Assembly: GCA_035283685.1 (NCBI GenBank)
Contig: DATETJ010000004.1
Span: 124,001-188,000, forward strand
DNA length: 64,000 nucleotides
Direction of reading: 5' to 3'
DNA from: Candidatus Bathyarchaeia archaeon
GTDB taxonomy: Archaea > Thermoproteota > Bathyarchaeia > Bathyarchaeales > Bathyarchaeaceae
The notes below the pieces were generated by a model that worked only from the letters and a program-made list of their open reading frames with translations, searched no databases and was not told the origin of the DNA. A program made the position numbers and the translations under genes. Position 1 is the stretch's first letter. Each line of letters starts with the position of its first letter. Below are positions 1-64,000 of the stretch, piece by piece.

Positions 1-189
1 GACGCTTCTGCGTTTTCCTGCTAAGGGGTCTCTGCCTTGTGGTTGGTAGCGGTGTGATTGTAGAGTGATGACGCCTCTTTTGATTACGTCTGGCCTCAAC
101 GGCGTCTTGAAAACTGGCGGGACTTGAACTTTGGCTTTGGGTATGGGTTTCCCTTGTAGGTCGAAGATTTTGCTGGTTGTTTTGCCCAT
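1..189 (-). CDS. rpl4: Large ribosomal subunit protein uL4, N-terminal part (cut by window edge)
   Basis: The first 63 codons read [20 protein letters not shown], then a segment with RPDVIKRGV and ending DPLAGKRRS, which matches the start of archaeal uL4. uL4 lines the peptide exit tunnel and contacts 23S rRNA. The gene starts 10 bp after the uL3 stop and continues off the left edge, so uL3 and uL4 are co-transcribed. The neighbouring reading frame from the ATG that overlaps the uL3 stop gives an arginine-rich peptide that is not uL4, so I chose the ATG at 189. Confidence 0.9.
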
Positions 190-199
190 GTGCTGACTC

Positions 200-1210
200 T
201 CATCCTTGTGGTGATTGAAGTGAGATTTCCATTATTTTTGGTGGTGCTTCTGGTACTCGACTTGGCGGTCTGGCTGGTATTCTGAGTCTTATGAGGCGTT
301 TGGTGGGTCCGGGTACGCTTCCGTTCAGAACCGCGTATGTGCCTTTTACGGGTCCGTAGCGTAGGAATCCGCCTTTGGGTGTGATTTCTGTGCCGTCGGT
401 GCCGATTTTTAAGATGCGTTTGTTGTATTCGACTCTTTGGTGGTAGCCCATTTGTCCGCTTCGTGGCACCGTGTATAATACGCGGTGGGGGTTCCATGGT
501 CCGAGTGTGGCTACGCCGCGTTTCATTTTTCGGCTTTTGCGGTCTCGGATTTTGACGCCCCAGCGTTTGATGACGCCTTGGATTCCTTTGCCTTTGCTTA
601 CTGCTATTACGTCTAGGTATTGTCCTTCCTTGAAGACGTCGGTTATACTTATGGTTTTTCCGAGTAAGGGTTTAACGTAGTCTAGTTGCTGTTTGATTGT
701 TGCGCCGTCGATTTTGATTTCGATGAGTTCGGGTTTCTTTTTGGGTACTCCTGCGAGTCGTGGTTGTGTGGCTGCTAGTAGGCGTATTTGGTTTATCTGT
801 GCTAGGTTGTCTTCGATTTTTTTGAGTCCGTTCTCTGGATCTGGGTTGTTGGGTGGTGTTGTTAGGCGGTTGATGTCTTTGGGTGGGTTTTTCATCCATG
901 TTTCGGTTAGTGTTTTCAATCCGTATGCGGTGCGCTGGTAAGCGCGTACTGCGATTATTGTGACTGGGGGTGTGTCGATTACGGTCGCGGGCTTGGCTAC
1001 TTCCTTTCCGAAGTTTGGTGAGCCCTGTTGGTCCTCTACCATGATTACGTGGGTCATGCCTGCTTTGTAGCCCATGAAGCCTAGGAGAGAAGGAGCGTCA
1101 GCTTTTAGGCTTGGCCAGTAGCGTATGCGTCCGGTTGGGCTGGCAGCGCGTCCTTTCGGCAGATAAGATAGTGAACCACGTTTAGGAGCGCTGACTTTGC
1201 GGTGACCCAT
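200..1210 (-). CDS. rpl3: Large ribosomal subunit protein uL3
   Basis: A 336-residue protein beginning [20 protein letters not shown], the usual archaeal/eukaryotic uL3 opening. It contains the [10 protein letters not shown] motif, the conserved [14 protein letters not shown] segment and a W-finger-type region ([23 protein letters not shown]). uL3 organises 23S rRNA near the peptidyl transferase centre. It is the first gene of its operon here, with a TATA box about 55 bp upstream and uL4 directly downstream. In most archaea this operon continues through uL23, uL2, uS19 and uL22. Here uL22 onward lies about 33 kb away. Confidence 0.97.
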
Positions 1211-1260
1211 GGGTTTTCATCTGGTTATGGTGTTTCGCTGTTTCTGATTAGAATCAAGCG

Positions 1261-1268
1261 TTATAAAG
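1261..1268 (-). promoter_or_regulatory. TATA box for the uL3-uL4 operon
   Basis: Read on the minus strand, CTTTATAA preceded by AACC gives a BRE/TATA arrangement. It lies about 50 bp before the uL3 start, leaving room for transcription to begin near 1236 and a short leader. Assigned by sequence pattern only. Confidence 0.65.
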
Positions 1269-1399
1269 GTTACTAAAATAGTCGTAGCCTTTTTTGGCTG
1301 TGTGGAATAGAAAAGTCACTGGGTAGTGCTTGTGTGTATTCTGGATTCATAAGCGTAAAATCCTTTGACCTTGAGTTTATGAGTGCAAGGAAGTTGTGA

Positions 1400-1534
1400 A
1401 TGTTGGACAAAGAGACAGAGCGGTTGGTTAACGAGGTTAAGAAGGAGCTGCAGGCGTTAAGAGTTAGGATTGATCAGAGGGAAGACCCGAAGCTCTTGAA
1501 GACGTATCGGAAAATGCAGTCAACATTGGATTAA
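1400..1534 (+). CDS. Small charged protein (44 aa), hypothetical
   Basis: An ATG ORF encodes MLDKETERLVNEVKKELQAL followed by a charged helical tail ending KMQSTLD. The composition (alternating Lys/Glu with Leu) predicts one or two amphipathic helices. A purine-rich AAGG lies before the ATG, and a weak TATA-like TTTATG occurs near 1376. It diverges from the uL3 operon and precedes the repeat block. I do not recognise the family. It could be a genuine small gene, but length alone does not prove it. Confidence 0.4.
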   Translation: MLDKETERLVNEVKKELQALRVRIDQREDPKLLKTYRKMQSTLD

Positions 1535-1581
1535 CACGGGTTTAGAAACGGGTCCTCGCAGACTTCTCTCTGGTTTCTGTT

Positions 1582-2095
1582 TCAGATGTTATTAACTTTC
1601 GCTTAGAAACAGTAATAATACCGAGGGTTTCTGCATTCAATTACTGTTATGATCCAAATAGAGCTGTGTGGGTGTCGTCGTCAAACTGTTCTTAGTGACA
1701 TCATCATTCAAATAGCTGTGGCTGCGGGAAGAGTAATTTCAAAAGAAGAAGGCGTTATGCCCCTTATGCCTTCTTCTGCGATGATGCGGGTACATATGTT
1801 CTTGAAGCTGTGTGGATGTCGTCGTCAGAGTGTTCCGGTGACATCAACGAGAAGAATGTTATGTTTGGAGGGGGCCGTGGCGTGTTAAAGTTGTTGTTGA
1901 CCAGCGTAGTGTTTTGTTACAACAACTTCTTGAATGGTGGGTTGTGTTGAGGTGAAGGTATGTTTCTGTTTTATGAGTCGTTAACTTTCGGTTAGAATCA
2001 GTAATAATACTGAGCTTGTTCAGGTTTAGAAGTAGTAGTCTGCGCCGCGTGTACGTTGACTACTTCTATGTTGGCTGCAGTGTGTTGAAGGAGCT
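1582..2095. repeat. Repeat block A: non-coding imperfect repeats with hairpins
   Basis: No convincing gene lies in 1535-2163. The stretch holds several repeated modules. Module M1 (starts GATGTTATTAACTTTCGCTT) is at about 1584-1626, with a second copy from about 1974. A module around GAAGCTGTGTGGATGTCGTC occurs at 1804-1848 and in a weaker copy at 1661-1705. Inverted repeats are AGAAGAAGGC/GCCTTCTTCT (1744-1777), AAGTTGTTGT/ACAACAACTT (about 1887-1928) and AGTAGTC/GACTACT (about 2034-2065). Positions 1721-1849 match 34432-34559 closely by eye, with the hairpin arms largely preserved. It could be a structured RNA, a leader element or a miniature mobile element. Confidence 0.7.
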
Positions 2096-2163
2096 TTCTG
2101 TTTCGTGTTTTGGGTTTTGGGTTGCATGGCGGTATGCAGAATCGTGTGGTGACGCTTTATTGT

Positions 2164-2655
2164 TTACTCGGCGTAGCCGCAGATCCACATTATGCCTGTG
2201 CCTGTTACAGGTGTGGGTGGAGGAACCGGGAATGGTGTTGTTGCGCCGCGTACGTGGGCGTCGCTTTCAAGCAGGTATGCCCATGCTCCGGTGGCTGCTG
2301 TTACCCAGCCGTTGGATTTGAATTCGAAGCTTTTGAAGCTCCATACGCCTTCTTGATACATGGTGATTGAGCCGTCGGTTGTTGTGATGGTCCATGTTTC
2401 GGAGTAGTGTTCTGTGATGCCTGGGAAACTGGCACTGATTAGACTGAGTGTGGCTGTTCCTTCGATGTCTCCTGAAATGGCTCCGATCCAAGTGTAGGGC
2501 GATGAGCCCCCGAACCCAACCCAATCCCAATTGAGCTGAAAAGACACTTCGCATCTAAGAGGCTCGTTGGGCTGTGCTGAAATTGCTGGCATCGACAGCG
2601 CGGACAGAAGCGCAACCATGCTCAGTGTGAAAAACGCCACTAGCATCTTTCTCAT
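2164..2655 (-). CDS. Secreted protein, unknown family
   Basis: A 163-residue protein with a clear N-terminal signal peptide: Met-Arg-Lys, a hydrophobic core (MLVAFFTLSMVALLSALSM) and an Ala-X-Ala-like site near residue 27. The mature part is rich in Trp, Ser, Thr and Gly with alternating polar/hydrophobic strands (for example HYSETWTITTTDGSITMYQ), suggesting a small beta-sandwich. There is no C-terminal membrane anchor. A strong SD site (GGAGGTGA) sits 7 bp before the ATG. I do not recognise the family. It probably acts outside the cell or at its surface. Confidence 0.75.
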   Translation of the reverse strand: MRKMLVAFFTLSMVALLSALSMPAISAQPNEPLRCEVSFQLNWDWVGFGGSSPYTWIGAISGDIEGTATLSLISASFPGITEHYSETWTITTTDGSITMYQEGVWSFKSFEFKSNGWVTAATGAWAYLLESDAHVRGATTPFPVPPPTPVTGTGIMWICGYAE

Positions 2656-2744
2656 TGCTTTCTCACCTCCTTTTCACATAAACCGAGGCAGGGGCAGCTA
2701 CGCTGATCAAATGCCCCATGGAAGTCTATTGCAGTTCTCGCTAC

Positions 2745-2751
2745 TATAAAT
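2745..2751 (-). promoter_or_regulatory. TATA box for the secreted protein gene
   Basis: Read on the minus strand, ATTTATA lies about 90 bp before the start codon at 2655. The gene also has a near-consensus SD at 2663-2670. The rest of 2656-2908 shows no ORF or repeat that I can support. Confidence 0.45.
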
Positions 2752-2908
2752 GAATTATGAAACAAAATTCTAGAACATTTCCAAACGTTTCAATCATATC
2801 TCGTTTAGAGATGCATCAATAACCTGAGAACGCTTAGAGGGCAGCACATCCTGTTGCAGAATCCATCTGCTCAAGAACTCCGATTACAGGTTACATGGGT
2901 TTGTCCGT

Positions 2909-2983
2909 TGGAGCCGGGGATGGGAGTTGAACCCATGTAGAGCAGCTCTGCAGGCTGCCGCCTAACGGCTCGGCCACCCCGGC
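2909..2983 (-). tRNA. tRNA-Cys (GCA)
   Basis: The minus strand folds as a complete cloverleaf. The acceptor is GCCGGGG/CCCCGGC, the D stem GCC/GGC, the anticodon stem GCAGC/GCTGC with loop CTGCAGA (anticodon GCA), and the T stem ATGGG/CCCAT with loop TTCAACT. The discriminator base is U, an identity element for Cys tRNA, and a 3' CCA is encoded. No intron is present. Confidence 0.95.
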
Positions 2984-3100
2984 TGTCAAACAGCAGAAGT
3001 TCTCAAGCAAGCTGAGGCTTTTAATCTTTGTCTTCACCTAATGTTGGAGCGGTTTTTATGTTCAATTCACCCACTATAGATGGTTAGGGGTTGGGCATTG

Positions 3101-3406
3101 ATGAGCAAGGTTCACAGGTTGGTTCTGACGGTTAAAGAGATTCGTGGACACTGCCCTGTCCATAGGGTTGGAGACAGGATTGTTGTGGAATCGCCCAAGA
3201 TTGATGTGGATAAGAGTGATGCGTTGTGTGTTCATGCTTTGGGTTCCATGTTGTCCATGCTGGTTCCGCTGGCACGTGGCGTCAGCTTCAAAGACCTAGG
3301 CTTGGCTGTCCATGAAGGAAACGTAGGCTACGTTCAATGTTTGGACCCTGGACCGCCTTACACTGCTGGTGGAACCGTGATCTTCGAGATAAAAAGAGAA
3401 ACATGA
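3101..3406 (+). CDS. TIGR04076 family protein
   Basis: A 101-residue protein (MSKVHRLVLTVKEIRGHCPV...) with the family pattern: a beta-strand, then GHCP-x-H-x-VGDR, a mid-region Cys-His pair (CVHALGSML) and a closing strand near VIFEIKR. The family is small and common in archaea and anaerobic bacteria, and its biochemical role is not established. I chose the ATG at 3101 because the conserved part begins there. A GTG/ATG-type start at 3080 would add seven residues and could be leaderless, since a T-rich TATA-like element lies about 25 bp upstream of it. Confidence 0.8.
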   Translation: MSKVHRLVLTVKEIRGHCPVHRVGDRIVVESPKIDVDKSDALCVHALGSMLSMLVPLARGVSFKDLGLAVHEGNVGYVQCLDPGPPYTAGGTVIFEIKRET

Positions 3407-3494
3407 CTCGTCTTCTAGCGTTGCTTTCAGTTTTTTACGTAGGGATTTAGGCTTCACAAAAGACTTGTAATGGCTTGTCTGTTACGGCTTAGGC

Positions 3495-4040
3495 ATGAGT
3501 AGTGGAAAGAAGCGCACTGTCCTGCTTGGTCTCGTGTTCCTTTTCTTTTTGGTCTTGGCTTACGTTGAGAACACTTCATTCTTTGTTTACATCAGGGACA
3601 GCTTCACGAATCCGCCGTTAGGTGTGGTGTTGCTTTTCATCCACAATGTTTTAGCGATCTCTCTTATCATCTTGGGCATGGCGTTTTACGTCGAAGTCGT
3701 CTTGGCTTTCATGCCGAAACGAAAAATCGAGTACGTGGTACTTCACAACCCGGAAGTCTTCGCCGTTGTGTTCGCGACTATGATTCTCTTGATAAGCATT
3801 CTGAGAGCTAGCACACTGGTTAGGGGGCAGGTTGAAGTAAGCACGTTAGCCATGGTCATACTGTTAAGTCTACCAGCTGGACTGATTGAAGGCTACGGCA
3901 TTTATCAAGCGATCAAGAAAACCTTGAAGAAAAGCCTCAAAACCCGAGACTTGGCGTTCATCTACGCTGTGTTCTTCATAGCGGCGCTGGTTGAAGTGGG
4001 GTTTGTCCAAGCCTTGCTCTGGATATCCTCAGCCTCGTAG
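3495..4040 (+). CDS. Integral membrane protein, SpoIIM/DUF95-like
   Basis: A 181-residue protein with about five hydrophobic segments: roughly residues 8-30, 40-68, 85-105, 115-135 and 155-178. Features resembling the SpoIIM (DUF95) group are NPPLGVVLLFIHN after the first helix, and PAGLIEGYGIYQAIKKTLKK near the end, where that family has a Pro-x-x-x-x-Glu-x-x-Gly motif. The role in archaea is unknown; the fold is related to membrane proteins that remodel envelopes. The gene stops 32 bp before the amidohydrolase start, but a functional link is not evident. The family call is tentative. Confidence 0.6.
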   Translation: MSSGKKRTVLLGLVFLFFLVLAYVENTSFFVYIRDSFTNPPLGVVLLFIHNVLAISLIILGMAFYVEVVLAFMPKRKIEYVVLHNPEVFAVVFATMILLISILRASTLVRGQVEVSTLAMVILLSLPAGLIEGYGIYQAIKKTLKKSLKTRDLAFIYAVFFIAALVEVGFVQALLWISSAS

Positions 4041-4072
4041 ACGGTTCTGCATTACCTTGCAGTCGCAAGGTT

Positions 4073-4684
4073 TTGGGAAAAGCTTTTGTTGAACAACTCA
4101 ACGCAGAAGTAACAAGCGAAAAAAGGAGTCAGTTCACTTTGAAAGCTGCAGTTATAGTCATTGACATGATTAACGATTTTGTCACCGGCGTGTTCAAAAG
4201 TGACAGAGCGGCAAGGATCATTCCCAACATCAAGGCTTTGTCGGATTACGCCCGAGAACAGAAAATCCCTGTCATCTATGCCACCGACGCACATTTGCCT
4301 GAAGTAGATCCTGAGTTTAACGTTTGGGGCAAGCACGCTGAGGCGGGATCATGGGGCGCTGAAGTAATTGACCAGTTGAAGCCTCGCAAGGGTGATTTTC
4401 GGGTTTTCAAGAGGAAGTACAGTGCCTTTCAAGGCACGGGTCTAGATCAAATGCTTCGTGACTTGCATGTTGACACTGTTGTTCTAACTGGCGTGGTGAC
4501 GGATATCTGCATTCAGCACACTGCTGCGGACGCGTTTTTCCAAGGCTACAATATCCTTATCCCCAAAGACTGTGTGGAAGCAGTTGACGCGGCAACTCAA
4601 GAAGCCGCCCTCAAATTCATGAAAAAAGCCTATGGACCAAAGATAGCAACGTCGACAGAGCTGTTGAAAAAGAAGTGGACTTAA
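4073..4684 (+). CDS. pncA: Isochorismatase-family hydrolase, probable nicotinamidase
   Basis: A 203-residue cysteine hydrolase. The catalytic triad of the family is visible: Asp31 (VIDMINDF), Lys115 (FKRKYSAF) and Cys146 (TDICIQHTA). Metal-site candidates are Asp72 and His74 in TDAHLP. Nicotinamidase converts nicotinamide to nicotinate and ammonia. The next gene, 59 bp downstream on the same strand, is nicotinate phosphoribosyltransferase, the next step of the same salvage route, which supports nicotinamidase over other isochorismatase relatives. The start codon is TTG at 4073; the N-terminal 20 residues before the core are poorly conserved, so the true start may be slightly different. Confidence 0.82.
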   Translation: MGKAFVEQLNAEVTSEKRSQFTLKAAVIVIDMINDFVTGVFKSDRAARIIPNIKALSDYAREQKIPVIYATDAHLPEVDPEFNVWGKHAEAGSWGAEVIDQLKPRKGDFRVFKRKYSAFQGTGLDQMLRDLHVDTVVLTGVVTDICIQHTAADAFFQGYNILIPKDCVEAVDAATQEAALKFMKKAYGPKIATSTELLKKKWT

Positions 4685-4743
4685 AAGAAGGGACCTAACC
4701 AACGAATACACCACGCGGTTTCGATTTCGTAACCGAAGACAAC

Positions 4744-6096
4744 ATGAGTCTGCTCACCGACTTGTACGAGTTGACCATGTGTGCCAGCTACTTTGACAAC
4801 AAACGAACTGAATCAGCTACTTTTGACTTGTTCATTCGAAAACTTCCAGCTGAAAGGTCGTACTATGTTTTTGCGGGTCTGGAGCAAGTGCTCCTATACC
4901 TGAAGAACCTGAGGTTCACTACAGCTCAGATCGATTACTTGAGGACACGCGGGTTTAAGGACGAGTTTCTCAGTTACCTGCGTGGATTCAGGTTTTCAGG
5001 CGAGGTTTGGGCAGTTCCCGAGGGCACCGTTGTGTTTGCGGATGAACCTTTGATCAGAGTCACAGCTCCGATAATTGAAGCCCAACTTGTCGAATCTTTC
5101 CTGTTGAACACCGTTAACTTGCAAACGATGATTGCCACTAAAGCCTCCCGAGTCGTGTGTGCGGCGCAAGGCAGAGCCGTGGTTGAGTTCGGTCTGAGAC
5201 GAACCCATGGCACGGATGCTGCAATGAAGGCGGCGCGGTGCAGTTACATCGCGGGTTGTGATGGCACTTCCAGCGTGTTAGCTGGAATGAAGTATGGTAT
5301 TCCGGTTTTTGGAACGATGGCTCATTCTTTTGTTATGTTTTTCGACAACGAGGTTGAAGCTTTCAGGGCTTTTGCCAAGACTTTCCCGAGAAGTTCCACG
5401 TTTCTAATCGACACGTATGATAATGTCAAAGGCGCGGAAAACGCGGCGGTTGTTGCGAAAGAGTTGGAGAGAAAGGGCTTCCGACTTGGCGGCGTCAGGA
5501 TCGACAGTGGGGATTTGGTTGAAATAAGCAAGAAAGTCCGTGCGATGCTGGATGAGAAAGGTCTGGGCTACGTGAAGGTTTTCGCCAGTGGCGATTTGGA
5601 CGAGCATAAGATTGAGGGGTTGTTGCGTGGAGGTGCGAAGATTGACTCTTTCGGTGTTGGCACTCGAATGAGCACGTCTCAGGACAGACCGTATGTTGAC
5701 GTTATTTACAAGTTGTGCGAGAAGATGAACAAGTCGGGAAAGTTTGTGCCAACTATGAAGCTGAGTCAGGGCAAGATAACTCTTCCAGCAAGAAAGCAGG
5801 TGTTCAGAGTTGAGGACAAGAGCGGCTGCTTTGTGAAGGATATCATTGGGTTACATGACGAGAAGGTTGAAGGCACACCACTGTTGATCAAAGTGGTAGA
5901 GAAAGGCGAAGTAGTATATGAACTGCCCCGGCTTGAAGAGATACGGAAAAACACTTTGGAAAACCTTTCCAAGTTGCCCGACAGGTACAAGCGGCTGAGA
6001 AAAGCGCCTCACTACCCTGTGACAGTGAGCCCAAACCTGAAAATGCTATTGAAGGAACTAACCAACGAACTGAAGAAGATTGAGGACTCTGCTTAG
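4744..6096 (+). CDS. pncB: Nicotinate phosphoribosyltransferase
   Basis: A 450-residue enzyme that joins nicotinate to PRPP, giving nicotinate mononucleotide for NAD salvage. Family signatures are LLTDLYELTM at the N-terminus, RRTHGTDAAMKAARCSYIAG, GTMAHSFVM (the His region phosphorylated in the family), LIDTYDN, RIDSGDL and FGVGTRMSTS. Length is typical. The gene follows the pncA-like gene, and the pair most likely forms a two-step operon. Two later NAD genes, nadC and nadM, lie at 15.3-18.2 kb, so both salvage and de novo routes are represented. Confidence 0.95.
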   Translation: MSLLTDLYELTMCASYFDNKRTESATFDLFIRKLPAERSYYVFAGLEQVLLYLKNLRFTTAQIDYLRTRGFKDEFLSYLRGFRFSGEVWAVPEGTVVFADEPLIRVTAPIIEAQLVESFLLNTVNLQTMIATKASRVVCAAQGRAVVEFGLRRTHGTDAAMKAARCSYIAGCDGTSSVLAGMKYGIPVFGTMAHSFVMFFDNEVEAFRAFAKTFPRSSTFLIDTYDNVKGAENAAVVAKELERKGFRLGGVRIDSGDLVEISKKVRAMLDEKGLGYVKVFASGDLDEHKIEGLLRGGAKIDSFGVGTRMSTSQDRPYVDVIYKLCEKMNKSGKFVPTMKLSQGKITLPARKQVFRVEDKSGCFVKDIIGLHDEKVEGTPLLIKVVEKGEVVYELPRLEEIRKNTLENLSKLPDRYKRLRKAPHYPVTVSPNLKMLLKELTNELKKIEDSA

Positions 6097-6105
6097 GTCT
6101 GAGAA

Positions 6106-6426
6106 CTATTCTGCTCTTTCTACCACTAGGGTGCAGCGTGTTGCCAAAGCGGCTATCGCGCCTAACGCGGCAAGCCATGGAGCTAGAATGGCGCCGACTA
6201 CACCCACGGTTGCAGGCATTTCAAAAAGAGTCTTACCGCGTTCATCCTTAATCACAATCCTTGTGACATTGCCCTCATGAAAGAGCTGCTTGATTTTTTC
6301 AATGAGATTGTCGGCTGAGACTGAGAACTCCTCTACGCGAGTTTTCACGGCTGAGCCGCAGATATGGCAGTACTTGGCGTTTTCAGCTAATTGAGCCCCG
6401 CATTTCCAGCAAGACACCATAACCAT
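6106..6426 (-). CDS. Zinc-ribbon protein with DUF4342-type domain
   Basis: A 106-residue protein. Residues 5-24 form a zinc ribbon (SCWKCGAQL ... YCHICGSAV). Residues 48-104 form a DUF4342-like module with VTRIVIKDERGKTLFEMPAT followed by a hydrophobic stretch (VGVVGAILAPWLAALGAIAALA) and TLVVER. The hydrophobic stretch is long enough for a membrane hairpin. The function of DUF4342 is unknown. The gene converges with pncB, ending 9 bp from the pncB stop. Confidence 0.75.
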   Translation of the reverse strand: MVMVSCWKCGAQLAENAKYCHICGSAVKTRVEEFSVSADNLIEKIKQLFHEGNVTRIVIKDERGKTLFEMPATVGVVGAILAPWLAALGAIAALATRCTLVVERAE

Positions 6427-6569
6427 TTCACCGAGCCGTATCCTTCGCTTTCAACATAGAGTTTATGAGACATAAGTCTTGCGTGTGACTGAAAGACTGT
6501 AAGAAAGAAGAAGACTATTGACCCTTAAGGCCTTCCTCTACCTTTCTTAGGAAAACATTCTTTTATGTA

Positions 6570-6884
6570 GTGTCAGTGCAATGTGGTATTCCTGAGGGTT
6601 TCAGCTTGGAGCGGAGGACGCGCTACGAGATCTTCGCCGACTTGCTTGACATTGTTATGAAGCGGGAGCTCTGCGCCTTAACTAGGGCTTCTTACGGCGC
6701 TAACTTGCCCGTGGACAGAGCCAAGAAGTTTCTGAGTTTTCTAGCTTCAAGGGGTTTTGTGAAAGAAGAGTTTGTGGGCGACTCTAAACGGTACAGGATA
6801 ACTAAGAGAGGCTTGGAATACTTGGAAGCCTACCAGAAAATGCAGAAAATGTTCGCCGCCTTAGCTGAAAAACTGCCAGAATAG
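6570..6884 (+). CDS. Winged-helix transcriptional regulator (HTH_45/ArnR1-like)
   Basis: A 104-residue protein resembling the archaeal single-domain winged helices. RTRYEIFADLLDIVMKRE is the first helix, LTRASYGANLPVDRAKKFLSFLASRGFV is the helix-turn-helix, KRYRITKRGLEYLEAYQKM is the wing plus the dimerisation helix. Such proteins bind DNA as dimers and usually regulate neighbouring genes. The start is uncertain: GTG at 6570 is used here, and the conserved region begins about 14 residues later. Its target cannot be told from context. Confidence 0.8.
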   Translation: MSVQCGIPEGFSLERRTRYEIFADLLDIVMKRELCALTRASYGANLPVDRAKKFLSFLASRGFVKEEFVGDSKRYRITKRGLEYLEAYQKMQKMFAALAEKLPE

Positions 6885-6925
6885 CGGCCTGTGCTGTTAC
6901 TCAAGGAACAGTTTCAACAGCGATT

Positions 6926-7570
6926 TTACTGGTTCCATTTAGCAAGAAAGCGTTCTGCCTCAATTCTTAGGGTTCTTCTCGAACTATTACGTTGCTTCTT
7001 TACGAAGGAGACGACTCTCTCTTTTGAACCGATCTTATCAAAGAACATGTCGAAGGATTTGATGGTCTTTTCAGCTATGACTCTCCTGCACTCCTCTGTC
7101 AAATGAGGAGCTGTCGAGATGTTATTGACTTTTAGAAGTTCGTTAGTTATTTTTTGGATGAGGTGGGGTTTTGCAGAGGCGATTTTGCCAGAGTTGCCCA
7201 CCACGTTAGCCACAGTGACCATGTATTCATCATCCAAGAAACTGTAGTATTTGCTAAATGCGGCGTCGAATTTCCTGTCCACGTCAACCTTTGCCAGATT
7301 CGCAATGATTGTCATGGCGCTCCAAACGAGAATCCTGTGCTTGCTGTTTAAAAGATCTATGAAAACATGCATGTAGGCGTACAATTTTTCTGGGTGCGTT
7401 GCACTCAAATCGATTAGCACTTTGGCACAACCGTATCTAATCGCTGCTTCTGGTGATGAGATTCCGTTAAGCACTTCAGGGAGAAGGGCGAAGTTCTGTT
7501 CAACATTTCGGAGAAGTTCTTCTTTAGTCATGGTTTTGTTCGCAAGTTTTTGCAGCAGTTTGGATTCCAT
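6926..7570 (-). CDS. HEAT-like repeat protein
   Basis: The 214-residue protein is almost wholly alpha-helical, with repeated helix pairs such as ALLPEVLNGISSPEAAIRYG, AKVLIDLSATHPEKLYAYM and RILVWSAMTIIANLAKVD, the pattern of HEAT/armadillo-type repeats. It lacks the His/Glu motifs of PBS-lyase HEAT repeats. HEAT proteins act as binding scaffolds; no partner is suggested here. I chose the ATG at 7570 (MESKLLQKLANK) because a TATA-like CATTATAT lies 25-30 bp upstream. An open frame extends to 7669, but the added residues look non-coding. Confidence 0.65.
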   Translation of the reverse strand: MESKLLQKLANKTMTKEELLRNVEQNFALLPEVLNGISSPEAAIRYGCAKVLIDLSATHPEKLYAYMHVFIDLLNSKHRILVWSAMTIIANLAKVDVDRKFDAAFSKYYSFLDDEYMVTVANVVGNSGKIASAKPHLIQKITNELLKVNNISTAPHLTEECRRVIAEKTIKSFDMFFDKIGSKERVVSFVKKQRNSSRRTLRIEAERFLAKWNQ

Positions 7571-7681
7571 GAGAATCCGACTAGTTACTAGTGAGATATA
7601 ATGTTGGCGCTTGATAGCGTAACAAGGTTCCGCATGATTTTTATGGGCTAAACGTGCTGTAGAATCCAAGAACTACTGAAA

Positions 7682-8164
7682 TTGCATGGCGGTGTTTTGA
7701 CTTTGGTTTCTCCGTTGGACAACTGGAAATTCCTCGTTGGCGAATGGAAGGGCGAAACGAAAGGTCAGTATGGCGAAACCGAAATCATCAAGGGAACAGC
7801 GGTCTACTCGTGTGAGCCAAGCGACAGCTTCATCATGGAAAGACGCGAAGCATGGAGCGGCAACAAACCAGTCAACAGAAGCATTGGCATAATGTTCTTT
7901 GACGGAAATGAGCAGAAGTTTAAGCGTAAAACGTTCTTTTCCTACGGGTTTGTCAACAATGAAGTGGAATACTTGAGAAACGAGAACGAAATCAGGTTTG
8001 ACATCACCATGGAGCCGTTGTCGAAGAGCTTTCAAGGCACACGCTGGCGGTCTTTCATAAAGAAAATCTCTGCAGACAAGGTAGCTGTGGGTCTCGAGAT
8101 GGCTAAGGAAGGCGAGGAGTTCAAGAGCTACGGCGAAACAACAATGATCAAGACTAAATGCTGA
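7682..8164 (+). CDS. Small beta-barrel protein, DUF1579/nitrobindin-like
   Basis: A 160-residue protein with a WKFLVGEWKGETKG opening, repeated antiparallel beta-strands and a closing SYGETTMIK. This resembles the lipocalin-like DUF1579 and nitrobindin groups, in which a GxWxG strand starts the barrel. I see no signal peptide. The start is uncertain: a TTG at 7682 is used, and a TTG at 7715 just before the conserved part is possible. It diverges from the HEAT protein gene. The function is unknown and the family call is tentative. Confidence 0.6.
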   Translation: MHGGVLTLVSPLDNWKFLVGEWKGETKGQYGETEIIKGTAVYSCEPSDSFIMERREAWSGNKPVNRSIGIMFFDGNEQKFKRKTFFSYGFVNNEVEYLRNENEIRFDITMEPLSKSFQGTRWRSFIKKISADKVAVGLEMAKEGEEFKSYGETTMIKTKC

Positions 8165-8273
8165 GCACGTGCATAGTCGCTACCATCCATGTCACCGAAG
8201 TCAAAAGCTCATTTCTCAATCATTATAAGTAACAACTTGTGACTACCCTAAGTGCGTTCCACATATGCGTCGC

Positions 8274-8281
8274 CTTAAATA
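8274..8281 (+). promoter_or_regulatory. TATA box and SD for the bactofilin-like gene
   Basis: CTTAAATA lies 40-47 bp before the ATG at 8321. AGGTGA at 8308-8313 is a well-placed SD site, so the transcript has a leader of about 15-20 nt. Confidence 0.55.
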
Positions 8282-8320
8282 CTCACGCCAACGGCTAATT
8301 CCATCATAGGTGAAACATAC

Positions 8321-9574
8321 ATGCCAAATGAAGCCCCTTCCAGAGCAGTTCAAACATTAGGCGTTGTGCAAGGCGACCTCACAACAGGAGACTCTGCAGT
8401 AATCAGAGGCGAAGGCACACCACCAAAAGTCACAGTTACAGGCGCAGTTCACTGCCGGGGCGACTGCACGTTTGAATGCAACCTTTCAGCCCAAAGCCTC
8501 GACGGCGAAGGCCACATCATAGTTAAAGGCGATTTAGAAGTCAAAGACCACGTGAAAATAAGCAACGGCTTCGGCTTCCACTGGGGTGACAACGCAAAGG
8601 CTCAGCTTGTAGTTGAAGGAAACATGCACGCTGGAACAGTGGATGTAGACAGCAAACTATCGGTGGGCAAAGATCTTGAAGCTGAAACCGTTGACATAGG
8701 CGGCAAGCTAGAGGTTAAAGGCAACACCAAAACCGAAAGCATTGACGTGGGCGGAAGTTTCTCAGCCACAGGAGAAGTCGAAGCACAAAGCATCGATGTT
8801 GGCGGCTCGGTGCACATTGAGTCAAAAGTCAAAATTGAAAAACTCGAAGTTGGCGGCAGCGCCAAAGTGGCAGGCGGAAGCATAAGCGATATAGATGTGG
8901 GCGGCTCGTTCGCATCCAGAGAATCACTTGAGTTCAAGTCAATAGACGTGGGCGGTGTAGTGAGACTAAATGGCAAGAATGTAGGTGGCGACATTGATGT
9001 CGGCGGAGTCTGCAAGGTCGAAGGCGACCTGCAGTTTGGCGAAATCGACGTTGGCGGAGTTGTAGAAATCTCAGGATCAGGCAAGGGCAAGAGCATCGAT
9101 GCAGGCGGCGTCGCAAAGGTTGGCGGCTCGCTTCAACTTGAGGGAAAAATCGATGTTGGAGGCAGGGTGGACGTTGGAGGCGACTTGACTGCTTACGACC
9201 TAGACGTTGGAGGCAGCGCCAGAGCCAAAAGCATAACCGCCACAACCGACGTTGACGTAGGCGGTTCAATAGCCACTGAATCAGGCGTATCAGCATCAAG
9301 AGTCAGAATCGGCAGACGCGGCGAAGTAACAGGTCCAATAAGAGCTGATGAAGTGCAGATAGAAGGCAGAGCAAGAGTCGAAGATGTTTACGCAAAAAGA
9401 ATACACATGGAAGAACACAGCCAAGCCCGCAGCCTCTACGGAGAAAACCTAGACATCGAATCTGACTGCCAAATCACCGGCGAAGTCCAATACACACAGG
9501 ATCTGCAAACTGAAAGAAACATATACTTCGCTAAGCAGCCACAAAAAGTTGACAAACTGCCACAGCGAAGCTAA
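8321..9574 (+). CDS. Bactofilin-like polymer-forming repeat protein
   Basis: A 417-residue acidic protein without a signal peptide or membrane helix. Residues about 120-325 are twelve short repeats of 16-20 residues built on (S/D)IDVGGS, for example SIDVGGSFSATG, KLEVGGSAKVAGG and DIDVGGVCKVEG. Regular Gly-Gly turns with alternating valines predict a right-handed beta-helix, as in bactofilins (DUF583), which self-assemble into cytoskeletal filaments in bacteria. The N-terminal 100 residues and C-terminal 90 residues are less regular but also strand-rich. A surface or cytoskeletal scaffold is plausible. Function is inferred only from repeat architecture. The DNA repeats are diverged, so the expansion is old. 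Confidence 0.75.
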   Translation: MPNEAPSRAVQTLGVVQGDLTTGDSAVIRGEGTPPKVTVTGAVHCRGDCTFECNLSAQSLDGEGHIIVKGDLEVKDHVKISNGFGFHWGDNAKAQLVVEGNMHAGTVDVDSKLSVGKDLEAETVDIGGKLEVKGNTKTESIDVGGSFSATGEVEAQSIDVGGSVHIESKVKIEKLEVGGSAKVAGGSISDIDVGGSFASRESLEFKSIDVGGVVRLNGKNVGGDIDVGGVCKVEGDLQFGEIDVGGVVEISGSGKGKSIDAGGVAKVGGSLQLEGKIDVGGRVDVGGDLTAYDLDVGGSARAKSITATTDVDVGGSIATESGVSASRVRIGRRGEVTGPIRADEVQIEGRARVEDVYAKRIHMEEHSQARSLYGENLDIESDCQITGEVQYTQDLQTERNIYFAKQPQKVDKLPQRS

Positions 9575-9708
9575 ACCTTTGCCCTCGTTCCATACCTGCC
9601 GAGTCGCGCATTAAACACTCCGGCAATTTCTTAAATATTCCCAGCTATTACATCCATCGGAAGCAATCTCCCCTTTTGACCGGGCGATGGCTCCAAGAGA
9701 AAAAGTGA

Positions 9709-10470
9709 ATGATTACATCTCCTCTCAAATCAAAGACCATACAACTGTCATTAGCAGCAGTTTTCACAGCTCTAGTATTTGTTGCCACAACCGTCTTTTC
9801 TGTCTACGTGCCCCAGACAAGAGGCTTCTTCAACATAGGCGAAATCATGGTCTTCGCCACCGCTCTGCTCTTAGGTCCAATTATTGGCGCTTTCGGCGGA
9901 GGCGTCGGCTCAATGCTCGCAGACCTTTTTCTAGGCTACTGGTACTACGCTCCAGCAACTTTAATCATAAAAGCCTGCGAAGGCGCAGTAGTCGGACTAC
10001 TGGCACGAAGAAAACTGATGAAACTGACAAAAACTCAATGGAGAGCATTCACATTCCTAATAGGCTTAGTGATAGGTGTTCTTCTAGCCAGCATTGGCTC
10101 CACCTACTACAGCGGGCAAGTTGAACTCTATCTAGGCTTTCCGCCAGCCTCAAACCCCAGCTTAACGCTCGACGTCCCAAAGGAAATCTGGTACGTTATA
10201 GGCGCCATCGTACTGCTACTTCTTGCCTTTTCTGGCTTCGTCTTCGAACCCGAGTTTGGTTGGCTCACGTTCACAGTTTTAACAGGCGGCTTAACGATGG
10301 TAACAGGCTACTTCTTATATCAACAGTTCTTCATCGGCCCGCTATTCGGCATTTCAGTTATAGCCGTGGCGGAGATTCCAATCAACATAGGACAAATGCT
10401 CGTAGGACTCGCCGTGTCCATTCCAATCGTCAGGACCATTTGGCGTTCTTTGCCGTCTCTTAAAGCTTGA
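9709..10470 (+). CDS. ECF transporter S component (substrate-binding membrane protein)
   Basis: A 253-residue membrane protein with about six to seven hydrophobic segments. The N-terminal half (LAAVFTALVFVATTVFSVYV, FFNIGEIMVFATALLLGP, GGGVGSMLADLFLGYWYYAP) matches the S component of energy-coupling factor transporters, which capture vitamins such as riboflavin, thiamine or biotin and use a shared ECF energising module. The middle insertion (about 125-160) looks extracytoplasmic. The substrate cannot be read from sequence. No ATPase or EcfT gene is nearby. An AIR-synthase-like gene follows 75 bp later on the same strand. Confidence 0.82.
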   Translation: MITSPLKSKTIQLSLAAVFTALVFVATTVFSVYVPQTRGFFNIGEIMVFATALLLGPIIGAFGGGVGSMLADLFLGYWYYAPATLIIKACEGAVVGLLARRKLMKLTKTQWRAFTFLIGLVIGVLLASIGSTYYSGQVELYLGFPPASNPSLTLDVPKEIWYVIGAIVLLLLAFSGFVFEPEFGWLTFTVLTGGLTMVTGYFLYQQFFIGPLFGISVIAVAEIPINIGQMLVGLAVSIPIVRTIWRSLPSLKA

Positions 10471-10545
10471 AGCAACACGTGGAAACTCAGTTAGCTTTTA
10501 AATAAACCAGTCAGAATTGTAACGTTGACCAAGGAGACCTAAACT

Positions 10546-11568
10546 ATGGCTTCAGACTCGTTGGAGACAGGTAAGCTTGAACCAAACCTGCTCAAGCAAA
10601 TCGTGCTAGGCCACCTTGGAACAAAGGATGCACGCGTCCTTCTAGGACCGAACATAGGCGAAGATGCCTCGGTCATAGACTTTGGACAAAAAGCCCTGGT
10701 GGTTCACTCTGATCCGATTACGGGCGCTGTTGAGAACCTAGGCTGGCTAGCCGTCAACGTGTGCGCCAACGACATCGCAACTCGAGGCGTACGACCACTA
10801 TGGCTGCTGATAGTCATCTTGCTGCCCCAAAACACAACACGTAAGCAACTGAAGACCTTGACAAGTCAAATCGACGGAGCAGCCAAAAAACTGGGAGTTG
10901 CTGTCGTCGGCGGGCACAGCGAAATCACGCCAAGCGTAAACCAACCTATAGTTATCACGACAGCCATAGGGGAGACTTCTAAAGGCAAATTCGTGAGAAC
11001 GGGCGGAGCCAAGCCAGGCGACCTCATAATCGTGACAAAGGGCGCCGCAATAGAAGGCACAGCCATCCTCGCATCAGAACTAGCCAAACAGCTACAAAGC
11101 AAAATCGGCATGAAAACGCTTGAAAACGCCAAGCGGTTCATAAAGATGACAAGCGTAGTTGAAGACGCTCTAACCGCAATTGAAGCAGGCGAAGTTCACG
11201 CCATGCACGACGCCACCGAAGGCGGCATTGCAAGTGGCTTGCAAGAAATTGCATGGGCATCTAAAACTGGACTAATCGCCCACGAAGAAAAAATCCCGAT
11301 CAGCAAAGAAACCACTGCCATCTGCAAGGCGTTGAACATTAATCCGCTCAAAACCATAAGCTCAGGAGCACTCATAATCTGTGCTGACCCCGAAAACGCC
11401 GACAAAATAATGACAGCCCTGGAAAAAAAGGGCATCAAAGCATCAATTGTAGGAAAGATCATTGACGACGAAGACAAGGTTTACCTCGTCAGAAAGAATG
11501 GAACCAAACTTGACTTGACAAAACCTGTTAAAGAAGACTTGTGGAAAGCGCTGAAACGACCCGTATGA
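10546..11568 (+). CDS. AIR synthase-related (PurM-like) protein, HypE-type
   Basis: The 340-residue protein has the two-domain PurM/HypE/ThiL fold: GPNIGEDASVIDFG (nucleotide/metal Asp), VHSDPITGAVENLG, AVNVCANDIATRGVRPLW, GGHSEITPSV, then C-terminal MHDATEGGIASGLQEIAWAS and a GIKASIVGKI strand. These enzymes bind ATP and activate a carbonyl-type group. The C-terminus is KRPV rather than the Pro-Arg-x-Cys tail that HypE uses to carry thiocyanate, so hydrogenase maturation is unlikely. No hydrogenase genes are in the window. SD GGAG precedes the ATG. Confidence 0.8.
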   Translation: MASDSLETGKLEPNLLKQIVLGHLGTKDARVLLGPNIGEDASVIDFGQKALVVHSDPITGAVENLGWLAVNVCANDIATRGVRPLWLLIVILLPQNTTRKQLKTLTSQIDGAAKKLGVAVVGGHSEITPSVNQPIVITTAIGETSKGKFVRTGGAKPGDLIIVTKGAAIEGTAILASELAKQLQSKIGMKTLENAKRFIKMTSVVEDALTAIEAGEVHAMHDATEGGIASGLQEIAWASKTGLIAHEEKIPISKETTAICKALNINPLKTISSGALIICADPENADKIMTALEKKGIKASIVGKIIDDEDKVYLVRKNGTKLDLTKPVKEDLWKALKRPV

Positions 11569-11594
11569 AATCAAGGTAATGGAAGAATATAGAG

Positions 11595-12302
11595 TTGCCC
11601 GACAAAGAGCCCCAAGTGTCCATTATCATTCCTACTCTTCAGGAACAAGACTACATAGCAGCCACTCTCTCACAACTGAGGCATTTGAAACCTCCAGTCG
11701 AAGTCATAGTCGTAGACGCAGGCAGCAGAGACAAAACAGTTGAAGTTGCAAACGGCCTCGCCACCCACGTCTACAGAATAGACAAAAGAGGAATAGCGGC
11801 GGGAAGAAACTACGGCGCAAGAAAAGCCAAAGGCGACATACTCATATTCCTAGACACAGACGTTAGCATTCCAGCGAGTTTCATGGAAAAAGTGTTCCAA
11901 ACCTTTAGGGATTCAACTGTGGCAGGCGCCACATGCAACATCATGCCGTTTCGCAACCAAATCGTGACAGCAGTATTCTTCAGACTCTACAACCTAGTGA
12001 TCCGAGCCACGTGCAAGTTCAAACCTCACTCAAGAGGCGAATTCTTCGCGGTGAGAAAGACTGCCTTCCAAAAAGCTAAAGGCTTCAACGAAACCATGCC
12101 GTGCTTAGAGGACCACGACCTAGCCAACCGCTTATCGAAGCAGGGGAAATTCGTCTTTATCACAGACTTGACAGTGTACGAGTCGTTGAGAAGATTCAGG
12201 AAACTTGGCTTTCGAAGAGTAGTGGGCACATGGATAGTTGACTACATTTTCTTCATCCTTCGTGGAAAACCGCTTTCACCAGAATGGAAGCCAGTGCGGT
12301 AG
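11595..12302 (+). CDS. Family 2 glycosyltransferase
   Basis: A 235-residue GT-A fold enzyme. It has VSIIIPTLQEQDYI (nucleotide-sugar binding strand), VIVVDAGSRDKT, GIAAGRNYGARKAKGDILIFLDTDV (Asp-x-Asp metal site), RGEFFAVRKTAF and CLEDHDLANRL (acceptor-side catalytic region). Two further GT2 genes are at 14329 and 23649. They suggest surface glycan or glycolipid synthesis. The start is TTG at 11595. There is one hydrophobic segment near the C-terminus (WIVDYIFFIL), perhaps membrane association. Confidence 0.88.
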   Translation: MPDKEPQVSIIIPTLQEQDYIAATLSQLRHLKPPVEVIVVDAGSRDKTVEVANGLATHVYRIDKRGIAAGRNYGARKAKGDILIFLDTDVSIPASFMEKVFQTFRDSTVAGATCNIMPFRNQIVTAVFFRLYNLVIRATCKFKPHSRGEFFAVRKTAFQKAKGFNETMPCLEDHDLANRLSKQGKFVFITDLTVYESLRRFRKLGFRRVVGTWIVDYIFFILRGKPLSPEWKPVR

Positions 12303-12418
12303 AAGTGCAACATCGCTTCATGTGGGCTGAAAACACACAAAGTTTAAACTGACGACTGCCGAGTAAACGTTTGTCGTAAGGGATGAAAATACCCATTCAT
12401 TAGTCGGAGCCGCAGCCA

Positions 12419-13471
12419 TTGACGTTCTCTTCTCAGAAGGTCTTGGGCATTCTGAAGCGTTCTCTCACGCCCAACCGCCCATATCATGCACAGTGGCTCC
12501 TGACCAGCAGATGCAATTATCGCTGTCGAGGATGCAATGTGTGGCGAGAGAAAAGATGCCCTCAAGAAGCCACAACAGACGACGTTAAGAAAGGACTAGG
12601 CGTCCTTCGAGACTTGGGCGTGGTTGAAATTGTTTTATCTGGCGGCAACCCTCTCCTGCGAGACGACATCGACGAAATCATAGATTACTCTTCACGCTAT
12701 TTCGTAACAACGATATACGACAACGGAAGCATAGCCCCAAGGAAAATCGATGCCCTGCGTAAGGCGGATTTCGTCTCAATATCACTTGACACCTTAGACG
12801 AAAAAAAGTTCGACCACATACGCGGCGTGAAAGGCGCTTGGAAAAACGCGATGAACGCCATTGAAACACTTAACGCAGAAGACATACGAGTCGGAGTCTC
12901 ACCCACCATCTCCCAACTAAACCTATACGAGATACTGGACTTCACACGCTACTTCACTGACAAAGGTGTTCCAGTGTGGTATTGCCTCTACGCCTATGAC
13001 TATCCATCCGAGAATCCAATGTTCGGCATCGGGAAGAAGACCGACGAGTTCGAAATCACTGATAGAGAAGCCGCAGTCAAGGCTTTCGACGGCTTAATGC
13101 AAATGAAGAAAGAGCGGTCGGGTGTGTTCATAACAACACAGACGCTAGAAGCGTTAAAGCAGTTCTTCCTCACGGGACAGAGAACATGGAATTGCAAAGC
13201 GCTCAAAAGCTTCTTGATAGTTGATGCGTTGGGCAGAGTGGCTGGATGCCATCGCCAAGAGCCAGCTGCCTCGATTCTTGAGCTAAGAGACGTGTGGAGC
13301 AGCCCGCGTTTAGACAACTTGAGGAACCAGTACAGTCAGTGTGCTCAATGCACGTACCTTTGCTACATATTCTACTCCATTCATGGAAGCGTGCTAAGCA
13401 ACCTGAATCTTGCGCGAGACCAATGGAAAAACGTTGCATTACTTCGAGCTCAAGCCCAAAAATCGCACTGA
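12419..13471 (+). CDS. Radical SAM protein with SPASM-like C-terminus
   Basis: A 350-residue protein. The 4Fe-4S radical SAM motif is SRCNYRCRGCNVW (Cys-x3-Cys-x2-Cys) near residue 33-40, followed by LSGGNPLLRDDI (GGE-like motif) and SISLDTLDEKKFDHIRG. A C-terminal Cys cluster (CKALKSF, GCHRQE, CAQCTYLCYIFYS) probably ligates an extra cluster. The organisation is like PqqE/MoaA-type enzymes, but the substrate is not evident. The start is TTG. It lies between two genes of glycan and unknown function on the same strand, with 116 and 152 bp gaps, so no clear operon. Confidence 0.85.
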   Translation: MTFSSQKVLGILKRSLTPNRPYHAQWLLTSRCNYRCRGCNVWREKRCPQEATTDDVKKGLGVLRDLGVVEIVLSGGNPLLRDDIDEIIDYSSRYFVTTIYDNGSIAPRKIDALRKADFVSISLDTLDEKKFDHIRGVKGAWKNAMNAIETLNAEDIRVGVSPTISQLNLYEILDFTRYFTDKGVPVWYCLYAYDYPSENPMFGIGKKTDEFEITDREAAVKAFDGLMQMKKERSGVFITTQTLEALKQFFLTGQRTWNCKALKSFLIVDALGRVAGCHRQEPAASILELRDVWSSPRLDNLRNQYSQCAQCTYLCYIFYSIHGSVLSNLNLARDQWKNVALLRAQAQKSH

Positions 13472-13623
13472 TCGTGGAAGGCCGTCAGCGTAACTCTGAT
13501 GCAATCATCCATTCATACGAATGTAGTCGTCATTCGGCCAAATTAGTACTCAGCCAAGCGCAGAAGATAAATGTTTTCAGATAGTTCATAACAAAAGGAC
13601 ATAGAGCCTTCGGAGTTGGTTTA

Positions 13624-14316
13624 TTGAAAGTAGTCGCCGCGGATTCAGCCGCTGCTATACTGAACGACGTTTATCAACCACTGCAAGTTGTCGCCGCTTG
13701 CGCCGCCTTGGTTGAACCTCCCTTCACCAAAGCGACAACATGCATTGCAGAACCCATTTTCGTGCAAGTTGAAGATGGATATCAACTGGTTGTGCATGAG
13801 CTTGAACTATGTGCGAACCTTTTGAAGACAAACAAAGCTGATGTGGTGCACTTGGATGTGTCACTTGGAGGCTTGAACCTTGAAGAACTGTCAGCAGTCA
13901 GTCTATCGCAGCTTTCTCTGTCAAGCAGGGCGAGGGCGCACTTGCTCAAAGTCATGCCTAGACTTAGAAAACTTGCCCTTGACATAAGACAAGCATATAA
14001 CATTGAGGTTTCCGCCATAGGCAAGGAGAGCATACCAGTGAGAATCGCCGAATTAACTTCAGGCGCATACGCTGTCCTGTATTCAGCAGAGAAAGCGGTG
14101 AAAGAAACGAAAACTATCAAACTTGGACTTCCAGCCCGATGCACAGTCAAGACAAACACGGACGCAATAATGTTGGAATCATTGCTGCCAGCCGAAGAGG
14201 ACTTGGTAGGCCATGCCAGCGACGATAGCAAAATGCTTGAAAAGGTTGAACTGGCAGAAATGCCTAATCCTTGTGCAAGAGGCTTTAGGCTGTTAGAGAT
14301 AACTCCCAAAACATAG
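13624..14316 (+). CDS. DUF4152 family protein
   Basis: A 230-residue protein with the whole pattern of this archaeal family: MKVVAADSAAAILND at the N-terminus, VVHELELCANLL, DVVHLDVSLGGLNLEEL, VSAIGKESIPVRIAEL, LPARCTVKT and the ending PNPCARGFRLLEI. The family is restricted to archaea and has no experimentally assigned function that I know. The HLDVSLGG strand suggests a nuclease/RNase-H-like or phosphate-binding fold, but that is speculation. TTG start at 13624. It ends 12 bp before the convergent glycosyltransferase. Confidence 0.8.
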   Translation: MKVVAADSAAAILNDVYQPLQVVAACAALVEPPFTKATTCIAEPIFVQVEDGYQLVVHELELCANLLKTNKADVVHLDVSLGGLNLEELSAVSLSQLSLSSRARAHLLKVMPRLRKLALDIRQAYNIEVSAIGKESIPVRIAELTSGAYAVLYSAEKAVKETKTIKLGLPARCTVKTNTDAIMLESLLPAEEDLVGHASDDSKMLEKVELAEMPNPCARGFRLLEITPKT

Positions 14317-14328
14317 TTTCTAACTGAG

Positions 14329-15288
14329 CTAATTCTTTCTTTTTTTGTTCCTCAGTCCCAAGTAGAGACCATAGAACATGGCGAAACTTGCCAAAGACCA
14401 GAACGTAAAGAAAACTGCATAATAAACCACGCAGGAGTCACGATAACGCCAGTACAACTTCGCCGACTTGTAAACGAATTCCGCCAGCAGGATGGAAAAC
14501 AGAATCGCCGGAACGTGCCATGGAAGCAGAAAAAGAGAAAACAAAGCTGCAATCAGCAAAAAGCCTCGCACGGGCAAGTTAAACCGCACAAAAGCCGATT
14601 TCAACCCGTGTTTGGCAAAGAGTTGACCAACTCCGATAAAGTGGCGAATGCATTTGCGCGAGGCAAAGCGAAGGTTAGGTGAGCCTTTGAACCACACCAC
14701 AACGTTTGGATCATACACGATTCTGTGGCTCCGACTGATCTTATAAGTTAGGTCAGTGTCTTCACATCGGATCAGATCGTCGTCAAATGCGCCTACTTCA
14801 TCTATCACTTCACGTTTCAAAGCAAGATTCATTGTCGGCGCGATTTTCACTATTTTCTCCTCGGCAGGCATGTTAATTCTGCCGCCCACATGAGCCAGAA
14901 AACGCGCAACGCCACTCTCAGTGTTCCACAAGCGAGTTTGACCTGTGACGCCCACTATCTCCGGGTTGGAATGAAAATGAGGCAAAGCCTTCTCTATCCA
15001 GTCTGGCTCAGCATAGCAATCAGAGTCGATGAAGAACACGATATCGCCTGACGCGTTCTTTACCCCGAGATTACGCGCGTATCCGAAACCCAAGCCTGGC
15101 TCAGACACTAGTTTCACGGGATAATTTTTCACGATCTCAAGTGTTCCATCAGACGAACTCCCATCAACTACGACAACCTCGTCAGGTTTGCGCGTCTGCT
15201 CAAATACGGATTCAATGCTTTTCTGAATTGTCAAGGCTGAGTTCTTGGTTAAAAGAACAACTGAGACTTGATGGTTGTCCGCCTGCAA
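14329..15288 (-). CDS. Family 2 glycosyltransferase with C-terminal membrane segments
   Basis: A 319-residue GT2 enzyme. The N-terminal domain shows VSVVLLTKNSALTI, VVVVDGSSSDGTLEI, GFGYARNLGVKNASGDIVFF followed by IDSDCYAEP (metal Asp-x-Asp), then CEDTDLTYKISR. Residues about 240-312 form three hydrophobic segments, so it is membrane-anchored. This architecture is typical of enzymes that add sugars to polyprenol- or lipid-linked acceptors at the cytoplasmic face. It is 20 bp downstream of nadC on the same strand; I see no functional link. Confidence 0.88.
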   Translation of the reverse strand: MQADNHQVSVVLLTKNSALTIQKSIESVFEQTRKPDEVVVVDGSSSDGTLEIVKNYPVKLVSEPGLGFGYARNLGVKNASGDIVFFIDSDCYAEPDWIEKALPHFHSNPEIVGVTGQTRLWNTESGVARFLAHVGGRINMPAEEKIVKIAPTMNLALKREVIDEVGAFDDDLIRCEDTDLTYKISRSHRIVYDPNVVVWFKGSPNLRFASRKCIRHFIGVGQLFAKHGLKSAFVRFNLPVRGFLLIAALFSLFLLPWHVPAILFSILLAEFVYKSAKLYWRYRDSCVVYYAVFFTFWSLASFAMFYGLYLGLRNKKRKN

Positions 15289-15308
15289 CTAATTCTAGTC
15301 CTTCCGCT

Positions 15309-16181
15309 TTAGGCACGTGGCTTCTTGACATCGGTGATTTCGAGACTTAGGTCAAGCGGCTTGGCGTTCTGAGTGATCTCACTTAGGCTTATGATGTCAA
15401 CGCCTATCGCTGCATATTTGAGTATGTTTTGCTCGTTTATTCCGCCGCTTACTTCAACCAGAACATCAGTTCGCAGCTTGTTTTTCTTCAGCAGTTCAAT
15501 GGTTTTCTGGATCTGCTTGGGCGTGAAGTTGTCCAACATTATGATATCTACTTGAGCTTTAGCTGCCTCCAAGACGTTGTCTACGCGAGATACTTCAACC
15601 TCGATTTTCTTTGAGAATGAGGCTTTTTTCCGAGCCTGTTTGATTGCGTCTCTTATGTTGCCAACGATGGTTATGTGGTTATCTTTGATGAGAATCATGT
15701 CGTCCATGCCCCATCGATGAGAGTCTGCGCCACCAACCATCACAGCTTTCTTCTCAAAATAAGCCATGCCCGGCGTTGTTTTCCGCGTAGCAGCAACTCT
15801 TGCTTTGTACCCAGCCTTACGGATCTTCTCAACTAGTCGATTCGTGTGCGTGGCTATTCCGCTCATCATCGACAGCAGGTTCAGCAGTGTACGCTCAATC
15901 GTAAGCATTGTGGCTGCGTCGCCTTTGATATGCAGTAGTCTTGTCTTGGGGCGGGCACTCGAACCGTCTTTGACCAAAGCCTCTGCTTGAAGCCCAAAAG
16001 TCTCTGCAAATATCAAGGCTTCTTCCAAGCCTGCGATGACGCCCTCCTCTTTCGCTATGACCTCAGCCTCCGCAACTGTTCCGAAAGGCACAGTGCAGAA
16101 TGTGGTTACGTCGCCGTGTCCAACGTCTTCTTCAACAAATCTACGTAACTTTGTTTCCATGATTTTCCTTGGCAGCGACAT
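15309..16181 (-). CDS. nadC: Quinolinate phosphoribosyltransferase (nicotinate-nucleotide pyrophosphorylase)
   Basis: A 290-residue enzyme catalysing quinolinate + PRPP to NaMN, CO2 and PPi in de novo NAD synthesis. Signatures: DVGHGDVTTF at the N-terminus, ATRKTTPGMAYFEKKAVMVGGADSHRWG (quinolinate-binding Arg, Lys and His residues), ILIKDNH and the C-terminal VEVSGGINEQNI phosphate-binding loop. Length is as expected. Two Mets (16181 and 16160) are possible; I keep the first. nadA and nadB are not in the window. Confidence 0.93.
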   Translation of the reverse strand: MSLPRKIMETKLRRFVEEDVGHGDVTTFCTVPFGTVAEAEVIAKEEGVIAGLEEALIFAETFGLQAEALVKDGSSARPKTRLLHIKGDAATMLTIERTLLNLLSMMSGIATHTNRLVEKIRKAGYKARVAATRKTTPGMAYFEKKAVMVGGADSHRWGMDDMILIKDNHITIVGNIRDAIKQARKKASFSKKIEVEVSRVDNVLEAAKAQVDIIMLDNFTPKQIQKTIELLKKNKLRTDVLVEVSGGINEQNILKYAAIGVDIISLSEITQNAKPLDLSLEITDVKKPRA

Positions 16182-16194
16182 CGTAGATCAACGC

Positions 16195-16821
16195 CTATTT
16201 AGAACTCATTTCCCTGCGCAAGATACTGCCTTTTGGCGCGGTTTCCTCGAAGACTATGGCTTGGAACTTATAGATTTTCGTGCCGTTTAGCAGCCATGAA
16301 TCTGGAGGTAGCCCCGCCTTCACGCAACACTCGCAGAGAAAAGTCTCCTCATCCCAGCCCAGTTCAACGGGCACTTGCGGTAGTAACAATCCTTTGCAGT
16401 AGGTGCGCTCCACGATCAAGCCGTCGCGTCCCACCTTGATTTCGCTGCAGTAGTCTCGCGGCTTTTCAACTTTCACAGGTTCTGGCGGCGTGAGCACGCT
16501 GACTTCAAAGACGACATGATCGAGTTCATCTGGGCTCATCGACGAAAAGCGCGGGTCTTGCGACGCCGAGCTTATGGCAGACTCAATCACTGCCTTGCCC
16601 AGCGGCGCGGTAGGATACGGAGTCCCTATGCATCCTCGCAATTGATGGCGCTTACCTTGAACAGTGTTTATGGTGACGAAGACACCGCATTGCTTCTTAA
16701 GTTTTGGCGGCGCATCAACAGGCACTTGAATAATTTGCCTTTTCGTCAGATAGGTTTTGGCGGCTCTTCGCGCCAGCGTTACTAGGTATTCGCCCTCTTT
16801 TTGCGTCAGTTCAAACGACAT
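16195..16821 (-). CDS. AMMECR1 domain protein
   Basis: A 208-residue protein of the AMMECR1 family. It has the invariant LRGCIGTPYP motif, IESAISSASQDPRFSSMSPDEL, FEVSVLTPPEPV, GRDGLIVERTYCKGLLLPQVPVELGW and the Cys-rich FLCECCVKAGLPPDSW. The family is found in archaea, bacteria and eukaryotes, and its catalytic role is not established; it often lies beside genes for radical SAM proteins and MEMO-like enzymes. Here it precedes nadC by 13 bp on the same strand. Confidence 0.92.
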   Translation of the reverse strand: MSFELTQKEGEYLVTLARRAAKTYLTKRQIIQVPVDAPPKLKKQCGVFVTINTVQGKRHQLRGCIGTPYPTAPLGKAVIESAISSASQDPRFSSMSPDELDHVVFEVSVLTPPEPVKVEKPRDYCSEIKVGRDGLIVERTYCKGLLLPQVPVELGWDEETFLCECCVKAGLPPDSWLLNGTKIYKFQAIVFEETAPKGSILRREMSSK

Positions 16822-16911
16822 AATAATCTAAGCTCTTACTGCAGAATAACCTGAACCGAACGCTTATTATCCTTACGTTAGGGAAGAGGCGGATGACAAA
16901 AAGGGTCGCGT

Positions 16912-17532
16912 TTAGAATTTTATGGACTCTTCAGCCATGCCCTCGTTGGTGATAATGAGAAAGTCAATGCCGTCGCCGCTCATCACATCTCGACTTATCG
17001 CAGACTTCATTGCCCGTGTAACTAGGTCTTTGCCATCTTCAATTGTCATATCTTCCTTGTAGCCTTCTTCAAGTAACCCATAGGCGATTTCGGCGCCCGA
17101 GCCCACAGCAGCATACTTGTCAGGTATGAGCGAGCCCAACACATCGAGAACATAAATCGATGCTCCTTCGTCATCTATGCCGCCGACAATGGTTTGAGTT
17201 ATCAGCGGAAACATTCGTCTAGCAAACAAGAGACTGGACATCAGCTTCGAAGCAGACTTCACCGTTATCGGGCGGTTAGCATCTAACCTGAACAGGTTGG
17301 CGTAGGCTTCAACCTCGCGGATCAAAATCTGCATATCAGAGACTAGGCCTGCACAGGCTGCGCCAATGCCATCCGCGACTTTGAACACTTTCTTGCCAAC
17401 GCGGCTCATCACCATGTAACCGTAAGAGATTCGTTTCTCAGAAGCCAAGATGACGCCGGTGGAGCAGACCACGCCGATGGTTGTGGCGCCTGGGATAAAC
17501 ATGTACGGTTGCTGCTGCCCTTGTTCAGTCAA
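16912..17532 (-). CDS. Proteasome beta subunit paralogue with Ala in place of catalytic Thr1
   Basis: A 206-residue 20S proteasome beta-type protein. After a 15-residue leader the expected Gly-Thr junction reads GATTIGVVCSTG: the residue at mature position 1 is Ala16. Aligning the fixed landmarks confirms it: Glu17 (ASEK), Lys33 (GKKVFKV), GSGAEIAYG around Ser129 and RDVMSGDGID around Asp166/Ser169. The nucleophilic Thr therefore appears lost while the rest of the site is kept, so this is probably a structural or regulatory beta. Many archaea encode a second, active beta; none is in this window. Confidence 0.87.
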   Translation of the reverse strand: MTEQGQQQPYMFIPGATTIGVVCSTGVILASEKRISYGYMVMSRVGKKVFKVADGIGAACAGLVSDMQILIREVEAYANLFRLDANRPITVKSASKLMSSLLFARRMFPLITQTIVGGIDDEGASIYVLDVLGSLIPDKYAAVGSGAEIAYGLLEEGYKEDMTIEDGKDLVTRAMKSAISRDVMSGDGIDFLIITNEGMAEESIKF

Positions 17533-17603
17533 GAACTACTCCTCCTAGTTGACTGCAGTATTTCCGCATGGCAACCTAATAAGCTTTTGAACATACAAGA
17601 GGG

Positions 17604-17611
17604 TTTAAAAG
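17604..17611 (+). promoter_or_regulatory. TATA box for nadM
   Basis: TTTAAAAG lies 39-46 bp before the ATG at 17650, and GAGGAG at 17635-17640 is a strong SD nine bases before the start. The same gap must also hold the divergent proteasome-gene promoter. Confidence 0.55.
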
Positions 17612-17649
17612 CCATCACATAAGAAACTACTCGCGAGGAGAATACGGCC

Positions 17650-18174
17650 ATGGTAAAACGCGGCCTGTTTGTTGGACGCTTTCAACCTTTTCACATGGGT
17701 CACTTAGCCGTCATAATGGACATTCTAGAGGAAGTGGATGAAATAATCATAGTGATCGGCAGCGCTCAGTACAGTCATAGGATCGACAATCCGTTCACAA
17801 CGGGCGAGCGCTTAACCATGATTCACCACGCTTTGAAGGAGGCTAAGATTCAGCTAGAGCGCTGCTGGATAGTGCCCGTTCCAGACGTTCACAGACACAT
17901 GCTATGGGCGGCTGAAATAACTGGTTACACGCCAAAATTTGAAGTAGCCTATGCTAACGATCCGCTAACCAGCCGTCTTCTCAAAGAGGCAGATTTCAAG
18001 GTGAAGCCCTGTCCATTTCACAAGAGGGAACTGTACTCGGCAACAGAAGTGAGGAAGCGAATGCTTGAGGACAAGAACTGGGAAACATTGGTACCCAAAA
18101 GCGTCGTAGCATATATCAAAGAAATTGACGGCGTCCAAAGACTGCAAGACCTGAACAAGACAGACAGAGTCTAA
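17650..18174 (+). CDS. nadM: Nicotinamide-nucleotide adenylyltransferase, archaeal type
   Basis: A 174-residue nucleotidyltransferase that makes NAD from NMN and ATP (and NaAD from NaMN). It shows GLFVGRFQPFHMGHL (HxGH ATP-binding motif), IVIGSAQYSHRIDNPFTTGER, YANDPLTSRLL and YSATEVRKRM, the equivalent of the ISGTxVR motif. Size and sequence match the archaeal NadM family. It probably completes the pathway for products of pncB and nadC. Confidence 0.95.
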   Translation: MVKRGLFVGRFQPFHMGHLAVIMDILEEVDEIIIVIGSAQYSHRIDNPFTTGERLTMIHHALKEAKIQLERCWIVPVPDVHRHMLWAAEITGYTPKFEVAYANDPLTSRLLKEADFKVKPCPFHKRELYSATEVRKRMLEDKNWETLVPKSVVAYIKEIDGVQRLQDLNKTDRV

Positions 18175-18203
18175 AACCGCAACACATTTGCTGAAACGTT
18201 CTT

Positions 18204-19013
18204 TCAAGAATCACCATTCTCCCCAATGTTCATGGCATCGCCGACTTTCACTCTTAATTTTTCGGAAGCACTGCCCTGATTCACTGCAATTTCAATTAAG
18301 CCGTGACTGCCGATTAACGCCAACAGTGATCTAGGCGCACCCTCTCCGTAAGCGGTAGAAAGATTTGCATGATAAGATTTGTTTTTCAAGCGGATGACAA
18401 GTCGTTCTCCAACTTTGATGCCGGCTTTTCTCAAGTCAGCACCTGTAATATTCGTAACTACATTTCCGAAGTCGTCAATATACAATACCTCGCCCGCCAA
18501 GCCTTTCGCCTGCAGCACTGGCTGGGCGAAACTCGGCACTGTGAAGTCGCTGATCTCGGGTCCAAACCGCTCAGGCTTCACTCCATTTGCCAAGTGTGCT
18601 GCAGCAGGCGCAAACACGTCTCGACCGTGAAAGGTTGAAGATATTTTCGGAAGCATGAACTCCGGGTTTGTCAATGTGAAAACGTGGTTAATCGGGTCTT
18701 GTTTAGCTGCAAGCATGAGTATGCCATTATCTGGTCCAATGTAGAAGGCACGCTTAGTTTGCGCTAGCAAGGCTCGACGTTTCGTTCCAACGCCCGGATC
18801 AACAACTGCAACGTGAATTGCGCCGTCTGCAAAGTAGCGAGCAGCTGAAGCCAGCACAAAAGCGCCAATTTTCACATTGAACTTCTCGATCAAATGGCTT
18901 ATGTCAATTATTCGCGCATTTGGACAAATAGCCAGTATAACTGCCTTCATTTCAGCCACGTAGGGATCCTTCAACCCGAAGTCGGAGAGTAATGTAACTA
19001 TCGACCCACTCAT
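18204..19013 (-). CDS. SAM hydroxide adenosyltransferase (DUF62)
   Basis: The 269-residue protein belongs to the DUF62 family, which hydrolyses S-adenosylmethionine to adenosine and methionine. Motifs are TLLSDFGLKDPYVAEMKAVI, AVVDPGVGT, YIGPDNGIL, STFHGRDVFAPAAAHLA and DDFGNVVTNI. The family is related to fluorinases and chlorinases but lacks the halide-selecting loop. It is convergent with nadM (30 bp gap) and divergent from the aminotransferase. Length is typical. Confidence 0.92.
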   Translation of the reverse strand: MSGSIVTLLSDFGLKDPYVAEMKAVILAICPNARIIDISHLIEKFNVKIGAFVLASAARYFADGAIHVAVVDPGVGTKRRALLAQTKRAFYIGPDNGILMLAAKQDPINHVFTLTNPEFMLPKISSTFHGRDVFAPAAAHLANGVKPERFGPEISDFTVPSFAQPVLQAKGLAGEVLYIDDFGNVVTNITGADLRKAGIKVGERLVIRLKNKSYHANLSTAYGEGAPRSLLALIGSHGLIEIAVNQGSASEKLRVKVGDAMNIGENGDS

Positions 19014-19060
19014 TGTTTCACCGCTCCATCAGAGGTTAGCTCTGAACCGTCTGCTAAACC

Positions 19061-19068
19061 TTTTATAA
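19061..19068 (+). promoter_or_regulatory. TATA box for the class V aminotransferase gene
   Basis: TTTTATAA lies 45-52 bp before the ATG at 19113, preceded by AAACC. GGAG at 19104-19107 is a close SD. The intergenic region 19014-19112 is shared with the divergent DUF62 gene. Confidence 0.55.
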
Positions 19069-19112
19069 TTCAAGCATTTTATGCTTTAACTTCAATCCAA
19101 ACTGGAGAACAC

Positions 19113-20267
19113 ATGGAAATGGAAAGAGAAAGACAGCTAATCATGTTGCCAGGTCCGACCAACGTGCCTGATCGTGTTATGCTAGCTATGATGAGACCGA
19201 TGATCAATCATCGTGGACCAGAGTTCGCAGCTTTGCTTGATAGCGTTACTGAAGGGTTAAAGTACGTTTTCGAAACTAAGGAAGACGTATATGTGTTGAC
19301 TTCATCGGGAACCGGCGCTGTTGAATGCGCAATAAGCAACGTTGTCGATCCTGGTGACAAAGTAATTGTACCAGTTTTTGGATTTTTCAGCGAGCGACTC
19401 AAAGATAAAGTCGCACACCACGGTGGAAAAGTTGTCGAAATCCCAGTTGAATGGGGAAAAGCGCCCACAACAGAGCAGATTGAAACCGCAATCAGGAAAG
19501 AGAAAGATGTTAAACTCATAGCCGTGGTGCACAATGAAACCTCTACTGGTGTTACAGTCCACGACTTGCCAGAGATGGCGCAAGTAGCTGTAGAAAACAA
19601 TGCGTTACTGATGGCTGATTCAATTTCAATTTTGGGCGGCGACCACCTTCCAGTTGACAAATGGGAAATAGACTTGTGTGTGACTGGAAGTCAGAAATGC
19701 CTAGCAATTCCACCTGGGCTAGCTATGATTTCAGTTGGCAAACGAGCTTGGGAGGCTATTGAGAAGAAAAAGGTCAAGCCGCCTTACTACTTTGCTTTGC
19801 CCTCAATTCGAGACCACTGGTTGAGAAAGGAGACGCCATTTACTCCGGCAATATCATTGTATTATGCCTTAAACGAATCCTTGAAAATGATACGAGAAGA
19901 AGGTCTGGAGAAACGCTTTCAACGCCACGCAACATGCGCCAAAGCTTTTTACGCTGGGTTTGAAGCCTTAGGGTTGAAGCCCTTCGCCGCAGAACACGTG
20001 CGGTCCAACACTGTAGTGACTGTCTCATCGCCATATGGAGTTGACGTGAACAAAGTTAGGGAAATCATGAAGGAGCGATACAAGGTGGTCATTGCAGGCG
20101 GGTTAGGTAAGATTCGCCAGTCGATCCTGCGCGTCGGGTGCATGGGAGCAATCTCTGAAGTTGAAGTCCTAACCACAATCAACGCTTTGGGAAACACATT
20201 AACAGACCTTAACCACCCAGTCCAACTCGGAGCTGCAAACGAAGCTGCCAAACATCTTTTCCGATGA
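19113..20267 (+). CDS. Class V aminotransferase (alanine-glyoxylate / serine-pyruvate type)
   Basis: A 384-residue PLP enzyme. It has MLPGPTNVPDRVMLAMMRPMINHRGPEF at the N-terminus, SSGTGAVECAISN (cofactor phosphate site), VVHNETSTGV, MADSISILGG (Asp to the pyridine) and TGSQKCLAIPPGLA (Schiff-base Lys). Likely reaction: transamination of serine, alanine or phosphonopyruvate with glyoxylate or pyruvate as acceptor. The exact substrate cannot be read. The gene stands alone between a DUF62 and a kinase gene. Confidence 0.93.
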   Translation: MEMERERQLIMLPGPTNVPDRVMLAMMRPMINHRGPEFAALLDSVTEGLKYVFETKEDVYVLTSSGTGAVECAISNVVDPGDKVIVPVFGFFSERLKDKVAHHGGKVVEIPVEWGKAPTTEQIETAIRKEKDVKLIAVVHNETSTGVTVHDLPEMAQVAVENNALLMADSISILGGDHLPVDKWEIDLCVTGSQKCLAIPPGLAMISVGKRAWEAIEKKKVKPPYYFALPSIRDHWLRKETPFTPAISLYYALNESLKMIREEGLEKRFQRHATCAKAFYAGFEALGLKPFAAEHVRSNTVVTVSSPYGVDVNKVREIMKERYKVVIAGGLGKIRQSILRVGCMGAISEVEVLTTINALGNTLTDLNHPVQLGAANEAAKHLFR

Positions 20268-20328
20268 TATTAACCTTGTAGCCAGCGTATCAGAAGGTCT
20301 AAGGCATGACGTTTCCCGTTGAAAACAC

Positions 20329-21123
20329 GTGAACTTTGGTGAGCGAATATTATTGCAGCCCTCACAAATCCTATCTCTGAAGCAACTACGAGACAAAAAA
20401 TATGCAGCTGTTTTGTGCTATCCGCATTACAACCGCGAGCAGGCATCTAGGCGAATTCGAGAGCTGATGAAACTAGGCGTCACAGCATTGGAATTCACAG
20501 GGGGGAAGACAGCGTTCAACATCCCCATTTTGGGAAAAGGCAATGTGGGCTTGGTGGTGATCGCCCACCTCAAAACTGGCAGAGTTGCTTTGAAGATTCG
20601 CCGAGTTGACGCAGATCGGAAAGAAATGAAGCATGAAACAGATATGCTAATCAAAGCAAACAGCATCGGCGTAGGTCCACGCTTTCTTGGTTCGAGTGAC
20701 AATTTTCTAATCATGGAATTCATCGAAGGCAAGCTTCTGCCACAATGGATCATGCAGTTGAAGGAAAGAAGCGTCAAAGCCCGTGTTAGAAAAGTTTTAC
20801 GTGACGTTCTAGAACAAGGTTGGAGAATGGATCAAGCAGGTCTTGACCACGGCGAATTAAGCCATGCACCGAAACACATCATCATCGATGCCAACGATAA
20901 GGCGCATGTCGTAGATTTTGAAACAGCCAGCGTACTACGCAGAACATCGAATGTCACTTCACTTTGCCAGTATCTCTTCATGAAAAGTCAATTGGCAAAG
21001 AACGTGCGCCGCAGATTTCGCGGGATAGACCTGGAGGAACTAGTTGTTGCCCTTAGAAAGTATAAACAGCAACCGAGTAGACAAAGCTTTAACAAGATCC
21101 TCAAGAAATGCGAACTGGCATGA
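20329..21123 (+). CDS. Predicted Ser/Thr protein kinase (COG2112, RIO/Bud32-like)
   Basis: A 264-residue protein with a compact protein-kinase fold. GKGNVGLVVIAHLKTGRVALKIRR holds the P-loop and the catalytic Lys, MEFIEG is the hinge, GLDHGELSHAPKHIII the catalytic loop (Asp/Glu in place of HRD) and HVVDFETAS the metal-binding loop (DFE instead of DFG). An N-terminal 70-residue part, with YPHYNREQASRRIRELMKLG, is a separate helical module. COG2112 kinases are archaeal, and their substrates are unknown. GTG start at 20329. Confidence 0.85.
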   Translation: MNFGERILLQPSQILSLKQLRDKKYAAVLCYPHYNREQASRRIRELMKLGVTALEFTGGKTAFNIPILGKGNVGLVVIAHLKTGRVALKIRRVDADRKEMKHETDMLIKANSIGVGPRFLGSSDNFLIMEFIEGKLLPQWIMQLKERSVKARVRKVLRDVLEQGWRMDQAGLDHGELSHAPKHIIIDANDKAHVVDFETASVLRRTSNVTSLCQYLFMKSQLAKNVRRRFRGIDLEELVVALRKYKQQPSRQSFNKILKKCELA

Positions 21124-21233
21124 TCAAGGCCTGAACTCATCTATTCTTGATTTGGAATCTGCATTCTCCTTTCATAATCTCTTTCTACTAACATACGGCT
21201 TTCATTAGCCATAATACGAATGGAGGTTAGATT

Positions 21234-21857
21234 ATGGATAGAAAGACAACCCTAATGCTGTTGCTATCATCCCTTACCTTGATAAGCGCGATTCAAGCGG
21301 TCAGCGCTGCGTCAATAACAGCCGCGTCCCTCGACAGAGCAGAATATCTAGCGGGTCAAACAGGATACATATCAGTCACAATTTACAATGATGAAAGCGA
21401 AAAGATCAGAGTCACGGAACTAAGCGCCACAATAGACTATTATTATGCGGATGGCACAAAGTACATTCAGAAATTCTTCACCAGCGCTACGTTACCAGAT
21501 GAAATCGCAGCTGGACAATCAGAAACATACCAAATACCGATCAGCTTGCCAACAAACTTAGCTCACGGCTACACAAACCCAAGAGTGGAAGCATACACAG
21601 ACGTTTGGCGCCCTCAAGATGACCGTTGGACAACCTCAGACCGCCCAACATGGAACACCTTGAAACTATACGTACAGACCGCCTACAAGCAAATGTACGA
21701 GACATCTCAGCAGACTCTTGAAGAACAAGTAGCAACAAACGACAGCCTAGCTAACACAATGAATCTACTTTCAATCACAACCGTGATCTTCGCCGCGGCA
21801 TCTGGATTCCTGCTGTTCCTAGTCTTCAGAAGACCAAAGCCAATTGCGCAGGCGTAG
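21234..21857 (+). CDS. Secreted, C-terminally anchored protein
   Basis: A 207-residue protein. It has an N-terminal signal peptide (MLLLSSLTLISAIQAVSA) and one C-terminal transmembrane helix (residues about 178-200, TTVIFAAASGFLLFLVF) followed by basic FRRPK. The ectodomain, roughly 27-150, is a beta-sandwich resembling CARDB/DUF11 modules, with AEYLAGQTGYISVTIYNDE. It would sit on the outer face of the membrane with a short cytoplasmic tail. I do not recognise the family. SD AGGTTA-like precedes ATG at 21234. Confidence 0.72.
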   Translation: MDRKTTLMLLLSSLTLISAIQAVSAASITAASLDRAEYLAGQTGYISVTIYNDESEKIRVTELSATIDYYYADGTKYIQKFFTSATLPDEIAAGQSETYQIPISLPTNLAHGYTNPRVEAYTDVWRPQDDRWTTSDRPTWNTLKLYVQTAYKQMYETSQQTLEEQVATNDSLANTMNLLSITTVIFAAASGFLLFLVFRRPKPIAQA

Positions 21858-22023
21858 CAGAAGGGAGCTCAGGAAAAGCCTATTTCAGACTACTGAATCA
21901 CTAGTGGCGAACGTAAGGCAGGCAGACGCACAGTTCATCGTGCTAAGCGTGGAGAATAACGTTCAATGACACGCCAACTGTGCAGCGAAGCATCGAAAAC
22001 TCCGGCGAGAACCATCACTTCAA

Positions 22024-22524
22024 TCATGTTTGTATGTCGTCAGCGAGATATTTCAAATCAAAGGGTTTAATGGGCATCCCGTCTCTCAGGGTCACAATGA
22101 AAGATTGGAAGTCACTAACATAGTCAGCCCAATCAACGGCGAAGCTTCTCATGAAGTTGGCATATTCAGAATAGTTCCTATGAAGTGACACCATGACCGT
22201 GTCCTTGCCCAATCCCTCTCCATCAGAGGCTAAAACCACGTTTGGGCGTTTGGCAGTCCATTCCTTTGCGCCCTGGATCATCTTCTCAGCGTCTTCCCGT
22301 CGGTAGGTTTTCGCCTTGGCAAAAGTGAACGCAATCATCTCATAACCCATCTTCGCGAAATCTGGAATCAAAGTGTAAGTCCGTATGATTTTCTTCTCCA
22401 AAATCTTCCTAGTTCGCGTCACCGTTGGCTGCGAAGTTTTCAGATTCTTGGCTAGTTCCCTGTCACTGCGCTTCGAATTTCGCAGCAGTTCACGTAGAAC
22501 AGGCATCTCCTTGTTTTTTCTCAA
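22024..22524 (-). CDS. Lrp/AsnC-type transcriptional regulator
   Basis: A 166-residue protein. Residues 8-50 (VLRELLRNSKRSDRELAKNL, SQPTVTRTRKILEKK) form an AsnC-type helix-turn-helix. The C-terminal domain, beginning YTLIPDFAKMGYEMIAFTFAKA, resembles an effector domain but is not the usual RAM domain. The same two-domain protein occurs at 48531; both share SDRELAKxLxxSQPTxTR and a closing PxxxKYLxxDx. The two are probably paralogous regulators. It sits far from an obvious target gene; the operator was not identified. Confidence 0.82.
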   Translation of the reverse strand: MRKNKEMPVLRELLRNSKRSDRELAKNLKTSQPTVTRTRKILEKKIIRTYTLIPDFAKMGYEMIAFTFAKAKTYRREDAEKMIQGAKEWTAKRPNVVLASDGEGLGKDTVMVSLHRNYSEYANFMRSFAVDWADYVSDFQSFIVTLRDGMPIKPFDLKYLADDIQT

Positions 22525-22721
22525 ACTTTTCGCGTCTCCGACTTAGCACAGTACCACGTTACCCAGATATTAATAATTTTCCGCTCTTCCGCAGACCTAG
22601 TCAGCATTCGTTTGCAGAATCGAAAGAAAGCCGGGAAAAGACGAAAACTCCCAAAAACGTCCAGAACAGCTGTTTTCTGAATCTTGCCACTGCCCCGAGC
22701 CAAACGGACTGAAAGATAATC

Positions 22722-22731
22722 CTTTATAAAT
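22722..22731 (+). promoter_or_regulatory. TATA box for tbp
   Basis: CTTTATAAAT, with ATCC just upstream as a possible BRE, lies about 55-65 bp before the TTG start of the TATA-binding protein gene. The site itself would be a target for TBP, which leaves open autoregulation. Confidence 0.65.
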
Positions 22732-22786
22732 ACTCGACTATTAATGACTCTAGCATTGTCTAAGATGCTAGGAGAGTTGTGTCAGA

Positions 22787-23347
22787 TTGCCTAAAGTCAA
22801 GGCGACAATTAACATAGAAAACGTGGTTGCATCAGCCACACTAAAACAGAGAGTTGACCTCAACGCTGTGGTTAAGGGATATCCAGGTGTAGAGTACCGA
22901 CCAGAACAGTTCCCAGGCCTAGTCTTTCGATTGAAGCGTCCGAAAACGGCTACATTGATATTCAATTCAGGTAAAATGGTGTGCACCGGCGCGAAGTCTG
23001 AGAAAGAAGCGCGGCGCGCTGTAATGAAAGTGATAAAAGAGCTGAAGAAAAGCGGGATTATCATCATCAGCAAGCCTGAACTCAAGATCCAAAATATCGT
23101 GGCTTCAGCCAGCCTAGGTGGAATGATCGACTTGGAGAAATCTGCGTATTCGCTCGGACGCACAATGTATGAGCCAGAGCAGTTCCCAGGACTGATCTAC
23201 AGAATGGACGAACCCAAAGTGGTCATTCTGCTGTTCGCAAGCGGCAAACTGGTGTGCACCGGCGCCAAGCGAGAAGAAGACGTATACCTTGCAGTGAATA
23301 AGCTACATCAGCGACTTGAAGATGAAAAACTAATCTACTACGAGTAA
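22787..23347 (+). CDS. tbp: TATA-binding protein
   Basis: A 186-residue general transcription factor made of two homologous repeats. Repeat 1 is INIENVVASATL ... YRPEQFPGLVFRL ... KMVCTGAKSEKEA; repeat 2 is LKIQNIVASASLGG ... YEPEQFPGLIYRM ... KLVCTGAKREEDV. Together they form the DNA-binding saddle. Length is typical of archaeal TBP, and the family's acidic tail is short. The start is TTG at 22787, because no ATG lies before the first conserved strand; GGAG occurs 16 bp upstream. Confidence 0.96.
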   Translation: MPKVKATINIENVVASATLKQRVDLNAVVKGYPGVEYRPEQFPGLVFRLKRPKTATLIFNSGKMVCTGAKSEKEARRAVMKVIKELKKSGIIIISKPELKIQNIVASASLGGMIDLEKSAYSLGRTMYEPEQFPGLIYRMDEPKVVILLFASGKLVCTGAKREEDVYLAVNKLHQRLEDEKLIYYE

Positions 23348-23465
23348 ATGACGAACGCCCTATTCGCTCTTTTTCACTCCGTCAAAATGCGGATTTTGAA
23401 AGATACAAGATTCTTGAAAACCCTTTAATAAAGAACAACATCTACTCTACGCTTTAACCACTTGA

Positions 23466-23540
23466 GGGCCGGTAGCTCAGCATGGTTAGAGCGTTCGGCT
23501 GATAACCGAAAGGTCGAGAGTCCAAATCTCTCCCGGCCCA
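23466..23540 (+). tRNA. tRNA-Ile (GAT)
   Basis: The cloverleaf is complete: acceptor GGGCCGG/CCGGCCC, D stem GCTC/GAGC, anticodon stem TTCGG/CCGAA with loop CTGATAA (anticodon GAT), T stem GAGAG/CTCTC. The discriminator base is A. CCA is not encoded and no intron is present. A TATA-like CTTTAATA lies at 23423-23430. Confidence 0.95.
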
Positions 23541-23648
23541 CTTTTCAATTCTGATTGTAGATTCATATTATTTTTATGGACTGAGAATCAGATCAAAGGT
23601 GTGGTGTCGAATTCAAACTAAAGATGAGATACTGAGGGAGGGTTCGAC

Positions 23649-24392
23649 ATAGCGACTAGGAATGCCCTTGTCTCGGTAGTAATACCCACATACTGCGAAG
23701 AGCAAAACATAGAACGCTGCCTGCAAAGTATTAGAAGGCAAGTGTTCGAAGAGGGCAGAATCGAGATAATCGTTGTAGACAGCAATAGCCCTGACAATAC
23801 GAGGGCTATCGCCCAAAAATACGCGGACAAAGTCATGAACTTGAAGAAACGTGGCGTAAGCAAAGCCAGAAACGTTGGAGCTCAAAAAGCGAAAAGCGAA
23901 ATACTGCTCTTTCTAGACGCGGACACCATTTTAGATTTTGGATTCATAGCCGAAATCTACAAGATTCTAGCCGATTCCAACGTTGTCTGCGCAGTCGGCA
24001 CAATGGCAGGCCTTGAAAGGTCTAAGACAATCGACAATCTGTTCAAGTTTGCGCACTATGGCCTTGTGAACTGTGTATCAGCAGTAACTGCTCACTTGGG
24101 CTTCCCCTTCTTTCCAACCGTGTGTTGCGCCTGCAAAAAATCTGCGTTTCATAGGATCGGCGGGTTTGACGAAGGCCTAGCGATCGCTGAAGATTTGATT
24201 TTCTCCTTGAAAATGGGCAAAGTTGGAAAATGTCTTGTTAGCCGGAGAGCTAAAGCCTACACGTCCTTAAGACGGGTGATGAAGAATGGGCGGATGAAAA
24301 ACTACTACGTGTATTTTAGAAACTACTTCCAAGTCTTCGTCCTAAACAAGAAACCTTGGATACAAGATTTCCCACATACTTCGGAAATCTAA
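23649..24392 (+). CDS. Family 2 glycosyltransferase with non-canonical start (ATA?)
   Basis: From 23649 the frame reads IATRNALVSVVIPTYCEEQN, a complete GT2 N-terminus, then VVDSNSPDNTRAIAQKYADK, RGVSKARNVGAQKAKSEILLF + LDADT, FPFFPTVCCACKK and AIAEDLIFSLKMG. Intact GT2 enzymes need the VSVVIPTY strand, but the first in-frame ATG/GTG/TTG, a GTG at 23742, would lose it. Between the upstream stop and that GTG no standard start exists; the SD GAGGGAGGG at 23634-23642 sits six bases before ATA at 23649. Either an ATA initiator or a substitution/assembly error is implied. Confidence 0.72.
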   Translation: MATRNALVSVVIPTYCEEQNIERCLQSIRRQVFEEGRIEIIVVDSNSPDNTRAIAQKYADKVMNLKKRGVSKARNVGAQKAKSEILLFLDADTILDFGFIAEIYKILADSNVVCAVGTMAGLERSKTIDNLFKFAHYGLVNCVSAVTAHLGFPFFPTVCCACKKSAFHRIGGFDEGLAIAEDLIFSLKMGKVGKCLVSRRAKAYTSLRRVMKNGRMKNYYVYFRNYFQVFVLNKKPWIQDFPHTSEI

Positions 24393-24402
24393 GAAAGTAA
24401 TT

Positions 24403-25059
24403 CTACTTCTTGGCAATTATCCATAATTCTGGAAACAATGACGCAGCTCTCTCCGACTTTACAAAGAACCTCGTTTTTTTGAAGGCATAGGCAATGAACC
24501 CAAAGCATTTTTCCGCTTTGAGCCCGTACTTTGGCAAGATTTTCTGCCATTGCTCAAGTCGGAAGTTGTTTATGTGTGTCTCATCTTCCAGTCCTAGGTT
24601 CCCGCAAAGGTGTGCCCAAATCAGAGGGTTAGGCAACTGAAGCAATAGGATTCCACCTTTTTTGAGTGCTCTTGCAATGTCCTTTAAGCAATCGTTGAAA
24701 TTTGGTATATGCTCTAACGTGTCTACAAGGGTTATGACGTCGAATGACTCGTCCTTGAAAGGAAGATTAACCGCTGAAGCTCTTGAAATATTTCCTTTGC
24801 AGTATTCTTTCGATTTCTTGACAGCAAAGCGAGATATGTCTATTCCATAAGCTTCAAAGCATTTGAAGGCCTCGTTTACGAGCAAGCCATAGGCGCACCC
24901 AACGTCTAGTAACCTGCCACTCCTCCTAAACTCTTGTATAAGCTTCATCATTTCTTCCCAGTGGGAAAATCGTCTCAAGTTTTCGTAGCTTCCAACCGTC
25001 CACCAATAATTGGAGTTTCTGCCTTCGAAGTAGGATTCGTCATAAACATTCTTTTCCAC
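24403..25059 (-). CDS. Class I SAM-dependent methyltransferase
   Basis: A 218-residue Rossmann-fold methyltransferase of the Methyltransf_11 type. Motif I is RLLDVGCAYGLLVNEAF, motif II EAYGIDISRFAV, then NLPFKDESFDVITLVDTLEHI and GGILLLQLPNP. SAM is the donor; the acceptor is unknown. It converges with the neighbouring glycosyltransferase (10 bp gap), hinting at shared glycan or lipid modification, without proof. SD and start at 25059 look reasonable. Confidence 0.88.
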   Translation of the reverse strand: MEKNVYDESYFEGRNSNYWWTVGSYENLRRFSHWEEMMKLIQEFRRSGRLLDVGCAYGLLVNEAFKCFEAYGIDISRFAVKKSKEYCKGNISRASAVNLPFKDESFDVITLVDTLEHIPNFNDCLKDIARALKKGGILLLQLPNPLIWAHLCGNLGLEDETHINNFRLEQWQKILPKYGLKAEKCFGFIAYAFKKTRFFVKSERAASLFPELWIIAKK

Positions 25060-25356
25060 CTGCCCACGCTCAATCTGAAGTCTCTTTGGCTGCTAGACAA
25101 AATAAGAATTCCTGTCGCATCTCGACTACGCATCCTCGAATTTGCGAATCATGCATGAAAAAGAGCAATGGGCACATTGACTAAACACTAGCGGCTTTCG
25201 AGTCTGCAGAACCTCGCTGATCTTTGTATTTTAAGATTTTCCCAGAATGAGCAAGGTTTCGAGAGAGAAATGGTTCTAAGCGGAGTAAGACTTCTCGAAA
25301 AAAGAAAAGTTTATTATCAGATTTTCTATATTTAATGTTGTTATTTGGAGGAGGAC

Positions 25357-25728
25357 ATGTTGTCTCATCCTGAGTCATGGGAAAACGTTTGCTGCCGTTG
25401 CGGCAGCGATGCCATAGACATGGTGTATCCAGGTCGAAGAGCATGTCATGTAACCTGTGGCCCCTGCTTCTATCCTGACAATCCCAAATGCGTCTCATGC
25501 GAGATAGTAGGTCATTGCCGACTTGCTCTCGACTATTTCAAGCGACTTGAACCCAACGGCGTCAAGAAAGGATGTTATTTCAACGAGCAGGTAACCGGCG
25601 AAGAGACATTGTACCACTTACTGGAATTTGTCAATGCACAACAACGTCTTGCAAATGAGATCGGTGAACACCAATACATGGAGGAACTGAAAAAGGCAAA
25701 CTACAACAGCCCGTGCCTCAAAAAATAG
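25357..25728 (+). CDS. Cys-rich hypothetical protein (123 aa)
   Basis: A 123-residue protein with at least ten cysteines, eight of them in pairs resembling zinc- or iron-sulfur-binding sites: ENVCCRCGSDA, CHVTCGPCFYPDNPKCVSCEIVGHC, then a final NSPCLKK. The spacing resembles a zinc-ribbon pair or a ferredoxin-like cluster domain followed by helix (LLEFVNAQQRLANEIG). I do not recognise the family. A strong SD (GGAGGAGG) precedes the ATG at 25357, so I prefer it to the TTG at 25345. It converges with the ribosomal operon, whose last gene ends 15 bp downstream. Confidence 0.7.
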   Translation: MLSHPESWENVCCRCGSDAIDMVYPGRRACHVTCGPCFYPDNPKCVSCEIVGHCRLALDYFKRLEPNGVKKGCYFNEQVTGEETLYHLLEFVNAQQRLANEIGEHQYMEELKKANYNSPCLKK

Positions 25729-25743
25729 CTTCTTAATGTCTTG

Positions 25744-26229
25744 TCAAATCATCTGTTTCAGAAGTTTGTTGACAGCTTCCCCTCGGTAGCCTGCGACTCC
25801 TCCAGACTGGTAACTCCGTTTGACTTTTTGTTTGAATCCCTTGGTTGGTGGGTGCAAGCGAAAAACTGGCTTGACGCTGGGCAAACTGCGAAAATCAATC
25901 TCACCCTTGACCAGAGCCTCAGCCAGCTCATCCAACGATTTCTTGCCAACTTTTTGCGCATATTCGTCAGTCAATTTTTTGTTACCAACAAGTCGTCCGC
26001 GTCTAGTCAGCAGAAGCTTTAGAGTTTCTTTCGAAATCTCGCCCCAAGCTAAGTAGCTCTGCGCCTTCTGAAGCATGCCCAAATAAGCGGGTCGATCATC
26101 TATTAGAGTCGCGTGGCAATTTCTTCGAAGACGCAACATATTCATTGTTTCTTTGATATCTCGATGAATGTCACTTACACCTCGAACCCGAATAACTGCT
26201 AAACACTTTCTGGGCGCGGGTTGCTCCAT
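25744..26229 (-). CDS. rpl30: Large ribosomal subunit protein uL30, last gene of the operon
   Basis: A 161-residue archaeal-type uL30, beginning CLAVIRVRGVSDIHRDIKETM after a short leader and ending in a helical C-terminal extension with RLHPPTKGFKQKVKRSYQSGG. Bacterial uL30 is about 60 residues; the archaeal form is longer, as here. It follows uS5 by 4 bp. In most archaea uL15 and secY come next, but here the operon stops and a gene on the opposite strand follows. Confidence 0.93.
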   Translation of the reverse strand: MEQPAPRKCLAVIRVRGVSDIHRDIKETMNMLRLRRNCHATLIDDRPAYLGMLQKAQSYLAWGEISKETLKLLLTRRGRLVGNKKLTDEYAQKVGKKSLDELAEALVKGEIDFRSLPSVKPVFRLHPPTKGFKQKVKRSYQSGGVAGYRGEAVNKLLKQMI

Positions 26230-26233
26230 GGTC

Positions 26234-26914
26234 TTATCTCACCCATTCCGACGAAGTAACCAAACGATATGTCTTCCTCAGCGCATCAAACACTGCGCAG
26301 GCAAAAGAAGGCACGGTTCGCGTCGACCCAAAACTGCGTGTCCAAATGTCATTTACACCGGCTAACCCAAGAATGACCTTTGCTGCTTCACTCGCAACTA
26401 TACCAAGACCTCGAGGCCCAGGCACAAGCAGAATGTCAACACCTCCACACTTGCCTCGTACCTGAAAGGGAAGCGAATGAGACTTGCCGCATCCACACTC
26501 CCAACTGCCACAGCCTCTGCGAACTAATGTTATGTTCAAACGAGCGTCCACACCCGCTTTTTCAATGGCTGAGCGCACTTGTTTAGCCTTGCCCGAGCCC
26601 AGTCCAACATAGCCGTCGCGGTTTCCAACAGCCACAATTGCTTTGAACTGCGATTTTTCACCCGCATCCGTCTGTTTCTGCACCAAATTAATGCTGATAA
26701 CCTCTTCCTGAATGTCGGGTAACAAAACATCAACTATTTCTGGTTCCCTAATCTTCTGGCCTTCACTAAAAATCTCTTCTACCGAGGAGATTCGGCCTTC
26801 CTGAATCATTTTCCCGAGCCCTGTGCGCGGCACCCAAGTCTCAGCGCGCCTGCTTGGTCGCACCTCACGTGCCCCTCGTCTTCCACCTCTTCCTCTACCT
26901 CTGCGCGGCATCAT
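26234..26914 (-). CDS. rps5: Small ribosomal subunit protein uS5
   Basis: A 226-residue uS5. Basic N-terminus (RGRGRGGRRGAREVRPS), then WVPRTGLGKMIQEGRI, FKAIVAVGNRDGYVGLGSGKAKQ and LNITLVRRGCGSWECGC, with LVPGPRGLGIVAS. uS5 works in translational fidelity near the decoding centre. It overlaps uL18 by 4 bp and precedes uL30. Confidence 0.95.
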   Translation of the reverse strand: MMPRRGRGRGGRRGAREVRPSRRAETWVPRTGLGKMIQEGRISSVEEIFSEGQKIREPEIVDVLLPDIQEEVISINLVQKQTDAGEKSQFKAIVAVGNRDGYVGLGSGKAKQVRSAIEKAGVDARLNITLVRRGCGSWECGCGKSHSLPFQVRGKCGGVDILLVPGPRGLGIVASEAAKVILGLAGVNDIWTRSFGSTRTVPSFACAVFDALRKTYRLVTSSEWVR

Positions 26915-27579
26915 TGTTCCTCCTCTGGTTCATCCTCTTTCTTTTCTACAGCAGACTCAGACTGTGTTCTTTCAGTCGCCGGACCGGACTTCTTCAGAGA
27001 CATGACAATCTTCTCTTTAACTTGCTCAAAATGAGCGCTCAGTCCTTCAGGCTTCAACCCTTTGGATATCTGTGCGGAGAACCTTTTTTGATACACCTCG
27101 GGATTGGAAGACAAAAGCTTCGCATACTCAACCACGTGCAGGCCGCTTATCCTCTTTTCATCAGGTAACATAGCTTTGTCAGAAGGAACCTTCAACCCAG
27201 CGTCAAGCACACCCTTGAGAGCCCCAAAAATTCTAGAACCCTTAGACGGGTTGTGCAAGCCCACGTCTAACACTGCCTGCTCAACGCCTTGATTAAGAGC
27301 CTTGAACCCACACAGCAGACCGGTAAGGTAAGCGGAAGGTATATTTCCTGTAGCGCCAAGCCACCCGTAATTCTTTGCCAGCTCAGCTGAATGCGCGTAC
27401 GCAACGACTTTGTCGCCGCCTACCTCAGCCTTAACTATCTCGGCAGTCATGTTTCTCAATGAACCCCTCACAATGAAGCGAGGCAGCCCCGAGAGGACGA
27501 GACCTCGACGTTGCTGATAATCGGTTTTGCCCTGCCTTCTTCTGCGAAAGGCAACGCGATAACTTGGACCAGTAGCCAT
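26911..27579 (-). CDS. rpl18: Large ribosomal subunit protein uL18 with acidic tail
   Basis: A 222-residue 5S rRNA-binding protein. MATGPSYRVAFRRRRQGKTD is the archaeal/eukaryotic N-terminus, followed by LSGLPRFIVRGSLRNMTAEIV and LDVGLHNPSKGSRIFGALKG. The final 25 residues are rich in Glu/Ser (KKEDEPEEEQ). I chose the ATG at 27579 because it follows the eL19 stop by 2 bp; an in-frame ATG 18 bp earlier lies inside eL19. 5S rRNA binding with uL5 is the expected role. Confidence 0.92.
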   Translation of the reverse strand: MATGPSYRVAFRRRRQGKTDYQQRRGLVLSGLPRFIVRGSLRNMTAEIVKAEVGGDKVVAYAHSAELAKNYGWLGATGNIPSAYLTGLLCGFKALNQGVEQAVLDVGLHNPSKGSRIFGALKGVLDAGLKVPSDKAMLPDEKRISGLHVVEYAKLLSSNPEVYQKRFSAQISKGLKPEGLSAHFEQVKEKIVMSLKKSGPATERTQSESAVEKKEDEPEEEQ

Positions 27580-27581
27580 GT

Positions 27582-28034
27582 TTACCGTTTCCTCCACATT
27601 CCATGAGCTTTAGCATAGCGTTCCATGTCAGCTATTGAACCAAACGCTCCACTGCCAGCCACTGCATACAAGTGACGATAACTGTCTTCTGCTATAGTGC
27701 GGGTAGCCTTCCACTCCTTCATTTTTCTCCTCAACGCACGAATCCTCAGCATCCAAGCATCTTTTTTAGTAATCTTCGCTCGACTGGAGCCCTCTTTTGT
27801 TCCCGGCCCGCGACGCAACCCCTTTTTTTTCTTTTCGTGTAGGTCCCTTGCGCGAGCACGACTTACACCGCTAGCGGGTAGCTGTCTTATGACGCTTTCA
27901 TGAATTAGCTTTCTGATCTCACTGCGCGTGATGGCTACTTCAACATCTTCAATGCGATTGGGATCAATCCAAACTCTGTTTGCGCCCACTTTGAGGAGCT
28001 GAGCGGCCAGACGTCGTTGACTCTTGAGACTCAA
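27582..28034 (-). CDS. rpl19e: Large ribosomal subunit protein eL19
   Basis: A 150-residue protein restricted to archaea and eukaryotes. It has LKSQRRLAAQLLKVGANRVWIDPNRIEDV, then RARDLHEKKKKGLRRGPGTKEG and RHLYAVAGSGAFGSIADMERY. It binds 23S rRNA near the tunnel exit. It overlaps eL32 by 4 bp, so the two are translationally coupled. Confidence 0.95.
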   Translation of the reverse strand: MSLKSQRRLAAQLLKVGANRVWIDPNRIEDVEVAITRSEIRKLIHESVIRQLPASGVSRARARDLHEKKKKGLRRGPGTKEGSSRAKITKKDAWMLRIRALRRKMKEWKATRTIAEDSYRHLYAVAGSGAFGSIADMERYAKAHGMWRKR

Positions 28035-28582
28035 GCTTTGTTTTCCTCTCCAGATTCCTTTTCCTTGCGCTTGCCATCGGTCTCATCTTTAGCGCCAGTC
28101 TCCGCTTCTTCTGTTGTTTTTTCTCTTTCTTTTTTCGCCGTTTCCTCCGCTTCTGCTTCGGCCGCCTCTTCCTCTTCTTCAGCGGGTTTTTCTTCAGGCA
28201 ACGGGTTCAAAACGTGAATGTGTCTTTCTCCAGCTCGAACGTAGATCTCTGCGCGCCTCTTCATGCCAACTGTGTGCGCAATGCGTATGGCGTGCGTGTT
28301 TGGGTCAACATTGGCCAAGTCATCTACGTTTCTTACAAGGATCTCTGCGTATCCTGACGGATGTAGATTTCGAGCTTTTCGTGGTCCGCGGTAACCAATC
28401 TCGGCTTGGGTCGGCCAGCCCTTGGCTTTTCTGCGCATCTTGCTGTCTATACCGTCAGGTTTTCGCCAAACTTGAGACACTCTCTTATAGCGCCAACTCT
28501 CTTGGCGTCTGAACGTGGGTTTCTTGCTCTTCAGTCGAGCCCTAAGTTTCAAAGCATGTTCTCTTGCCGGTTTTTGACTCAT
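28031..28582 (-). CDS. rpl32e: Large ribosomal subunit protein eL32 with acidic C-terminal tail
   Basis: A 183-residue eL32. The core is LKSKKPTFRRQESWRYKRVSQVWRKPDGIDSKMRRKAKGWPTQAEIGY, ending with the conserved HPSGYAEILVRNVDDL and HVLNPLPEEKP. It is longer than the usual ~130 residues: about 50 extra residues are Glu/Lys/Ala-rich. eL32 is a 23S rRNA-binding protein of the archaeal/eukaryotic set. Confidence 0.93.
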   Translation of the reverse strand: MSQKPAREHALKLRARLKSKKPTFRRQESWRYKRVSQVWRKPDGIDSKMRRKAKGWPTQAEIGYRGPRKARNLHPSGYAEILVRNVDDLANVDPNTHAIRIAHTVGMKRRAEIYVRAGERHIHVLNPLPEEKPAEEEEEAAEAEAEETAKKEREKTTEEAETGAKDETDGKRKEKESGEENKA

Positions 28583-29127
28583 AGTTCCATGCCTTCTTTT
28601 TTGTCGTAGATGAAAACTCCGTCTAAGAACACGCGGGGATCTTTGTTTTTTACTTTTGTTGCGCGTTCGATGTTGGCTGCTGTCTGGCTCACATCTTCAA
28701 GGCTGATGCCATACACTATAACGTCGTCTTCCTTGACTGATACCTTCACTGCACCCATTATTTTCGTAAATCTGGGGCTTCGCTCTCCAGTGAAGTTCTC
28801 TATCGAAACCTTATCCCCTTTAACCTTGACCCCTATCGGAAAATGCGAGAAGACAATCTTGAGTTTGTACGTGAAACCTTTGGTGACGCCTTTAATCATG
28901 TTCTGAATGATGGCTGTTACTGTGCCGACCAGAGCTGCTTCCTTCTTCCGAGGCCAGTTGGCTTGCACAATGATTTTTTTGTCCTCCAGTTGAAGACCTA
29001 CCGGTGATCCAGAGAAATCGCGGGTCAATTCGCCCTTCTCCCCTTTCACTGATACCATTCGACCGTTTATTGTGACTTGGACTCCATCTGGGACTTCAAT
29101 AGTTTTAACCGCTTCAACAGCCCTCAA
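28579..29127 (-). CDS. rpl6: Large ribosomal subunit protein uL6
   Basis: A 182-residue archaeal uL6. EVPDGVQVTINGRMVSVKGEKGEL forms the first domain, then VTAIIQNMIKGVTKGFTYKLKIVFSHFPI and FTGERSPRF. uL6 is placed near the sarcin-ricin loop and GTPase centre. TTG start at 29127. It follows uS8 by 15 bp and overlaps eL32 by 4 bp. Confidence 0.95.
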   Translation of the reverse strand: MRAVEAVKTIEVPDGVQVTINGRMVSVKGEKGELTRDFSGSPVGLQLEDKKIIVQANWPRKKEAALVGTVTAIIQNMIKGVTKGFTYKLKIVFSHFPIGVKVKGDKVSIENFTGERSPRFTKIMGAVKVSVKEDDVIVYGISLEDVSQTAANIERATKVKNKDPRVFLDGVFIYDKKEGMEL

Positions 29128-29142
29128 CAGCTTTACACTCCC

Positions 29143-29535
29143 TCAATACACGAAAGCGAGTAACTTGCCTCCGACACTCTTCTGCTTTGCTTCCTTGTGC
29201 GAAACCACCCCGAAAGGCGTTGAAACAACCAAGACGCCCATTTCACGCGCCGGGAGAAATGATTTCTCCCAGTTTTCAAAGCCGTCTGTCTTAACTGAAT
29301 AGTGTGGCTTTATAGCTCCACATTTGTTGATTCGACCAAGCAGTTGAACCTTGAACTTGCCAGCCCGCCCGTCCTCAATAAACTCAAACTCACCCACGTA
29401 GCCACTGAGCTGCAGGACTCGCAGAACCCGCCCCAGAAGCTTGGAAGCAGGACTAATCACGCATGACGTTTTGTTTCGAAGCTCATTGTTCATCAATGTG
29501 GTTAGCCCGTTTGATAATGTGTCAATTGCAGTCAA
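29143..29535 (-). CDS. rps8: Small ribosomal subunit protein uS8
   Basis: A 130-residue uS8: IDTLSNGLTTLMNNELRNKTSC, LQLSGYVGEFEFIEDGRAGKF, then LPAREMGVLVVSTPFGVVSHKEA. It binds the central domain of 16S rRNA early in assembly. TTG start at 29535, with GAGG 10 bp upstream inside the end region of uS14. Spacing to uS14 is 20 bp. Confidence 0.95.
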   Translation of the reverse strand: MTAIDTLSNGLTTLMNNELRNKTSCVISPASKLLGRVLRVLQLSGYVGEFEFIEDGRAGKFKVQLLGRINKCGAIKPHYSVKTDGFENWEKSFLPAREMGVLVVSTPFGVVSHKEAKQKSVGGKLLAFVY

Positions 29536-29555
29536 GTCTGCGCCTCATGCCTCCC

Positions 29556-29720
29556 TCATTGGTATTTCCTGAAGCCCAGTTGCTTGGCAACCTCTCTGAA
29601 ACATTGGCGGCACACGTTCAGGCCGTACCTGCGAATAATGGGACCATAAGAGCCACATCTTCTGCAAGGGCGACTGCCTTTGCCGTATTTGCGTTCCTTC
29701 TTAGGCTTCTGTTTAACCAT
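29556..29720 (-). CDS. rps14: Small ribosomal subunit protein uS14, zinc type
   Basis: A 54-residue protein, [20 protein letters not shown] followed by [21 protein letters not shown]. The two Cys pairs form a zinc-binding site, the archaeal/eukaryotic type. The ATG lies 18 bp after the uL5 stop; the stop is 20 bp before uS8. Small but well supported by order and motif. Confidence 0.95.
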
Positions 29721-29738
29721 GATTTACATCCTCAACCG

Positions 29739-30278
29739 TCATGTAACTTGGATTCCAAACTCGTCTTGCACAAAATTGATGGCTTCCTCGGGAGTCATGC
29801 GATGTTTGATTCCGACCCGTGATTTAGTTCGATGCCGACGTTTGACTCGTTGTCCAGGTCTCGACAAAGTCACTGAAACGTCCATTCCATGTATGCCTAA
29901 TTCGGGCAGGTATTTCGTGCCGGGTATGTCGATGTGTTCCTTTATGCCAAAGGAGAAATTGCCGAATTGGTCAAAGGACTCTTTTAAAACCTTGTTCTCA
30001 ACTGCCTGTAAAGCTCTCTTGATAAACTCCTTTGCTTTCTCCTTTCTCAACGTGACCATGCAGGCTATGGGTTCTCCCTGTCTGATGCCGAAATCCCGAA
30101 TAGTTTTCTTTGCCTTTCGCTTACACGGTTTCTGACGAGTCAGCTGTTCGAGAACAGACGCTGCCTTTTCTAGAGGTTCACCAGATTTGCCCACAGACAT
30201 GTTAACGATGACCTTCTCGATTCTGGGCTTCAGCATGGGATTTGTTGCTTGTCGCTTATGCGCTTCCTCAACCGACAT
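29739..30278 (-). CDS. rpl5: Large ribosomal subunit protein uL5
   Basis: A 179-residue uL5, beginning MSVEEAHKRQATNPMLKPRI. It has IVNMSVGKSGEPLEKAASVL, RQGEPIACMVTLR and FGIKEHIDIPGTKYLPELG. It anchors 5S rRNA to the large subunit and contacts P-site tRNA. The ATG at 30278 is one base after the eS4 stop with GAGGTGG upstream; an open frame 42 bp longer overlaps eS4 and is not needed. Confidence 0.94.
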   Translation of the reverse strand: MSVEEAHKRQATNPMLKPRIEKVIVNMSVGKSGEPLEKAASVLEQLTRQKPCKRKAKKTIRDFGIRQGEPIACMVTLRKEKAKEFIKRALQAVENKVLKESFDQFGNFSFGIKEHIDIPGTKYLPELGIHGMDVSVTLSRPGQRVKRRHRTKSRVGIKHRMTPEEAINFVQDEFGIQVT

Positions 30279-30279
30279 G

Positions 30280-31038
30280 TCAAGCCACCTCTGGTAGAGA
30301 AACGTGGGGTTTGACATCACCGGCTACGAACACGTATTCAACCGTGGTCTGGAAACGATTGCCACGCGCGTCCTCTATGGTGATGAGAGCGTTTCTTCTC
30401 TTCTGAGCTTCTCTGCTTTCTATAGCCGCAATCTTGCCGTGCTTTCCAATGTTCTTGCCGCCCACTATTAGAGCGGGTGCCCCTTCTACGAGCTTGAAAT
30501 GGCTTTGTATCTCTTGGTCTGGAAGGCTAATCTTGACTATGTCTAAAGTGTTGAAGACGTCCTCTTCAGGCTTACTTGCTTCCTTAACTTTGATTGTGAC
30601 GTTTCTGCCGTCGTGAAGATTGAGTTGGATGTTTCCGGACTTGAGAACAGTTTTGTTTTCAATCCTGCAGAGCTTGAACTCAGCTTCATCCTTGCTTATT
30701 GGGTGAATCGTCAATCCCTTCTCAGAGGGCAGTACCCGATACCATTTTTCCACTGTCGGTATGGAAATAACATCGAATAAACCGGTTGGAAACAGCTCGT
30801 TTTTTTCAACAGTGCCGTCCACAATTATGTTTCCCTGAGAAAGTATCGCCACGGCCTCGCCACGCGTTTTCGCCAAGCCAAGCATCTCTCTCAGCACAAG
30901 TATCAGGGGAAGTGAATGTTCAATAGCATGTGGGCCAGCATTGGGTTTAACGGTCCAAACGGTTTCTTTTCGATGGATTGGCCAGAACGCAGGCGCTGGT
31001 TTGCGTTTTAGATGTCGGCTTCCGCCTTTCTTACCCAC
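30280..31038 (-). CDS. rps4e: Small ribosomal subunit protein eS4
   Basis: A 252-residue archaeal/eukaryotic protein: GKKGGSRHLKRKPAPAFWPI at the N-terminus, an S4-type RNA-binding part (GEAVAILSQGNIIVDGTV), a KOW-like strand (GNIQLNLHDGRNVTIKV) and the tail PALIVGGKNIGKHGKIAAIE. Start GTG at 31038, overlapping the uL24 end by 8 bp; an in-frame extension upstream reads through the Lys-rich tail of uL24 and is unlikely to be translated. Confidence 0.93.
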   Translation of the reverse strand: MGKKGGSRHLKRKPAPAFWPIHRKETVWTVKPNAGPHAIEHSLPLILVLREMLGLAKTRGEAVAILSQGNIIVDGTVEKNELFPTGLFDVISIPTVEKWYRVLPSEKGLTIHPISKDEAEFKLCRIENKTVLKSGNIQLNLHDGRNVTIKVKEASKPEEDVFNTLDIVKISLPDQEIQSHFKLVEGAPALIVGGKNIGKHGKIAAIESREAQKRRNALITIEDARGNRFQTTVEYVFVAGDVKPHVSLPEVA

Positions 31039-31537
31039 TTTCAGCCTCTCCTTCTTTTTTCTTTTCAGACTTCTTGACCTTTCTTTTTCGAGGCGCCTTT
31101 GGCTTTTCTGAAGGTGCCTGCCGTGGCTTTCTCTTTCTTCGCTCTTTTTTGGGTTCTTCAGCTGGTTTTTCAGGTTCTTTTGGTGCTTCAACCTTCAGGG
31201 AGTCTCGTCGCCATTTATCATCTAAGTTCAGGCTTGTGATCATGACTTTGGATGGATGAATCGGGACTTGGACGGCGGATCCATCAACTTTCTCTCTGGT
31301 CACGCCCTCAACAAATAGTCGGTAACTGCTTCGATCAATGCGTGAGACTTTGCCTTCGACTCCTTTCTTGTCGCCCCGCATAATCCTGACCGTGTCACCT
31401 GATCTAACTGGGACAGAGTTCACTTTATGAGTAGCCTTCAGTGCAGAGGAAAGAGGCGCTGAGAAAAGCCTGTAGCGTATGTGTGAAGGCGCTTGAAACA
31501 ACATTCTGTGTTGTTTTCTGGGCTGTACGGTTTTCAT
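31031..31537 (-). CDS. rpl24: Large ribosomal subunit protein uL24 with Lys/Glu-rich tail
   Basis: A 168-residue protein. KQHRMLFQAPSHIRYRLFSAPLSS is the archaeal uL24 N-terminus; the KOW motif is VRSGDTVRIMRGDKKGVEGKVSRID. From residue about 115 a Lys/Glu/Pro-rich tail of about 50 residues follows, unusual in length. uL24 initiates large-subunit assembly. Confidence 0.93.
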   Translation of the reverse strand: MKTVQPRKQHRMLFQAPSHIRYRLFSAPLSSALKATHKVNSVPVRSGDTVRIMRGDKKGVEGKVSRIDRSSYRLFVEGVTREKVDGSAVQVPIHPSKVMITSLNLDDKWRRDSLKVEAPKEPEKPAEEPKKERRKRKPRQAPSEKPKAPRKRKVKKSEKKKEGEAESG

Positions 31538-31552
31538 GCTGGGCTCTTCCTT

Positions 31553-31993
31553 TCATACTATTATGCTGGCTGCGCTGGCGATGCGAGTCCATATTTCAGC
31601 CGCCTCCTTAGAGACGGGTCCGCGGATTTCCGAGCCTCTCATGTCGCCTTCAGGGGTCATAACTACAGCTGCGTTGTCTTCGAATTGAACCCAAACGCCG
31701 TCGCGGCGGCGGTATGGTTTTCTCTGTCGAATCAGGACCGCCGGAAAGATCTTCCGCCTCATATCAGGTGTGCCGCGTCTTACAGAAATAGTTATCATGT
31801 CGCCCACAGCCGCAGTTGGCACACGTCTTAGGCGTCCTTTGTAACCCTTGACTTGTATTACCCGCAATGCACGTGCGCCACTGTTGTCTGCGCATTTTAC
31901 TATGGCGCCGCAGGGAATGCCGCGCGAGACTCTTGACCGCTGCGCAACTGCGCCCTTGGCAACGAGCGCTCGTCCTTTTGCCCTAGCAGCCGT
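31553..31993 (-). CDS. rpl14: Large ribosomal subunit protein uL14 with apparent ACG start
   Basis: The C-terminal part, RVIQVKGYKGRLRRVPTAAV onward, is clear uL14. The N-terminal region, KTAARAKGRALVAKGAVAQR then SRVSRGIPCGAIVKCADNSG, is also conserved but lies upstream of any ATG/GTG; the first standard in-frame start is a TTG at 31867, which would delete about 42 conserved residues. After the preceding in-frame stop the only well-placed initiator is ACG at 31993, seven bases after SD GGAGGAG at 32001-32007. ATG to ACG is a single transition. It encodes 146 residues. uL14 binds bridge B8 and 23S rRNA. Confidence 0.82.
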   Translation of the reverse strand, partial: TAARAKGRALVAKGAVAQRSRVSRGIPCGAIVKCADNSGARALRVIQVKGYKGRLRRVPTAAVGDMITISVRRGTPDMRRKIFPAVLIRQRKPYRRRDGVWVQFEDNAAVVMTPEGDMRGSEIRGPVSKEAAEIWTRIASAASIIV

Positions 31994-31994
31994 T

Positions 31995-32324
31995 TTAGTT
32001 CTCCTCCGTTCGTTCTACGACAACGAAGGACACTGTTTTGCTGAGGGGGTGGCATTCCGCGATTCTTACTTGTTGGCCTTCTTTCACGTTGAGGCACGGT
32101 GGGTTGTGTGCGTTTATGTGGCTGTGTCTTCGTTCATACCGTTTGAATTTGGGTACGTAAAATTGGTAGTCTCTTCGTATGACTACAGTTTTGTCCATCT
32201 TGGCGGTTATGACCACGCCATTGAGAACTCGTCCGCGAATCGAGAGGGTGCCGTGAAAAGGGCAGTTTTGGTCATCGCAAGATTTTTTTGGTTTCTTAAG
32301 CGCTAGCGTTGCCACTCTTACCAC
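31995..32324 (-). CDS. rps17: Small ribosomal subunit protein uS17
   Basis: A 109-residue protein. It has the archaeal zinc-type N-terminus CDDQNCPFHGTLSIRGRVLNG and the core KMDKTVVIRRDYQFYVPKFKRYERRHSHINAHNPPC. GTG start at 32324, overlapping the Rnp1 gene by 7 bp. uS17 is an early 16S rRNA binder. The gene's stop abuts the uL14 ACG start by one base. Confidence 0.93.
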   Translation of the reverse strand: MVRVATLALKKPKKSCDDQNCPFHGTLSIRGRVLNGVVITAKMDKTVVIRRDYQFYVPKFKRYERRHSHINAHNPPCLNVKEGQQVRIAECHPLSKTVSFVVVERTEEN

Positions 32325-32599
32325 CGTCTCTTCGGTTTCTTCTTCACTCGGTCTTGAGGTCTTCCAAGTATGGCGTTGCCTTCAACTTCAATCACGGTGC
32401 CGTTTGGCAGTGTGAAGTGAAAAACCGCTGTTTCTTTAGCGACTATTTTGTCGTTGTCATCGTGTCTTATTACAAGCGTGTTGCGTGTCTCATCTATTAC
32501 TTTCCCGGAGATGCCCATGTTGCTGGGGTTTGTGCTCCTAGCAACTTTCGCGTCGAGTCCGATTAGCTCGCCTTGAACAACTGTTGCCGCGGCTTTCAT
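32318..32599 (-). CDS. rnp1: RNase P protein component 1 (Rpp29/Pop4)
   Basis: A 93-residue protein of the archaeal RNase P subunit Rpp29. It has VVQGELIGLDAKVARSTNPSNM, ISGKVIDETRNTLVI and FTLPNGTVIEVEGNAILGRPQDRVKK, a six-stranded barrel. It pairs with Rpp21 (Rnp4) in tRNA 5' maturation. The gene lies between uL29 and uS17 in most archaea, as here, and overlaps both. Confidence 0.93.
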   Translation of the reverse strand: MKAAATVVQGELIGLDAKVARSTNPSNMGISGKVIDETRNTLVIRHDDNDKIVAKETAVFHFTLPNGTVIEVEGNAILGRPQDRVKKKPKRRW

Positions 32600-32892
32600 T
32601 CTTCTTTGCCTTCTTTGGGTTTCTTTTTCTCTTTTTTCTTTGGTTTCTGTTCCTTTTCTTCCTTTTTCGCTTTCTTTTTCTCTTCCTTCTTAATAGGTGT
32701 GGGTTCGCTGTCGATGGTTAAGACGCGTGCTATGGTTTTGCGCAGTTCGCCCACTCGGGCTGGGTTCTCGATTGCGCCGCCTGCTTTTACCATTGTTTTG
32801 AGTCTTATCAGTTCGGTTTGTAGTTCGTCTAGCTTCTTCTGCCTGTTTTCGTGGGACATGTCTCTGATTTCTTTGGTTCTTAGAATGGGCAA
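32596..32892 (-). CDS. rpl29: Large ribosomal subunit protein uL29 with Lys-rich tail
   Basis: A 98-residue protein. Core MPILRTKEIRDMSHENRQKK with LQTELIRLKTMVKAGGAIENPARVGELR and ARVLTI is uL29 near the tunnel exit. The last 35 residues are almost all Lys, Glu and Pro (KKKAKKEEKEQKPKKKEKKK), an unusual extension for a protein that is normally about 65-70 residues. Confidence 0.92.
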   Translation of the reverse strand: MPILRTKEIRDMSHENRQKKLDELQTELIRLKTMVKAGGAIENPARVGELRKTIARVLTIDSEPTPIKKEEKKKAKKEEKEQKPKKKEKKKPKEGKEE

Positions 32893-32894
32893 GG

Positions 32895-33683
32895 TTACTG
32901 TCCTGTCTCCTCTGTTTCTTGCTTTGTTGTGGCTGGTTCTGCTTCGTTGGGTTGTGTTGTTTCGGGTTCCAGTTTGGGCTTTTTGGTTTCCGCGTTTGTT
33001 TTGGCTTCGAGTTGTGGTTCGCTGGGTTTCTCTGGTTCGGTGGCAGCTGCTGCTGATTCTTCAGGTTTCTCGGTTTTTTCTTCTGGATTTGGTTCAAGTA
33101 GTTTTACTTGATCGGGGAATGTTGCGTCGGGCGGCATGATGCGGACTTTTATTCCGTACATGCCGGGTTTAAGCTGAACGTGTAATACGGTTTCGCGTAG
33201 GAATTTGTGGGCTGGGTTGCCGCTTTTGGGTAAGTAGCCGTTTCGGAATTTTTCGTATCGGGCGCGTTCGGTGCGGAGTTTGCCGCGTATGATTATTTCT
33301 GCGCCTAGGGCGCCTGCTTCCATGGTTTGTTGGAGTGCCCAGAATCCTGCTCGTCTGAAGTGTACTCCTCTTTGGAGGGCTGAGGTTACGCGGGAGGCTA
33401 TTACGTGTGCGTTTAGTTCGGGTATTTCGATTTCGGCTACGCTTATTTGTGGGTTGGGTAGGCCGAATTTTTGTTCGAGGGTGATGGCGAGTTCTTTTAT
33501 GGTTTCGCCGCCTCTTCCGATTACTATGCCGGGTCTCATGGCGTAGACGACTATGTGTGTTCCTAGTGGTGTTTTGGCTATGTCTACTCCGCCGTATCCT
33601 GCTCTTTCGAATTGATTTTGGAGGAATTCGTTGATTTCGGTTTTTTTGACTGATTCTGAGACGAAGTGTTTGACGACGGACAT
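32895..33683 (-). CDS. rps3: Small ribosomal subunit protein uS3 with long acidic/Pro tail
   Basis: A 262-residue protein. FLQNQFERAGYGGVDIAKTPLGTHIV starts the KH domain, with PGIVIGRGGETIKELAITLE (GXXG loop), then FGLPNPQISVAEI and ALGAEIIIRGKLRTERAR. The C-terminal 65 residues are Glu/Lys/Pro/Thr-rich and not conserved. uS3 shapes the mRNA entry site. Confidence 0.94.
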   Translation of the reverse strand: MSVVKHFVSESVKKTEINEFLQNQFERAGYGGVDIAKTPLGTHIVVYAMRPGIVIGRGGETIKELAITLEQKFGLPNPQISVAEIEIPELNAHVIASRVTSALQRGVHFRRAGFWALQQTMEAGALGAEIIIRGKLRTERARYEKFRNGYLPKSGNPAHKFLRETVLHVQLKPGMYGIKVRIMPPDATFPDQVKLLEPNPEEKTEKPEESAAAATEPEKPSEPQLEAKTNAETKKPKLEPETTQPNEAEPATTKQETEETGQ

Positions 33684-33684
33684 T

Positions 33685-34164
33685 TTATTGTGTTTTCTCC
33701 TCGGTTTCTTGTAGGACGAGTTCGATGTGGGTGAGGGTTTGGACTTTGGGTGATGATCTTCCGAAGGCTCGGGGTGTGAATCGTTTGAGTTTGATGCCCT
33801 GGTATGCGGATGCGTGGATGATGCGTAGTCTTTCTGTGTCTAAGCCTTTGAATTCGGCGTTGGCTTCGGCTCCGGCTAGGATTTGGAGTATTTTTTGTGC
33901 TGTCTTGATTGGGTATCGTGCTGCGAAGGTTCCTTGTGCTGTGCCGTGTCGGTGGCCTAGTTTTTTTTGGTGTCGGCGGTATGGGACGGGTTGTTTTTTG
34001 GCGGCTACGTTGTTTAGGTATGTGCGTGCTTGGTCTAGTGTCATGTTTTTTATGGCTGTGCATACTTCGTGGGCATGTTTATGGGATACTCTGAGTTCTC
34101 GGCCTGCGGATTTGACCGTTTTCGCTGGGTCGAGGTCGGTTATGGAGTATCCCCATTCTGGCAT
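33685..34164 (-). CDS. rpl22: Large ribosomal subunit protein uL22, first gene of the split-off operon
   Basis: A 159-residue uL22: MPEWGYSITDLDPAKTVKSA at the N-terminus, LRVSHKHAHEVCTAIKNMTL, KQPVPYRRHQKKLGHRHG and the C-terminal loop TPRAFGRSSPKVQTLTHIEL. Upstream in-frame codons to 34404 encode a Thr/His/Pro-rich sequence that is not uL22 and crosses the tandem repeats, so I start at the MPEWGYS Met. uL22 lines the exit tunnel. It normally follows uS19 in one operon; here it starts a new one. Confidence 0.93.
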   Translation of the reverse strand: MPEWGYSITDLDPAKTVKSAGRELRVSHKHAHEVCTAIKNMTLDQARTYLNNVAAKKQPVPYRRHQKKLGHRHGTAQGTFAARYPIKTAQKILQILAGAEANAEFKGLDTERLRIIHASAYQGIKLKRFTPRAFGRSSPKVQTLTHIELVLQETEEKTQ

Positions 34165-34212
34165 AGTGTTTGGTTTTTCTCCTGACTGTGCAAACAAACT
34201 GCAGAGGCGTTC

Positions 34213-34220
34213 CATATATG
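34213..34220 (-). promoter_or_regulatory. Possible TATA box for the uL22-uL30 operon
   Basis: The minus strand reads CATATATG about 50 bp before the uL22 ATG, and CAGGAG at 34179-34184 could be its SD (14 bases before the ATG, longer than ideal). If used, it gives about 30 nt of leader. A near-palindrome TGCAGAAAAATTTTTTGCA at about 34260-34278 lies further upstream and could be an operator. Assigned by pattern only. Confidence 0.4.
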
Positions 34221-34360
34221 TCTTATGTGTTTGATGGTGTGGGAGAGGGTTAGTATGAGTGCAGAAAAATTTTTTGCAGTTGAAGCTGTGCTTTTCTGTT
34301 TGTGTTCTTGGGGCTGTTGATGGTTCTGTGTAAGGGTTGGGTTCTGTTTGTGTGTTTTTT

Positions 34361-34426
34361 GCGTGACGTTCTATGTTGCTATGCGTGACGTTTAATGTTG
34401 CCAAACGTGACGTTTGCGTATGTTGA
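34361..34426. repeat. Three tandem 22-bp repeats upstream of uL22
   Basis: Three adjacent copies, unit 1 GCGTGACGTTCTATGTTGCT + AT, unit 2 GCGTGACGTTTAATGTTGCC + AA, unit 3 ACGTGACGTTTGCGTATGTT + GA. All share (G/A)CGTGACGTT, with a TGACGT half-site, at a 22-bp spacing (two helical turns). They lie between the uL22 promoter region and repeat block B. Spacing is fixed, which suggests a protein-binding array or the remnant of an iteron set. Confidence 0.7.
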
Positions 34427-34431
34427 GCAGC

Positions 34432-34855
34432 TCTGCGAGAAGAGAAATTTCAAAAGAAGAAGGGAACAAGCCCCTTATACGTTCTTCTACCATGTTGCGG
34501 ATATCTCTAGCTGAAGCTGTGTGGACATCGTCATACGAGTGTTCCCGGTGACATCAACGCCCAGCATGGCTATGGCTGTTTTGAGGTTGTTGTTGACTCT
34601 GAAGGCTTTACCACAACAACTTCTATGTTGGCTGCAATGGTTGCGGAGGCGGGTTTTTGTTCAGATGTTATTAATTTTCGCTTAGACTGAGTCATAACAC
34701 CGAGGCTTTTTGTCGGCGGCTGAGTTCTGTTCAGTAGTCTGTGCTGCGTGCTTGTTGGCTATTAGTGTTTCTTGAATGTTGGCTGCATTGCTTAGGCGGG
34801 TCTGTGTGTTCAGATGTTATTAACTTCCGCTTAGTTCAAGTAAGAATATCTTCTC
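34432..34855. repeat. Repeat block B: non-coding repeats related to block A
   Basis: Positions 34432-34559 align with 1721-1849 by eye, including the CAAAAGAAGAAGG...CCCCTTAT hairpin and the closing GGTGACATCAACG. A second hairpin, GTTGTTG/CAACAAC, is at about 34586-34620. Two M1 copies (CAGATGTTATTAATTTTCGC from 34662 and CAGATGTTATTAACTTCCGC from 34811) and TGTTGGCTGCA-type modules follow. Between 34165 and 34884 I see no gene; the stretch holds the uL22 promoter region, the 22-bp tandem repeats and this block. It could be a structured RNA or mobile-element remnant. Confidence 0.7.
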
Positions 34856-34884
34856 GGGATGTTGAAGGATTGCTTTAGCGGTAT

Positions 34885-35094
34885 GTGGTTAAGGGTTTGG
34901 AGCACAAGTTCTCTCTGAGCTGGGCAGATGTGGAAGACGTGGCCTGCAGGGATGACGTTGACAGGGATATGTTAGAGGAGTTGCACTTTGCTGGACCATG
35001 TGGTATTCTGCCAAAAGACGTGGCTGATAGGTTGGAAGAATATGGGCTTACGCCTTGGAATGTGACTCGGCGCATAAATACGCATGAACGATAA
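34885..35094 (+). CDS. Small hypothetical protein (69 aa)
   Basis: A GTG-start ORF encoding MVKGLEHKFSLSWADVEDVA, then FAGPCGILPKDVADRLEEYGLTPWNV and ending RINTHER. The helix-loop composition (PKDVADRLEEYGLTPWNVTRR) resembles a small DNA-binding fold, but I do not recognise the family. It lies just downstream of repeat block B and overlaps the next small gene by 11 bp. The start is limited by a stop upstream. Confidence 0.5.
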   Translation: MVKGLEHKFSLSWADVEDVACRDDVDRDMLEELHFAGPCGILPKDVADRLEEYGLTPWNVTRRINTHER

Positions 35095-35221
35095 ACTGGA
35101 CAAACTAATTGGACAGAGGGTGGCGGAGAAAAGAGGCAAAGGCTGGGCACTAACAACATTCCTACGACAAGCATGGGGCTCAACAAAAGAAGAAGTGGAA
35201 AAAGAGGAGTTTGGCAGCTGA
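35084..35221 (+). CDS. Small hypothetical protein (45 aa)
   Basis: An ATG ORF, MNDKLDKLIGQRVAEKRGKG then WALTTFLRQAWGSTKEEVEKEEFGS. The coupling by overlap with the preceding gene and its charged amphipathic helix support a real protein. Family unknown. The pair could be part of the accessory island, such as a small regulatory or viral module. Confidence 0.45.
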   Translation: MNDKLDKLIGQRVAEKRGKGWALTTFLRQAWGSTKEEVEKEEFGS

Positions 35222-35429
35222 ATGGAAAATGCCATTCTAAGCTGTTGGGTTTGTTGGGGACTCAACAAGGAATGAAGTAATTTGCTTTCAGAAAGAATTG
35301 TCAAGTGGACCGTAGGATAGCTAGTTGTAATTCTACAAGGTTAGAAATCATGTGTTCTGTAGGCAATATGCTGCGCACCCGTAAACTTTTTTCGTAGGAT
35401 ATCGCTAATGTCTATGTTAAAGGTTGAAG

Positions 35430-35588
35430 ATGATTTACGGACTCGTTGTGGCTTTCGTTCCAATTTATCAGCCAGTGTGCAGACCAGTTGTACTAATCTG
35501 CCCTAAATGTCAAGCTCGTATTCCAGTGAGTTCAAAGTTCTGCCCAGAATGTGGAGTCGACTTGAAACAGCCTACATTCACGAATTAA
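35430..35588 (+). CDS. Small zinc-ribbon protein (52 aa)
   Basis: An ATG ORF encoding MIYGLVVAFVPIYQPVCRPV followed by ICPKCQARIPVSSKFCPECGVDL. The CPKC/CPEC pair separated by 13 residues is a standard zinc ribbon. The N-terminal 20 residues are hydrophobic, so it may be membrane-associated. It is in a part of the island whose neighbours are small and unassigned. Zinc ribbon assignment is firm; role unknown. Confidence 0.6.
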   Translation: MIYGLVVAFVPIYQPVCRPVVLICPKCQARIPVSSKFCPECGVDLKQPTFTN

Positions 35589-35617
35589 AGACCTGAGAGA
35601 ATACTTCGCCTCTCTAT

Positions 35618-35755
35618 CTATCTCTGTTCTTCTTTTTGTTTCTTGCGTTTGACCCAATAGTCGATTAATGGGTCTTCCTTCCTATCACATTTGGCAAATT
35701 CCTTGATAAGTTTGTCTTCTTCCTTCTTCGATCTGAACAGCTCTTCCACTTTCAT
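35618..35755 (-). CDS. Small charged protein (45 aa), downstream of SDH protease
   Basis: An ATG ORF encoding MKVEELFRSKKEEDKLIKEF followed by AKCDRKEDPLIDYWVKRKKQ and KEEQR. It starts 29 bp downstream of the protease gene on the same strand, so it is probably in the same transcript. It is a charged helical peptide. It might be a partner of the protease, but that is inference. No family recognised. Confidence 0.5.
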   Translation of the reverse strand: MKVEELFRSKKEEDKLIKEFAKCDRKEDPLIDYWVKRKKQKEEQR

Positions 35756-35783
35756 CTTTATACCAACTATTACTATAGGTATT

Positions 35784-36698
35784 CTAAGACTTTAGTTTTT
35801 TCTCTCTCTTGTTTTTTTTAGTATTGGTCTTTTTCAAGTTTGCTGATATCACGTAACGTATTACATGCTTATCTGCGCTTTGGAGTAGGTAGTTTCCAAG
35901 CCATTCTCGCATTATGCTCCATTCTTCAGGGTATTTATCATCTTTAGCTACATTGAGACCTGCTTCCTTAGCCTTGTCAAGGTTGATAACTTCCCCATGC
36001 GTCAGAAACCCCTGAACCAAAGTATGTGCGATTTTCTTAGCTGCTGGATTCTTGTGTCCACTACCAGTTAAGATTTCGACCAAATAATTCTCCATTAGAA
36101 CTAATGCACTTACAGCGCTGTCAAGTTGTTCCGCTTCATATTTCTGCGCAAGAACCTTATAGGTATAAGGCGCATCTTCTTCTGATGTTCGCTTGAAAAA
36201 GTCCGTAACGGTTTGAAAGCCGTCGACATAATGTTTCGCTGAACTTCCTTTACTCGACGGGTCAACAGGACTTAATTGACTCATCATTCCCATGACTATT
36301 TCATTTCCAGCTACAGCTACTAATGTGCCACCACTTGCAGCAATATGTGGCACAAAAACTTTTATTACCTCAAAATTTCTCCTCAATGCCCTTGCAACTT
36401 TATAAGATGAGTCTACAAGTCCACCTGGACTATTCAAGAGCAGATATAGTTTTCTTGCTTCAGTTCGAGCTCTTATTTGCTCAATAACAGTCTCTATTGC
36501 AAATTCTTCTGAGATACCCATGGAAGCTGTTAATGTCCTTGTTGGAGAAACTTTCTTTCCCACATAAGGTGCAATGCAAGCCATAACCACAGCTCCTTCC
36601 TTCTGCGATATTCCAACCAATTTATCTTTTAGCTCACTTTCTTTTTCTTCTGAAACGTCTACAATTTTTTTCAACGATTCGGATAATCTAATAGTCAT
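35784..36698 (-). CDS. SDH-family serine protease (ClpP/crotonase-like fold)
   Basis: A 304-residue protein of the serine dehydrogenase proteinase family (a ClpP-like fold with Ser-Asp-His catalysis). Evidence: YLLLNSPGGLVDSSYKVARAL, HIAASGGTLVAVAGNEIVMG (nucleophile Ser in SGG), SQLSPVDPSS (Asp candidate) and LTHGEVINLDKAKEAGL (His candidate). No transmembrane helix is present. A basic tail follows (KKTNTKKNKREKKLK). The gene sits in the accessory island beside a YgjP-type metallopeptidase and type I restriction genes. A function in defence or protein quality control is inference. Confidence 0.82.
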   Translation of the reverse strand: MTIRLSESLKKIVDVSEEKESELKDKLVGISQKEGAVVMACIAPYVGKKVSPTRTLTASMGISEEFAIETVIEQIRARTEARKLYLLLNSPGGLVDSSYKVARALRRNFEVIKVFVPHIAASGGTLVAVAGNEIVMGMMSQLSPVDPSSKGSSAKHYVDGFQTVTDFFKRTSEEDAPYTYKVLAQKYEAEQLDSAVSALVLMENYLVEILTGSGHKNPAAKKIAHTLVQGFLTHGEVINLDKAKEAGLNVAKDDKYPEEWSIMREWLGNYLLQSADKHVIRYVISANLKKTNTKKNKREKKLKS

Positions 36699-36817
36699 AT
36701 TATCCCCCTTTTGATTTAATTCTGGTGTTAATATAAGATTTTACTGAGCAGAAACAAAAAGGATGTGTAACCGCTACTTCAAAAAGTCTCGACAGCTACC
36801 AGTCAACCCTTTTTTCT

Positions 36818-37177
36818 TTACCAAGCCCCTTTTTCTTCCGCCTCTTTTTCGTGTGCATGTTCAAGTTTTTTGTGTAAATCATCCCAGTTTGGCATGTAAG
36901 CTGATAATAGGGCTTTGAATGTTTTTCCGTGGTTTGGTGCTATGAGGTGCAGTAACTCGTGGAGTATGGCATATTCTGCAAGTTCTTTAGGTAGTTTTGT
37001 TAGGTCTTGGTTTAGGGTTATGTTGCCTTTTGTTGAGCAGGAGCTCCACTTGTTTTTCATTTTCATTATCTGAATTCGATTAATATGGATGTTTAGTTTT
37101 TGCTGCCATGAGTGGGTGATGTCCAGCAGGTCGCTCTCCGTTAATGGTTGTAAGTGATTGAGCCTTGCTGCTTTCAT
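36818..37177 (-). CDS. YgjP/DUF45-type zinc metallopeptidase
   Basis: A 119-residue YgjP-like protein with WSSCSTKGNITLNQDL, HELLHLIAPNHGKTF (zinc-binding HExxH plus downstream His) and a short helical tail. The family is also called WLM/DUF45. Overlaps the hsdR end by 4 bp, a linkage seen often in type I restriction loci. Its substrate is unknown. It may help with proteolytic control of the restriction enzyme, which is inference. Confidence 0.88.
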   Translation of the reverse strand: MKAARLNHLQPLTESDLLDITHSWQQKLNIHINRIQIMKMKNKWSSCSTKGNITLNQDLTKLPKELAEYAILHELLHLIAPNHGKTFKALLSAYMPNWDDLHKKLEHAHEKEAEEKGAW

Positions 37178-40062
37178 TCTGTTCCCTCTGTTAGGAATTT
37201 GTGCATTTTGAGTAAGTTGTCAGTTAGTTCCACCAGTGTTTCTTTTGGGGCTGTGGGGAGTAATAGTTTGTAGAGTTCTCTTCTTAGGTCTCTTTCGGTT
37301 TTTTCGTTGTAGAGCCATTCTTTGTGTCTTTCAAGTTCCGGGAAAATGTTTTTAGCCATTGTTTCTGGTTTGTTGACTTTGTAGTTTCTGAGGATCCAGT
37401 ATGTGGTGAATTCTTCTTTGGTGAGGCCTGATTTTTCTTGTTCTTCTTTTGACGCTGCTATGGCTTCTGCCAGTTTTGTTAGTTCGGTGAGTGCTGTGGC
37501 GATGTCTTTTTGTTTTTCTCGTAGTTGTTTGATGATTTCTTCGACTTTTTCAGATATTGAGATCAGGATGGGTTGTTTCTGTTTGTTTTGATGTATGTAT
37601 GTGGTCAGGGTTCGGTGTAGGTTTATGACTTTGACTCTTTCAGGTGCTTTGTCGGCTTTGATTAAGCGTGTTATTTGTTTGGTGATCTTGTACGGTGGGA
37701 GGGTGTCGGTTATGCCTTTTAGGTCTACGCTGCTTTTGATGAGTGCTTCTGTTTTTTTGAGGATGTCTCGGTATATTTTCTTTTGTTCTGCTTCTGGATT
37801 GTATGCGTTGTAGATGATTTTGTAGACTTGGATGAGGAGTTTGTAATCTCTTATGTGGTCTCTTAGGAATTCGTCTGGGGAGAGGATTTCGTAGAGTGCT
37901 TGGGTTTCCTTGAATGTTTTTATGTATTGGTCTCTTGTTTTTTCGTCGTAGAAGTAATCTATTATTTTCGTCACTCTATCTTTTTGGTCTTTGATTTGGA
38001 TGTTTTCGATTGTTGTTTTTGCTTGTGTTATTAGAGTTGTGAATCTTTCTTTTAGTGTGTTTATGTCGATGAGCCCTTTGCTTATGTCTTTTGAGTCGAA
38101 GGCGAGGGCTCTCTGTAGGTTTTCGAAGAGGCCTATGAAGTCTATTATTATGCCGCAGGTTTTTGCTTCATAGGGGCGGTTTACTCTTGCGATGGCTTGG
38201 TAGAGTGTGTGGTCTTTGAGTGGTTTGTCGAGGTACATGGCGTAGAGAATTGGGGCGTCGTATCCTGTGAGTAGTTTTTCGGTGACTATGAGGATTTTGG
38301 GCATTTCTTTGGGCTTTTTGAAGGCTTTTCTTGTCTTTTTTTCTTCGTCTTCGTTGATGTGGTATTTGCTGAGTAGGGCGCCGTCTTTATAGTTGGATGT
38401 GTAGATGACTTTTGTGTATTCTTTTGGTAGGTATTTGTCTATTGCTTCTTTGTATAGGGCGCAGCCTTCTCTGTCTACGGCTACGATGAAGGCTTTGAAT
38501 CCTAATGGTTCGACGAATTTCTTGTAATGTTCGGCTATGTGTTGGGCTATTTTGTCGACTCGATCAGGGCTTTTCAGAATTGCTTTTGTTTTCTTGGCTT
38601 TTTCGATTATTCTGTTTACGCCTTCGATGCTGGCTACTCCTTGTTCTTCTATGACTTTGAAGAATTCTTTCTCAAGGGTCTCTTTATCGACGTGGAGCTT
38701 AGTAGGTGTCAGTTGGTAGTATAGGGGTACTGTTGTTTTGTCTTCTATTGATTCGTCGATGGAGTATTTGTCGAGGTAGGGTTCTTCTGGGTAGCCAAAG
38801 GTTGCGAATGTTCCTCTTCCGATTTTGCCTTTGTCGACGGGTGTGCCTGTGAATCCGAAGTAGCGGGCGTTGGGGAGGGCTCCGCGCATGTAGTTGCCGA
38901 GGTCGCCTTCTTGACTTCTGTGGGCTTCGTCTATGAGAACGATTATGTTGCTTCTTTTGTTTATGTGCTTGGGCATGCCTTCAAACTTATGTATGATTGT
39001 TATGATTAGGCCTCTGTAGTCGGAGGCGAGTAGTTCTCGTAGGTGTTCTTTGCTTTCTGCTTTTTGGATGATTTCTTTGGGGAAGCCGAAGGCTTCGAAG
39101 TTTTGGTGTATTTGGGCTTCAAGCTCGATTCTGTCGACTACGACTATGATTGTTGGGTTTTCCAGTTGTGGGTTTTCTCTTAGTTTTTTGGCGGTGGTTA
39201 TCATTGTTAGGGTTTTGTATGCGCCTTGGGTGTGCCAGATGAGTCCTTTTTCCTTGTTTTCTAAGATTTTTTGGATGATTTTGTCTATTGTTCGGCGTTG
39301 GTGTGGTACCAGAATGTATTTGTGTAGTTCTTCGTCGATTCTTTGGAAGGTTACGTAGTCTTGTAGGGTTCTGAGGGTTTCTTGTTTGTTGAGTAGGGTT
39401 TTGGTTAGTTTTTCGAAGTTGTAGTGGTTTTGGGTTTTCCATCGGTAGAATAGTTTGGGTTCGTATTTCCAGGTGGGTCCGTGGTAGAGTCTTATTCCGT
39501 CGCCTGTTGTGTAGAATTGTAGGAATTTGAATAGTTCTGGTAGGAGTTCGTTGTAGAGTCTTATTTGGTCGTAAGCTTCTTCTTCTGCCTCTTCCACGGT
39601 TGGGCTTTTGGTTTCTATTATTGCTATTGGGAAGCCATTTACGAAGAGGATTATGTCCGCTCTTCTTTTCTGTTTGTCTTCAAAAACGAATTCAGTCGTA
39701 CAGATGAAGCTGTTGTTTTCTGGGTTTTCATAGTCTACGAGTTTTATGTTTCTTTCTCGTTTTTCTTTCTCAACGTAGATGGTTTTTTGGTTTCTCAGAT
39801 ATTTCAGGAATTCTTCGTTTCCATGTAGGTTTGCTGGGAGAAGTCTGAGGTTTCTTATTATGTCTTGGATGTTTTTGTCTGTTATGATTCCTTGGTTGAG
39901 TTCTTTGAGTTTTTCTTTGATTATTGGAATTAGGAGGGGTTCCTTGAGGCTGTTAGCTCTTAAGTTCATGATGTCAGAAGCGTCAAGATAATCCCAGCCA
40001 ATTGAGCAAAGATGATCCTTTATTAGATCTTGAACATCCTTCTTCTCAGAGACAAGTCTCAA
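37174..40062 (-). CDS. hsdR: Type I restriction endonuclease, R subunit
   Basis: A 962-residue protein. N-terminal nuclease domain: RRADIILFVNGFPIAIIETK shows the PD-(D/E)xK pattern Asp/Glu-x-Lys. Helicase motor: WHTQGAYKTLTMITTA occupies Walker A, LIDEAHRSQEGDLG is the DEAH box, GFTGTPVDKG motif III and LLTGYDAPILYAMYLDKPLK with QAIARVNRP motifs V-VI. Walker A has Tyr where Gly normally precedes the Lys (GAYKT). The C-terminal 250 residues are helical. HsdR translocates and cuts DNA with HsdM and HsdS, encoded just upstream in the same operon. Confidence 0.94.
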   Translation of the reverse strand: MRLVSEKKDVQDLIKDHLCSIGWDYLDASDIMNLRANSLKEPLLIPIIKEKLKELNQGIITDKNIQDIIRNLRLLPANLHGNEEFLKYLRNQKTIYVEKEKRERNIKLVDYENPENNSFICTTEFVFEDKQKRRADIILFVNGFPIAIIETKSPTVEEAEEEAYDQIRLYNELLPELFKFLQFYTTGDGIRLYHGPTWKYEPKLFYRWKTQNHYNFEKLTKTLLNKQETLRTLQDYVTFQRIDEELHKYILVPHQRRTIDKIIQKILENKEKGLIWHTQGAYKTLTMITTAKKLRENPQLENPTIIVVVDRIELEAQIHQNFEAFGFPKEIIQKAESKEHLRELLASDYRGLIITIIHKFEGMPKHINKRSNIIVLIDEAHRSQEGDLGNYMRGALPNARYFGFTGTPVDKGKIGRGTFATFGYPEEPYLDKYSIDESIEDKTTVPLYYQLTPTKLHVDKETLEKEFFKVIEEQGVASIEGVNRIIEKAKKTKAILKSPDRVDKIAQHIAEHYKKFVEPLGFKAFIVAVDREGCALYKEAIDKYLPKEYTKVIYTSNYKDGALLSKYHINEDEEKKTRKAFKKPKEMPKILIVTEKLLTGYDAPILYAMYLDKPLKDHTLYQAIARVNRPYEAKTCGIIIDFIGLFENLQRALAFDSKDISKGLIDINTLKERFTTLITQAKTTIENIQIKDQKDRVTKIIDYFYDEKTRDQYIKTFKETQALYEILSPDEFLRDHIRDYKLLIQVYKIIYNAYNPEAEQKKIYRDILKKTEALIKSSVDLKGITDTLPPYKITKQITRLIKADKAPERVKVINLHRTLTTYIHQNKQKQPILISISEKVEEIIKQLREKQKDIATALTELTKLAEAIAASKEEQEKSGLTKEEFTTYWILRNYKVNKPETMAKNIFPELERHKEWLYNEKTERDLRRELYKLLLPTAPKETLVELTDNLLKMHKFLTEGTE

Positions 40063-40065
40063 CTG

Positions 40066-41313
40066 TTAAACCTCAACATCCTTCAACCTTATTTCCCCAG
40101 TCATCAATTTTTGAAGCATAGTTTTGAAAAGTTCGCTAAGAGCGGCTTTCTTCCTTTCCTCAACTTCAATCTTTTTATTTACAGTGCTTAAGATTCGAGC
40201 GATTTCTTTTTGCTCTCGAAGTGAAGGAAGAGGGACGATGAAACTCTTTACATAACCTAAATTCAGATGTGATATATGTCCCTGTATTCCTGTTTTTCTG
40301 AGTTTTTCGTATTGATATTGGAGATAACACCAGAGAAAGAAAGAGTCCATATTAGCACGTGGAATTATAGCCGCTGTATTTTGCGATGTTGTTGCTGATA
40401 TGCTTAACAAGGCAGACTGTCCTCTGGTTTTGCCTTGACCATACATAGCCAAAAAGACAGTGCCCGAAGGGTACACTTTGAGATTGTAATCATCAACAGC
40501 TTTTTTGGTGATCAAGACCTGTGCATTTCTGATTATGTTGTTAGTTATTTCGTTGGTCTTCACAAAAGGGATTTCGCCATTGTAGTATCCTTTGTTTAGT
40601 GTAGATGGAGTTGTTCCGGTTGAAATTGTCGCGATATCTCCCAGCCCTATTGCTTCCCAGCTTGTTGGAATTATGCCTATTTCTGTCTCCTTAAACTCTG
40701 TGTGCCCGAATCCTTTAGTGAAGAGTTCTTGCATCAGTGATTTTCTGAGGTCGTTCCCCGCCTCTATGATTTTGTTCTGCCACTCAATGGCTCTTTGAAT
40801 AACACCCAAAACCTTGGCAATTCTCTGCTGTTCCAGGAGCGGAGGGATTGGGATAACTTTCTCTCTCAGCAATGGATAATGCCTATTGTAACCTCTACTC
40901 TGAATTTTTAAATTTGATAAGGCGTAATAAAAGAAGAGTGGGTTCACCAACACTTTTTCGGGTAAAATAACCTTGACTCCATCAGCGCCTATAACGAAAG
41001 GAAAGTCTATTAACTTAAAAATTCTCGTGTGGTCCCCAAATATCACAATCGGCAGGTCGCCTTGATAGACCCTTTCAGAGTCATCGGTGAAACCTGCTAT
41101 GAACTTTTGACTCTGGTCTATAACTGGATATTTGCCCACTTTGTTGTATTCTCGTTGTCTTATTTTCCCAACTTTGAACCTCTTCTTCGAAATCGCTTGT
41201 TCGAATTTTGCAACATTCCAGTCTTCAGGAAGGGAACCTATTTCTGTCTCTTTGAAAGAGTTCTTCATGGTTGTCTTCTGGGCATTAGCGAGACCAGCGT
41301 TTTTCGCCTGCAT
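40066..41313 (-). CDS. hsdS: Type I restriction specificity subunit
   Basis: A 415-residue protein with two target-recognition domains. TRD1: KETEIGSLPEDWNVAKFEQA, with PPLLEQQRIAKVLG as the first conserved helix. TRD2: EIGIIPTSWEAIGLGDIATI, with PLPSLREQKEIARILSTVN as the second. It dictates the DNA target of both methylation and cleavage. The ATG at 41313 is one base after the hsdM stop, with GAGG upstream. The target sequence cannot be read from the protein. Confidence 0.92.
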   Translation of the reverse strand: MQAKNAGLANAQKTTMKNSFKETEIGSLPEDWNVAKFEQAISKKRFKVGKIRQREYNKVGKYPVIDQSQKFIAGFTDDSERVYQGDLPIVIFGDHTRIFKLIDFPFVIGADGVKVILPEKVLVNPLFFYYALSNLKIQSRGYNRHYPLLREKVIPIPPLLEQQRIAKVLGVIQRAIEWQNKIIEAGNDLRKSLMQELFTKGFGHTEFKETEIGIIPTSWEAIGLGDIATISTGTTPSTLNKGYYNGEIPFVKTNEITNNIIRNAQVLITKKAVDDYNLKVYPSGTVFLAMYGQGKTRGQSALLSISATTSQNTAAIIPRANMDSFFLWCYLQYQYEKLRKTGIQGHISHLNLGYVKSFIVPLPSLREQKEIARILSTVNKKIEVEERKKAALSELFKTMLQKLMTGEIRLKDVEV

Positions 41314-41314
41314 C

Positions 41315-42844
41315 TCATTCCTCGCCAGCAGGGTATCTTTCAAATCCTAACTTCTGTATAATGGCATTGAGTTCAGCTTCTATCTCCTTTCGTTCTTCTT
41401 CAACTTGGGCAAGCTCTACCAAGGCTTCATCTACTGGTAAATATTCTTCTTTCTCGCCGACAGCCACATAACGGGAAGGGCTCAGATTATAGTCGTTTCT
41501 TACTGCTTCGTCAATGGTTATTATCTTACTGAATCGTTCAATTTGCTGCCAGTTTTTGTTAACCTCTTGTATCTTTTTTATGTGTTCCTCGCTGAGATAG
41601 TTTTTCGGTCTTCCTTTTGCGAATTCTTTGGAGGCGTTTGTTAGCAGAATTTCGCCTTTGTGCTTCTTGTCTTTGTTTATCACTATGATGTTGCCAGGTG
41701 CAGTAGTATTATAGAACATGTTTTCAGGCAAAAGTATAACAGCTTCAATGAGATCCTCATCCACGAATTTCCGCCTTATGTCCTTCTCCTTATTACTCCC
41801 AATATTGCCGCTTCCCCTCGACACGACACCGGTATCAATTACCACAACAAGTTTTCCTTTCTCGTTCAGAGAGGCAAACATGTGTTGAATCCAGCCCCAG
41901 TCAGCAGTCGAATTCGAAGGCGGAATGCCAGACAAAAACCTGTTATACGGGTCATTTTCGAACACTTCAAGGGAAAACTTCTGATTCCACATAGGATTCG
42001 CAGTTACCTTGTCAAAAGTTCTGAGTTTGCCACCTTCAACAAACTGAGGCTTTATCATAGTATTTTGAACTCTTATGTCAGCATCCATATCGTGAATGAA
42101 AGCATTCATCCTCGCCATAGCATAAGTGAGGGCATTTATTTCCTGCCCGTAAAGCTTGAGAGGCCTCTTAACTCCCTCAGGTTTCTTTTCCTTGAGACGA
42201 AGCTGAGCCTTAATCAAAAGACCACCAGAACCACACGCAGGATCATAAACCTCCTCACCCTCTTCAGCATCAAGGATTCGAGCCATCAAAATCGCCACTT
42301 CTCTGGGAGTATAGAACTCACCAGCACTCTGTCCAGAACCCTCAGCAAACTTCCTCAACAAATACTCGTAAGCTCTTCCCAATATGTCAGGCTCAACATC
42401 CTTCAAACCCAACCTATGCCTGCTTAAAATCTCTATTAGCTTAGCAAGAGTTCCATCATCAAGTATTCTTTGCCCAGCCGCTGTAGCATTAAAATCCACG
42501 ATGTCAATCACTCCCTGAAGCTTCGGGTTTTCCTTAGCAATCTCCCGCAAAGCAAAAGTTAGCCTTTCACCCAAATCGGTTGTTAATTTTCTAATTTCAT
42601 TCCAACTGCATCCATCGGGAATGTAAAACCTAATCAGCCTGCGATCTGATTTCGCAAGTGTTTTAGCCTTTTCTTTATCGCCAAAGTCCGCTACAAGCCT
42701 ATTTACCTCATCCTCATATACGTCGCAGAGCCTCTTATGGAACAACAAAGGAAGAATATAATCCTTAAACTTCGGAGCGTCAATCGGACCCCTTATACTA
42801 CAAGCCGCATCCCAAAGCCAACCCTCAAGCGTAGATATCTCCAT
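41315..42844 (-). CDS. hsdM: Type I restriction DNA methyltransferase subunit (N6-adenine)
   Basis: A 509-residue protein. FYTPREVAILMARIL followed by YDPACGSGGLLI is SAM motif I; the catalytic motif IV is KVTANPMWNQKF (NPPF-type, here NPMW). N-terminal HsdM_N segment MEISTLEGWLWDAACSIRGP. It methylates adenine in the target selected by HsdS and protects host DNA. I chose the ATG at 42844 with AGGTGAGAG upstream; a longer frame to 42994 overlaps the small upstream gene. Confidence 0.93.
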   Translation of the reverse strand: MEISTLEGWLWDAACSIRGPIDAPKFKDYILPLLFHKRLCDVYEDEVNRLVADFGDKEKAKTLAKSDRRLIRFYIPDGCSWNEIRKLTTDLGERLTFALREIAKENPKLQGVIDIVDFNATAAGQRILDDGTLAKLIEILSRHRLGLKDVEPDILGRAYEYLLRKFAEGSGQSAGEFYTPREVAILMARILDAEEGEEVYDPACGSGGLLIKAQLRLKEKKPEGVKRPLKLYGQEINALTYAMARMNAFIHDMDADIRVQNTMIKPQFVEGGKLRTFDKVTANPMWNQKFSLEVFENDPYNRFLSGIPPSNSTADWGWIQHMFASLNEKGKLVVVIDTGVVSRGSGNIGSNKEKDIRRKFVDEDLIEAVILLPENMFYNTTAPGNIIVINKDKKHKGEILLTNASKEFAKGRPKNYLSEEHIKKIQEVNKNWQQIERFSKIITIDEAVRNDYNLSPSRYVAVGEKEEYLPVDEALVELAQVEEERKEIEAELNAIIQKLGFERYPAGEE

Positions 42845-42860
42845 TCTCTCACCTACCCCG

Positions 42861-43103
42861 TTAAACGAGTCCCACAATACTTTCTTTCCTCTCTCTTCGC
42901 TTTCTAAGCCATGCCTTGATAAATTCTTCAATTTCTTGTTTGTTATATTGATCCTTCCAGGCCGTTTCAAGGGCTTGGCAAACGTTTGAGGCACCTACCA
43001 ATCCAAAATAGAAGAGGACCTCTTGATAGAGCTGTTCTGTTTCACGCTCGCTTAATGAGGCACGTAGGTCAGTTAATACACTCATAAGTATGGTTCTACT
43101 CAC
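42861..43103 (-). CDS. Small helical protein upstream of hsdM
   Basis: An 80-residue all-helical protein: LMSVLTDLRASLSERETEQL, FYFGLVGASNVCQALETAWK, IEEFIKAWLRKRRERKESI. It stops 16 bp before hsdM on the same strand and probably belongs to the restriction operon. No family recognised; a regulatory or anti-restriction-control role is possible but not shown. Confidence 0.55.
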   Translation of the reverse strand: MSRTILMSVLTDLRASLSERETEQLYQEVLFYFGLVGASNVCQALETAWKDQYNKQEIEEFIKAWLRKRRERKESIVGLV

Positions 43104-43191
43104 ATTACCACCTTTCTCACTGTCAGTATGGTTTCCGTGTGATTTTTCCTTCTTCTATTACCCCGCCTTTCTTGCTCAGGACCCTCTGAAT

Positions 43192-43530
43192 TTATGGCAG
43201 GCCCAATGCGTATTCGACGTGTTCGCAGTTTTCTGATTCGCATGCTTCGCAGAGTACGCGGCTGTTTCGGAAGTAGACGTCTGCGAATATTTTTCTGGCG
43301 CGGTCGATTACTGTGACGTGGTCTTGGTTGATGTTGAAGTGTTCGAGGGTTGGGAGCTGAGGCGGATTGGGCGTGAGGATTTGTAGTTCTTCGCATCTTT
43401 TTCTGACGGCGTTTGTTACGAAGTCTGCGAGGCTGTTGTATCCTGTTTCTGGATGATTCTTAACGCAGTCTTCAATTTTGTCGACGAGTTCTCTTTGAAG
43501 GCTTATGCTTCGGTATCGGTCTAAGGGCAT
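43192..43530 (-). CDS. Ribbon-helix-helix protein with Cys-rich C-terminus
   Basis: A 112-residue protein. Residues 7-45 (SISLQRELVDKIEDCVKN, YNSLADFVTNAVRKRCEEL) form a ribbon-helix-helix DNA-binding module. The C-terminal part has a Cys cluster (VLCEACESENCEHVEYA) that could bind zinc. It lies 88 bp upstream of the hsdM operon on the same strand and is a candidate repressor of it, by position only. Confidence 0.75.
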   Translation of the reverse strand: MPLDRYRSISLQRELVDKIEDCVKNHPETGYNSLADFVTNAVRKRCEELQILTPNPPQLPTLEHFNINQDHVTVIDRARKIFADVYFRNSRVLCEACESENCEHVEYALGLP

Positions 43531-43774
43531 GACTGTTACCTTACCCTTGCTTTATCTATGCAGTAGCCAAACCTTGATAAAATTTGGCATGTCTCATTAA
43601 TTTTTTTCTTTGTAGTAGCTTAGTGCTGCTGTTGCGCCTGTTGTTTCTGGCGAACCATGTGATTGTTGCCGTTATGTTTCCTTGGCTGACTATGTAGGCT
43701 AAGCCCGCTGAGACTCCGTTGAGAAAAACTGAAAACTCATTACTGTCTTCAGTGTCTTTCGAAAGGTTTTTCTG

Positions 43775-45004
43775 TTGTTTTGTTGTGGCTTGGTAGCCAT
43801 GTGGCTGCTGGGCTTCTTTCTACACGAAATGGCGTTCGGGCTACTCTCGATCTTTGTCCCTCTGTACGTGACCAGCAGCGTTGTAGGCGGCTCGTTAGTA
43901 GACGTGGGACTAGTGATTTCACTAGCCACGTTTCTGGCGATTCCGTTTTCCTACTTCTGGGGCTACATGTGCGACAAGACAGGGCATTACAAACCTTTCA
44001 TCCTACTCTCGTTTTCAATGCTTAGCATTCTACTCTACTTGTTCTCATCAACAACCAACATCACAATGCTCATGTCAATCTACGCTCTAGTCGCAGTTTT
44101 CCATGTGGCACATGACACGCCTAAAAACGTGTTAATCGCCGAATGGCACTCACGAGAAGAATGGGAGAAAAGCTTCGCCTCATACGAGCTACTCACCGAG
44201 CTAGGCGTATTTATCGGACTGGTTCTCGGATTCGCCATGTCTCTTTACGGACTCAGCGGCTCACTAATTCTGCTCCTCTGCAGCGCATTAAACATCATCG
44301 CATTTCTATCCTCAACCGTGTTCGTTGTTGACCCACCAATAATTCTCGAACGAGGACTAGCAGGCATGGAAAGAACATTAAGCTTCGCCCAACACGGCAT
44401 AACCATGATGCTGAGAAGCCCAGAAGGACAAGCCATAACAGAACGGCTCAAAGGCGAAAACGCCACAGCCTACTACATCGGACTGATCCTTTTCTCGCTG
44501 GCTTCAAGCACGTTTTTCACGCCTCTACCCATCTTCTTCTCACGGAACCTCGCCCTCGCCTCCAGCGTTGTGTTTGCCGTGTTCATCATGAACGCTGCGG
44601 GAGGCTGCTTCGGCTACTACTACATCAGAGGAAAAACCCAGACCGACCTAAGCGGAGAAAAACACACTGTGACCCGAATTGCTTTGACCAGAACCTTGCT
44701 GGTCCTTATGCTGATAACGCCAACTCTATACATATCGGCAGTTACAACTATCACAGCTGTCGTTGCCTTGGTTTTGATGGGATTTGCTTACGCCGTTTTC
44801 CTCATAAACACGCTCTCAATTTCCATGGAAGTCTTGCCACAAGGAAAAGCCGGGTTATTCAACGTGCTAATCGGCGCAGGAGGAGCAGCAGGATGCCTAA
44901 CCGGTCCACTAATCGCAAACACATACGGCTTCCTGCCCGTCTTTCTCGTCGCAAGCGCTATCTTCCTACTGAGCCATCTCGCCTTCAGAATCTTTGCCCA
45001 GTAG
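43775..45004 (+). CDS. Major facilitator superfamily transporter
   Basis: A 409-residue membrane protein with twelve likely helices. The loop after helix 2 has GYMCDKTGHYKPF, an MFS motif A variant; a second charged loop occurs near REEWEKSF. Substrate unknown. A glycine-rich C-terminal helix reads LIGAGGAAGCLTGPLIANTYG. The start is TTG at 43775. A second MFS gene is at 54442. Confidence 0.83.
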   Translation: MFCCGLVAMWLLGFFLHEMAFGLLSIFVPLYVTSSVVGGSLVDVGLVISLATFLAIPFSYFWGYMCDKTGHYKPFILLSFSMLSILLYLFSSTTNITMLMSIYALVAVFHVAHDTPKNVLIAEWHSREEWEKSFASYELLTELGVFIGLVLGFAMSLYGLSGSLILLLCSALNIIAFLSSTVFVVDPPIILERGLAGMERTLSFAQHGITMMLRSPEGQAITERLKGENATAYYIGLILFSLASSTFFTPLPIFFSRNLALASSVVFAVFIMNAAGGCFGYYYIRGKTQTDLSGEKHTVTRIALTRTLLVLMLITPTLYISAVTTITAVVALVLMGFAYAVFLINTLSISMEVLPQGKAGLFNVLIGAGGAAGCLTGPLIANTYGFLPVFLVASAIFLLSHLAFRIFAQ

Positions 45005-45009
45005 CCGGG

Positions 45010-45630
45010 CTACTTCTTTTTGGTCTGCTTGAGAATAGTCTTGAGTTGGTCTTCCTCTATAGCACCTAGCTCGTAGAGTTTCGTTGCAGCCTCACGCGCT
45101 GTCAACAAATAATGCAATTTGATGCCGTCTTTCCTTAGGCGTTCCTTTCCACCTTCTTCGCGGTCAACCATAACTAAAGCATCAGCCACAACCCCGCCCT
45201 CAGATCGAATGGCTTTAGCCGCCTTACGCAACGACAACCCAGTTGTAATCAAATCATCTACGAGAAGCACGCGGTTGCCAGGCATCAAAACACCCTCAAT
45301 TCTCCGTTCTCGCCCGTGTGTCTTCACTTTTGAACGTATGTAGACGAACGGTTTCTTCATGTGGAAAGCGACCACGGAGGCAAAAGGCATACCAGCCGTC
45401 GGGATTCCAGCAATTCGGTCAACGTTTTCAACACCCAAATCCCTCTCCAACAATTTAACGTAAAGGTTGCAGACTCGTTGAAAAGCATCGGGAAAACTCG
45501 GCACAACACGCAAATCAATATAATACGGGCTGATTCTGCCACTCGTCAACTTGAAAGCACCAAACTTCATAGCCCCAATCTTGTGCAACACTCGGCTAAG
45601 CTCGCTCTTCTCCTTCTCAAAAGACGCCAA
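45010..45630 (-). CDS. pyrE: Orotate phosphoribosyltransferase
   Basis: A 206-residue PRTase. FKLTSGRISPYYIDLRVVPS is the orotate site, RSKVKTHGRERRIEG the flexible loop, and NRVLLVDDLITTGLSLRKAA the PRPP-binding motif. It converts orotate and PRPP to OMP in pyrimidine synthesis. It ends 5 bp after the convergent MFS gene. Typical length. Confidence 0.95.
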   Translation of the reverse strand: MASFEKEKSELSRVLHKIGAMKFGAFKLTSGRISPYYIDLRVVPSFPDAFQRVCNLYVKLLERDLGVENVDRIAGIPTAGMPFASVVAFHMKKPFVYIRSKVKTHGRERRIEGVLMPGNRVLLVDDLITTGLSLRKAAKAIRSEGGVVADALVMVDREEGGKERLRKDGIKLHYLLTAREAATKLYELGAIEEDQLKTILKQTKKK

Positions 45631-45827
45631 CGTTCAACCCTTCCTAACCGATAATCCACGGCTCAGTATAAGATTTTGCCACACTTGAACCATTCTTCGC
45701 ATAAAGACCAGACCCACGCCCGAAACAGCCTTCTCTTTCCGAACACGCCCTCAGTCACTGTTCAGGAGTTGTACACATCCAAAGCAGGTTTATTAAGTCG
45801 CACGATATACCCTACTCTTCTCTTTGC

Positions 45828-46031
45828 GTGGCAGACACAATGAAAAACAACTCAACACCCAAAACAACCACAACCGCTGAGCTAGATCTAGACTCAGAAC
45901 CCGAAAGAACCGGAGAAGAACCCCTAATAGAAATTGAAATCCCAGTAACCCCAGACACCTTAGAGAAACCAAGCAGAGCGCATAGGAAAAAAGAAGCCGC
46001 TAAACCAATGTACCTTATCCGATATGAATGA
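45828..46031 (+). CDS. Small hypothetical protein (67 aa)
   Basis: A GTG ORF. The sequence is low-complexity: MADTMKNNSTPKTTTTAEL, then EEPLIEIEIPVTPDT and a basic end (HRKKEAAKPMYLIRYE). A TATA-like TTTATTAA lies about 40 bp upstream (45788), and the reading frame is open with plausible codon use. Family not recognised. Real but disordered is my preferred reading; confidence is limited. Confidence 0.4.
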   Translation: MADTMKNNSTPKTTTTAELDLDSEPERTGEEPLIEIEIPVTPDTLEKPSRAHRKKEAAKPMYLIRYE

Positions 46032-46046
46032 AGCCCGCGTTGTAGC

Positions 46047-46661
46047 CTAGCTGCGCGTCAAAGGATCTCGTGGCGCAGTTTTCAACGTTACCGTGACAGC
46101 TTCATCCAACGCAGTTGACTCCACCCGCGTCTTCAACAAAGTCTCAAACATGGCAGTCAAATAGTTCTGAACGAAAACGCTCCATTTGCTGCCCAACCGA
46201 TGCCTCAAATGAAAAACCTCACTACTCAACTCCGGATGATACTCACACGCAAACCAACGCGCGAAATCAGTTCCCCCATAAAACTCTTTCACTAGAGAAA
46301 CAAGAGAGTCATGGCTTACACGCTGCCCCATCATAGTCAAACTATCCATAGGTCTAACTGCGCCTTCAGTTCGCCCCGCCTTAGCCAAATCTTCGTCAGA
46401 AGCTACCTCCAGAATACGCTCCAACGTACGCGGCATGATATGAATCACCTCGTACTTGTCCGCCCACCGCTCAAAAAGAGCATAACGCCGCAGAATCTTG
46501 TTCATCAACACGTTAACGCTTACACCCTGCTCCCCAGCCTCCTTCTGCAACACAGTATCCCAATCCTCACTGATTCGGAATGTCCGCGTCACAGTTTTCT
46601 TCCTCCGCTCATTGCGCAGATTCAAGAAGACACCACCACCGATATGTGCCTTAAGCCTCAA
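46047..46661 (-). CDS. Ribbon-helix-helix-like protein with unknown C-terminal domain
   Basis: A 204-residue protein. Residues about 22-60 (KTVTRTFRISEDWDTVLQKE, VNVLMNKILRRYALFERW) look like a ribbon-helix-helix DNA-binding module. The rest, with FYGGTDFARWFACEYHPELS and HRLGSKWSVFVQNYLTAMF, is a separate helical domain without a family I recognise. It is about 80 bp upstream of tRNA-Val. A regulatory role is likely from the N-terminus. Confidence 0.65.
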   Translation of the reverse strand: MRLKAHIGGGVFLNLRNERRKKTVTRTFRISEDWDTVLQKEAGEQGVSVNVLMNKILRRYALFERWADKYEVIHIMPRTLERILEVASDEDLAKAGRTEGAVRPMDSLTMMGQRVSHDSLVSLVKEFYGGTDFARWFACEYHPELSSEVFHLRHRLGSKWSVFVQNYLTAMFETLLKTRVESTALDEAVTVTLKTAPRDPLTRS

Positions 46662-46740
46662 AATAAAGCTATCACAAACAGAAATCAGAAAGCTTATTTC
46701 ACTTCATAACAGTCAATAACAGCGAAAGCAAAACACACGT

Positions 46741-46817
46741 GGGCCGGTCGTCTAGTTTGGTAGGACATCTGCTTGACGTGCAGAGGGTCGTCGGTTCAAG
46801 TCCGGCCCGGCCCACCA
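46741..46817 (+). tRNA. tRNA-Val (GAC)
   Basis: The fold is complete: acceptor GGGCCGG/CCGGCCC, D stem GTC/GAC, anticodon stem TCTGC/GCAGA with loop TTGACGT (anticodon GAC), T stem GTCGG/CCGGC with one G-U pair, and encoded CCA. A partial copy of this gene lies at 47641-47678, beyond the VapBC genes. Confidence 0.95.
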
Positions 46818-46846
46818 AAGCTCTTTATTCAGTTGATAATTTTGGG

Positions 46847-47308
46847 CTATAACTTGATGGGATTATTGATTTTGACTTCGTATTCTTCAAGTTTTTTGAA
46901 GTGGTCTTCGTCAGTGGTGTAGATTAGGTCGGCTTGCTCTACCATGTTTGCGCCTATCATTGCATCGTTCACTGGAACCTTCTTTTCCTTTGCCCATTGA
47001 ATAGAATTTTGGCAAGCTTCTCTTGAGATTGACAAGAATGCTATGCGCTTCGAAAGCAGAAGTGACCCTGTTCTGAACTCAGCTTCATTCCAATTCAGGA
47101 GTCTTCTTAATGCTGAAAAGACTTCAACAACAACCACCGGATTTAAACCTAAAATGTAATCCAGTTCGCCCTTAAGCCCCTTCTCCAACAGAACGCGGCA
47201 CCTTCTGTGATACAACCTGTTCGGATAGTCCGTTATCATCGAGTAAATTATCACATTTGAGTCAAGTATGGCGAGGGGCTTCGCTTCTGCCTTGCCTACT
47301 CCCGCCAA
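46847..47308 (-). CDS. vapC: PIN-domain ribonuclease toxin (VapC type)
   Basis: A 153-residue PIN-domain protein. Acidic site residues are ILDSNVIIY (Asp), VVVEVFSAL (Glu), PVNDAMIGANMV (Asp) and YTTDEDHFKKL (Asp). Such toxins cleave tRNA or rRNA. It overlaps the antitoxin gene by 13 bp, the typical VapBC operon layout, and lies directly after tRNA-Val. Which RNA it cuts is unknown. Confidence 0.88.
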   Translation of the reverse strand: MAGVGKAEAKPLAILDSNVIIYSMITDYPNRLYHRRCRVLLEKGLKGELDYILGLNPVVVVEVFSALRRLLNWNEAEFRTGSLLLSKRIAFLSISREACQNSIQWAKEKKVPVNDAMIGANMVEQADLIYTTDEDHFKKLEEYEVKINNPIKL

Positions 47309-47559
47309 ACCTCATCCTCCAAAATTTTCTCCAGTCTCTTGGGTGGAATATACTTTTCAGCCTTAATCGGCGAATGAATAGCCTTCCAAGCCGGATCGTC
47401 TTCAAGCTTCTCGGCGCTGAAGTTTATCACGGTAACCCTAAAACTGTGATCGTTCAAAGGCTCAAGAACCACAACATCTCCAGCCTTAACGTGTGTCTTC
47501 TCTCTAATCTGCTTATCAACCACAATTCTGTACCGTTGGTCAACCTTGGATTTCGACAT
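47296..47559 (-). CDS. vapB: AbrB-type antitoxin (VapB)
   Basis: An 87-residue protein with an N-terminal AbrB/SpoVT DNA-binding hairpin (SKVDQRYRIVVDKQIREKTH, VKAGDVVVLEPL) and a C-terminal toxin-binding helix (PPKRLEKILEDEV). ATG at 47559 has GGGAG nine bases upstream; a longer frame to 47616 lacks support. The first gene of the VapBC operon. Confidence 0.85.
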   Translation of the reverse strand: MSKSKVDQRYRIVVDKQIREKTHVKAGDVVVLEPLNDHSFRVTVINFSAEKLEDDPAWKAIHSPIKAEKYIPPKRLEKILEDEVWRE

Positions 47560-47640
47560 GTTTCTCCCACATAAACATCCCACAAAAACATCTAATAAGG
47601 CTTGTGTTTCCATCAAACCAAAGAAATCTAATCAACAACC

Positions 47641-47678
47641 TAGCATGGTAGGACATCTGCTTGACGTGCCCACCAAAG
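47641..47678 (+). pseudogene. Broken tRNA-Val copy
   Basis: The sequence TAGCATGGTAGGACATCTGC + TTGACGTG matches tRNA-Val from the D loop through the anticodon loop (46753-46780) with only two changes, and then jumps to CCCACCAAAG, the 3' end of the tRNA gene plus flank (46811-46820). About 30 bp between them are missing, so it cannot form a tRNA. It lies in the same direction as the intact gene, on the far side of VapBC. Confidence 0.85.
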
Positions 47679-47753
47679 ATGTATCTGAAATGTGAATCCA
47701 AAATTCCTAAGAGTTTTCTCTGATTCAAAGGAACAGCAACTAAAGGTCTTGAC

Positions 47754-48509
47754 ATGAAAACGGCATATCTAGCAGGCCTTTTCGCAGGCGCATCCCTGAG
47801 CCTAGTCTACTTTCTTCAGGCAAGTTACTCTTCCTCGATGAACTTAATCTCTAATGCCCTTTTTCTCCTTACATCAGCCGCTGCGTTGGGGTCAGCCAGC
47901 TTCGCTCTGAAAAAATACTGGAGAAACCTGAGGGATAGGTATTCCCAAATCTGGCTCTTCTTCGCCGCGGGCTTGCTGATCTGGTTTGTTTGCAGACTAA
48001 GTTTGTCCTTTTACACGCTCTCGCTGAACGACGAGATACCCTTCCCCTCAGTTGTCGACGCAATCTGGCTGGCAGGATACGTACCTATTTTCGCCGCCAT
48101 GCACTCTTACCTCCGAAGCTTCGGTTTCTCATTGTCAAGAATCCGTTACAGTGCATTTGCGGTGGCTATCTCTCTCGTGTTACTCGCATGCTATGTCCTC
48201 CTAGTGCCCTCTGTCGTCGCAACAAATGAAAAAAACATACCCACAGTGCTCAGTCTCGTATATCTCGGCCTCGACCTTTCACTACTTTCATTCTCCATGA
48301 TTGGTTTATTCGTATTCGTCAATGGAAGAATAGGCGTGGCTTGGGCCTTTATTAGCGGCGCATTTTTCCTAAATGCTGTTGGAGACATGCTTTTCAGTTA
48401 TGCTTTACAAAGCAACTCCTATTACAGTGGACATACGCTGGAACTACTCTTTCACGTGAGCTACATACTCTGCGCATTTGCCTTCTACGCACATATGAAA
48501 GAACTGTAA
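47754..48509 (+). CDS. Seven-helix membrane protein (sensor-like N-domain)
   Basis: A 251-residue protein with about seven hydrophobic helices, separated by short loops. FPSVVDAIWLAGYVPIFAAM resembles the membrane domain found before GGDEF or histidine-kinase modules, but no output domain follows. The C-terminus is short (AHMKEL). It may bind a ligand or partner in the membrane. The family is not certain. Confidence 0.6.
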   Translation: MKTAYLAGLFAGASLSLVYFLQASYSSSMNLISNALFLLTSAAALGSASFALKKYWRNLRDRYSQIWLFFAAGLLIWFVCRLSLSFYTLSLNDEIPFPSVVDAIWLAGYVPIFAAMHSYLRSFGFSLSRIRYSAFAVAISLVLLACYVLLVPSVVATNEKNIPTVLSLVYLGLDLSLLSFSMIGLFVFVNGRIGVAWAFISGAFFLNAVGDMLFSYALQSNSYYSGHTLELLFHVSYILCAFAFYAHMKEL

Positions 48510-48530
48510 ACAGAAGACCCGAAGAGCGTC

Positions 48531-49052
48531 TCATTGCTTTGAGACGAGGTTGACTTCCGATAAGTATTTCATGGATAACGGTTTCAGAACAGTTTTTGGA
48601 TTCAAGTCTACAAGGAAGCTTTGAATATCAGCCAGATACTCGCCGAACTCGGCTTCATGTTCCGCCTTGTATTTCACGTAATCAGAGTAGTTTGAGTGAA
48701 TTGAAATTACTACTCCCATCCATCCCAATCCTTGTCCTGCTGCGGCGAAGATCACGTTCGGGTGCTTTGAATGCCACTGTTTTGCTTTCTCCTGTGCTTC
48801 TTCATATTTTCCTCGTGGGAGTTGCTCTCTTTTCCCTGCAATGAAGGTTATTGCGATGATTTCAAAGCCCAGTTCATGCAACCGGGGCATGATAGTATAT
48901 CCTTGAATCAAAGTTCCTTCGAGTTTAGATCTTCTCCTTGTGATGGTAGGTTGAGACTTTCCAAGTTTCTTCGCTAGTTGCCTGTCGCTTACCTTGGCGT
49001 TTCTCAGCAGCTCTGATAGGATCTTATAGTCCAAAGGCTTCAGGTTCGCCAA
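48531..49052 (-). CDS. Lrp/AsnC-type transcriptional regulator, second copy
   Basis: A 173-residue protein closely related to the one at 22024. HTH: KILSELLRNAKVSDRQLAKK and LGKSQPTITRRRSKLEG. Then YTIMPRLHELGFEIIAITFI and IQSFLVDLNPKTVLKPLSMK in place of the usual RAM effector domain. TTG start at 49052. It is 6 bp downstream of a small gene (49059-49196) with which it may form an operon. Confidence 0.8.
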   Translation of the reverse strand: MANLKPLDYKILSELLRNAKVSDRQLAKKLGKSQPTITRRRSKLEGTLIQGYTIMPRLHELGFEIIAITFIAGKREQLPRGKYEEAQEKAKQWHSKHPNVIFAAAGQGLGWMGVVISIHSNYSDYVKYKAEHEAEFGEYLADIQSFLVDLNPKTVLKPLSMKYLSEVNLVSKQ

Positions 49053-49058
49053 GCTAGA

Positions 49059-49196
49059 TCACTCTTTCTCCAATAGCTCTCGGACTTTGTTCTTATAACT
49101 TTCGTTCGTGTCACCAGCAATCCTTCTTTCCATCGCGCACGCAAATTCACCAAGCACAACGCATACCGCGGATACGTTCTCACTGAAAGAGGACAA
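49059..49196 (-). CDS. Small protein (45 aa) upstream of the Lrp-like regulator
   Basis: A TTG ORF encoding MSSFSENVSAVCVVLGEFAC followed by AMERRIAGDTNESYKNKVRE and LLEKE. The amphipathic helix pattern, the six-base gap to the next start and the open frame of good protein-like composition upstream (KLGLRLSYQC) support a real gene. The frame stays open with no ATG as far as the ligase stop, so the start is uncertain. Function unknown. Confidence 0.4.
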   Translation of the reverse strand: MSSFSENVSAVCVVLGEFACAMERRIAGDTNESYKNKVRELLEKE

Positions 49197-49239
49197 GCAC
49201 TGATAAGAGAGCCTTAAGCCTAGCTTCTCACAAATCCCA

Positions 49240-50631
49240 TCATTCTCTAGCCTTCAACAAGACCCATTGTTTACTGCCAGCTTTCTTAAACCTAACAAGG
49301 ACATATGGTCCACGAAGCCTTTCTCCGTTCAATGAAAACTCGATTTTGTCTTCGTCCCAGATCTTCAACTCATAGTCGCCTTTGTCCCAGACTTTGACTG
49401 TTCCAGCCCCATATTGGCCAGGTGGAATTACGCCTTCGAAGTTCGCGTAGTCTAAAGGGTGATCCTCGGTTTCTACAGCCAGCCTCTTGTCGCCAGCGAA
49501 TTCAGGGACTCCTTTCGGCACAGCCCAGCTCTTAAGAACACCATCCTTCTCTAATCGAAGGTCGTGGTGAAGCCGTCTGGCATGATGCTCGTGCACCACA
49601 AAAACCTTGCTTTCACTCCTTGCTCCACCCGTGGGTTCCGGGGTCACAGCAAAATCCCTTTTCGCACGGTACTCCTGCAGCCCACCCTGCTGGATCTGAT
49701 CGAGCCTGCATTCAAACGGCGTCTTATCCGCTCTCAGCCCACGAAACCGTGCCATGCGCAGTTTTCCATCATTTGTCACACTCTGATAGCCAACTTCGCA
49801 CACAAGTTCAGGTTTGAGCCAAGCTATCCGCTCAGGAACATCCGCGGCTTCAAGCGTTTTCTCCTGCACCTCGAGAGGCTTGAATACCTTAAGAAGAGTC
49901 TCCATCAAGTTGTCTGAGAAGCCTGTGCCCACTTTGCCTACATAAACTGGTTTGTCTTTGTCGTAAAGCCCAAGTATCAGCGCTCCGAAGGTGCTTTCCC
50001 TGGCCCCCTCGCCCTTTGTGTAGCCGAATATGACGCAATCGCACGATGCAACCCTCTTAATCTTAAGCCATTTATCGCTCCTCACACCAGATTCGTAAAG
50101 GCTATCTTTCTTCTTGGCAATTATCCCTTCAATGCCCTTTTTCAGCGCAGCTTGGTAGTAGGCTTCGCCCTCTTCTTCGACAAAAAACGAAAATACAACG
50201 CGGCTGCCTTCCTTCACTTGCTCCCTCAGCATCCTTTTTCGTTCGATCAAGGGCAGGCTAGTTAGCGGGTTTCCATCTTTCTCCAAGATATCAAAAACGA
50301 TGTAAGTGGCTGGAAACTTGCTCGCCAAATATTCAATGTCACGAGGGTTGCTGGTGTTAGCTCTTTCCAGAAGCGTTTGAAAGTCAGCTTTTCCCTCACT
50401 CATGACGACTATTTCGCCATCGAGAACCACGCTGCTGGCCAGAGTTTTCAGTTCATCTAGCTCGGGAAAGTTGTGTTTCAGCTCTTTGCCGTTGCGGCTT
50501 CGCAGGCTGAGCGCGTCATCTATGTAGCTGATCGCCCGTATTCCATCCCATTTTATCTCGAAGATCCAGTCTTTTGAGGTAAAAGCTGCTTCTTTCGGCT
50601 GGGCCAGCATTGGCTTGTAAAGCCGTTTCAT
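49240..50631 (-). CDS. ligD: ATP-dependent DNA ligase with C-terminal 3'-phosphoesterase domain (LigD-like)
   Basis: A 463-residue protein. The ligase core has KPMLAQPKEAAF, EIKWDGIRAISY (AMP-linked Lys27), SVVLDGEIVVM, GIEGIIAKK, SDKWLKIKR and the OB-fold part. Residues about 345-460 form the LigD phosphoesterase domain (FVVHEHHARRLHHDLRLE, SWAVPKGVP, GVIPPGQYGAGTV). It seals breaks after end cleaning. It overlaps Ku by 4 bp in the NHEJ operon. Domain order Lig-PE is unusual. Confidence 0.93.
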   Translation of the reverse strand: MKRLYKPMLAQPKEAAFTSKDWIFEIKWDGIRAISYIDDALSLRSRNGKELKHNFPELDELKTLASSVVLDGEIVVMSEGKADFQTLLERANTSNPRDIEYLASKFPATYIVFDILEKDGNPLTSLPLIERKRMLREQVKEGSRVVFSFFVEEEGEAYYQAALKKGIEGIIAKKKDSLYESGVRSDKWLKIKRVASCDCVIFGYTKGEGARESTFGALILGLYDKDKPVYVGKVGTGFSDNLMETLLKVFKPLEVQEKTLEAADVPERIAWLKPELVCEVGYQSVTNDGKLRMARFRGLRADKTPFECRLDQIQQGGLQEYRAKRDFAVTPEPTGGARSESKVFVVHEHHARRLHHDLRLEKDGVLKSWAVPKGVPEFAGDKRLAVETEDHPLDYANFEGVIPPGQYGAGTVKVWDKGDYELKIWDEDKIEFSLNGERLRGPYVLVRFKKAGSKQWVLLKARE

Positions 50632-51434
50632 TTTTGCTTCAGCTGTTTAAGCGTTTCCTGCAAGGCTATCATCAGTTCTTTGGCGGCCTCTTCTTTCACG
50701 GGTTTCTCAACAACAATGGTTTCGCCTTTCAGTTTCTTCTCGATAAGTTCCTCAATCTTCTCCCTGTAGGTGTCCTTGTAGTCCGCGATGTTGAATTCGC
50801 CTGAAAGATCGGAGACAATCTTCACTGCTAGGTCTAGCTCCGCCTTGTTTGGTTCTTTGAGTTTTTTCAAGTCTTCGAGTTCACTTGGATCCGCAACTTC
50901 GTAGGAGTAACGCAGAGTTGTCACAACTAAAGCGCCTCTATACGGGTGGACCAAAACAGGGTATTCTTTTGTTTTGAGTGTGATTCTGCCCACTCCAGCT
51001 TTGCCCAAACTCTGCAACGCTGTTAAGAGCAAACTGTAAGCATCGTCGCTCTTATCAGGCAACAGTACGAAAGACCGTTCAAAATAAATCGGATCGGTGG
51101 ACAAGTAGTCCACGAACTTGTCTATGCGGATTCTCGAATCAGATTCAGGTCTCGCCGCCCTTAATTCGTCTTTGTTAAACACGATAAATTGCCCTTTGCT
51201 CACTTCGTAACCTTTGGCAATGTCTTGCCATAGAACAGGTTTCTCCTCTTTGATACACACTTTCTCATACTTCAACGGCGAGTTGTCAGCCTTATGCAAG
51301 AACCTGAAAGTGACGCTTTTGTCAAAAATCATGGTCGTCAGCTTAACTGGCACGTTGACCAAGCCGATTGTTATGCGACCCGACCAAATGGGACGTTTGG
51401 GAACGTGTATGCGAGGCTTTACCTCATTAGCCAT
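50628..51434 (-). CDS. ku: Ku homodimer end-binding protein
   Basis: A 268-residue Ku. It has RPIWSGRITIGLVNVPVKLT and FRFLHKADNSPLKYEKVCI at the N-terminus, RAARPESDSRIRIDKFVDYL, then LTLKTKEYPVLVHPYRGALV-type central strands and a Lys/Glu-rich C-terminus. It threads onto broken ends and recruits LigD. Between Pol (3 bp) and Lig (4 bp overlap). Confidence 0.94.
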   Translation of the reverse strand: MANEVKPRIHVPKRPIWSGRITIGLVNVPVKLTTMIFDKSVTFRFLHKADNSPLKYEKVCIKEEKPVLWQDIAKGYEVSKGQFIVFNKDELRAARPESDSRIRIDKFVDYLSTDPIYFERSFVLLPDKSDDAYSLLLTALQSLGKAGVGRITLKTKEYPVLVHPYRGALVVTTLRYSYEVADPSELEDLKKLKEPNKAELDLAVKIVSDLSGEFNIADYKDTYREKIEELIEKKLKGETIVVEKPVKEEAAKELMIALQETLKQLKQK

Positions 51435-51437
51435 CTT

Positions 51438-52301
51438 TCAAACCACTTCCAACTTCTGTCTATCTTCCAGCAACCTTTTCCAAGGATCGTCTTCCATTTT
51501 GACTACCGTGAATAACGTGAACTCCGCGGGCTTTAATCGTTTCTTGACGCTGTCCCAACTTAATGGAGTTGAAACCGTTGCCTGCGGCACAGCCCTCAGG
51601 CTATGTGGGCAAATCATGGTTCTTCCATGCGAGTTCTGGCGGTAATCAATGAACACTGTTCCAGGATCTTTAGACCTAGCGAACTCTGAAACGACTATAT
51701 CGGACTCTTTGGTCAACTGTTTGGCTATTTGATGTACAAACTGTCTTGTCTGCTCAAAAGTGTAACCGCCAACAACAGGTATGACTACATGCAGCCCTTT
51801 TTTGCCAGAAGTCTTGACATATGACCTAAGTCCTAGGGCATCTAGCTTCTCCTTCAGCAAGAGCGCTACTTTGACAGACTCAACGTGGTCAGCAGGTGGT
51901 TCAGGGTCAATATCGAATAGAACCAGATCCGGGTTCTCAATTGAATTGGTCTTCGTGAGAGTGGTGTGGATTTCTAGTGCTGCCAAGTTTGCCAACCAGA
52001 TAAGCGTGTCTAAATTATTGCACACGACGTAGTTGATCTGGCGTTTTGATGTCTCAGAGTATTTCCCGTACGTTTCAACCCAAGCAGGCGTTCCCATAGG
52101 GGCATCCTTCTCATAGAAACCCTCTTTATCTATGCCGTCTGGAAACCGTGTCAAGACCGCGGGTCTATCAGCGAGAAAGCCCAGCATCTTAGGCGCCATT
52201 CGAATGTAATACTCAATTACTTGCGCTTTTGTGATTTTCAGCTCTGGATACAGAATTTTTTCAAGGTTTGTGAACTGGACTCTTGTCAATTTCTCAGACA
52301 T
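51438..52301 (-). CDS. LigD-type polymerase/primase (NHEJ)
   Basis: A 287-residue AEP-superfamily polymerase. LEKILYPELKITKAQVIEYY at the N-terminus, LVLFDIDPEPPADHVESVK with the catalytic DxD, YVKTSGKKGLHVVIPV and a C-terminal STPLSWDSVKKRLKP. It fills gaps with ribonucleotides and dNTPs at double-strand breaks. First gene of the operon Pol-Ku-Lig. Confidence 0.93.
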   Translation of the reverse strand: MSEKLTRVQFTNLEKILYPELKITKAQVIEYYIRMAPKMLGFLADRPAVLTRFPDGIDKEGFYEKDAPMGTPAWVETYGKYSETSKRQINYVVCNNLDTLIWLANLAALEIHTTLTKTNSIENPDLVLFDIDPEPPADHVESVKVALLLKEKLDALGLRSYVKTSGKKGLHVVIPVVGGYTFEQTRQFVHQIAKQLTKESDIVVSEFARSKDPGTVFIDYRQNSHGRTMICPHSLRAVPQATVSTPLSWDSVKKRLKPAEFTLFTVVKMEDDPWKRLLEDRQKLEVV

Positions 52302-52408
52302 GACGGTTCGGCTCGATGTTCGGGCGGTTTTTCGTGTCTATCATCGGGTTAATCGTGAATCTTAAATGCTTTGATAGAGGCTTGAGTATGGGCAAGGCAT
52401 GAACCATT

Positions 52409-53275
52409 ATGAATAAGCTAGGCGGTCTTCTGCGCTTAATGCGTCCCGTCAACTGTCTCATGATGGGTTTCGCTGTTATAGTCGGCGCCGCCTTGGCAAA
52501 TCAACCCGTTTCAACATTTCCTTGGCTGAGGCTTGCGTATGGGTTTGTAACGGGTTTCATGTTAACCGCGGCTTCCATGAGCATAAACGATTACTATGAC
52601 CGCGAAATCGACGCCATAAATGAACCTCAACGGCCAATTCCAAGAGGCGCAGTTCAACCAAAAGAGGCGTTAGCTTTCGCGTTTGGCTTGACAGCCGTCG
52701 GCTTTGTTGCCGCAATTCTGACCAGCGCCTACTGCCTAGTCATAGCCATAATTGCTTGGATCGTGGTAGTAACCTACACAACTGTTGGCAAACGCAGAGG
52801 TTTGCCCGGCAATTTTCTAGTTAGCATCTGTGTGGCTATCCCTTTCGTCTACGGCAGCGTGGTCTTGGCTGATGCGGTTCAGTTGAACGTTGTCCTCTTT
52901 GCGTTGATGGCTTTCCTCTCGAACACGGGCAGAGAGATCACGAAGGGAATTGTTGATGTTAAAGGAGATGAAACACGCCACATTAGAACGTTGGCAGTGC
53001 GTTTTGGCGAAAGAACTGCAGCAATTGTCGCAGTCTTCTTTTATCTGTTTGCTGTCTCGCTGAGCTTGGTTCCTTGGTTTTTAGGTCTGGTCTCCTGGTG
53101 GTTTATTCCGTTAGTCGCGGTTACCGACATCGGATTTGCCGCATCATCTTTTCTGCTTCTGAGGGATTGTTCAAGGGAAAGCGCTCGCAGAACAAAGAAC
53201 ATAGTTCTCTTGTGGTTCATTATTGGCTTGCTGGCATTTGTTGCGGGCGCTATTGGGCGAACAATTCAGTTCTAA
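52409..53275 (+). CDS. UbiA-family prenyltransferase, probable digeranylgeranylglyceryl phosphate synthase
   Basis: A 288-residue membrane enzyme with about eight helices. First Asp motif: NDYYDREIDAINEPQRPIPR; second: IVDVKGDETRHIRTLAVRFG. The archaeal role is attaching the second geranylgeranyl chain to geranylgeranylglyceryl phosphate for ether lipids. Other UbiA relatives (chlorophyll/quinone types) are possible, but the RPIPRG context is as in archaeal lipid enzymes. It diverges from the NHEJ operon. Confidence 0.85.
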   Translation: MNKLGGLLRLMRPVNCLMMGFAVIVGAALANQPVSTFPWLRLAYGFVTGFMLTAASMSINDYYDREIDAINEPQRPIPRGAVQPKEALAFAFGLTAVGFVAAILTSAYCLVIAIIAWIVVVTYTTVGKRRGLPGNFLVSICVAIPFVYGSVVLADAVQLNVVLFALMAFLSNTGREITKGIVDVKGDETRHIRTLAVRFGERTAAIVAVFFYLFAVSLSLVPWFLGLVSWWFIPLVAVTDIGFAASSFLLLRDCSRESARRTKNIVLLWFIIGLLAFVAGAIGRTIQF

Positions 53276-53437
53276 GGCTACGACCAACGTTCAGCTAATT
53301 TCTCTCTTCTTCGCGTGCATTTTCCTCATGGTTCTCGTTTCAGGAAAGACAGGTATCTGCGATTCTGATTCTGGTTTCATAACGCTGAAATGGCTGCCCA
53401 AACGATATTTCTAGCTTAAATTTAGGTGAAAGACTCA

Positions 53438-53737
53438 ATGCATGTCAAGACTGAAAGACTGAGACATCTATATGGTTGGGATTCAGCCTACGCCACCATG
53501 ACGCCAACAGCGCCTGAAAGCTACAAGTACCCTGACGGAATCGTCTTAACACTGAAAACCAGCAACCACGCCGAGCACTACTTCGTCGAACGAGCATTTG
53601 CCTTGCAACTAGCCACTTCAATCAAGGAATCATTGGTCTACAAGAAACCGAAACCACAGTCTAAACCACAGGCGAAACCCGCTGAAAAGCAGCTAAAGGC
53701 GCAGAAGAAAGACGGCAAGAAGCCTCGACCAGACTAG
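53438..53737 (+). CDS. Hypothetical protein with basic Pro/Lys tail
   Basis: A 99-residue protein. Residues 1-65 (MHVKTERLRHLYGWDSAYA, VLTLKTSNHAEHYFVERAFA) form a small strand-helix fold, followed by a Lys/Pro/Gln-rich tail (KPKPQSKPQAKPAEKQ). I picked the ATG at 53438, ten bases after AGGTGA. A GTG twelve bases earlier is possible. Family not recognised. Confidence 0.55.
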   Translation: MHVKTERLRHLYGWDSAYATMTPTAPESYKYPDGIVLTLKTSNHAEHYFVERAFALQLATSIKESLVYKKPKPQSKPQAKPAEKQLKAQKKDGKKPRPD

Positions 53738-53765
53738 AAGTCTCAGCTAAGCCGCGTCAAAGATT

Positions 53766-53981
53766 CTAACTAGCCGCAACTTGCGAGTGGATTCTATCCA
53801 GCTTTAGGCTTGCCTTTTTTCCAACAACCCGAAGCAAAACATAGTGAAGAGTCTCGTGAACTATCACGTCTTCGATGTCGGTATCGTGTATTTCGCCGAA
53901 AACGTAGACTACACCGCATCCAGTATCAAACACACCATAGATTGGTGGAAACTGAAATACGAATTCAAGCGACTTTGCCAT
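53766..53981 (-). CDS. Small HExxH-containing protein (71 aa)
   Basis: A 71-residue protein. DVIVHETLHYVLLRVV has an HExxH zinc-peptidase motif inside a helix; the preceding VFQFPPIYGVFDTGCGVVYV gives the strand expected before it. Short for a peptidase domain, but the pattern is coherent. It converges with the hypothetical gene at 53438 (28 bp gap). A small minimal gluzincin-like protein or a fragment is possible. Confidence 0.5.
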   Translation of the reverse strand: MAKSLEFVFQFPPIYGVFDTGCGVVYVFGEIHDTDIEDVIVHETLHYVLLRVVGKKASLKLDRIHSQVAAS

Positions 53982-54162
53982 CTTGGTCGCTGTTCCCTCG
54001 CGCTGTGTGGCTCTCCAATAGCCTTTAGAGTGGATTTTAGTATATGATGGATATTTCAGTCAACGGAATATGTCAACGCCTTCTTCAGACATCGCGCCTA
54101 CAACCGCAACAGATAATACATTGCCCAGCACATTCATGGAAAACACAGAAGAGGGCTGAACC

Positions 54163-54357
54163 ATGCCTCGTGAAATCTTCGAAGTCGACAAATTTGTTGC
54201 AGCCGCTGAAAGAGCTGAATACTGCGCCATCAAAAGACTAAAGCGAACTGTTAAACTCAAGATACGAACACCAAAGACCTTCTACACCATCAAAGTTGAC
54301 CCACCTAAGGCTGAAGAAATCATAAAGAAACTCAGATGCGAAATACGCGAAGTCTGA
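54163..54357 (+). CDS. rpl38e: Large ribosomal subunit protein eL38
   Basis: A 64-residue protein: MPREIFEVDKFVAAAERAEY, CAIKRLKRTVKLKIRTPKTF and KVDPPKAEEIIKKL. This matches eL38 in start (MPREI), length and order of basic strands. eL38 is present in eukaryotes and in only some archaea. An AAC-ATG start has GAGGG 10 bp upstream. It lies alone, not in the ribosomal operon. Confidence 0.82.
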   Translation: MPREIFEVDKFVAAAERAEYCAIKRLKRTVKLKIRTPKTFYTIKVDPPKAEEIIKKLRCEIREV

Positions 54358-54441
54358 GGCATCTTCCACCCACGACAAAGCTTTATACATTTACAGCGTG
54401 TCTAGGTTTTAGTTTCTGCATAGCATATTGAAAGTGGCTGC

Positions 54442-55755
54442 ATGGCGCTTAGAAGACTCTACAGTGGCGACGTTCTGGTATTAGGCGCAGTTTCATTCAT
54501 AGAGGCTCTTGCCTTCTCAATACCCTTTTCCTATTTTCCAGATTATGCGCTATCTCTCGGTGCTTCCGTTGCTTCCATCGGATTATTCACATCAAGCTTT
54601 ATGGCAGCTTCCGCCCTGCTCTCCCCAAAAATCGGAAGCGTCTCCGACAAGATTGGAAGAAAAAGGATCATGCTCTGGGGCTTGTTCGGAGACGTCATAT
54701 TTGGCGCTCTCACTGGACTTGTGCCAACATGGCATTGGCTTCTAGTAATCAGAACGCTTAATGGAGCTGTCACAGCCGCTGCCACATTGCCCGCTGAAGC
54801 ATTACTAATCGACAAGGTTCCAGTTCAACGAAGAGGAGAAGCTCTTGGGTTCGTGTCATCTTGCGCCATAATCGGAAGAAATGTAGGCCCAGCCTTTGGT
54901 GGATCAACACAGTTTATTGCCTCACAATTTCTGGACGAGATAAGCAGCTACAGAATCCCATACTTTGTAGACGCCGCATTCGCAGTGGTAGCTGTGATTC
55001 TGGTCGCTTGGAAAATCACTGAGAAAACCACAGACACGCAGAAGCAAGGTTTAAGCGATGCACGCATGCGTCCAGACGCCCCGTCTTCACCTTCCGAGAC
55101 AAAGATCAAGGTGCAGTATTCACGGGCATTCAAGATACTTCTAGTCACCGCGTTTGCAAACGGCATTGCTCTAGGCTTCATACTGCCCCTCATCGCGCTT
55201 TTCTTTCAAGACAAGTTCGGCCTTGAACCCATTATGATAGGCTCCGTCATGACAGCTGCAGGTCTTGTAGGGCTGCTCGCAAGTTGGATTGCAGGGCGGA
55301 TTTCCGACAAACTTGGCAGAAAACCTATGATAGCAATTGGGGGTTTTTCCTCGCGCTTCTGCGGTTTTGTACTTCCTTTTACCGGCGATGTTGGGCAGGC
55401 TACGCTATTTCTTTCAATTCGCTCGTTGGGCTTCAACATTTTTATGCCGGCGATGCAGGGTTTGAGGGCGGACCTCGTACCCAAGGAGGTTAGGGGTAGA
55501 CTGTTTGGATTGTACAACACTTTCTTTACAGCGGGAGACATTGTGGGTCCAATTGTGTCGACTTTGCTTTACGACCTGTACAGGTTCACATCGTGGAACA
55601 TTGGAGGCTTATCTGTACCCGGATATGGCATACCTTTCTACGTCAACTCAATTCTCGGAATCATAACAACCGCCATACTGCTAGTGTATGTACAAGAAAC
55701 GGTTGACGTTAAACCTCGGGGCAAAAGAGCACCAGTTGGCATTGAAACTTCATGA
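54442..55755 (+). CDS. Major facilitator superfamily transporter
   Basis: A 437-residue, twelve-helix protein. Motif A copies: GSVSDKIGRKRIMLWGLFG after helix 2 and GRISDKLGRKPMIAIGG in the second half, giving the internal duplication. A long central loop at about 195-225 (TDTQKQGLSDARMRPDAPSS) divides the halves. It resembles drug/proton antiporters of archaea, but the substrate is unknown. Confidence 0.9.
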   Translation: MALRRLYSGDVLVLGAVSFIEALAFSIPFSYFPDYALSLGASVASIGLFTSSFMAASALLSPKIGSVSDKIGRKRIMLWGLFGDVIFGALTGLVPTWHWLLVIRTLNGAVTAAATLPAEALLIDKVPVQRRGEALGFVSSCAIIGRNVGPAFGGSTQFIASQFLDEISSYRIPYFVDAAFAVVAVILVAWKITEKTTDTQKQGLSDARMRPDAPSSPSETKIKVQYSRAFKILLVTAFANGIALGFILPLIALFFQDKFGLEPIMIGSVMTAAGLVGLLASWIAGRISDKLGRKPMIAIGGFSSRFCGFVLPFTGDVGQATLFLSIRSLGFNIFMPAMQGLRADLVPKEVRGRLFGLYNTFFTAGDIVGPIVSTLLYDLYRFTSWNIGGLSVPGYGIPFYVNSILGIITTAILLVYVQETVDVKPRGKRAPVGIETS

Positions 55756-55813
55756 GAATCAGAATCAACAATTCCGCCGTGATTCAGGCGTTAATATAAG
55801 AGCGACATGAGAT

Positions 55814-56557
55814 ATGTCAATTCACCGAGTTGCCCAGTTGAGAAGAATATCATTTGACCCCGTTGCCCAAATATTCGACAAGACAAGAGGCCCGCCAGAA
55901 CACGTCATGAAGCAATTGCTAAACATGCTGGCAAAAGAGCTGAGCGCGTGCAGAACCATCCTAGACGCTGGCGTGGGCACGGGCAGATTCGCGAAGCCCT
56001 TGCAGAACAGAGCATTCGAAGTTGTCGGCATCGACATCTCTCAAAAGATGCTAAGCGTTGCCAAAGAAAAAGGCACCCAAGACCTGTTCCGGGGAGACAT
56101 TTGTGCTCTTCCTTTCAAAGACGACTCATTCGATGCCGCAATCTGCAATGCCGTTTTGCATCTTATTCCTGAATGGAAAGCCGTTCTGAGGGAGATTCGC
56201 AGAGTTACTGCCGGGGTCATTGTTTCGACAATTCATGAACGTGACAATCCAATGCGAGACGCCTACACACATCTACTGGAAAATCACGGATACAAAATGC
56301 CCAAACGAGAAAACCCAGTACGCGACTTGATGGATTCAGTTACGCCTTCAAAGTCCATTCACGTAGCTTCTTACTACGTCGATGTTGAAAAGAGTCTCAG
56401 CCACATGAACAAAAGGGTCTTCTCGTTTCAATGGAGCATACCAGAGAGCACGCACACGGAAGTCATGAGGGAACTAGAAAGAGGATTCTCGGGTATGAGG
56501 TTGCGTCAAGGAATACGTATTTCGATATGGAATAGCGACGACTTGGCACATTTGTAA
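55814..56557 (+). CDS. Class I SAM-dependent methyltransferase
   Basis: A 247-residue methyltransferase. LDAGVGTGRFAKPLQNRAFE (motif I), VVGIDISQKMLSVAKEKG, ICALPFKDDSFDAAICNAVL and VIVSTIHERD are the standard motifs of the Methyltransf_11 group. The C-terminal part may bind the acceptor. It starts 58 bp after the MFS gene on the same strand. Confidence 0.88.
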   Translation: MSIHRVAQLRRISFDPVAQIFDKTRGPPEHVMKQLLNMLAKELSACRTILDAGVGTGRFAKPLQNRAFEVVGIDISQKMLSVAKEKGTQDLFRGDICALPFKDDSFDAAICNAVLHLIPEWKAVLREIRRVTAGVIVSTIHERDNPMRDAYTHLLENHGYKMPKRENPVRDLMDSVTPSKSIHVASYYVDVEKSLSHMNKRVFSFQWSIPESTHTEVMRELERGFSGMRLRQGIRISIWNSDDLAHL

Positions 56558-56582
56558 AGGTCAGGCTCAGTGATTCGGCAGT

Positions 56583-57962
56583 TTAGTATTGTGTTGCTCC
56601 AGTGAACCTCAACTTTCGCAGCTTCATGCTTGGAGTCGTGCTGTCACTAGTTCGCTGCAGGTCTTTGCCCATCATTGGAACGTCTTTCAAAGCTGAAAGC
56701 ATGCTGTCCGTGTAGCGAAGATTCATAATAGGCTTGCTTAGTTGACCGTTTTCAATGAGGAACGTTCCGTCTCTAGTTAAGCCTGTGAGGATCGCCTTTG
56801 TAGGATCAACTGGATTCGTATAGTGAAATCGTGTAACAAAGATTCCATGCTTTGTGTCTTCAATCATCTCGTCCATTGAAGCATCGCCGGAGCGCACGAT
56901 CAAGTTGATGGGAACTGGCCTCATCGGACCAAATAACCCGGCCATAGGTGGAGGCGAATGCCCGGTGCTCTTTTTGCCTTTCTCTTTTCCTGCTGTGAAC
57001 GAGTCGTAGCAGATGCTCTTTTCAGAAACCACGCCCTTATCGATTAGTTTCATGGGCTTTTTTGGAACCCCTTCGCCATCAATAGGCGTAGCATATAAGG
57101 TCAAAGGGTCCCTTGAATCATCTTTCACAGAGAGTTTGTCGTCGAAAACCTGTTCTCCCAAGTGATACTTCACAAAGGATTGACCGTCTTGGTAGGTGGT
57201 GGCTGAAAAACCCATGAAGCTCAGGAAAGTCACGAATGTGGCAGCCGCACGTGGACTCAGAACAACTTCGTATTCACCAGGCGCGAGTTTTTCGTGGTTC
57301 ACGTTCTTCGCTGATTTTTCAGCTGCCTCTTCTGCAGCTTGAATGTGGTCGATCTCCTTCACAAACCTTGAGTATTGTTCAGCTGAGCCAAAGCCTTGAG
57401 AACCAGCGACTTCGGATATCACTGTTACGTTAACGCTTGCAAGCGACATTTGCGCCCAAGCTGTGACTCCAAGCGAGTTAGCGATGGCGAAAGACGATGC
57501 TCCAGTGCTATAGGATCCAGCTACAGCCTTCACATGCTTAGACTTTGAATGAGCGGTTTGTATTATATCCCTGACTTTGTCCGCTCTGAAGCTGGGTGTG
57601 CAGGTGGCGGTTTTTGGATCATGTGCTCCTCTGATTGGAGACCATTTTTGGGGCGTGGGCAAGCTTTTGAAGTCTTTGTTCGGAGGCGTAACCTTCGCTA
57701 TCGTAAGGGCTTTTTCCACCGCGTCCTCAATCTGCTCTACATTCAACGTGTTAACTGACAGCGTTCCAATCTTCTTTTTCGTCACGACCTTGATGATTAT
57801 GCCGCCGGTTCTTGAAGCCACGTTTTGATGGATTTGCGAGTTGGCAAATCGTGTCAGAGCTCTATCTGCAAGAAAAGACGATGCCTGCGCTTGATCCGCT
57901 CCTTTCTTCAAGGCGACTTTAACCGTCTTTTTGGATAGGTCAAGAAGCTCTTTTGTGTCCAT
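56583..57962 (-). CDS. tldE: TldE/PmbA-type regulatory subunit
   Basis: A 459-residue protein: KVALKKGADQAQASSFLADR, FANSQIHQNVASRTGGIIIK, AWAQMSLASVNVTVISEV and STGHSPPPMAGLFGPMRPVP. It lacks HExxxH, as expected for TldE, which pairs with TldD to form a heterodimeric peptidase. The TldD gene is directly upstream (14 bp). Start at 57962; an upstream Met is possible. Confidence 0.92.
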   Translation of the reverse strand: MDTKELLDLSKKTVKVALKKGADQAQASSFLADRALTRFANSQIHQNVASRTGGIIIKVVTKKKIGTLSVNTLNVEQIEDAVEKALTIAKVTPPNKDFKSLPTPQKWSPIRGAHDPKTATCTPSFRADKVRDIIQTAHSKSKHVKAVAGSYSTGASSFAIANSLGVTAWAQMSLASVNVTVISEVAGSQGFGSAEQYSRFVKEIDHIQAAEEAAEKSAKNVNHEKLAPGEYEVVLSPRAAATFVTFLSFMGFSATTYQDGQSFVKYHLGEQVFDDKLSVKDDSRDPLTLYATPIDGEGVPKKPMKLIDKGVVSEKSICYDSFTAGKEKGKKSTGHSPPPMAGLFGPMRPVPINLIVRSGDASMDEMIEDTKHGIFVTRFHYTNPVDPTKAILTGLTRDGTFLIENGQLSKPIMNLRYTDSMLSALKDVPMMGKDLQRTSDSTTPSMKLRKLRFTGATQY

Positions 57963-57976
57963 CTTTTCATCATTCC

Positions 57977-59425
57977 TCAACGGAGTACACCGACCCTTGT
58001 TTTTCGGAATCTAGCCGTGCTGCATCCGTGCCCCACGTATATTACTTGTCCCGGGACTCCTTTGCCACAGTTCGGTGTGCCCCACATTTTCCAGTCGTTC
58101 TTGCTGACTGCGTCGCAACTGCCCCAGAAAATAGGCGTCATGCCTGTGTAAGTGGGGTTTTTGAGAAGTTTCCCTTTGCTTCCGTTTTTGATTTCCCAAG
58201 CAATTTCTGTGCCGAACTGGAAGTTGAGTCTTCTGTCGTCAATGCTCCACGACCGGTTAACCATCATCAACACTCCATTTTTTGTGTCTTCTATGATTTC
58301 ATCTGCTTTCCAGCTTCCGGGTAAGAGGTTGATGTTGGTCATGCGAATCAAAGGCAGCGCGGTTGTAGACATCGCCCTCATACCTCCACTGCTCTGCTTC
58401 AGTCCTAGCTCTGCAGCAGTCTCTCGAGAGGTCTGATATCCCACAAATAAGCCGTCTTTGATCAGGTTAACGCATGTTGCAGGTGTTCCCTCATCATCGT
58501 AACCGAAAGTTCCCAATCCGCCTGACACAGTGGCATCAGCAACTATATTCACGCTTTCTGAACCATACTTCAGTCTGCCCAACTCGTCCGGGACAAGAAA
58601 ACTGGTGCCTGCATAATCGGCTTCCATGCCAAGTGCTCGATCAAGCTCGGTTGGGTGTCCGCAGCTTTCGTGAACCTGAAGCGCAAGCTGGTCTCCAGTA
58701 AGAATCAAGTCCGCGTCGGTTGAAGGGCACTTTTCCGCATCGAGTAACTGCACCACCTCGCTGCCCACTTGCTTTGCGTGATCTGGCAGCACCAATGATT
58801 CAAAGAACTCGTAGCCGCTGGTGCTGAAGTTACCTCTGAATGAGGCGGGAAACGATCTGCGCTGCACTTCTCCATTTTTGACAGCAACGGCTTCTAAGCC
58901 TCCGCCACACCATGTTACCTGTTGGTTAACCTCGGCGCCCTCGGTGCTCATGAAGAGCTTGTTCTCTCGAAAAGCCCGGAAAAACGCGGAAGAAGATTTT
59001 ATCAGGTCAGACTGTGTGGCTATGATGCGTTCTGCGGCTAAGAGAACCTCTATCTTCTCCTCTAAAGGTATTTTGAAAGGGTCTTTTCTCATAGGCGCAG
59101 TGTACTTGTCTTTTGAAGCTTTTTGCGATGTCAGTTTTACATTTTTCTTCTTGAGTTTTGCACTGGCTTTGGCGATGCTGACCGCTGTTTTCGTTGTTTG
59201 CATAGCTTCTTTCTTGTTTAGGAATATTGAACCTGCAAAACCCCACGCGCCGTCAACAATAACTCGGACGCCCATTCCACCGGCTTGTCTTAGACTGACC
59301 TCATCAGGCAATCCTTTCTTCACGGTTACATGCTCGTCAAAAATCTCTCCAATCCTTACGTCTGCGTATGAAGCGCCATTCCTGCCTGCCGCTTCTAGAA
59401 CTGTCTTTCCAAGTTCGTGTGACAT
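57977..59425 (-). CDS. tldD: TldD-type metallopeptidase subunit
   Basis: A 482-residue protein with the HExxxH motif QVHESCGHPTELDRALGMEA and the downstream Cys-rich CCDAVS-like and TGxMP-like regions. The dimer with TldE degrades unfolded peptides and matures modified peptides in bacteria. Start is the ATG at 59425 (MSHELGKTVLEAAGRNG); the frame continues another 225 bp upstream but loses the family pattern. Confidence 0.93.
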   Translation of the reverse strand: MSHELGKTVLEAAGRNGASYADVRIGEIFDEHVTVKKGLPDEVSLRQAGGMGVRVIVDGAWGFAGSIFLNKKEAMQTTKTAVSIAKASAKLKKKNVKLTSQKASKDKYTAPMRKDPFKIPLEEKIEVLLAAERIIATQSDLIKSSSAFFRAFRENKLFMSTEGAEVNQQVTWCGGGLEAVAVKNGEVQRRSFPASFRGNFSTSGYEFFESLVLPDHAKQVGSEVVQLLDAEKCPSTDADLILTGDQLALQVHESCGHPTELDRALGMEADYAGTSFLVPDELGRLKYGSESVNIVADATVSGGLGTFGYDDEGTPATCVNLIKDGLFVGYQTSRETAAELGLKQSSGGMRAMSTTALPLIRMTNINLLPGSWKADEIIEDTKNGVLMMVNRSWSIDDRRLNFQFGTEIAWEIKNGSKGKLLKNPTYTGMTPIFWGSCDAVSKNDWKMWGTPNCGKGVPGQVIYVGHGCSTARFRKTRVGVLR

Positions 59426-59507
59426 GCTATTTCGCCTTCGCAGAAAATTCTGGTTACGGCGTTCAACGCTTATGTGTCTTGTGATGAAAAGCTGACGTCT
59501 TGGACAG

Positions 59508-60050
59508 TTATTTTTCCATGGCTCGGTGAACCAGTAGGTGGCAGTCATCACAGAATCCGACGCCCTTTTTATCGGTGTCCTCAATTGAAAGCGAGAAAAA
59601 CATGACGCAAAACGGGTTCTTGCAGTGTTCCAAACCAAGCGCGTGTCCAATCTCGTGAACAGCCTCTTTCAACGCTCGCTGCTGAAACAACTGTTTATTC
59701 GGCGCCGCCCCATGGAATTCAGGCTTAAGCCGACATAACGAAACTAGCGCAACTCTCCCTGGGCATCCTGCTTCTCCAAAAACAAAGTTGTAGTTGGGCA
59801 CATACAAGTCAACTTTGGTCACGCCCAGAATGTAGTCAGCTTCAACCTTCTCTGCGTACCGATTGATTTCTGACAGAATTTGGGTGGAATGATGCTGCTT
59901 TCTAGCGGCATTGTATGTTTGGCGCGTCAATTGCATCGGTTTCTCGACGCCCGCAGATTCGGTTTCTGGAAGAACTGCTTTTAGCCCGTCTTGAATGGCT
60001 CGTAGAACGTCGATGTCGACTTGTCCCACGGGCATGATGGCTATTTTCAA
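59508..60050 (-). CDS. amzA: Archaemetzincin family metalloprotease
   Basis: A 180-residue metzincin: HEIGHALGLEHCKNPFCVMF contains HExxHxxGxxHC and the Met-turn-like segment, and a further Cys pair (FCDDCH) binds a second zinc. TLPE-type strands and YILGVTKVDLYVPN precede it. TTG start at 60050, since the upstream frame overlaps the beta-CASP gene. It is 22 bp downstream of that gene. Confidence 0.9.
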   Translation of the reverse strand: MKIAIMPVGQVDIDVLRAIQDGLKAVLPETESAGVEKPMQLTRQTYNAARKQHHSTQILSEINRYAEKVEADYILGVTKVDLYVPNYNFVFGEAGCPGRVALVSLCRLKPEFHGAAPNKQLFQQRALKEAVHEIGHALGLEHCKNPFCVMFFSLSIEDTDKKGVGFCDDCHLLVHRAMEK

Positions 60051-60072
60051 AACTTTGTTTTCCCTATCTGGT

Positions 60073-61350
60073 TTATACCGTGAAAGCGTCTCCAGAACGA
60101 GGCGCCACGGCTTCAAACCCTGTCTCATCCTTGACCCATTTGGCGAAGCGTTCGCAATTGCCTTCAGCGCCATGCATCACATACACTTTGGGGTTACCTT
60201 CCAGTTTGTTTATTGTTTGCTTTAGCTCGCTGGCGCCAGCGTGAGACGAGAAGTCAAAACGCTCCACACGCGCCTTGATCTTCTGCATCCTGCCATCGAT
60301 TACGCAGTGTCCTTTCTCAAGCAGTTCATGCCCAGGAGTGCCCGGAATCTGATAACTGACCAAGAACACGGCGTTGCGATGCTTTTTTCCGAGTTTTTGG
60401 ATGTAAAACGCAGCCGGTCCACCTTTCAACATGCCTGCAGGAGAGATGATCACTCCAGGCTTATTCAGCGCTTGGCGTCTGTCGCGCCAATCTTCCACAT
60501 TGTCGCCTGAACGCACAGCGTCCATGAAAAGGCGTGGGTCACGCAGAAACATAGTGTAGTTGGAGAGTATGCGGTTGGTTTCCCGCGTCATGCCATCGAT
60601 TGTTATAGGGTACTCGAAATGATACGCCGCTAACACGCATGCAATTTCTTGCGAACGCCCCACACTGAAGGCAGGAACCAACACAGTGCCACCGTTTTCA
60701 ACCACATCAATAATCTTCTCCACGAACTCCTTTTCCAGTGCAACTCGTTCTGGATGATCTTCGTTAGCATAAGTAGCTTCTACAATAAAGGCGTCGATGG
60801 TGCCGTAATTTTCATCTGCAGCTTTGAGCAGCTGAGTGCTTATGGTGTTGTAATCGCCTGTGTAGACTAGGCGTTTGCCATCTGCCTCAACTAAAGCTTG
60901 AGCGCTTCCAGGCAGATGACCAGCATCCAAAAGCTGCAACTGCATGTCTCCAATTGCGCGGTTTTCTCGATAACCCAGAGGCACGGTGTTGCGCATCATG
61001 GAACGTAACTCAAGGTACTCAAAAGGCAAGTAATAACCAGAAAGATGAATAAAATCCGCGATCAATATCTGCGCTAACTCAAAGGTCAAACGCGTGCCAA
61101 AAACAGGCTTCTGCTCTTGAATGTGAAAAATCGGAACCGCACCCGAATGATCAAGATGCCCATGTGTCATAACAACACCGTGTACTTCTTTCGGAGGCAT
61201 GTGCATGGGAAAGCCGGGTTCATGATCCATCATGACGCCGTAATCTAGCAAAAGCTTGGTCTTCTCCGTCATCACTGCCACAGCAGAGCGTCCAACTTCA
61301 CGAGTGGCGCCCAAAAACTGCACTTTCAATGAACAGCGGTCACCATCCAA
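60073..61350 (-). CDS. Beta-CASP metallo-beta-lactamase ribonuclease (aCPSF2-like)
   Basis: A 425-residue protein. Zinc motifs THGHLDHSG, HLPGSAQ and the SHAG (His) near the end, plus VYTGDYNT (Asp). The beta-CASP insertion lies at about 200-360. It has no KH domain at the N-terminus, so it resembles archaeal CPSF2/RNase J-like enzymes rather than FttA. It probably processes or degrades RNA. In one transcription unit with amzA. Confidence 0.87.
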   Translation of the reverse strand: MDGDRCSLKVQFLGATREVGRSAVAVMTEKTKLLLDYGVMMDHEPGFPMHMPPKEVHGVVMTHGHLDHSGAVPIFHIQEQKPVFGTRLTFELAQILIADFIHLSGYYLPFEYLELRSMMRNTVPLGYRENRAIGDMQLQLLDAGHLPGSAQALVEADGKRLVYTGDYNTISTQLLKAADENYGTIDAFIVEATYANEDHPERVALEKEFVEKIIDVVENGGTVLVPAFSVGRSQEIACVLAAYHFEYPITIDGMTRETNRILSNYTMFLRDPRLFMDAVRSGDNVEDWRDRRQALNKPGVIISPAGMLKGGPAAFYIQKLGKKHRNAVFLVSYQIPGTPGHELLEKGHCVIDGRMQKIKARVERFDFSSHAGASELKQTINKLEGNPKVYVMHGAEGNCERFAKWVKDETGFEAVAPRSGDAFTV

Positions 61351-61416
61351 TAAACATCTGCAAATCTGCGATTGCTATTGTTCTTTCACAGATAAGATGA
61401 GGAACCCGAATTTAAA

Positions 61417-62016
61417 TCATCCCTTGGCTAAAACTGCTTTTACCTTATTGTTCTTGATTGCCTTCAGTATACTGTCCACATTTGGATCTGCATCAATCTC
61501 TGTGTAAGCTTTCCACATCTGGCTGACATGGTGAGCGTCGCTTCCGCCTACGCCGGGCAGATTCGTTGCCTTCGCCAACATATCAGCCATGCGAGTTTCT
61601 TCTTCGGTGGAGTCAGGGTTCAGAACCTCGATGGCGCCGAGTCCACTGGGGATTCTCTTAGCTGCATCTCTGATGCCGCCTCCACGAAACGGATGGGGCA
61701 CAATTAAGACTCCGTTTCTAGCTTTGGCGAAATCTATGACGCTTTCGAGACTTGCCCAGTAGGCTGGTTTCTCTGTCACGCCAAGGACGATCACGTCACC
61801 TAGCGTGGTGCCCACCTCTACCCCGGGAACAATCACAACATCTGGATAGGCGGCTGCAAACCTGCGCACGTGAAGGTAGCCTTCCAAAGTGTTGTGATCG
61901 GTTATAGCCACGCCTTTGACAACTGGATTTGCATTGAGGGAATCTGCCACGTACTTGGGGGTAATTGAAGCATCAAAAGAAAACCTTGTGTGTAAATGCA
62001 CATCAACGCAAATCAT
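61417..62016 (-). CDS. PHP-domain phosphoesterase
   Basis: A 199-residue PHP protein. It has CVDVHLHTRFSFDASITPKY (first metal-binding His pair), VKGVAITDHNTLEGYLHVRR, VIVPGVEVGTTLGDVIVLG, LIVPHPFRGGG and GGSDAHHVSQMW. It hydrolyses phosphomonoesters or small nucleotides. Overlaps the tgtA end by 4 bp. Confidence 0.92.
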   Translation of the reverse strand: MICVDVHLHTRFSFDASITPKYVADSLNANPVVKGVAITDHNTLEGYLHVRRFAAAYPDVVIVPGVEVGTTLGDVIVLGVTEKPAYWASLESVIDFAKARNGVLIVPHPFRGGGIRDAAKRIPSGLGAIEVLNPDSTEEETRMADMLAKATNLPGVGGSDAHHVSQMWKAYTEIDADPNVDSILKAIKNNKVKAVLAKG

Positions 62017-63644
62017 GCTTGTTCGCCTACTGCCTTCTCCACTGCTTCAGATAAACTGTTTACTCCAACCTTGTTCCAAAGACGAGTTGGACTTAAGACT
62101 GTTACGGGGACTTTTCTTTCTTTGCACACTCGTTTGACCGCCGCAGCTATTCTTGTGCCCCAAGTCTCACGGTTGCTGAGCAATACAACCTTTTGGTAAT
62201 GCCTCATCTTTATGTAGCTCTTAACTTGTTCATTCACGTAGGTGATTGTTTCGTCGTCTAGTGGAAGCGCCACCTCATACTGCGACAATGGATACACTTC
62301 ATCAATCTCTATTGGCACAACTCCAAAAGGCGCTGCATAAGTACACACGTGAATCAAACCCATCTTGTCTCCAAGTCTTCGCTCGATTTCCTTGATAACT
62401 CTTGCGTGTTCTCTTGACTTGTGGAAAGGTTTCATCCTAGTTTGCGGCAACAATAGCAGCACTTTGGCATCGCGCGGGGCAACGTACCTTTCCCTAAGCC
62501 TTTCTGCGTGGCGCACAACCTCTGGCCGCGCCAAGTCGACTCCACTGTAGAAGAACAAGCCGCTGGCTTTAGAAACGGGAGACTGAGCTTCAAAAAGATC
62601 TGAATATCTTCGGAGCCGTTTTAATGCAGTGAAAAGGGCAGGATGTGCATGAGACTGCATCTCCAAGTGTTCCCATAGTCGACCTTCTACAATTGCCTGT
62701 TTCGTCCGCTTAATCTCGGCTAGACTCACGTATAGGTTGTGTTGAGCAAGAAATCTTTGGCGCTTTGGTTTAGGCATACCTTTGACTTCAGCTGGATTTT
62801 CCCGTCTGCACATAGGGCACGAGCATGGGAAATACTCAATTTCCTTCAGTCTCAGGGTTCCAGTGTTAGTCATGTATCGGTCTTGTCGAGCGAAAAGCGC
62901 ATATGCCGCAGAGTCAAACATGTCGCACCCCAAAGCGATAGCCAAAGCAAACATAAACGGATGCCCAGCACCAAAAAGGTGAAGCGGGCGGTTTGGAGGA
63001 AGGTTACGTTTAGCCACCAAAATCATGTCCACGAGCGTGTCAAAGAGATACTGCTCCATAACCGGCGTGGGACTTCCCAAAGCGTGAACTTGGAACGGCA
63101 GCTTGCTCATCTTCTTCGCTGAATGGGCAACTAGGTCAAGGTAGGCGCCTCCCTGAACTGGGCCAGTCCACAAAATATCGTCACGAGTCTTAACCTTGGC
63201 CAATTCTTCTGCTCTTTTCAGCGTGTCTTCGACAGTGCGCTTTGCATATTGCTGGGAAACGCCCCACCCAGTGGGTACATCAAGAATGACCGCGATGTCT
63301 GTGTTGATGCTCTCTTGAAACTGAATTATCTCTTTGTTGGTTGTTTGAACATCGCCGTACATGAGGGTCTGGTAGGCGCCTGAATCGGTCATTATCACGC
63401 CGTCGTAGTTTAGAAACCTGTGAACGCCCGTTTCTGCAGCTTTTGCTTCGAAACGCTTCTTGATGATGTAGGCATTTGTCATCAACGCTGTGCAACCGAA
63501 TTCCTCACGCATGGCTTTCGGAGAAATCGGCTGTATTGCAGGATTCACAACGGGCAGCAAAACCGGAGTCTCCACAACACCACTCTTAGTTTCTAGTCTT
63601 CCAATTCGAGCAAGCAAGTCTCTAGATCTGATTTCAAACGCCAT
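62013..63644 (-). CDS. tgtA: Archaeosine tRNA-guanine transglycosylase (no PUA domain)
   Basis: A 543-residue protein. MTDSGAYQTLMYGDVQTTNK and LDVPTGWGVSQQYAKRTV carry the catalytic Asp residues; the zinc site is EYFPCSCPMCRREN. It exchanges guanine for preQ0 at position 15 of tRNA. C-terminal region from about 350 is a DUF5591-like domain with LLLPQTRMKPFHKSREHARV. Characterised archaeal enzymes end in a PUA domain; none is visible here. Confidence 0.9.
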   Translation of the reverse strand: MAFEIRSRDLLARIGRLETKSGVVETPVLLPVVNPAIQPISPKAMREEFGCTALMTNAYIIKKRFEAKAAETGVHRFLNYDGVIMTDSGAYQTLMYGDVQTTNKEIIQFQESINTDIAVILDVPTGWGVSQQYAKRTVEDTLKRAEELAKVKTRDDILWTGPVQGGAYLDLVAHSAKKMSKLPFQVHALGSPTPVMEQYLFDTLVDMILVAKRNLPPNRPLHLFGAGHPFMFALAIALGCDMFDSAAYALFARQDRYMTNTGTLRLKEIEYFPCSCPMCRRENPAEVKGMPKPKRQRFLAQHNLYVSLAEIKRTKQAIVEGRLWEHLEMQSHAHPALFTALKRLRRYSDLFEAQSPVSKASGLFFYSGVDLARPEVVRHAERLRERYVAPRDAKVLLLLPQTRMKPFHKSREHARVIKEIERRLGDKMGLIHVCTYAAPFGVVPIEIDEVYPLSQYEVALPLDDETITYVNEQVKSYIKMRHYQKVVLLSNRETWGTRIAAAVKRVCKERKVPVTVLSPTRLWNKVGVNSLSEAVEKAVGEQA

Positions 63645-63836
63645 AAGCTAACCGCAAACCATGTGACGAGATGCTTCAGAATAGCACAGTTTGTTATAAT
63701 ACTATTTCTTCACTCACCAACCCACGGCGTTCCTGAAACACGAGTGTTACCGCGTCTACTGCCTCAACCTTAATCGAATTTCTAATAAGCATTAGACACA
63801 CAATCTTCAACCAAAAGCCAGACATTAGTGATAGCG

Positions 63837-64000
63837 ATGCGCAAGATGATCCCCGTGAATCTGCCCTCGATCGGTGAGGAAGAAATCAGGGCGGTCACAA
63901 AGGTTATGAAAAGCCGAATCCTAACAGGTCGTTTTGGCAGCGGTCCTATGGCAAAGCATTTCGAGGACAGCTTTGCCAGATTCGCGAAAGCAAAGCATGC
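63837..64000 (+). CDS. DegT/DnrJ/EryC1-family aminotransferase, N-terminus (cut by window edge)
   Basis: MRKMIPVNLPSIGEEEIRAV then LTGRFGSGPMAKHFEDSFAR is the start of the DegT/DnrJ/EryC1/StrS family, PLP enzymes for sugar amination. The rest lies outside the window. A surface-polysaccharide locus is suggested together with the glycosyltransferases, by inference. Confidence 0.85.
   Translation, partial: MRKMIPVNLPSIGEEEIRAVTKVMKSRILTGRFGSGPMAKHFEDSFARFAKAKH

Follow-up and report, generated by a model that had tools for sequence, protein, structure and literature searches.

A proteasome beta subunit with alanine at the catalytic threonine position in Bathyarchaeia, a probable structural member of a mixed beta ring

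In Sulfolobus acidocaldarius, the beta subunit Saci0662 assembles with the alpha subunit into a full 28-mer that is inactive (Anjum 2015, PMC4569737). Saci0909 by itself does not assemble with alpha, and an active 28-mer is obtained when alpha, Saci0662 and Saci0909 are combined, with Saci0909 present at a lower ratio (PMC4569737). The authors of that study described Saci0662 as apparently lacking catalytic activity and as indispensable for contact with the alpha rings, stated that the two betas have equivalent threonines, and truncated the propeptide to match; their data were obtained in vitro with truncated subunits made in E. coli (PMC4569737). A literature search for a named inactive archaeal beta returned mostly papers on human PSMB; the 2015 Sulfolobus study alone bore directly on the question. 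More generally, archaeal beta rings are described as typically built from one beta, hence 14 active sites, with archaea altering their subunit mixtures with conditions (PMC13022661, a 2026 review).

Here, we describe a bathyarchaeial beta subunit of this kind, encoded on the minus strand at 16912–17532 of the window (the whole 64,000-nucleotide stretch analyzed). The 206-residue ORF opens with a TTG start, preceded by a Shine-Dalgarno-like AGGAGGA read from the sequence 7 nt ahead of it (17540–17546, minus strand). It scores 226.1 bits against NCBIfam TIGR03634 (archaeal beta; cut-off 224) and 178 bits against Pfam Proteasome PF00227 (cut-off 22.4), but just 90 bits against the alpha model, which identifies it, at the curated thresholds, as a beta subunit of the archaeal 20S proteasome. 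An AMMECR1-domain gene, not part of the proteasome, lies immediately downstream (16195–16821, minus strand) and is a conserved neighbor within Bathyarchaeia (loci L034–L062 and L103–L182); a divergent NMNAT-like gene lies upstream of the beta gene in 69 bathyarchaeial loci. In the 2.28-Mb assembly that contains the window (98% complete), PF00227 genes number exactly three: one alpha, adjoining an ORF that we take to be SBDS-like, one Thr1 beta (L001) and the present Ala1 beta. The first-pass annotation had proposed a search for a second beta with an intact Thr1, and had regarded the lack of one, combined with an active proteasome, as grounds for abandoning its non-catalytic reading; such a gene is indeed present elsewhere in the genome, with the junction KG|TTTIG.

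The N-terminus of the Ala1 beta reads MTEQGQQQPYMFIPG-ATTIGVVCSTGVILASEKR, with the junction ...YMFIPG|ATTIGVV..., and aligns without gaps to that of the catalytic paralogue, KG-TTTIGITCRDGVILASDTR. Residue 1 is therefore alanine (codon GCC, 17485–17487), and the N-terminal nucleophile Thr1, the mark of a threonine peptidase beta, is absent. The other residues expected of a catalytic subunit are retained, all on the minus strand. Thr2 (17482–17484, invariant in the non-catalytic and catalytic beta clades), Glu17 (17437–17439; Asp17 in the catalytic paralogues of the phylum) and the invariant Lys33 (17389–17391) stand at exact, ungapped spacing from Ala1. The GSG and RDxxSGDG motifs occupy columns identical to those of the catalytic paralogue and provide the counterpart of canonical Ser129 (17098–17100; Ser or Thr within the clade) and a D-V-M-S segment (16978–16989) that runs from canonical Asp166 to canonical Ser169, both invariant. 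The Gly-Ala-Thr-Thr-Ile-Gly junction is a clean T1A replacement in an unshifted register. These results confirm the earlier claims of alanine at the Thr1 position and of exact spacing to Glu17, Lys33 and the Ser129/Asp166 regions; the junction had also been given correctly, but the canonical motif set against it (Gly-Thr-Thr-x-Val-Gly) is not that of this genome, whose catalytic beta carries G-TTT-I-G. The retention of Lys33 was also considered as a striking contrast to alpha and was dropped, as two alignments conflict near that column in alpha.

An AlphaFold model computed from a 41-row alignment (pLDDT 86, pTM 0.84) displays the Ntn-hydrolase sandwich fold of beta subunits. Ala1 is residue 16 of the model and the first strand begins at residue 17; the preceding 15-residue extension MTEQGQQQPYMFIPG (17488–17532, minus strand) is predicted to be disordered, with residues 1–12 modeled at low confidence (pLDDT below 50). 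The PDB matches found with Foldseek are proteasome subunit chains, the best of them beta (TM 0.79–0.82), and the Saci0613/Saci0662 particle (6z46) is among the top structural matches as well as being the best sequence match.

To place the subunit among its relatives, beta sequences were gathered across one phylum, and position 1 was read 16 residues back from residue 17. Of 171 rows first counted as non-catalytic, one (L003, 181.8 bits) was an alpha and was dropped, which left 170 sequences; some of these are from closely related genomes and so are non-independent. The nearest named relatives of the Ala1 beta are from Bathyarchaeota (67–80% identity), and a clade-profile scan of the genome contigs returned matches from Bathyarchaeia alone; across the phylum, the orthologues are 48–80% identical to it and retain an open reading frame. 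Position 1 is Ala in 164 of the 170, Gly in four, Ser in two and Thr in none, even though the Ala1 codons are all GCN, a single transition away from Thr; this answers the earlier proposal that the residue be compared across relatives. Thr2 and Lys33 are each present in 170/170, and position 17 holds Glu 162 times, Asp six times and Val twice. In the 64 catalytic sequences, Thr1, Thr2 and Asp17 are found without exception. Because alanine recurs in 164 of the 170 orthologues, residue 1 of the present protein is, as judged from these sequences, neither a sequencing artefact nor a chance substitution. Outside the class, each of 33 high-quality genomes (33/33, from 27 families) encodes exactly one non-Thr1 beta together with at least one Thr1 beta; one of the 33 gives no alpha match, presumably owing to an assembly gap.

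Several variants were encountered during the survey. Apparent canonical P-G-T-T-V-G motifs in L210, L218, L254 and L262 are one residue short, so that position 1 is Gly; these Gly1 variants could be called catalytic by automatic annotation. The two Ser1 sequences, L280 (G229) and L281 (G073), belong to one genus, also carry Val17, and come from a family that additionally holds Sulfolobus-like sequences; serine is a possible weak Ntn nucleophile. In three families, an extra tandem pair (L269 in G043, L275 in G055 and L283 in G242) encodes an alpha-like subunit together with a third beta, in which Thr follows the start codon directly (M-TTI or V-TTI) and no propeptide is present. These third betas form a separate clade (SH-aLRT 100), and the pair possibly encodes a second proteasome-like particle. 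Some relatives have a fourth, weakly scoring PF00227 ORF of ~275–281 residues (98–109 bits; G008:C10:79478, G016:C9:5522, G019:C1:1138811 and G036:C4:37727), which is absent from the present genome.

A maximum-likelihood tree of 117 betas was computed with residue 1 removed and rooted on three euryarchaeal betas. The 73 non-catalytic rows form one clade (SH-aLRT 99), which includes the inert Sulfolobales betas L245 and L231 and stands apart from the Thr1 betas; the tree needs one change between Thr and non-Thr, and no reversal. Across the 40 substitutions per site that this clade spans in total, position 1 requires five changes (the median column requires 19): to Gly in four lineages and to Ser in one (the two genomes with Val17). 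The sequences thus point to one duplication with loss of Thr1, likely at the root of the phylum or close to it; that placement is likely rather than proven because the tree comes from a quick, bootstrap-free search with a three-sequence root. On this sequence evidence, the Ala1 beta appears as an ancient, normal part of the proteasomes of its phylum, not an oddity of one genome.

We consider it very probable that the Ala1 beta has a structural role in a mixed beta ring and that the active sites come from its Thr1 paralogue. It would pair with alpha and occupy part of each seven-membered beta ring, while the Thr1 beta, whose gene lies at another locus, would fill the remaining positions and contribute the peptidase sites. 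That both betas share one ring in the present organism is suggested by analogy with one distant relative. The extension of the Ala1 beta is not self-removed, because Thr1 is absent and autolysis is impossible; judging from the general behavior of T1A subunits, it would either stay on or be trimmed in trans by Thr1 neighbors. A reduced number of active sites would then be a consequence of the arrangement and not its selected purpose. The earlier description of the protein as a non-catalytic ring member and not a pseudogene is strongly supported by the single origin, the open frame across the phylum at 48–80% identity, the invariant structural residues and the confident fold, and by the Sulfolobus orthologue, itself inert, that builds a 28-mer. 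The further suggestion that it sets ring composition or dampens activity finds partial support: the homologue is required for the cylinder to form, whereas dampening as a purpose is a conjecture. One point counts against the structural reading: a purely structural role does not by itself demand full retention of Lys33 and the Asp/Ser motif. The strict alanine has one simple reading, namely that reversion to Thr would give rise to unwanted sites and that the other residues serve to hold the fold.

Were the precursor instead cleaved one residue later, Thr2 would be freed as the nucleophile and the subunit would be active, as the invariance of Thr2 in all 170 sequences and the retention of Lys33 and the Asp/Ser motif might suggest. 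However, the Thr1 paralogues all have Thr2 as well (64/64), making its conservation non-specific, and Gly5, residue 17 and Lys33 are canonically spaced from Ala1. In 6z46, the Saci0662 chain starts M-T-A-I-G, which by register puts its Thr at position 2; in near-identical sequences from Sulfolobus (L245), the junction is ELP-ATAIG, that is, Ala1, and the residue preceding Thr in Saci0662 itself is inferred from these. Met is normally removed by E. coli when Thr comes next. As the Met-Thr2-Ala-Ile-Gly construct gave an inactive particle and removal of its Met would be normal, cleavage one residue later has in effect been tried in a homologue, and has failed. The alignment also suggests why the alpha/Saci0662 particle was dead: the residue counted as T1 would be Thr2. 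Activity through Thr2, which the first-pass annotation had named as the outcome that would overturn its proposal, is largely refuted by the register and the inactive particle and is highly improbable, so the non-catalytic claim stands.

The loss of a catalytic residue could mark a decaying duplicate, a pseudogene in the making, were it not for the frame kept open throughout the phylum, the single ancient loss, the invariant residues and the high identity; together these refute decay, to which we attach a vanishingly small probability. A role away from the 20S core, such as one alongside the neighboring AMMECR1 or NAD-synthesis proteins, is favored by the fact that in 88 of the 109 loci from Bathyarchaeia AMMECR1 comes next in the same orientation, but outside the class this linkage is absent, save for a loose case in one genome (G288), while the subunit is retained, and the Sulfolobus orthologue sits in a 20S particle; such a role is extremely unlikely. 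A mainly regulatory function, in which growth or stress shifts the ratio of Ala1 beta to Thr1 beta and thereby tunes the active-site count of each particle, would accord with the shifts in subunit mixtures described for archaea (PMC13022661). Regulation alone does not account for the inert Sulfolobus beta, which is required for the cylinder, and as the main function it is the less likely option, to be held as a minority view; control by subunit ratio is, all the same, plausibly compatible with the structural reading and not exclusive of it. The sequences may also accommodate all-structural beta rings alongside separate all-catalytic rings.

A more far-reaching possibility is that the catalytic/dead split, a single event in the ancestry of the phylum and at its base, was kept essentially without exception. 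Selection would then hold Ala, Gly or Ser at position 1 while preserving the rest of the catalytic site, so that the dead site would itself serve a positive function. We advance this tentatively and think it rather unlikely; such a function could be, for example, peptide binding, binding of a neighbor's N-terminal extension or the setting of active-site number. As all genomes examined in detail encode a non-Thr1 beta, the count of 14 sites probably fails in this phylum. The Ala1 beta and its partner would give rings that mix catalytic and non-catalytic subunits a second example, this one archaeal, and the purpose of such a ring is testable in the genetically tractable Sulfolobus.

The closest known counterpart is Saci0662 (PDB 6z46), the best PDB sequence match, whose Sulfolobales relatives fall in the same clade, carry Ala1, Thr2, Lys33 and the Asp/Ser motif and have a Thr1 beta partner elsewhere in the genome. 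It differs in sequence (about 44% identity to the Ala1 beta in the structure match), in the extension (~5–6 residues, MEELP, in Sulfolobales versus 15 with Pro-Gly before Ala here), and in numbering, as the 2015 paper counts the following Thr as T1 whereas the present register makes it Thr2. The kind is thus already known from Sulfolobus; what is new is the Bathyarchaeia member and the phylum-wide single origin with no reversal. Pyrococcus furiosus PsmB1 and PsmB2 are likewise two beta paralogues of one archaeon that form mixed beta rings in vitro, but both have an active-site Thr, and their inactivation required T7A and T11A (PMC3605417). The canonical catalytic betas (PsmB of Thermoplasma, Archaeoglobus and Methanocaldococcus, and L001) share the family, fold, Thr2, Lys33, GSG and RDxxSG, but have Thr1 in place of Ala1 and belong to a separate clade. 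Residue 17 is Asp in all catalytic betas of the phylum sampled and mostly Glu in the non-catalytic clade, although the Thermoplasma and Archaeoglobus catalytic betas have Glu17, as in the Ala1 beta. Eukaryotic beta3, beta4, beta6 and beta7 are also beta-fold members of a mixed ring without a working Thr1, and beta6 and beta7, like the Ala1 beta, bear N-terminal extensions. The clade-profile scores (beta5, 132 bits; beta6/PSMB1, 128 bits; beta3 and beta2, about 124–125 bits) lie within about 10 bits of one another and do not tell the eukaryotic subunits apart, so that no special kinship to the non-catalytic ones is seen by this measure, and the archaeal division of labor between catalytic and dead betas may be comparable to the eukaryotic one, yet separate from it.
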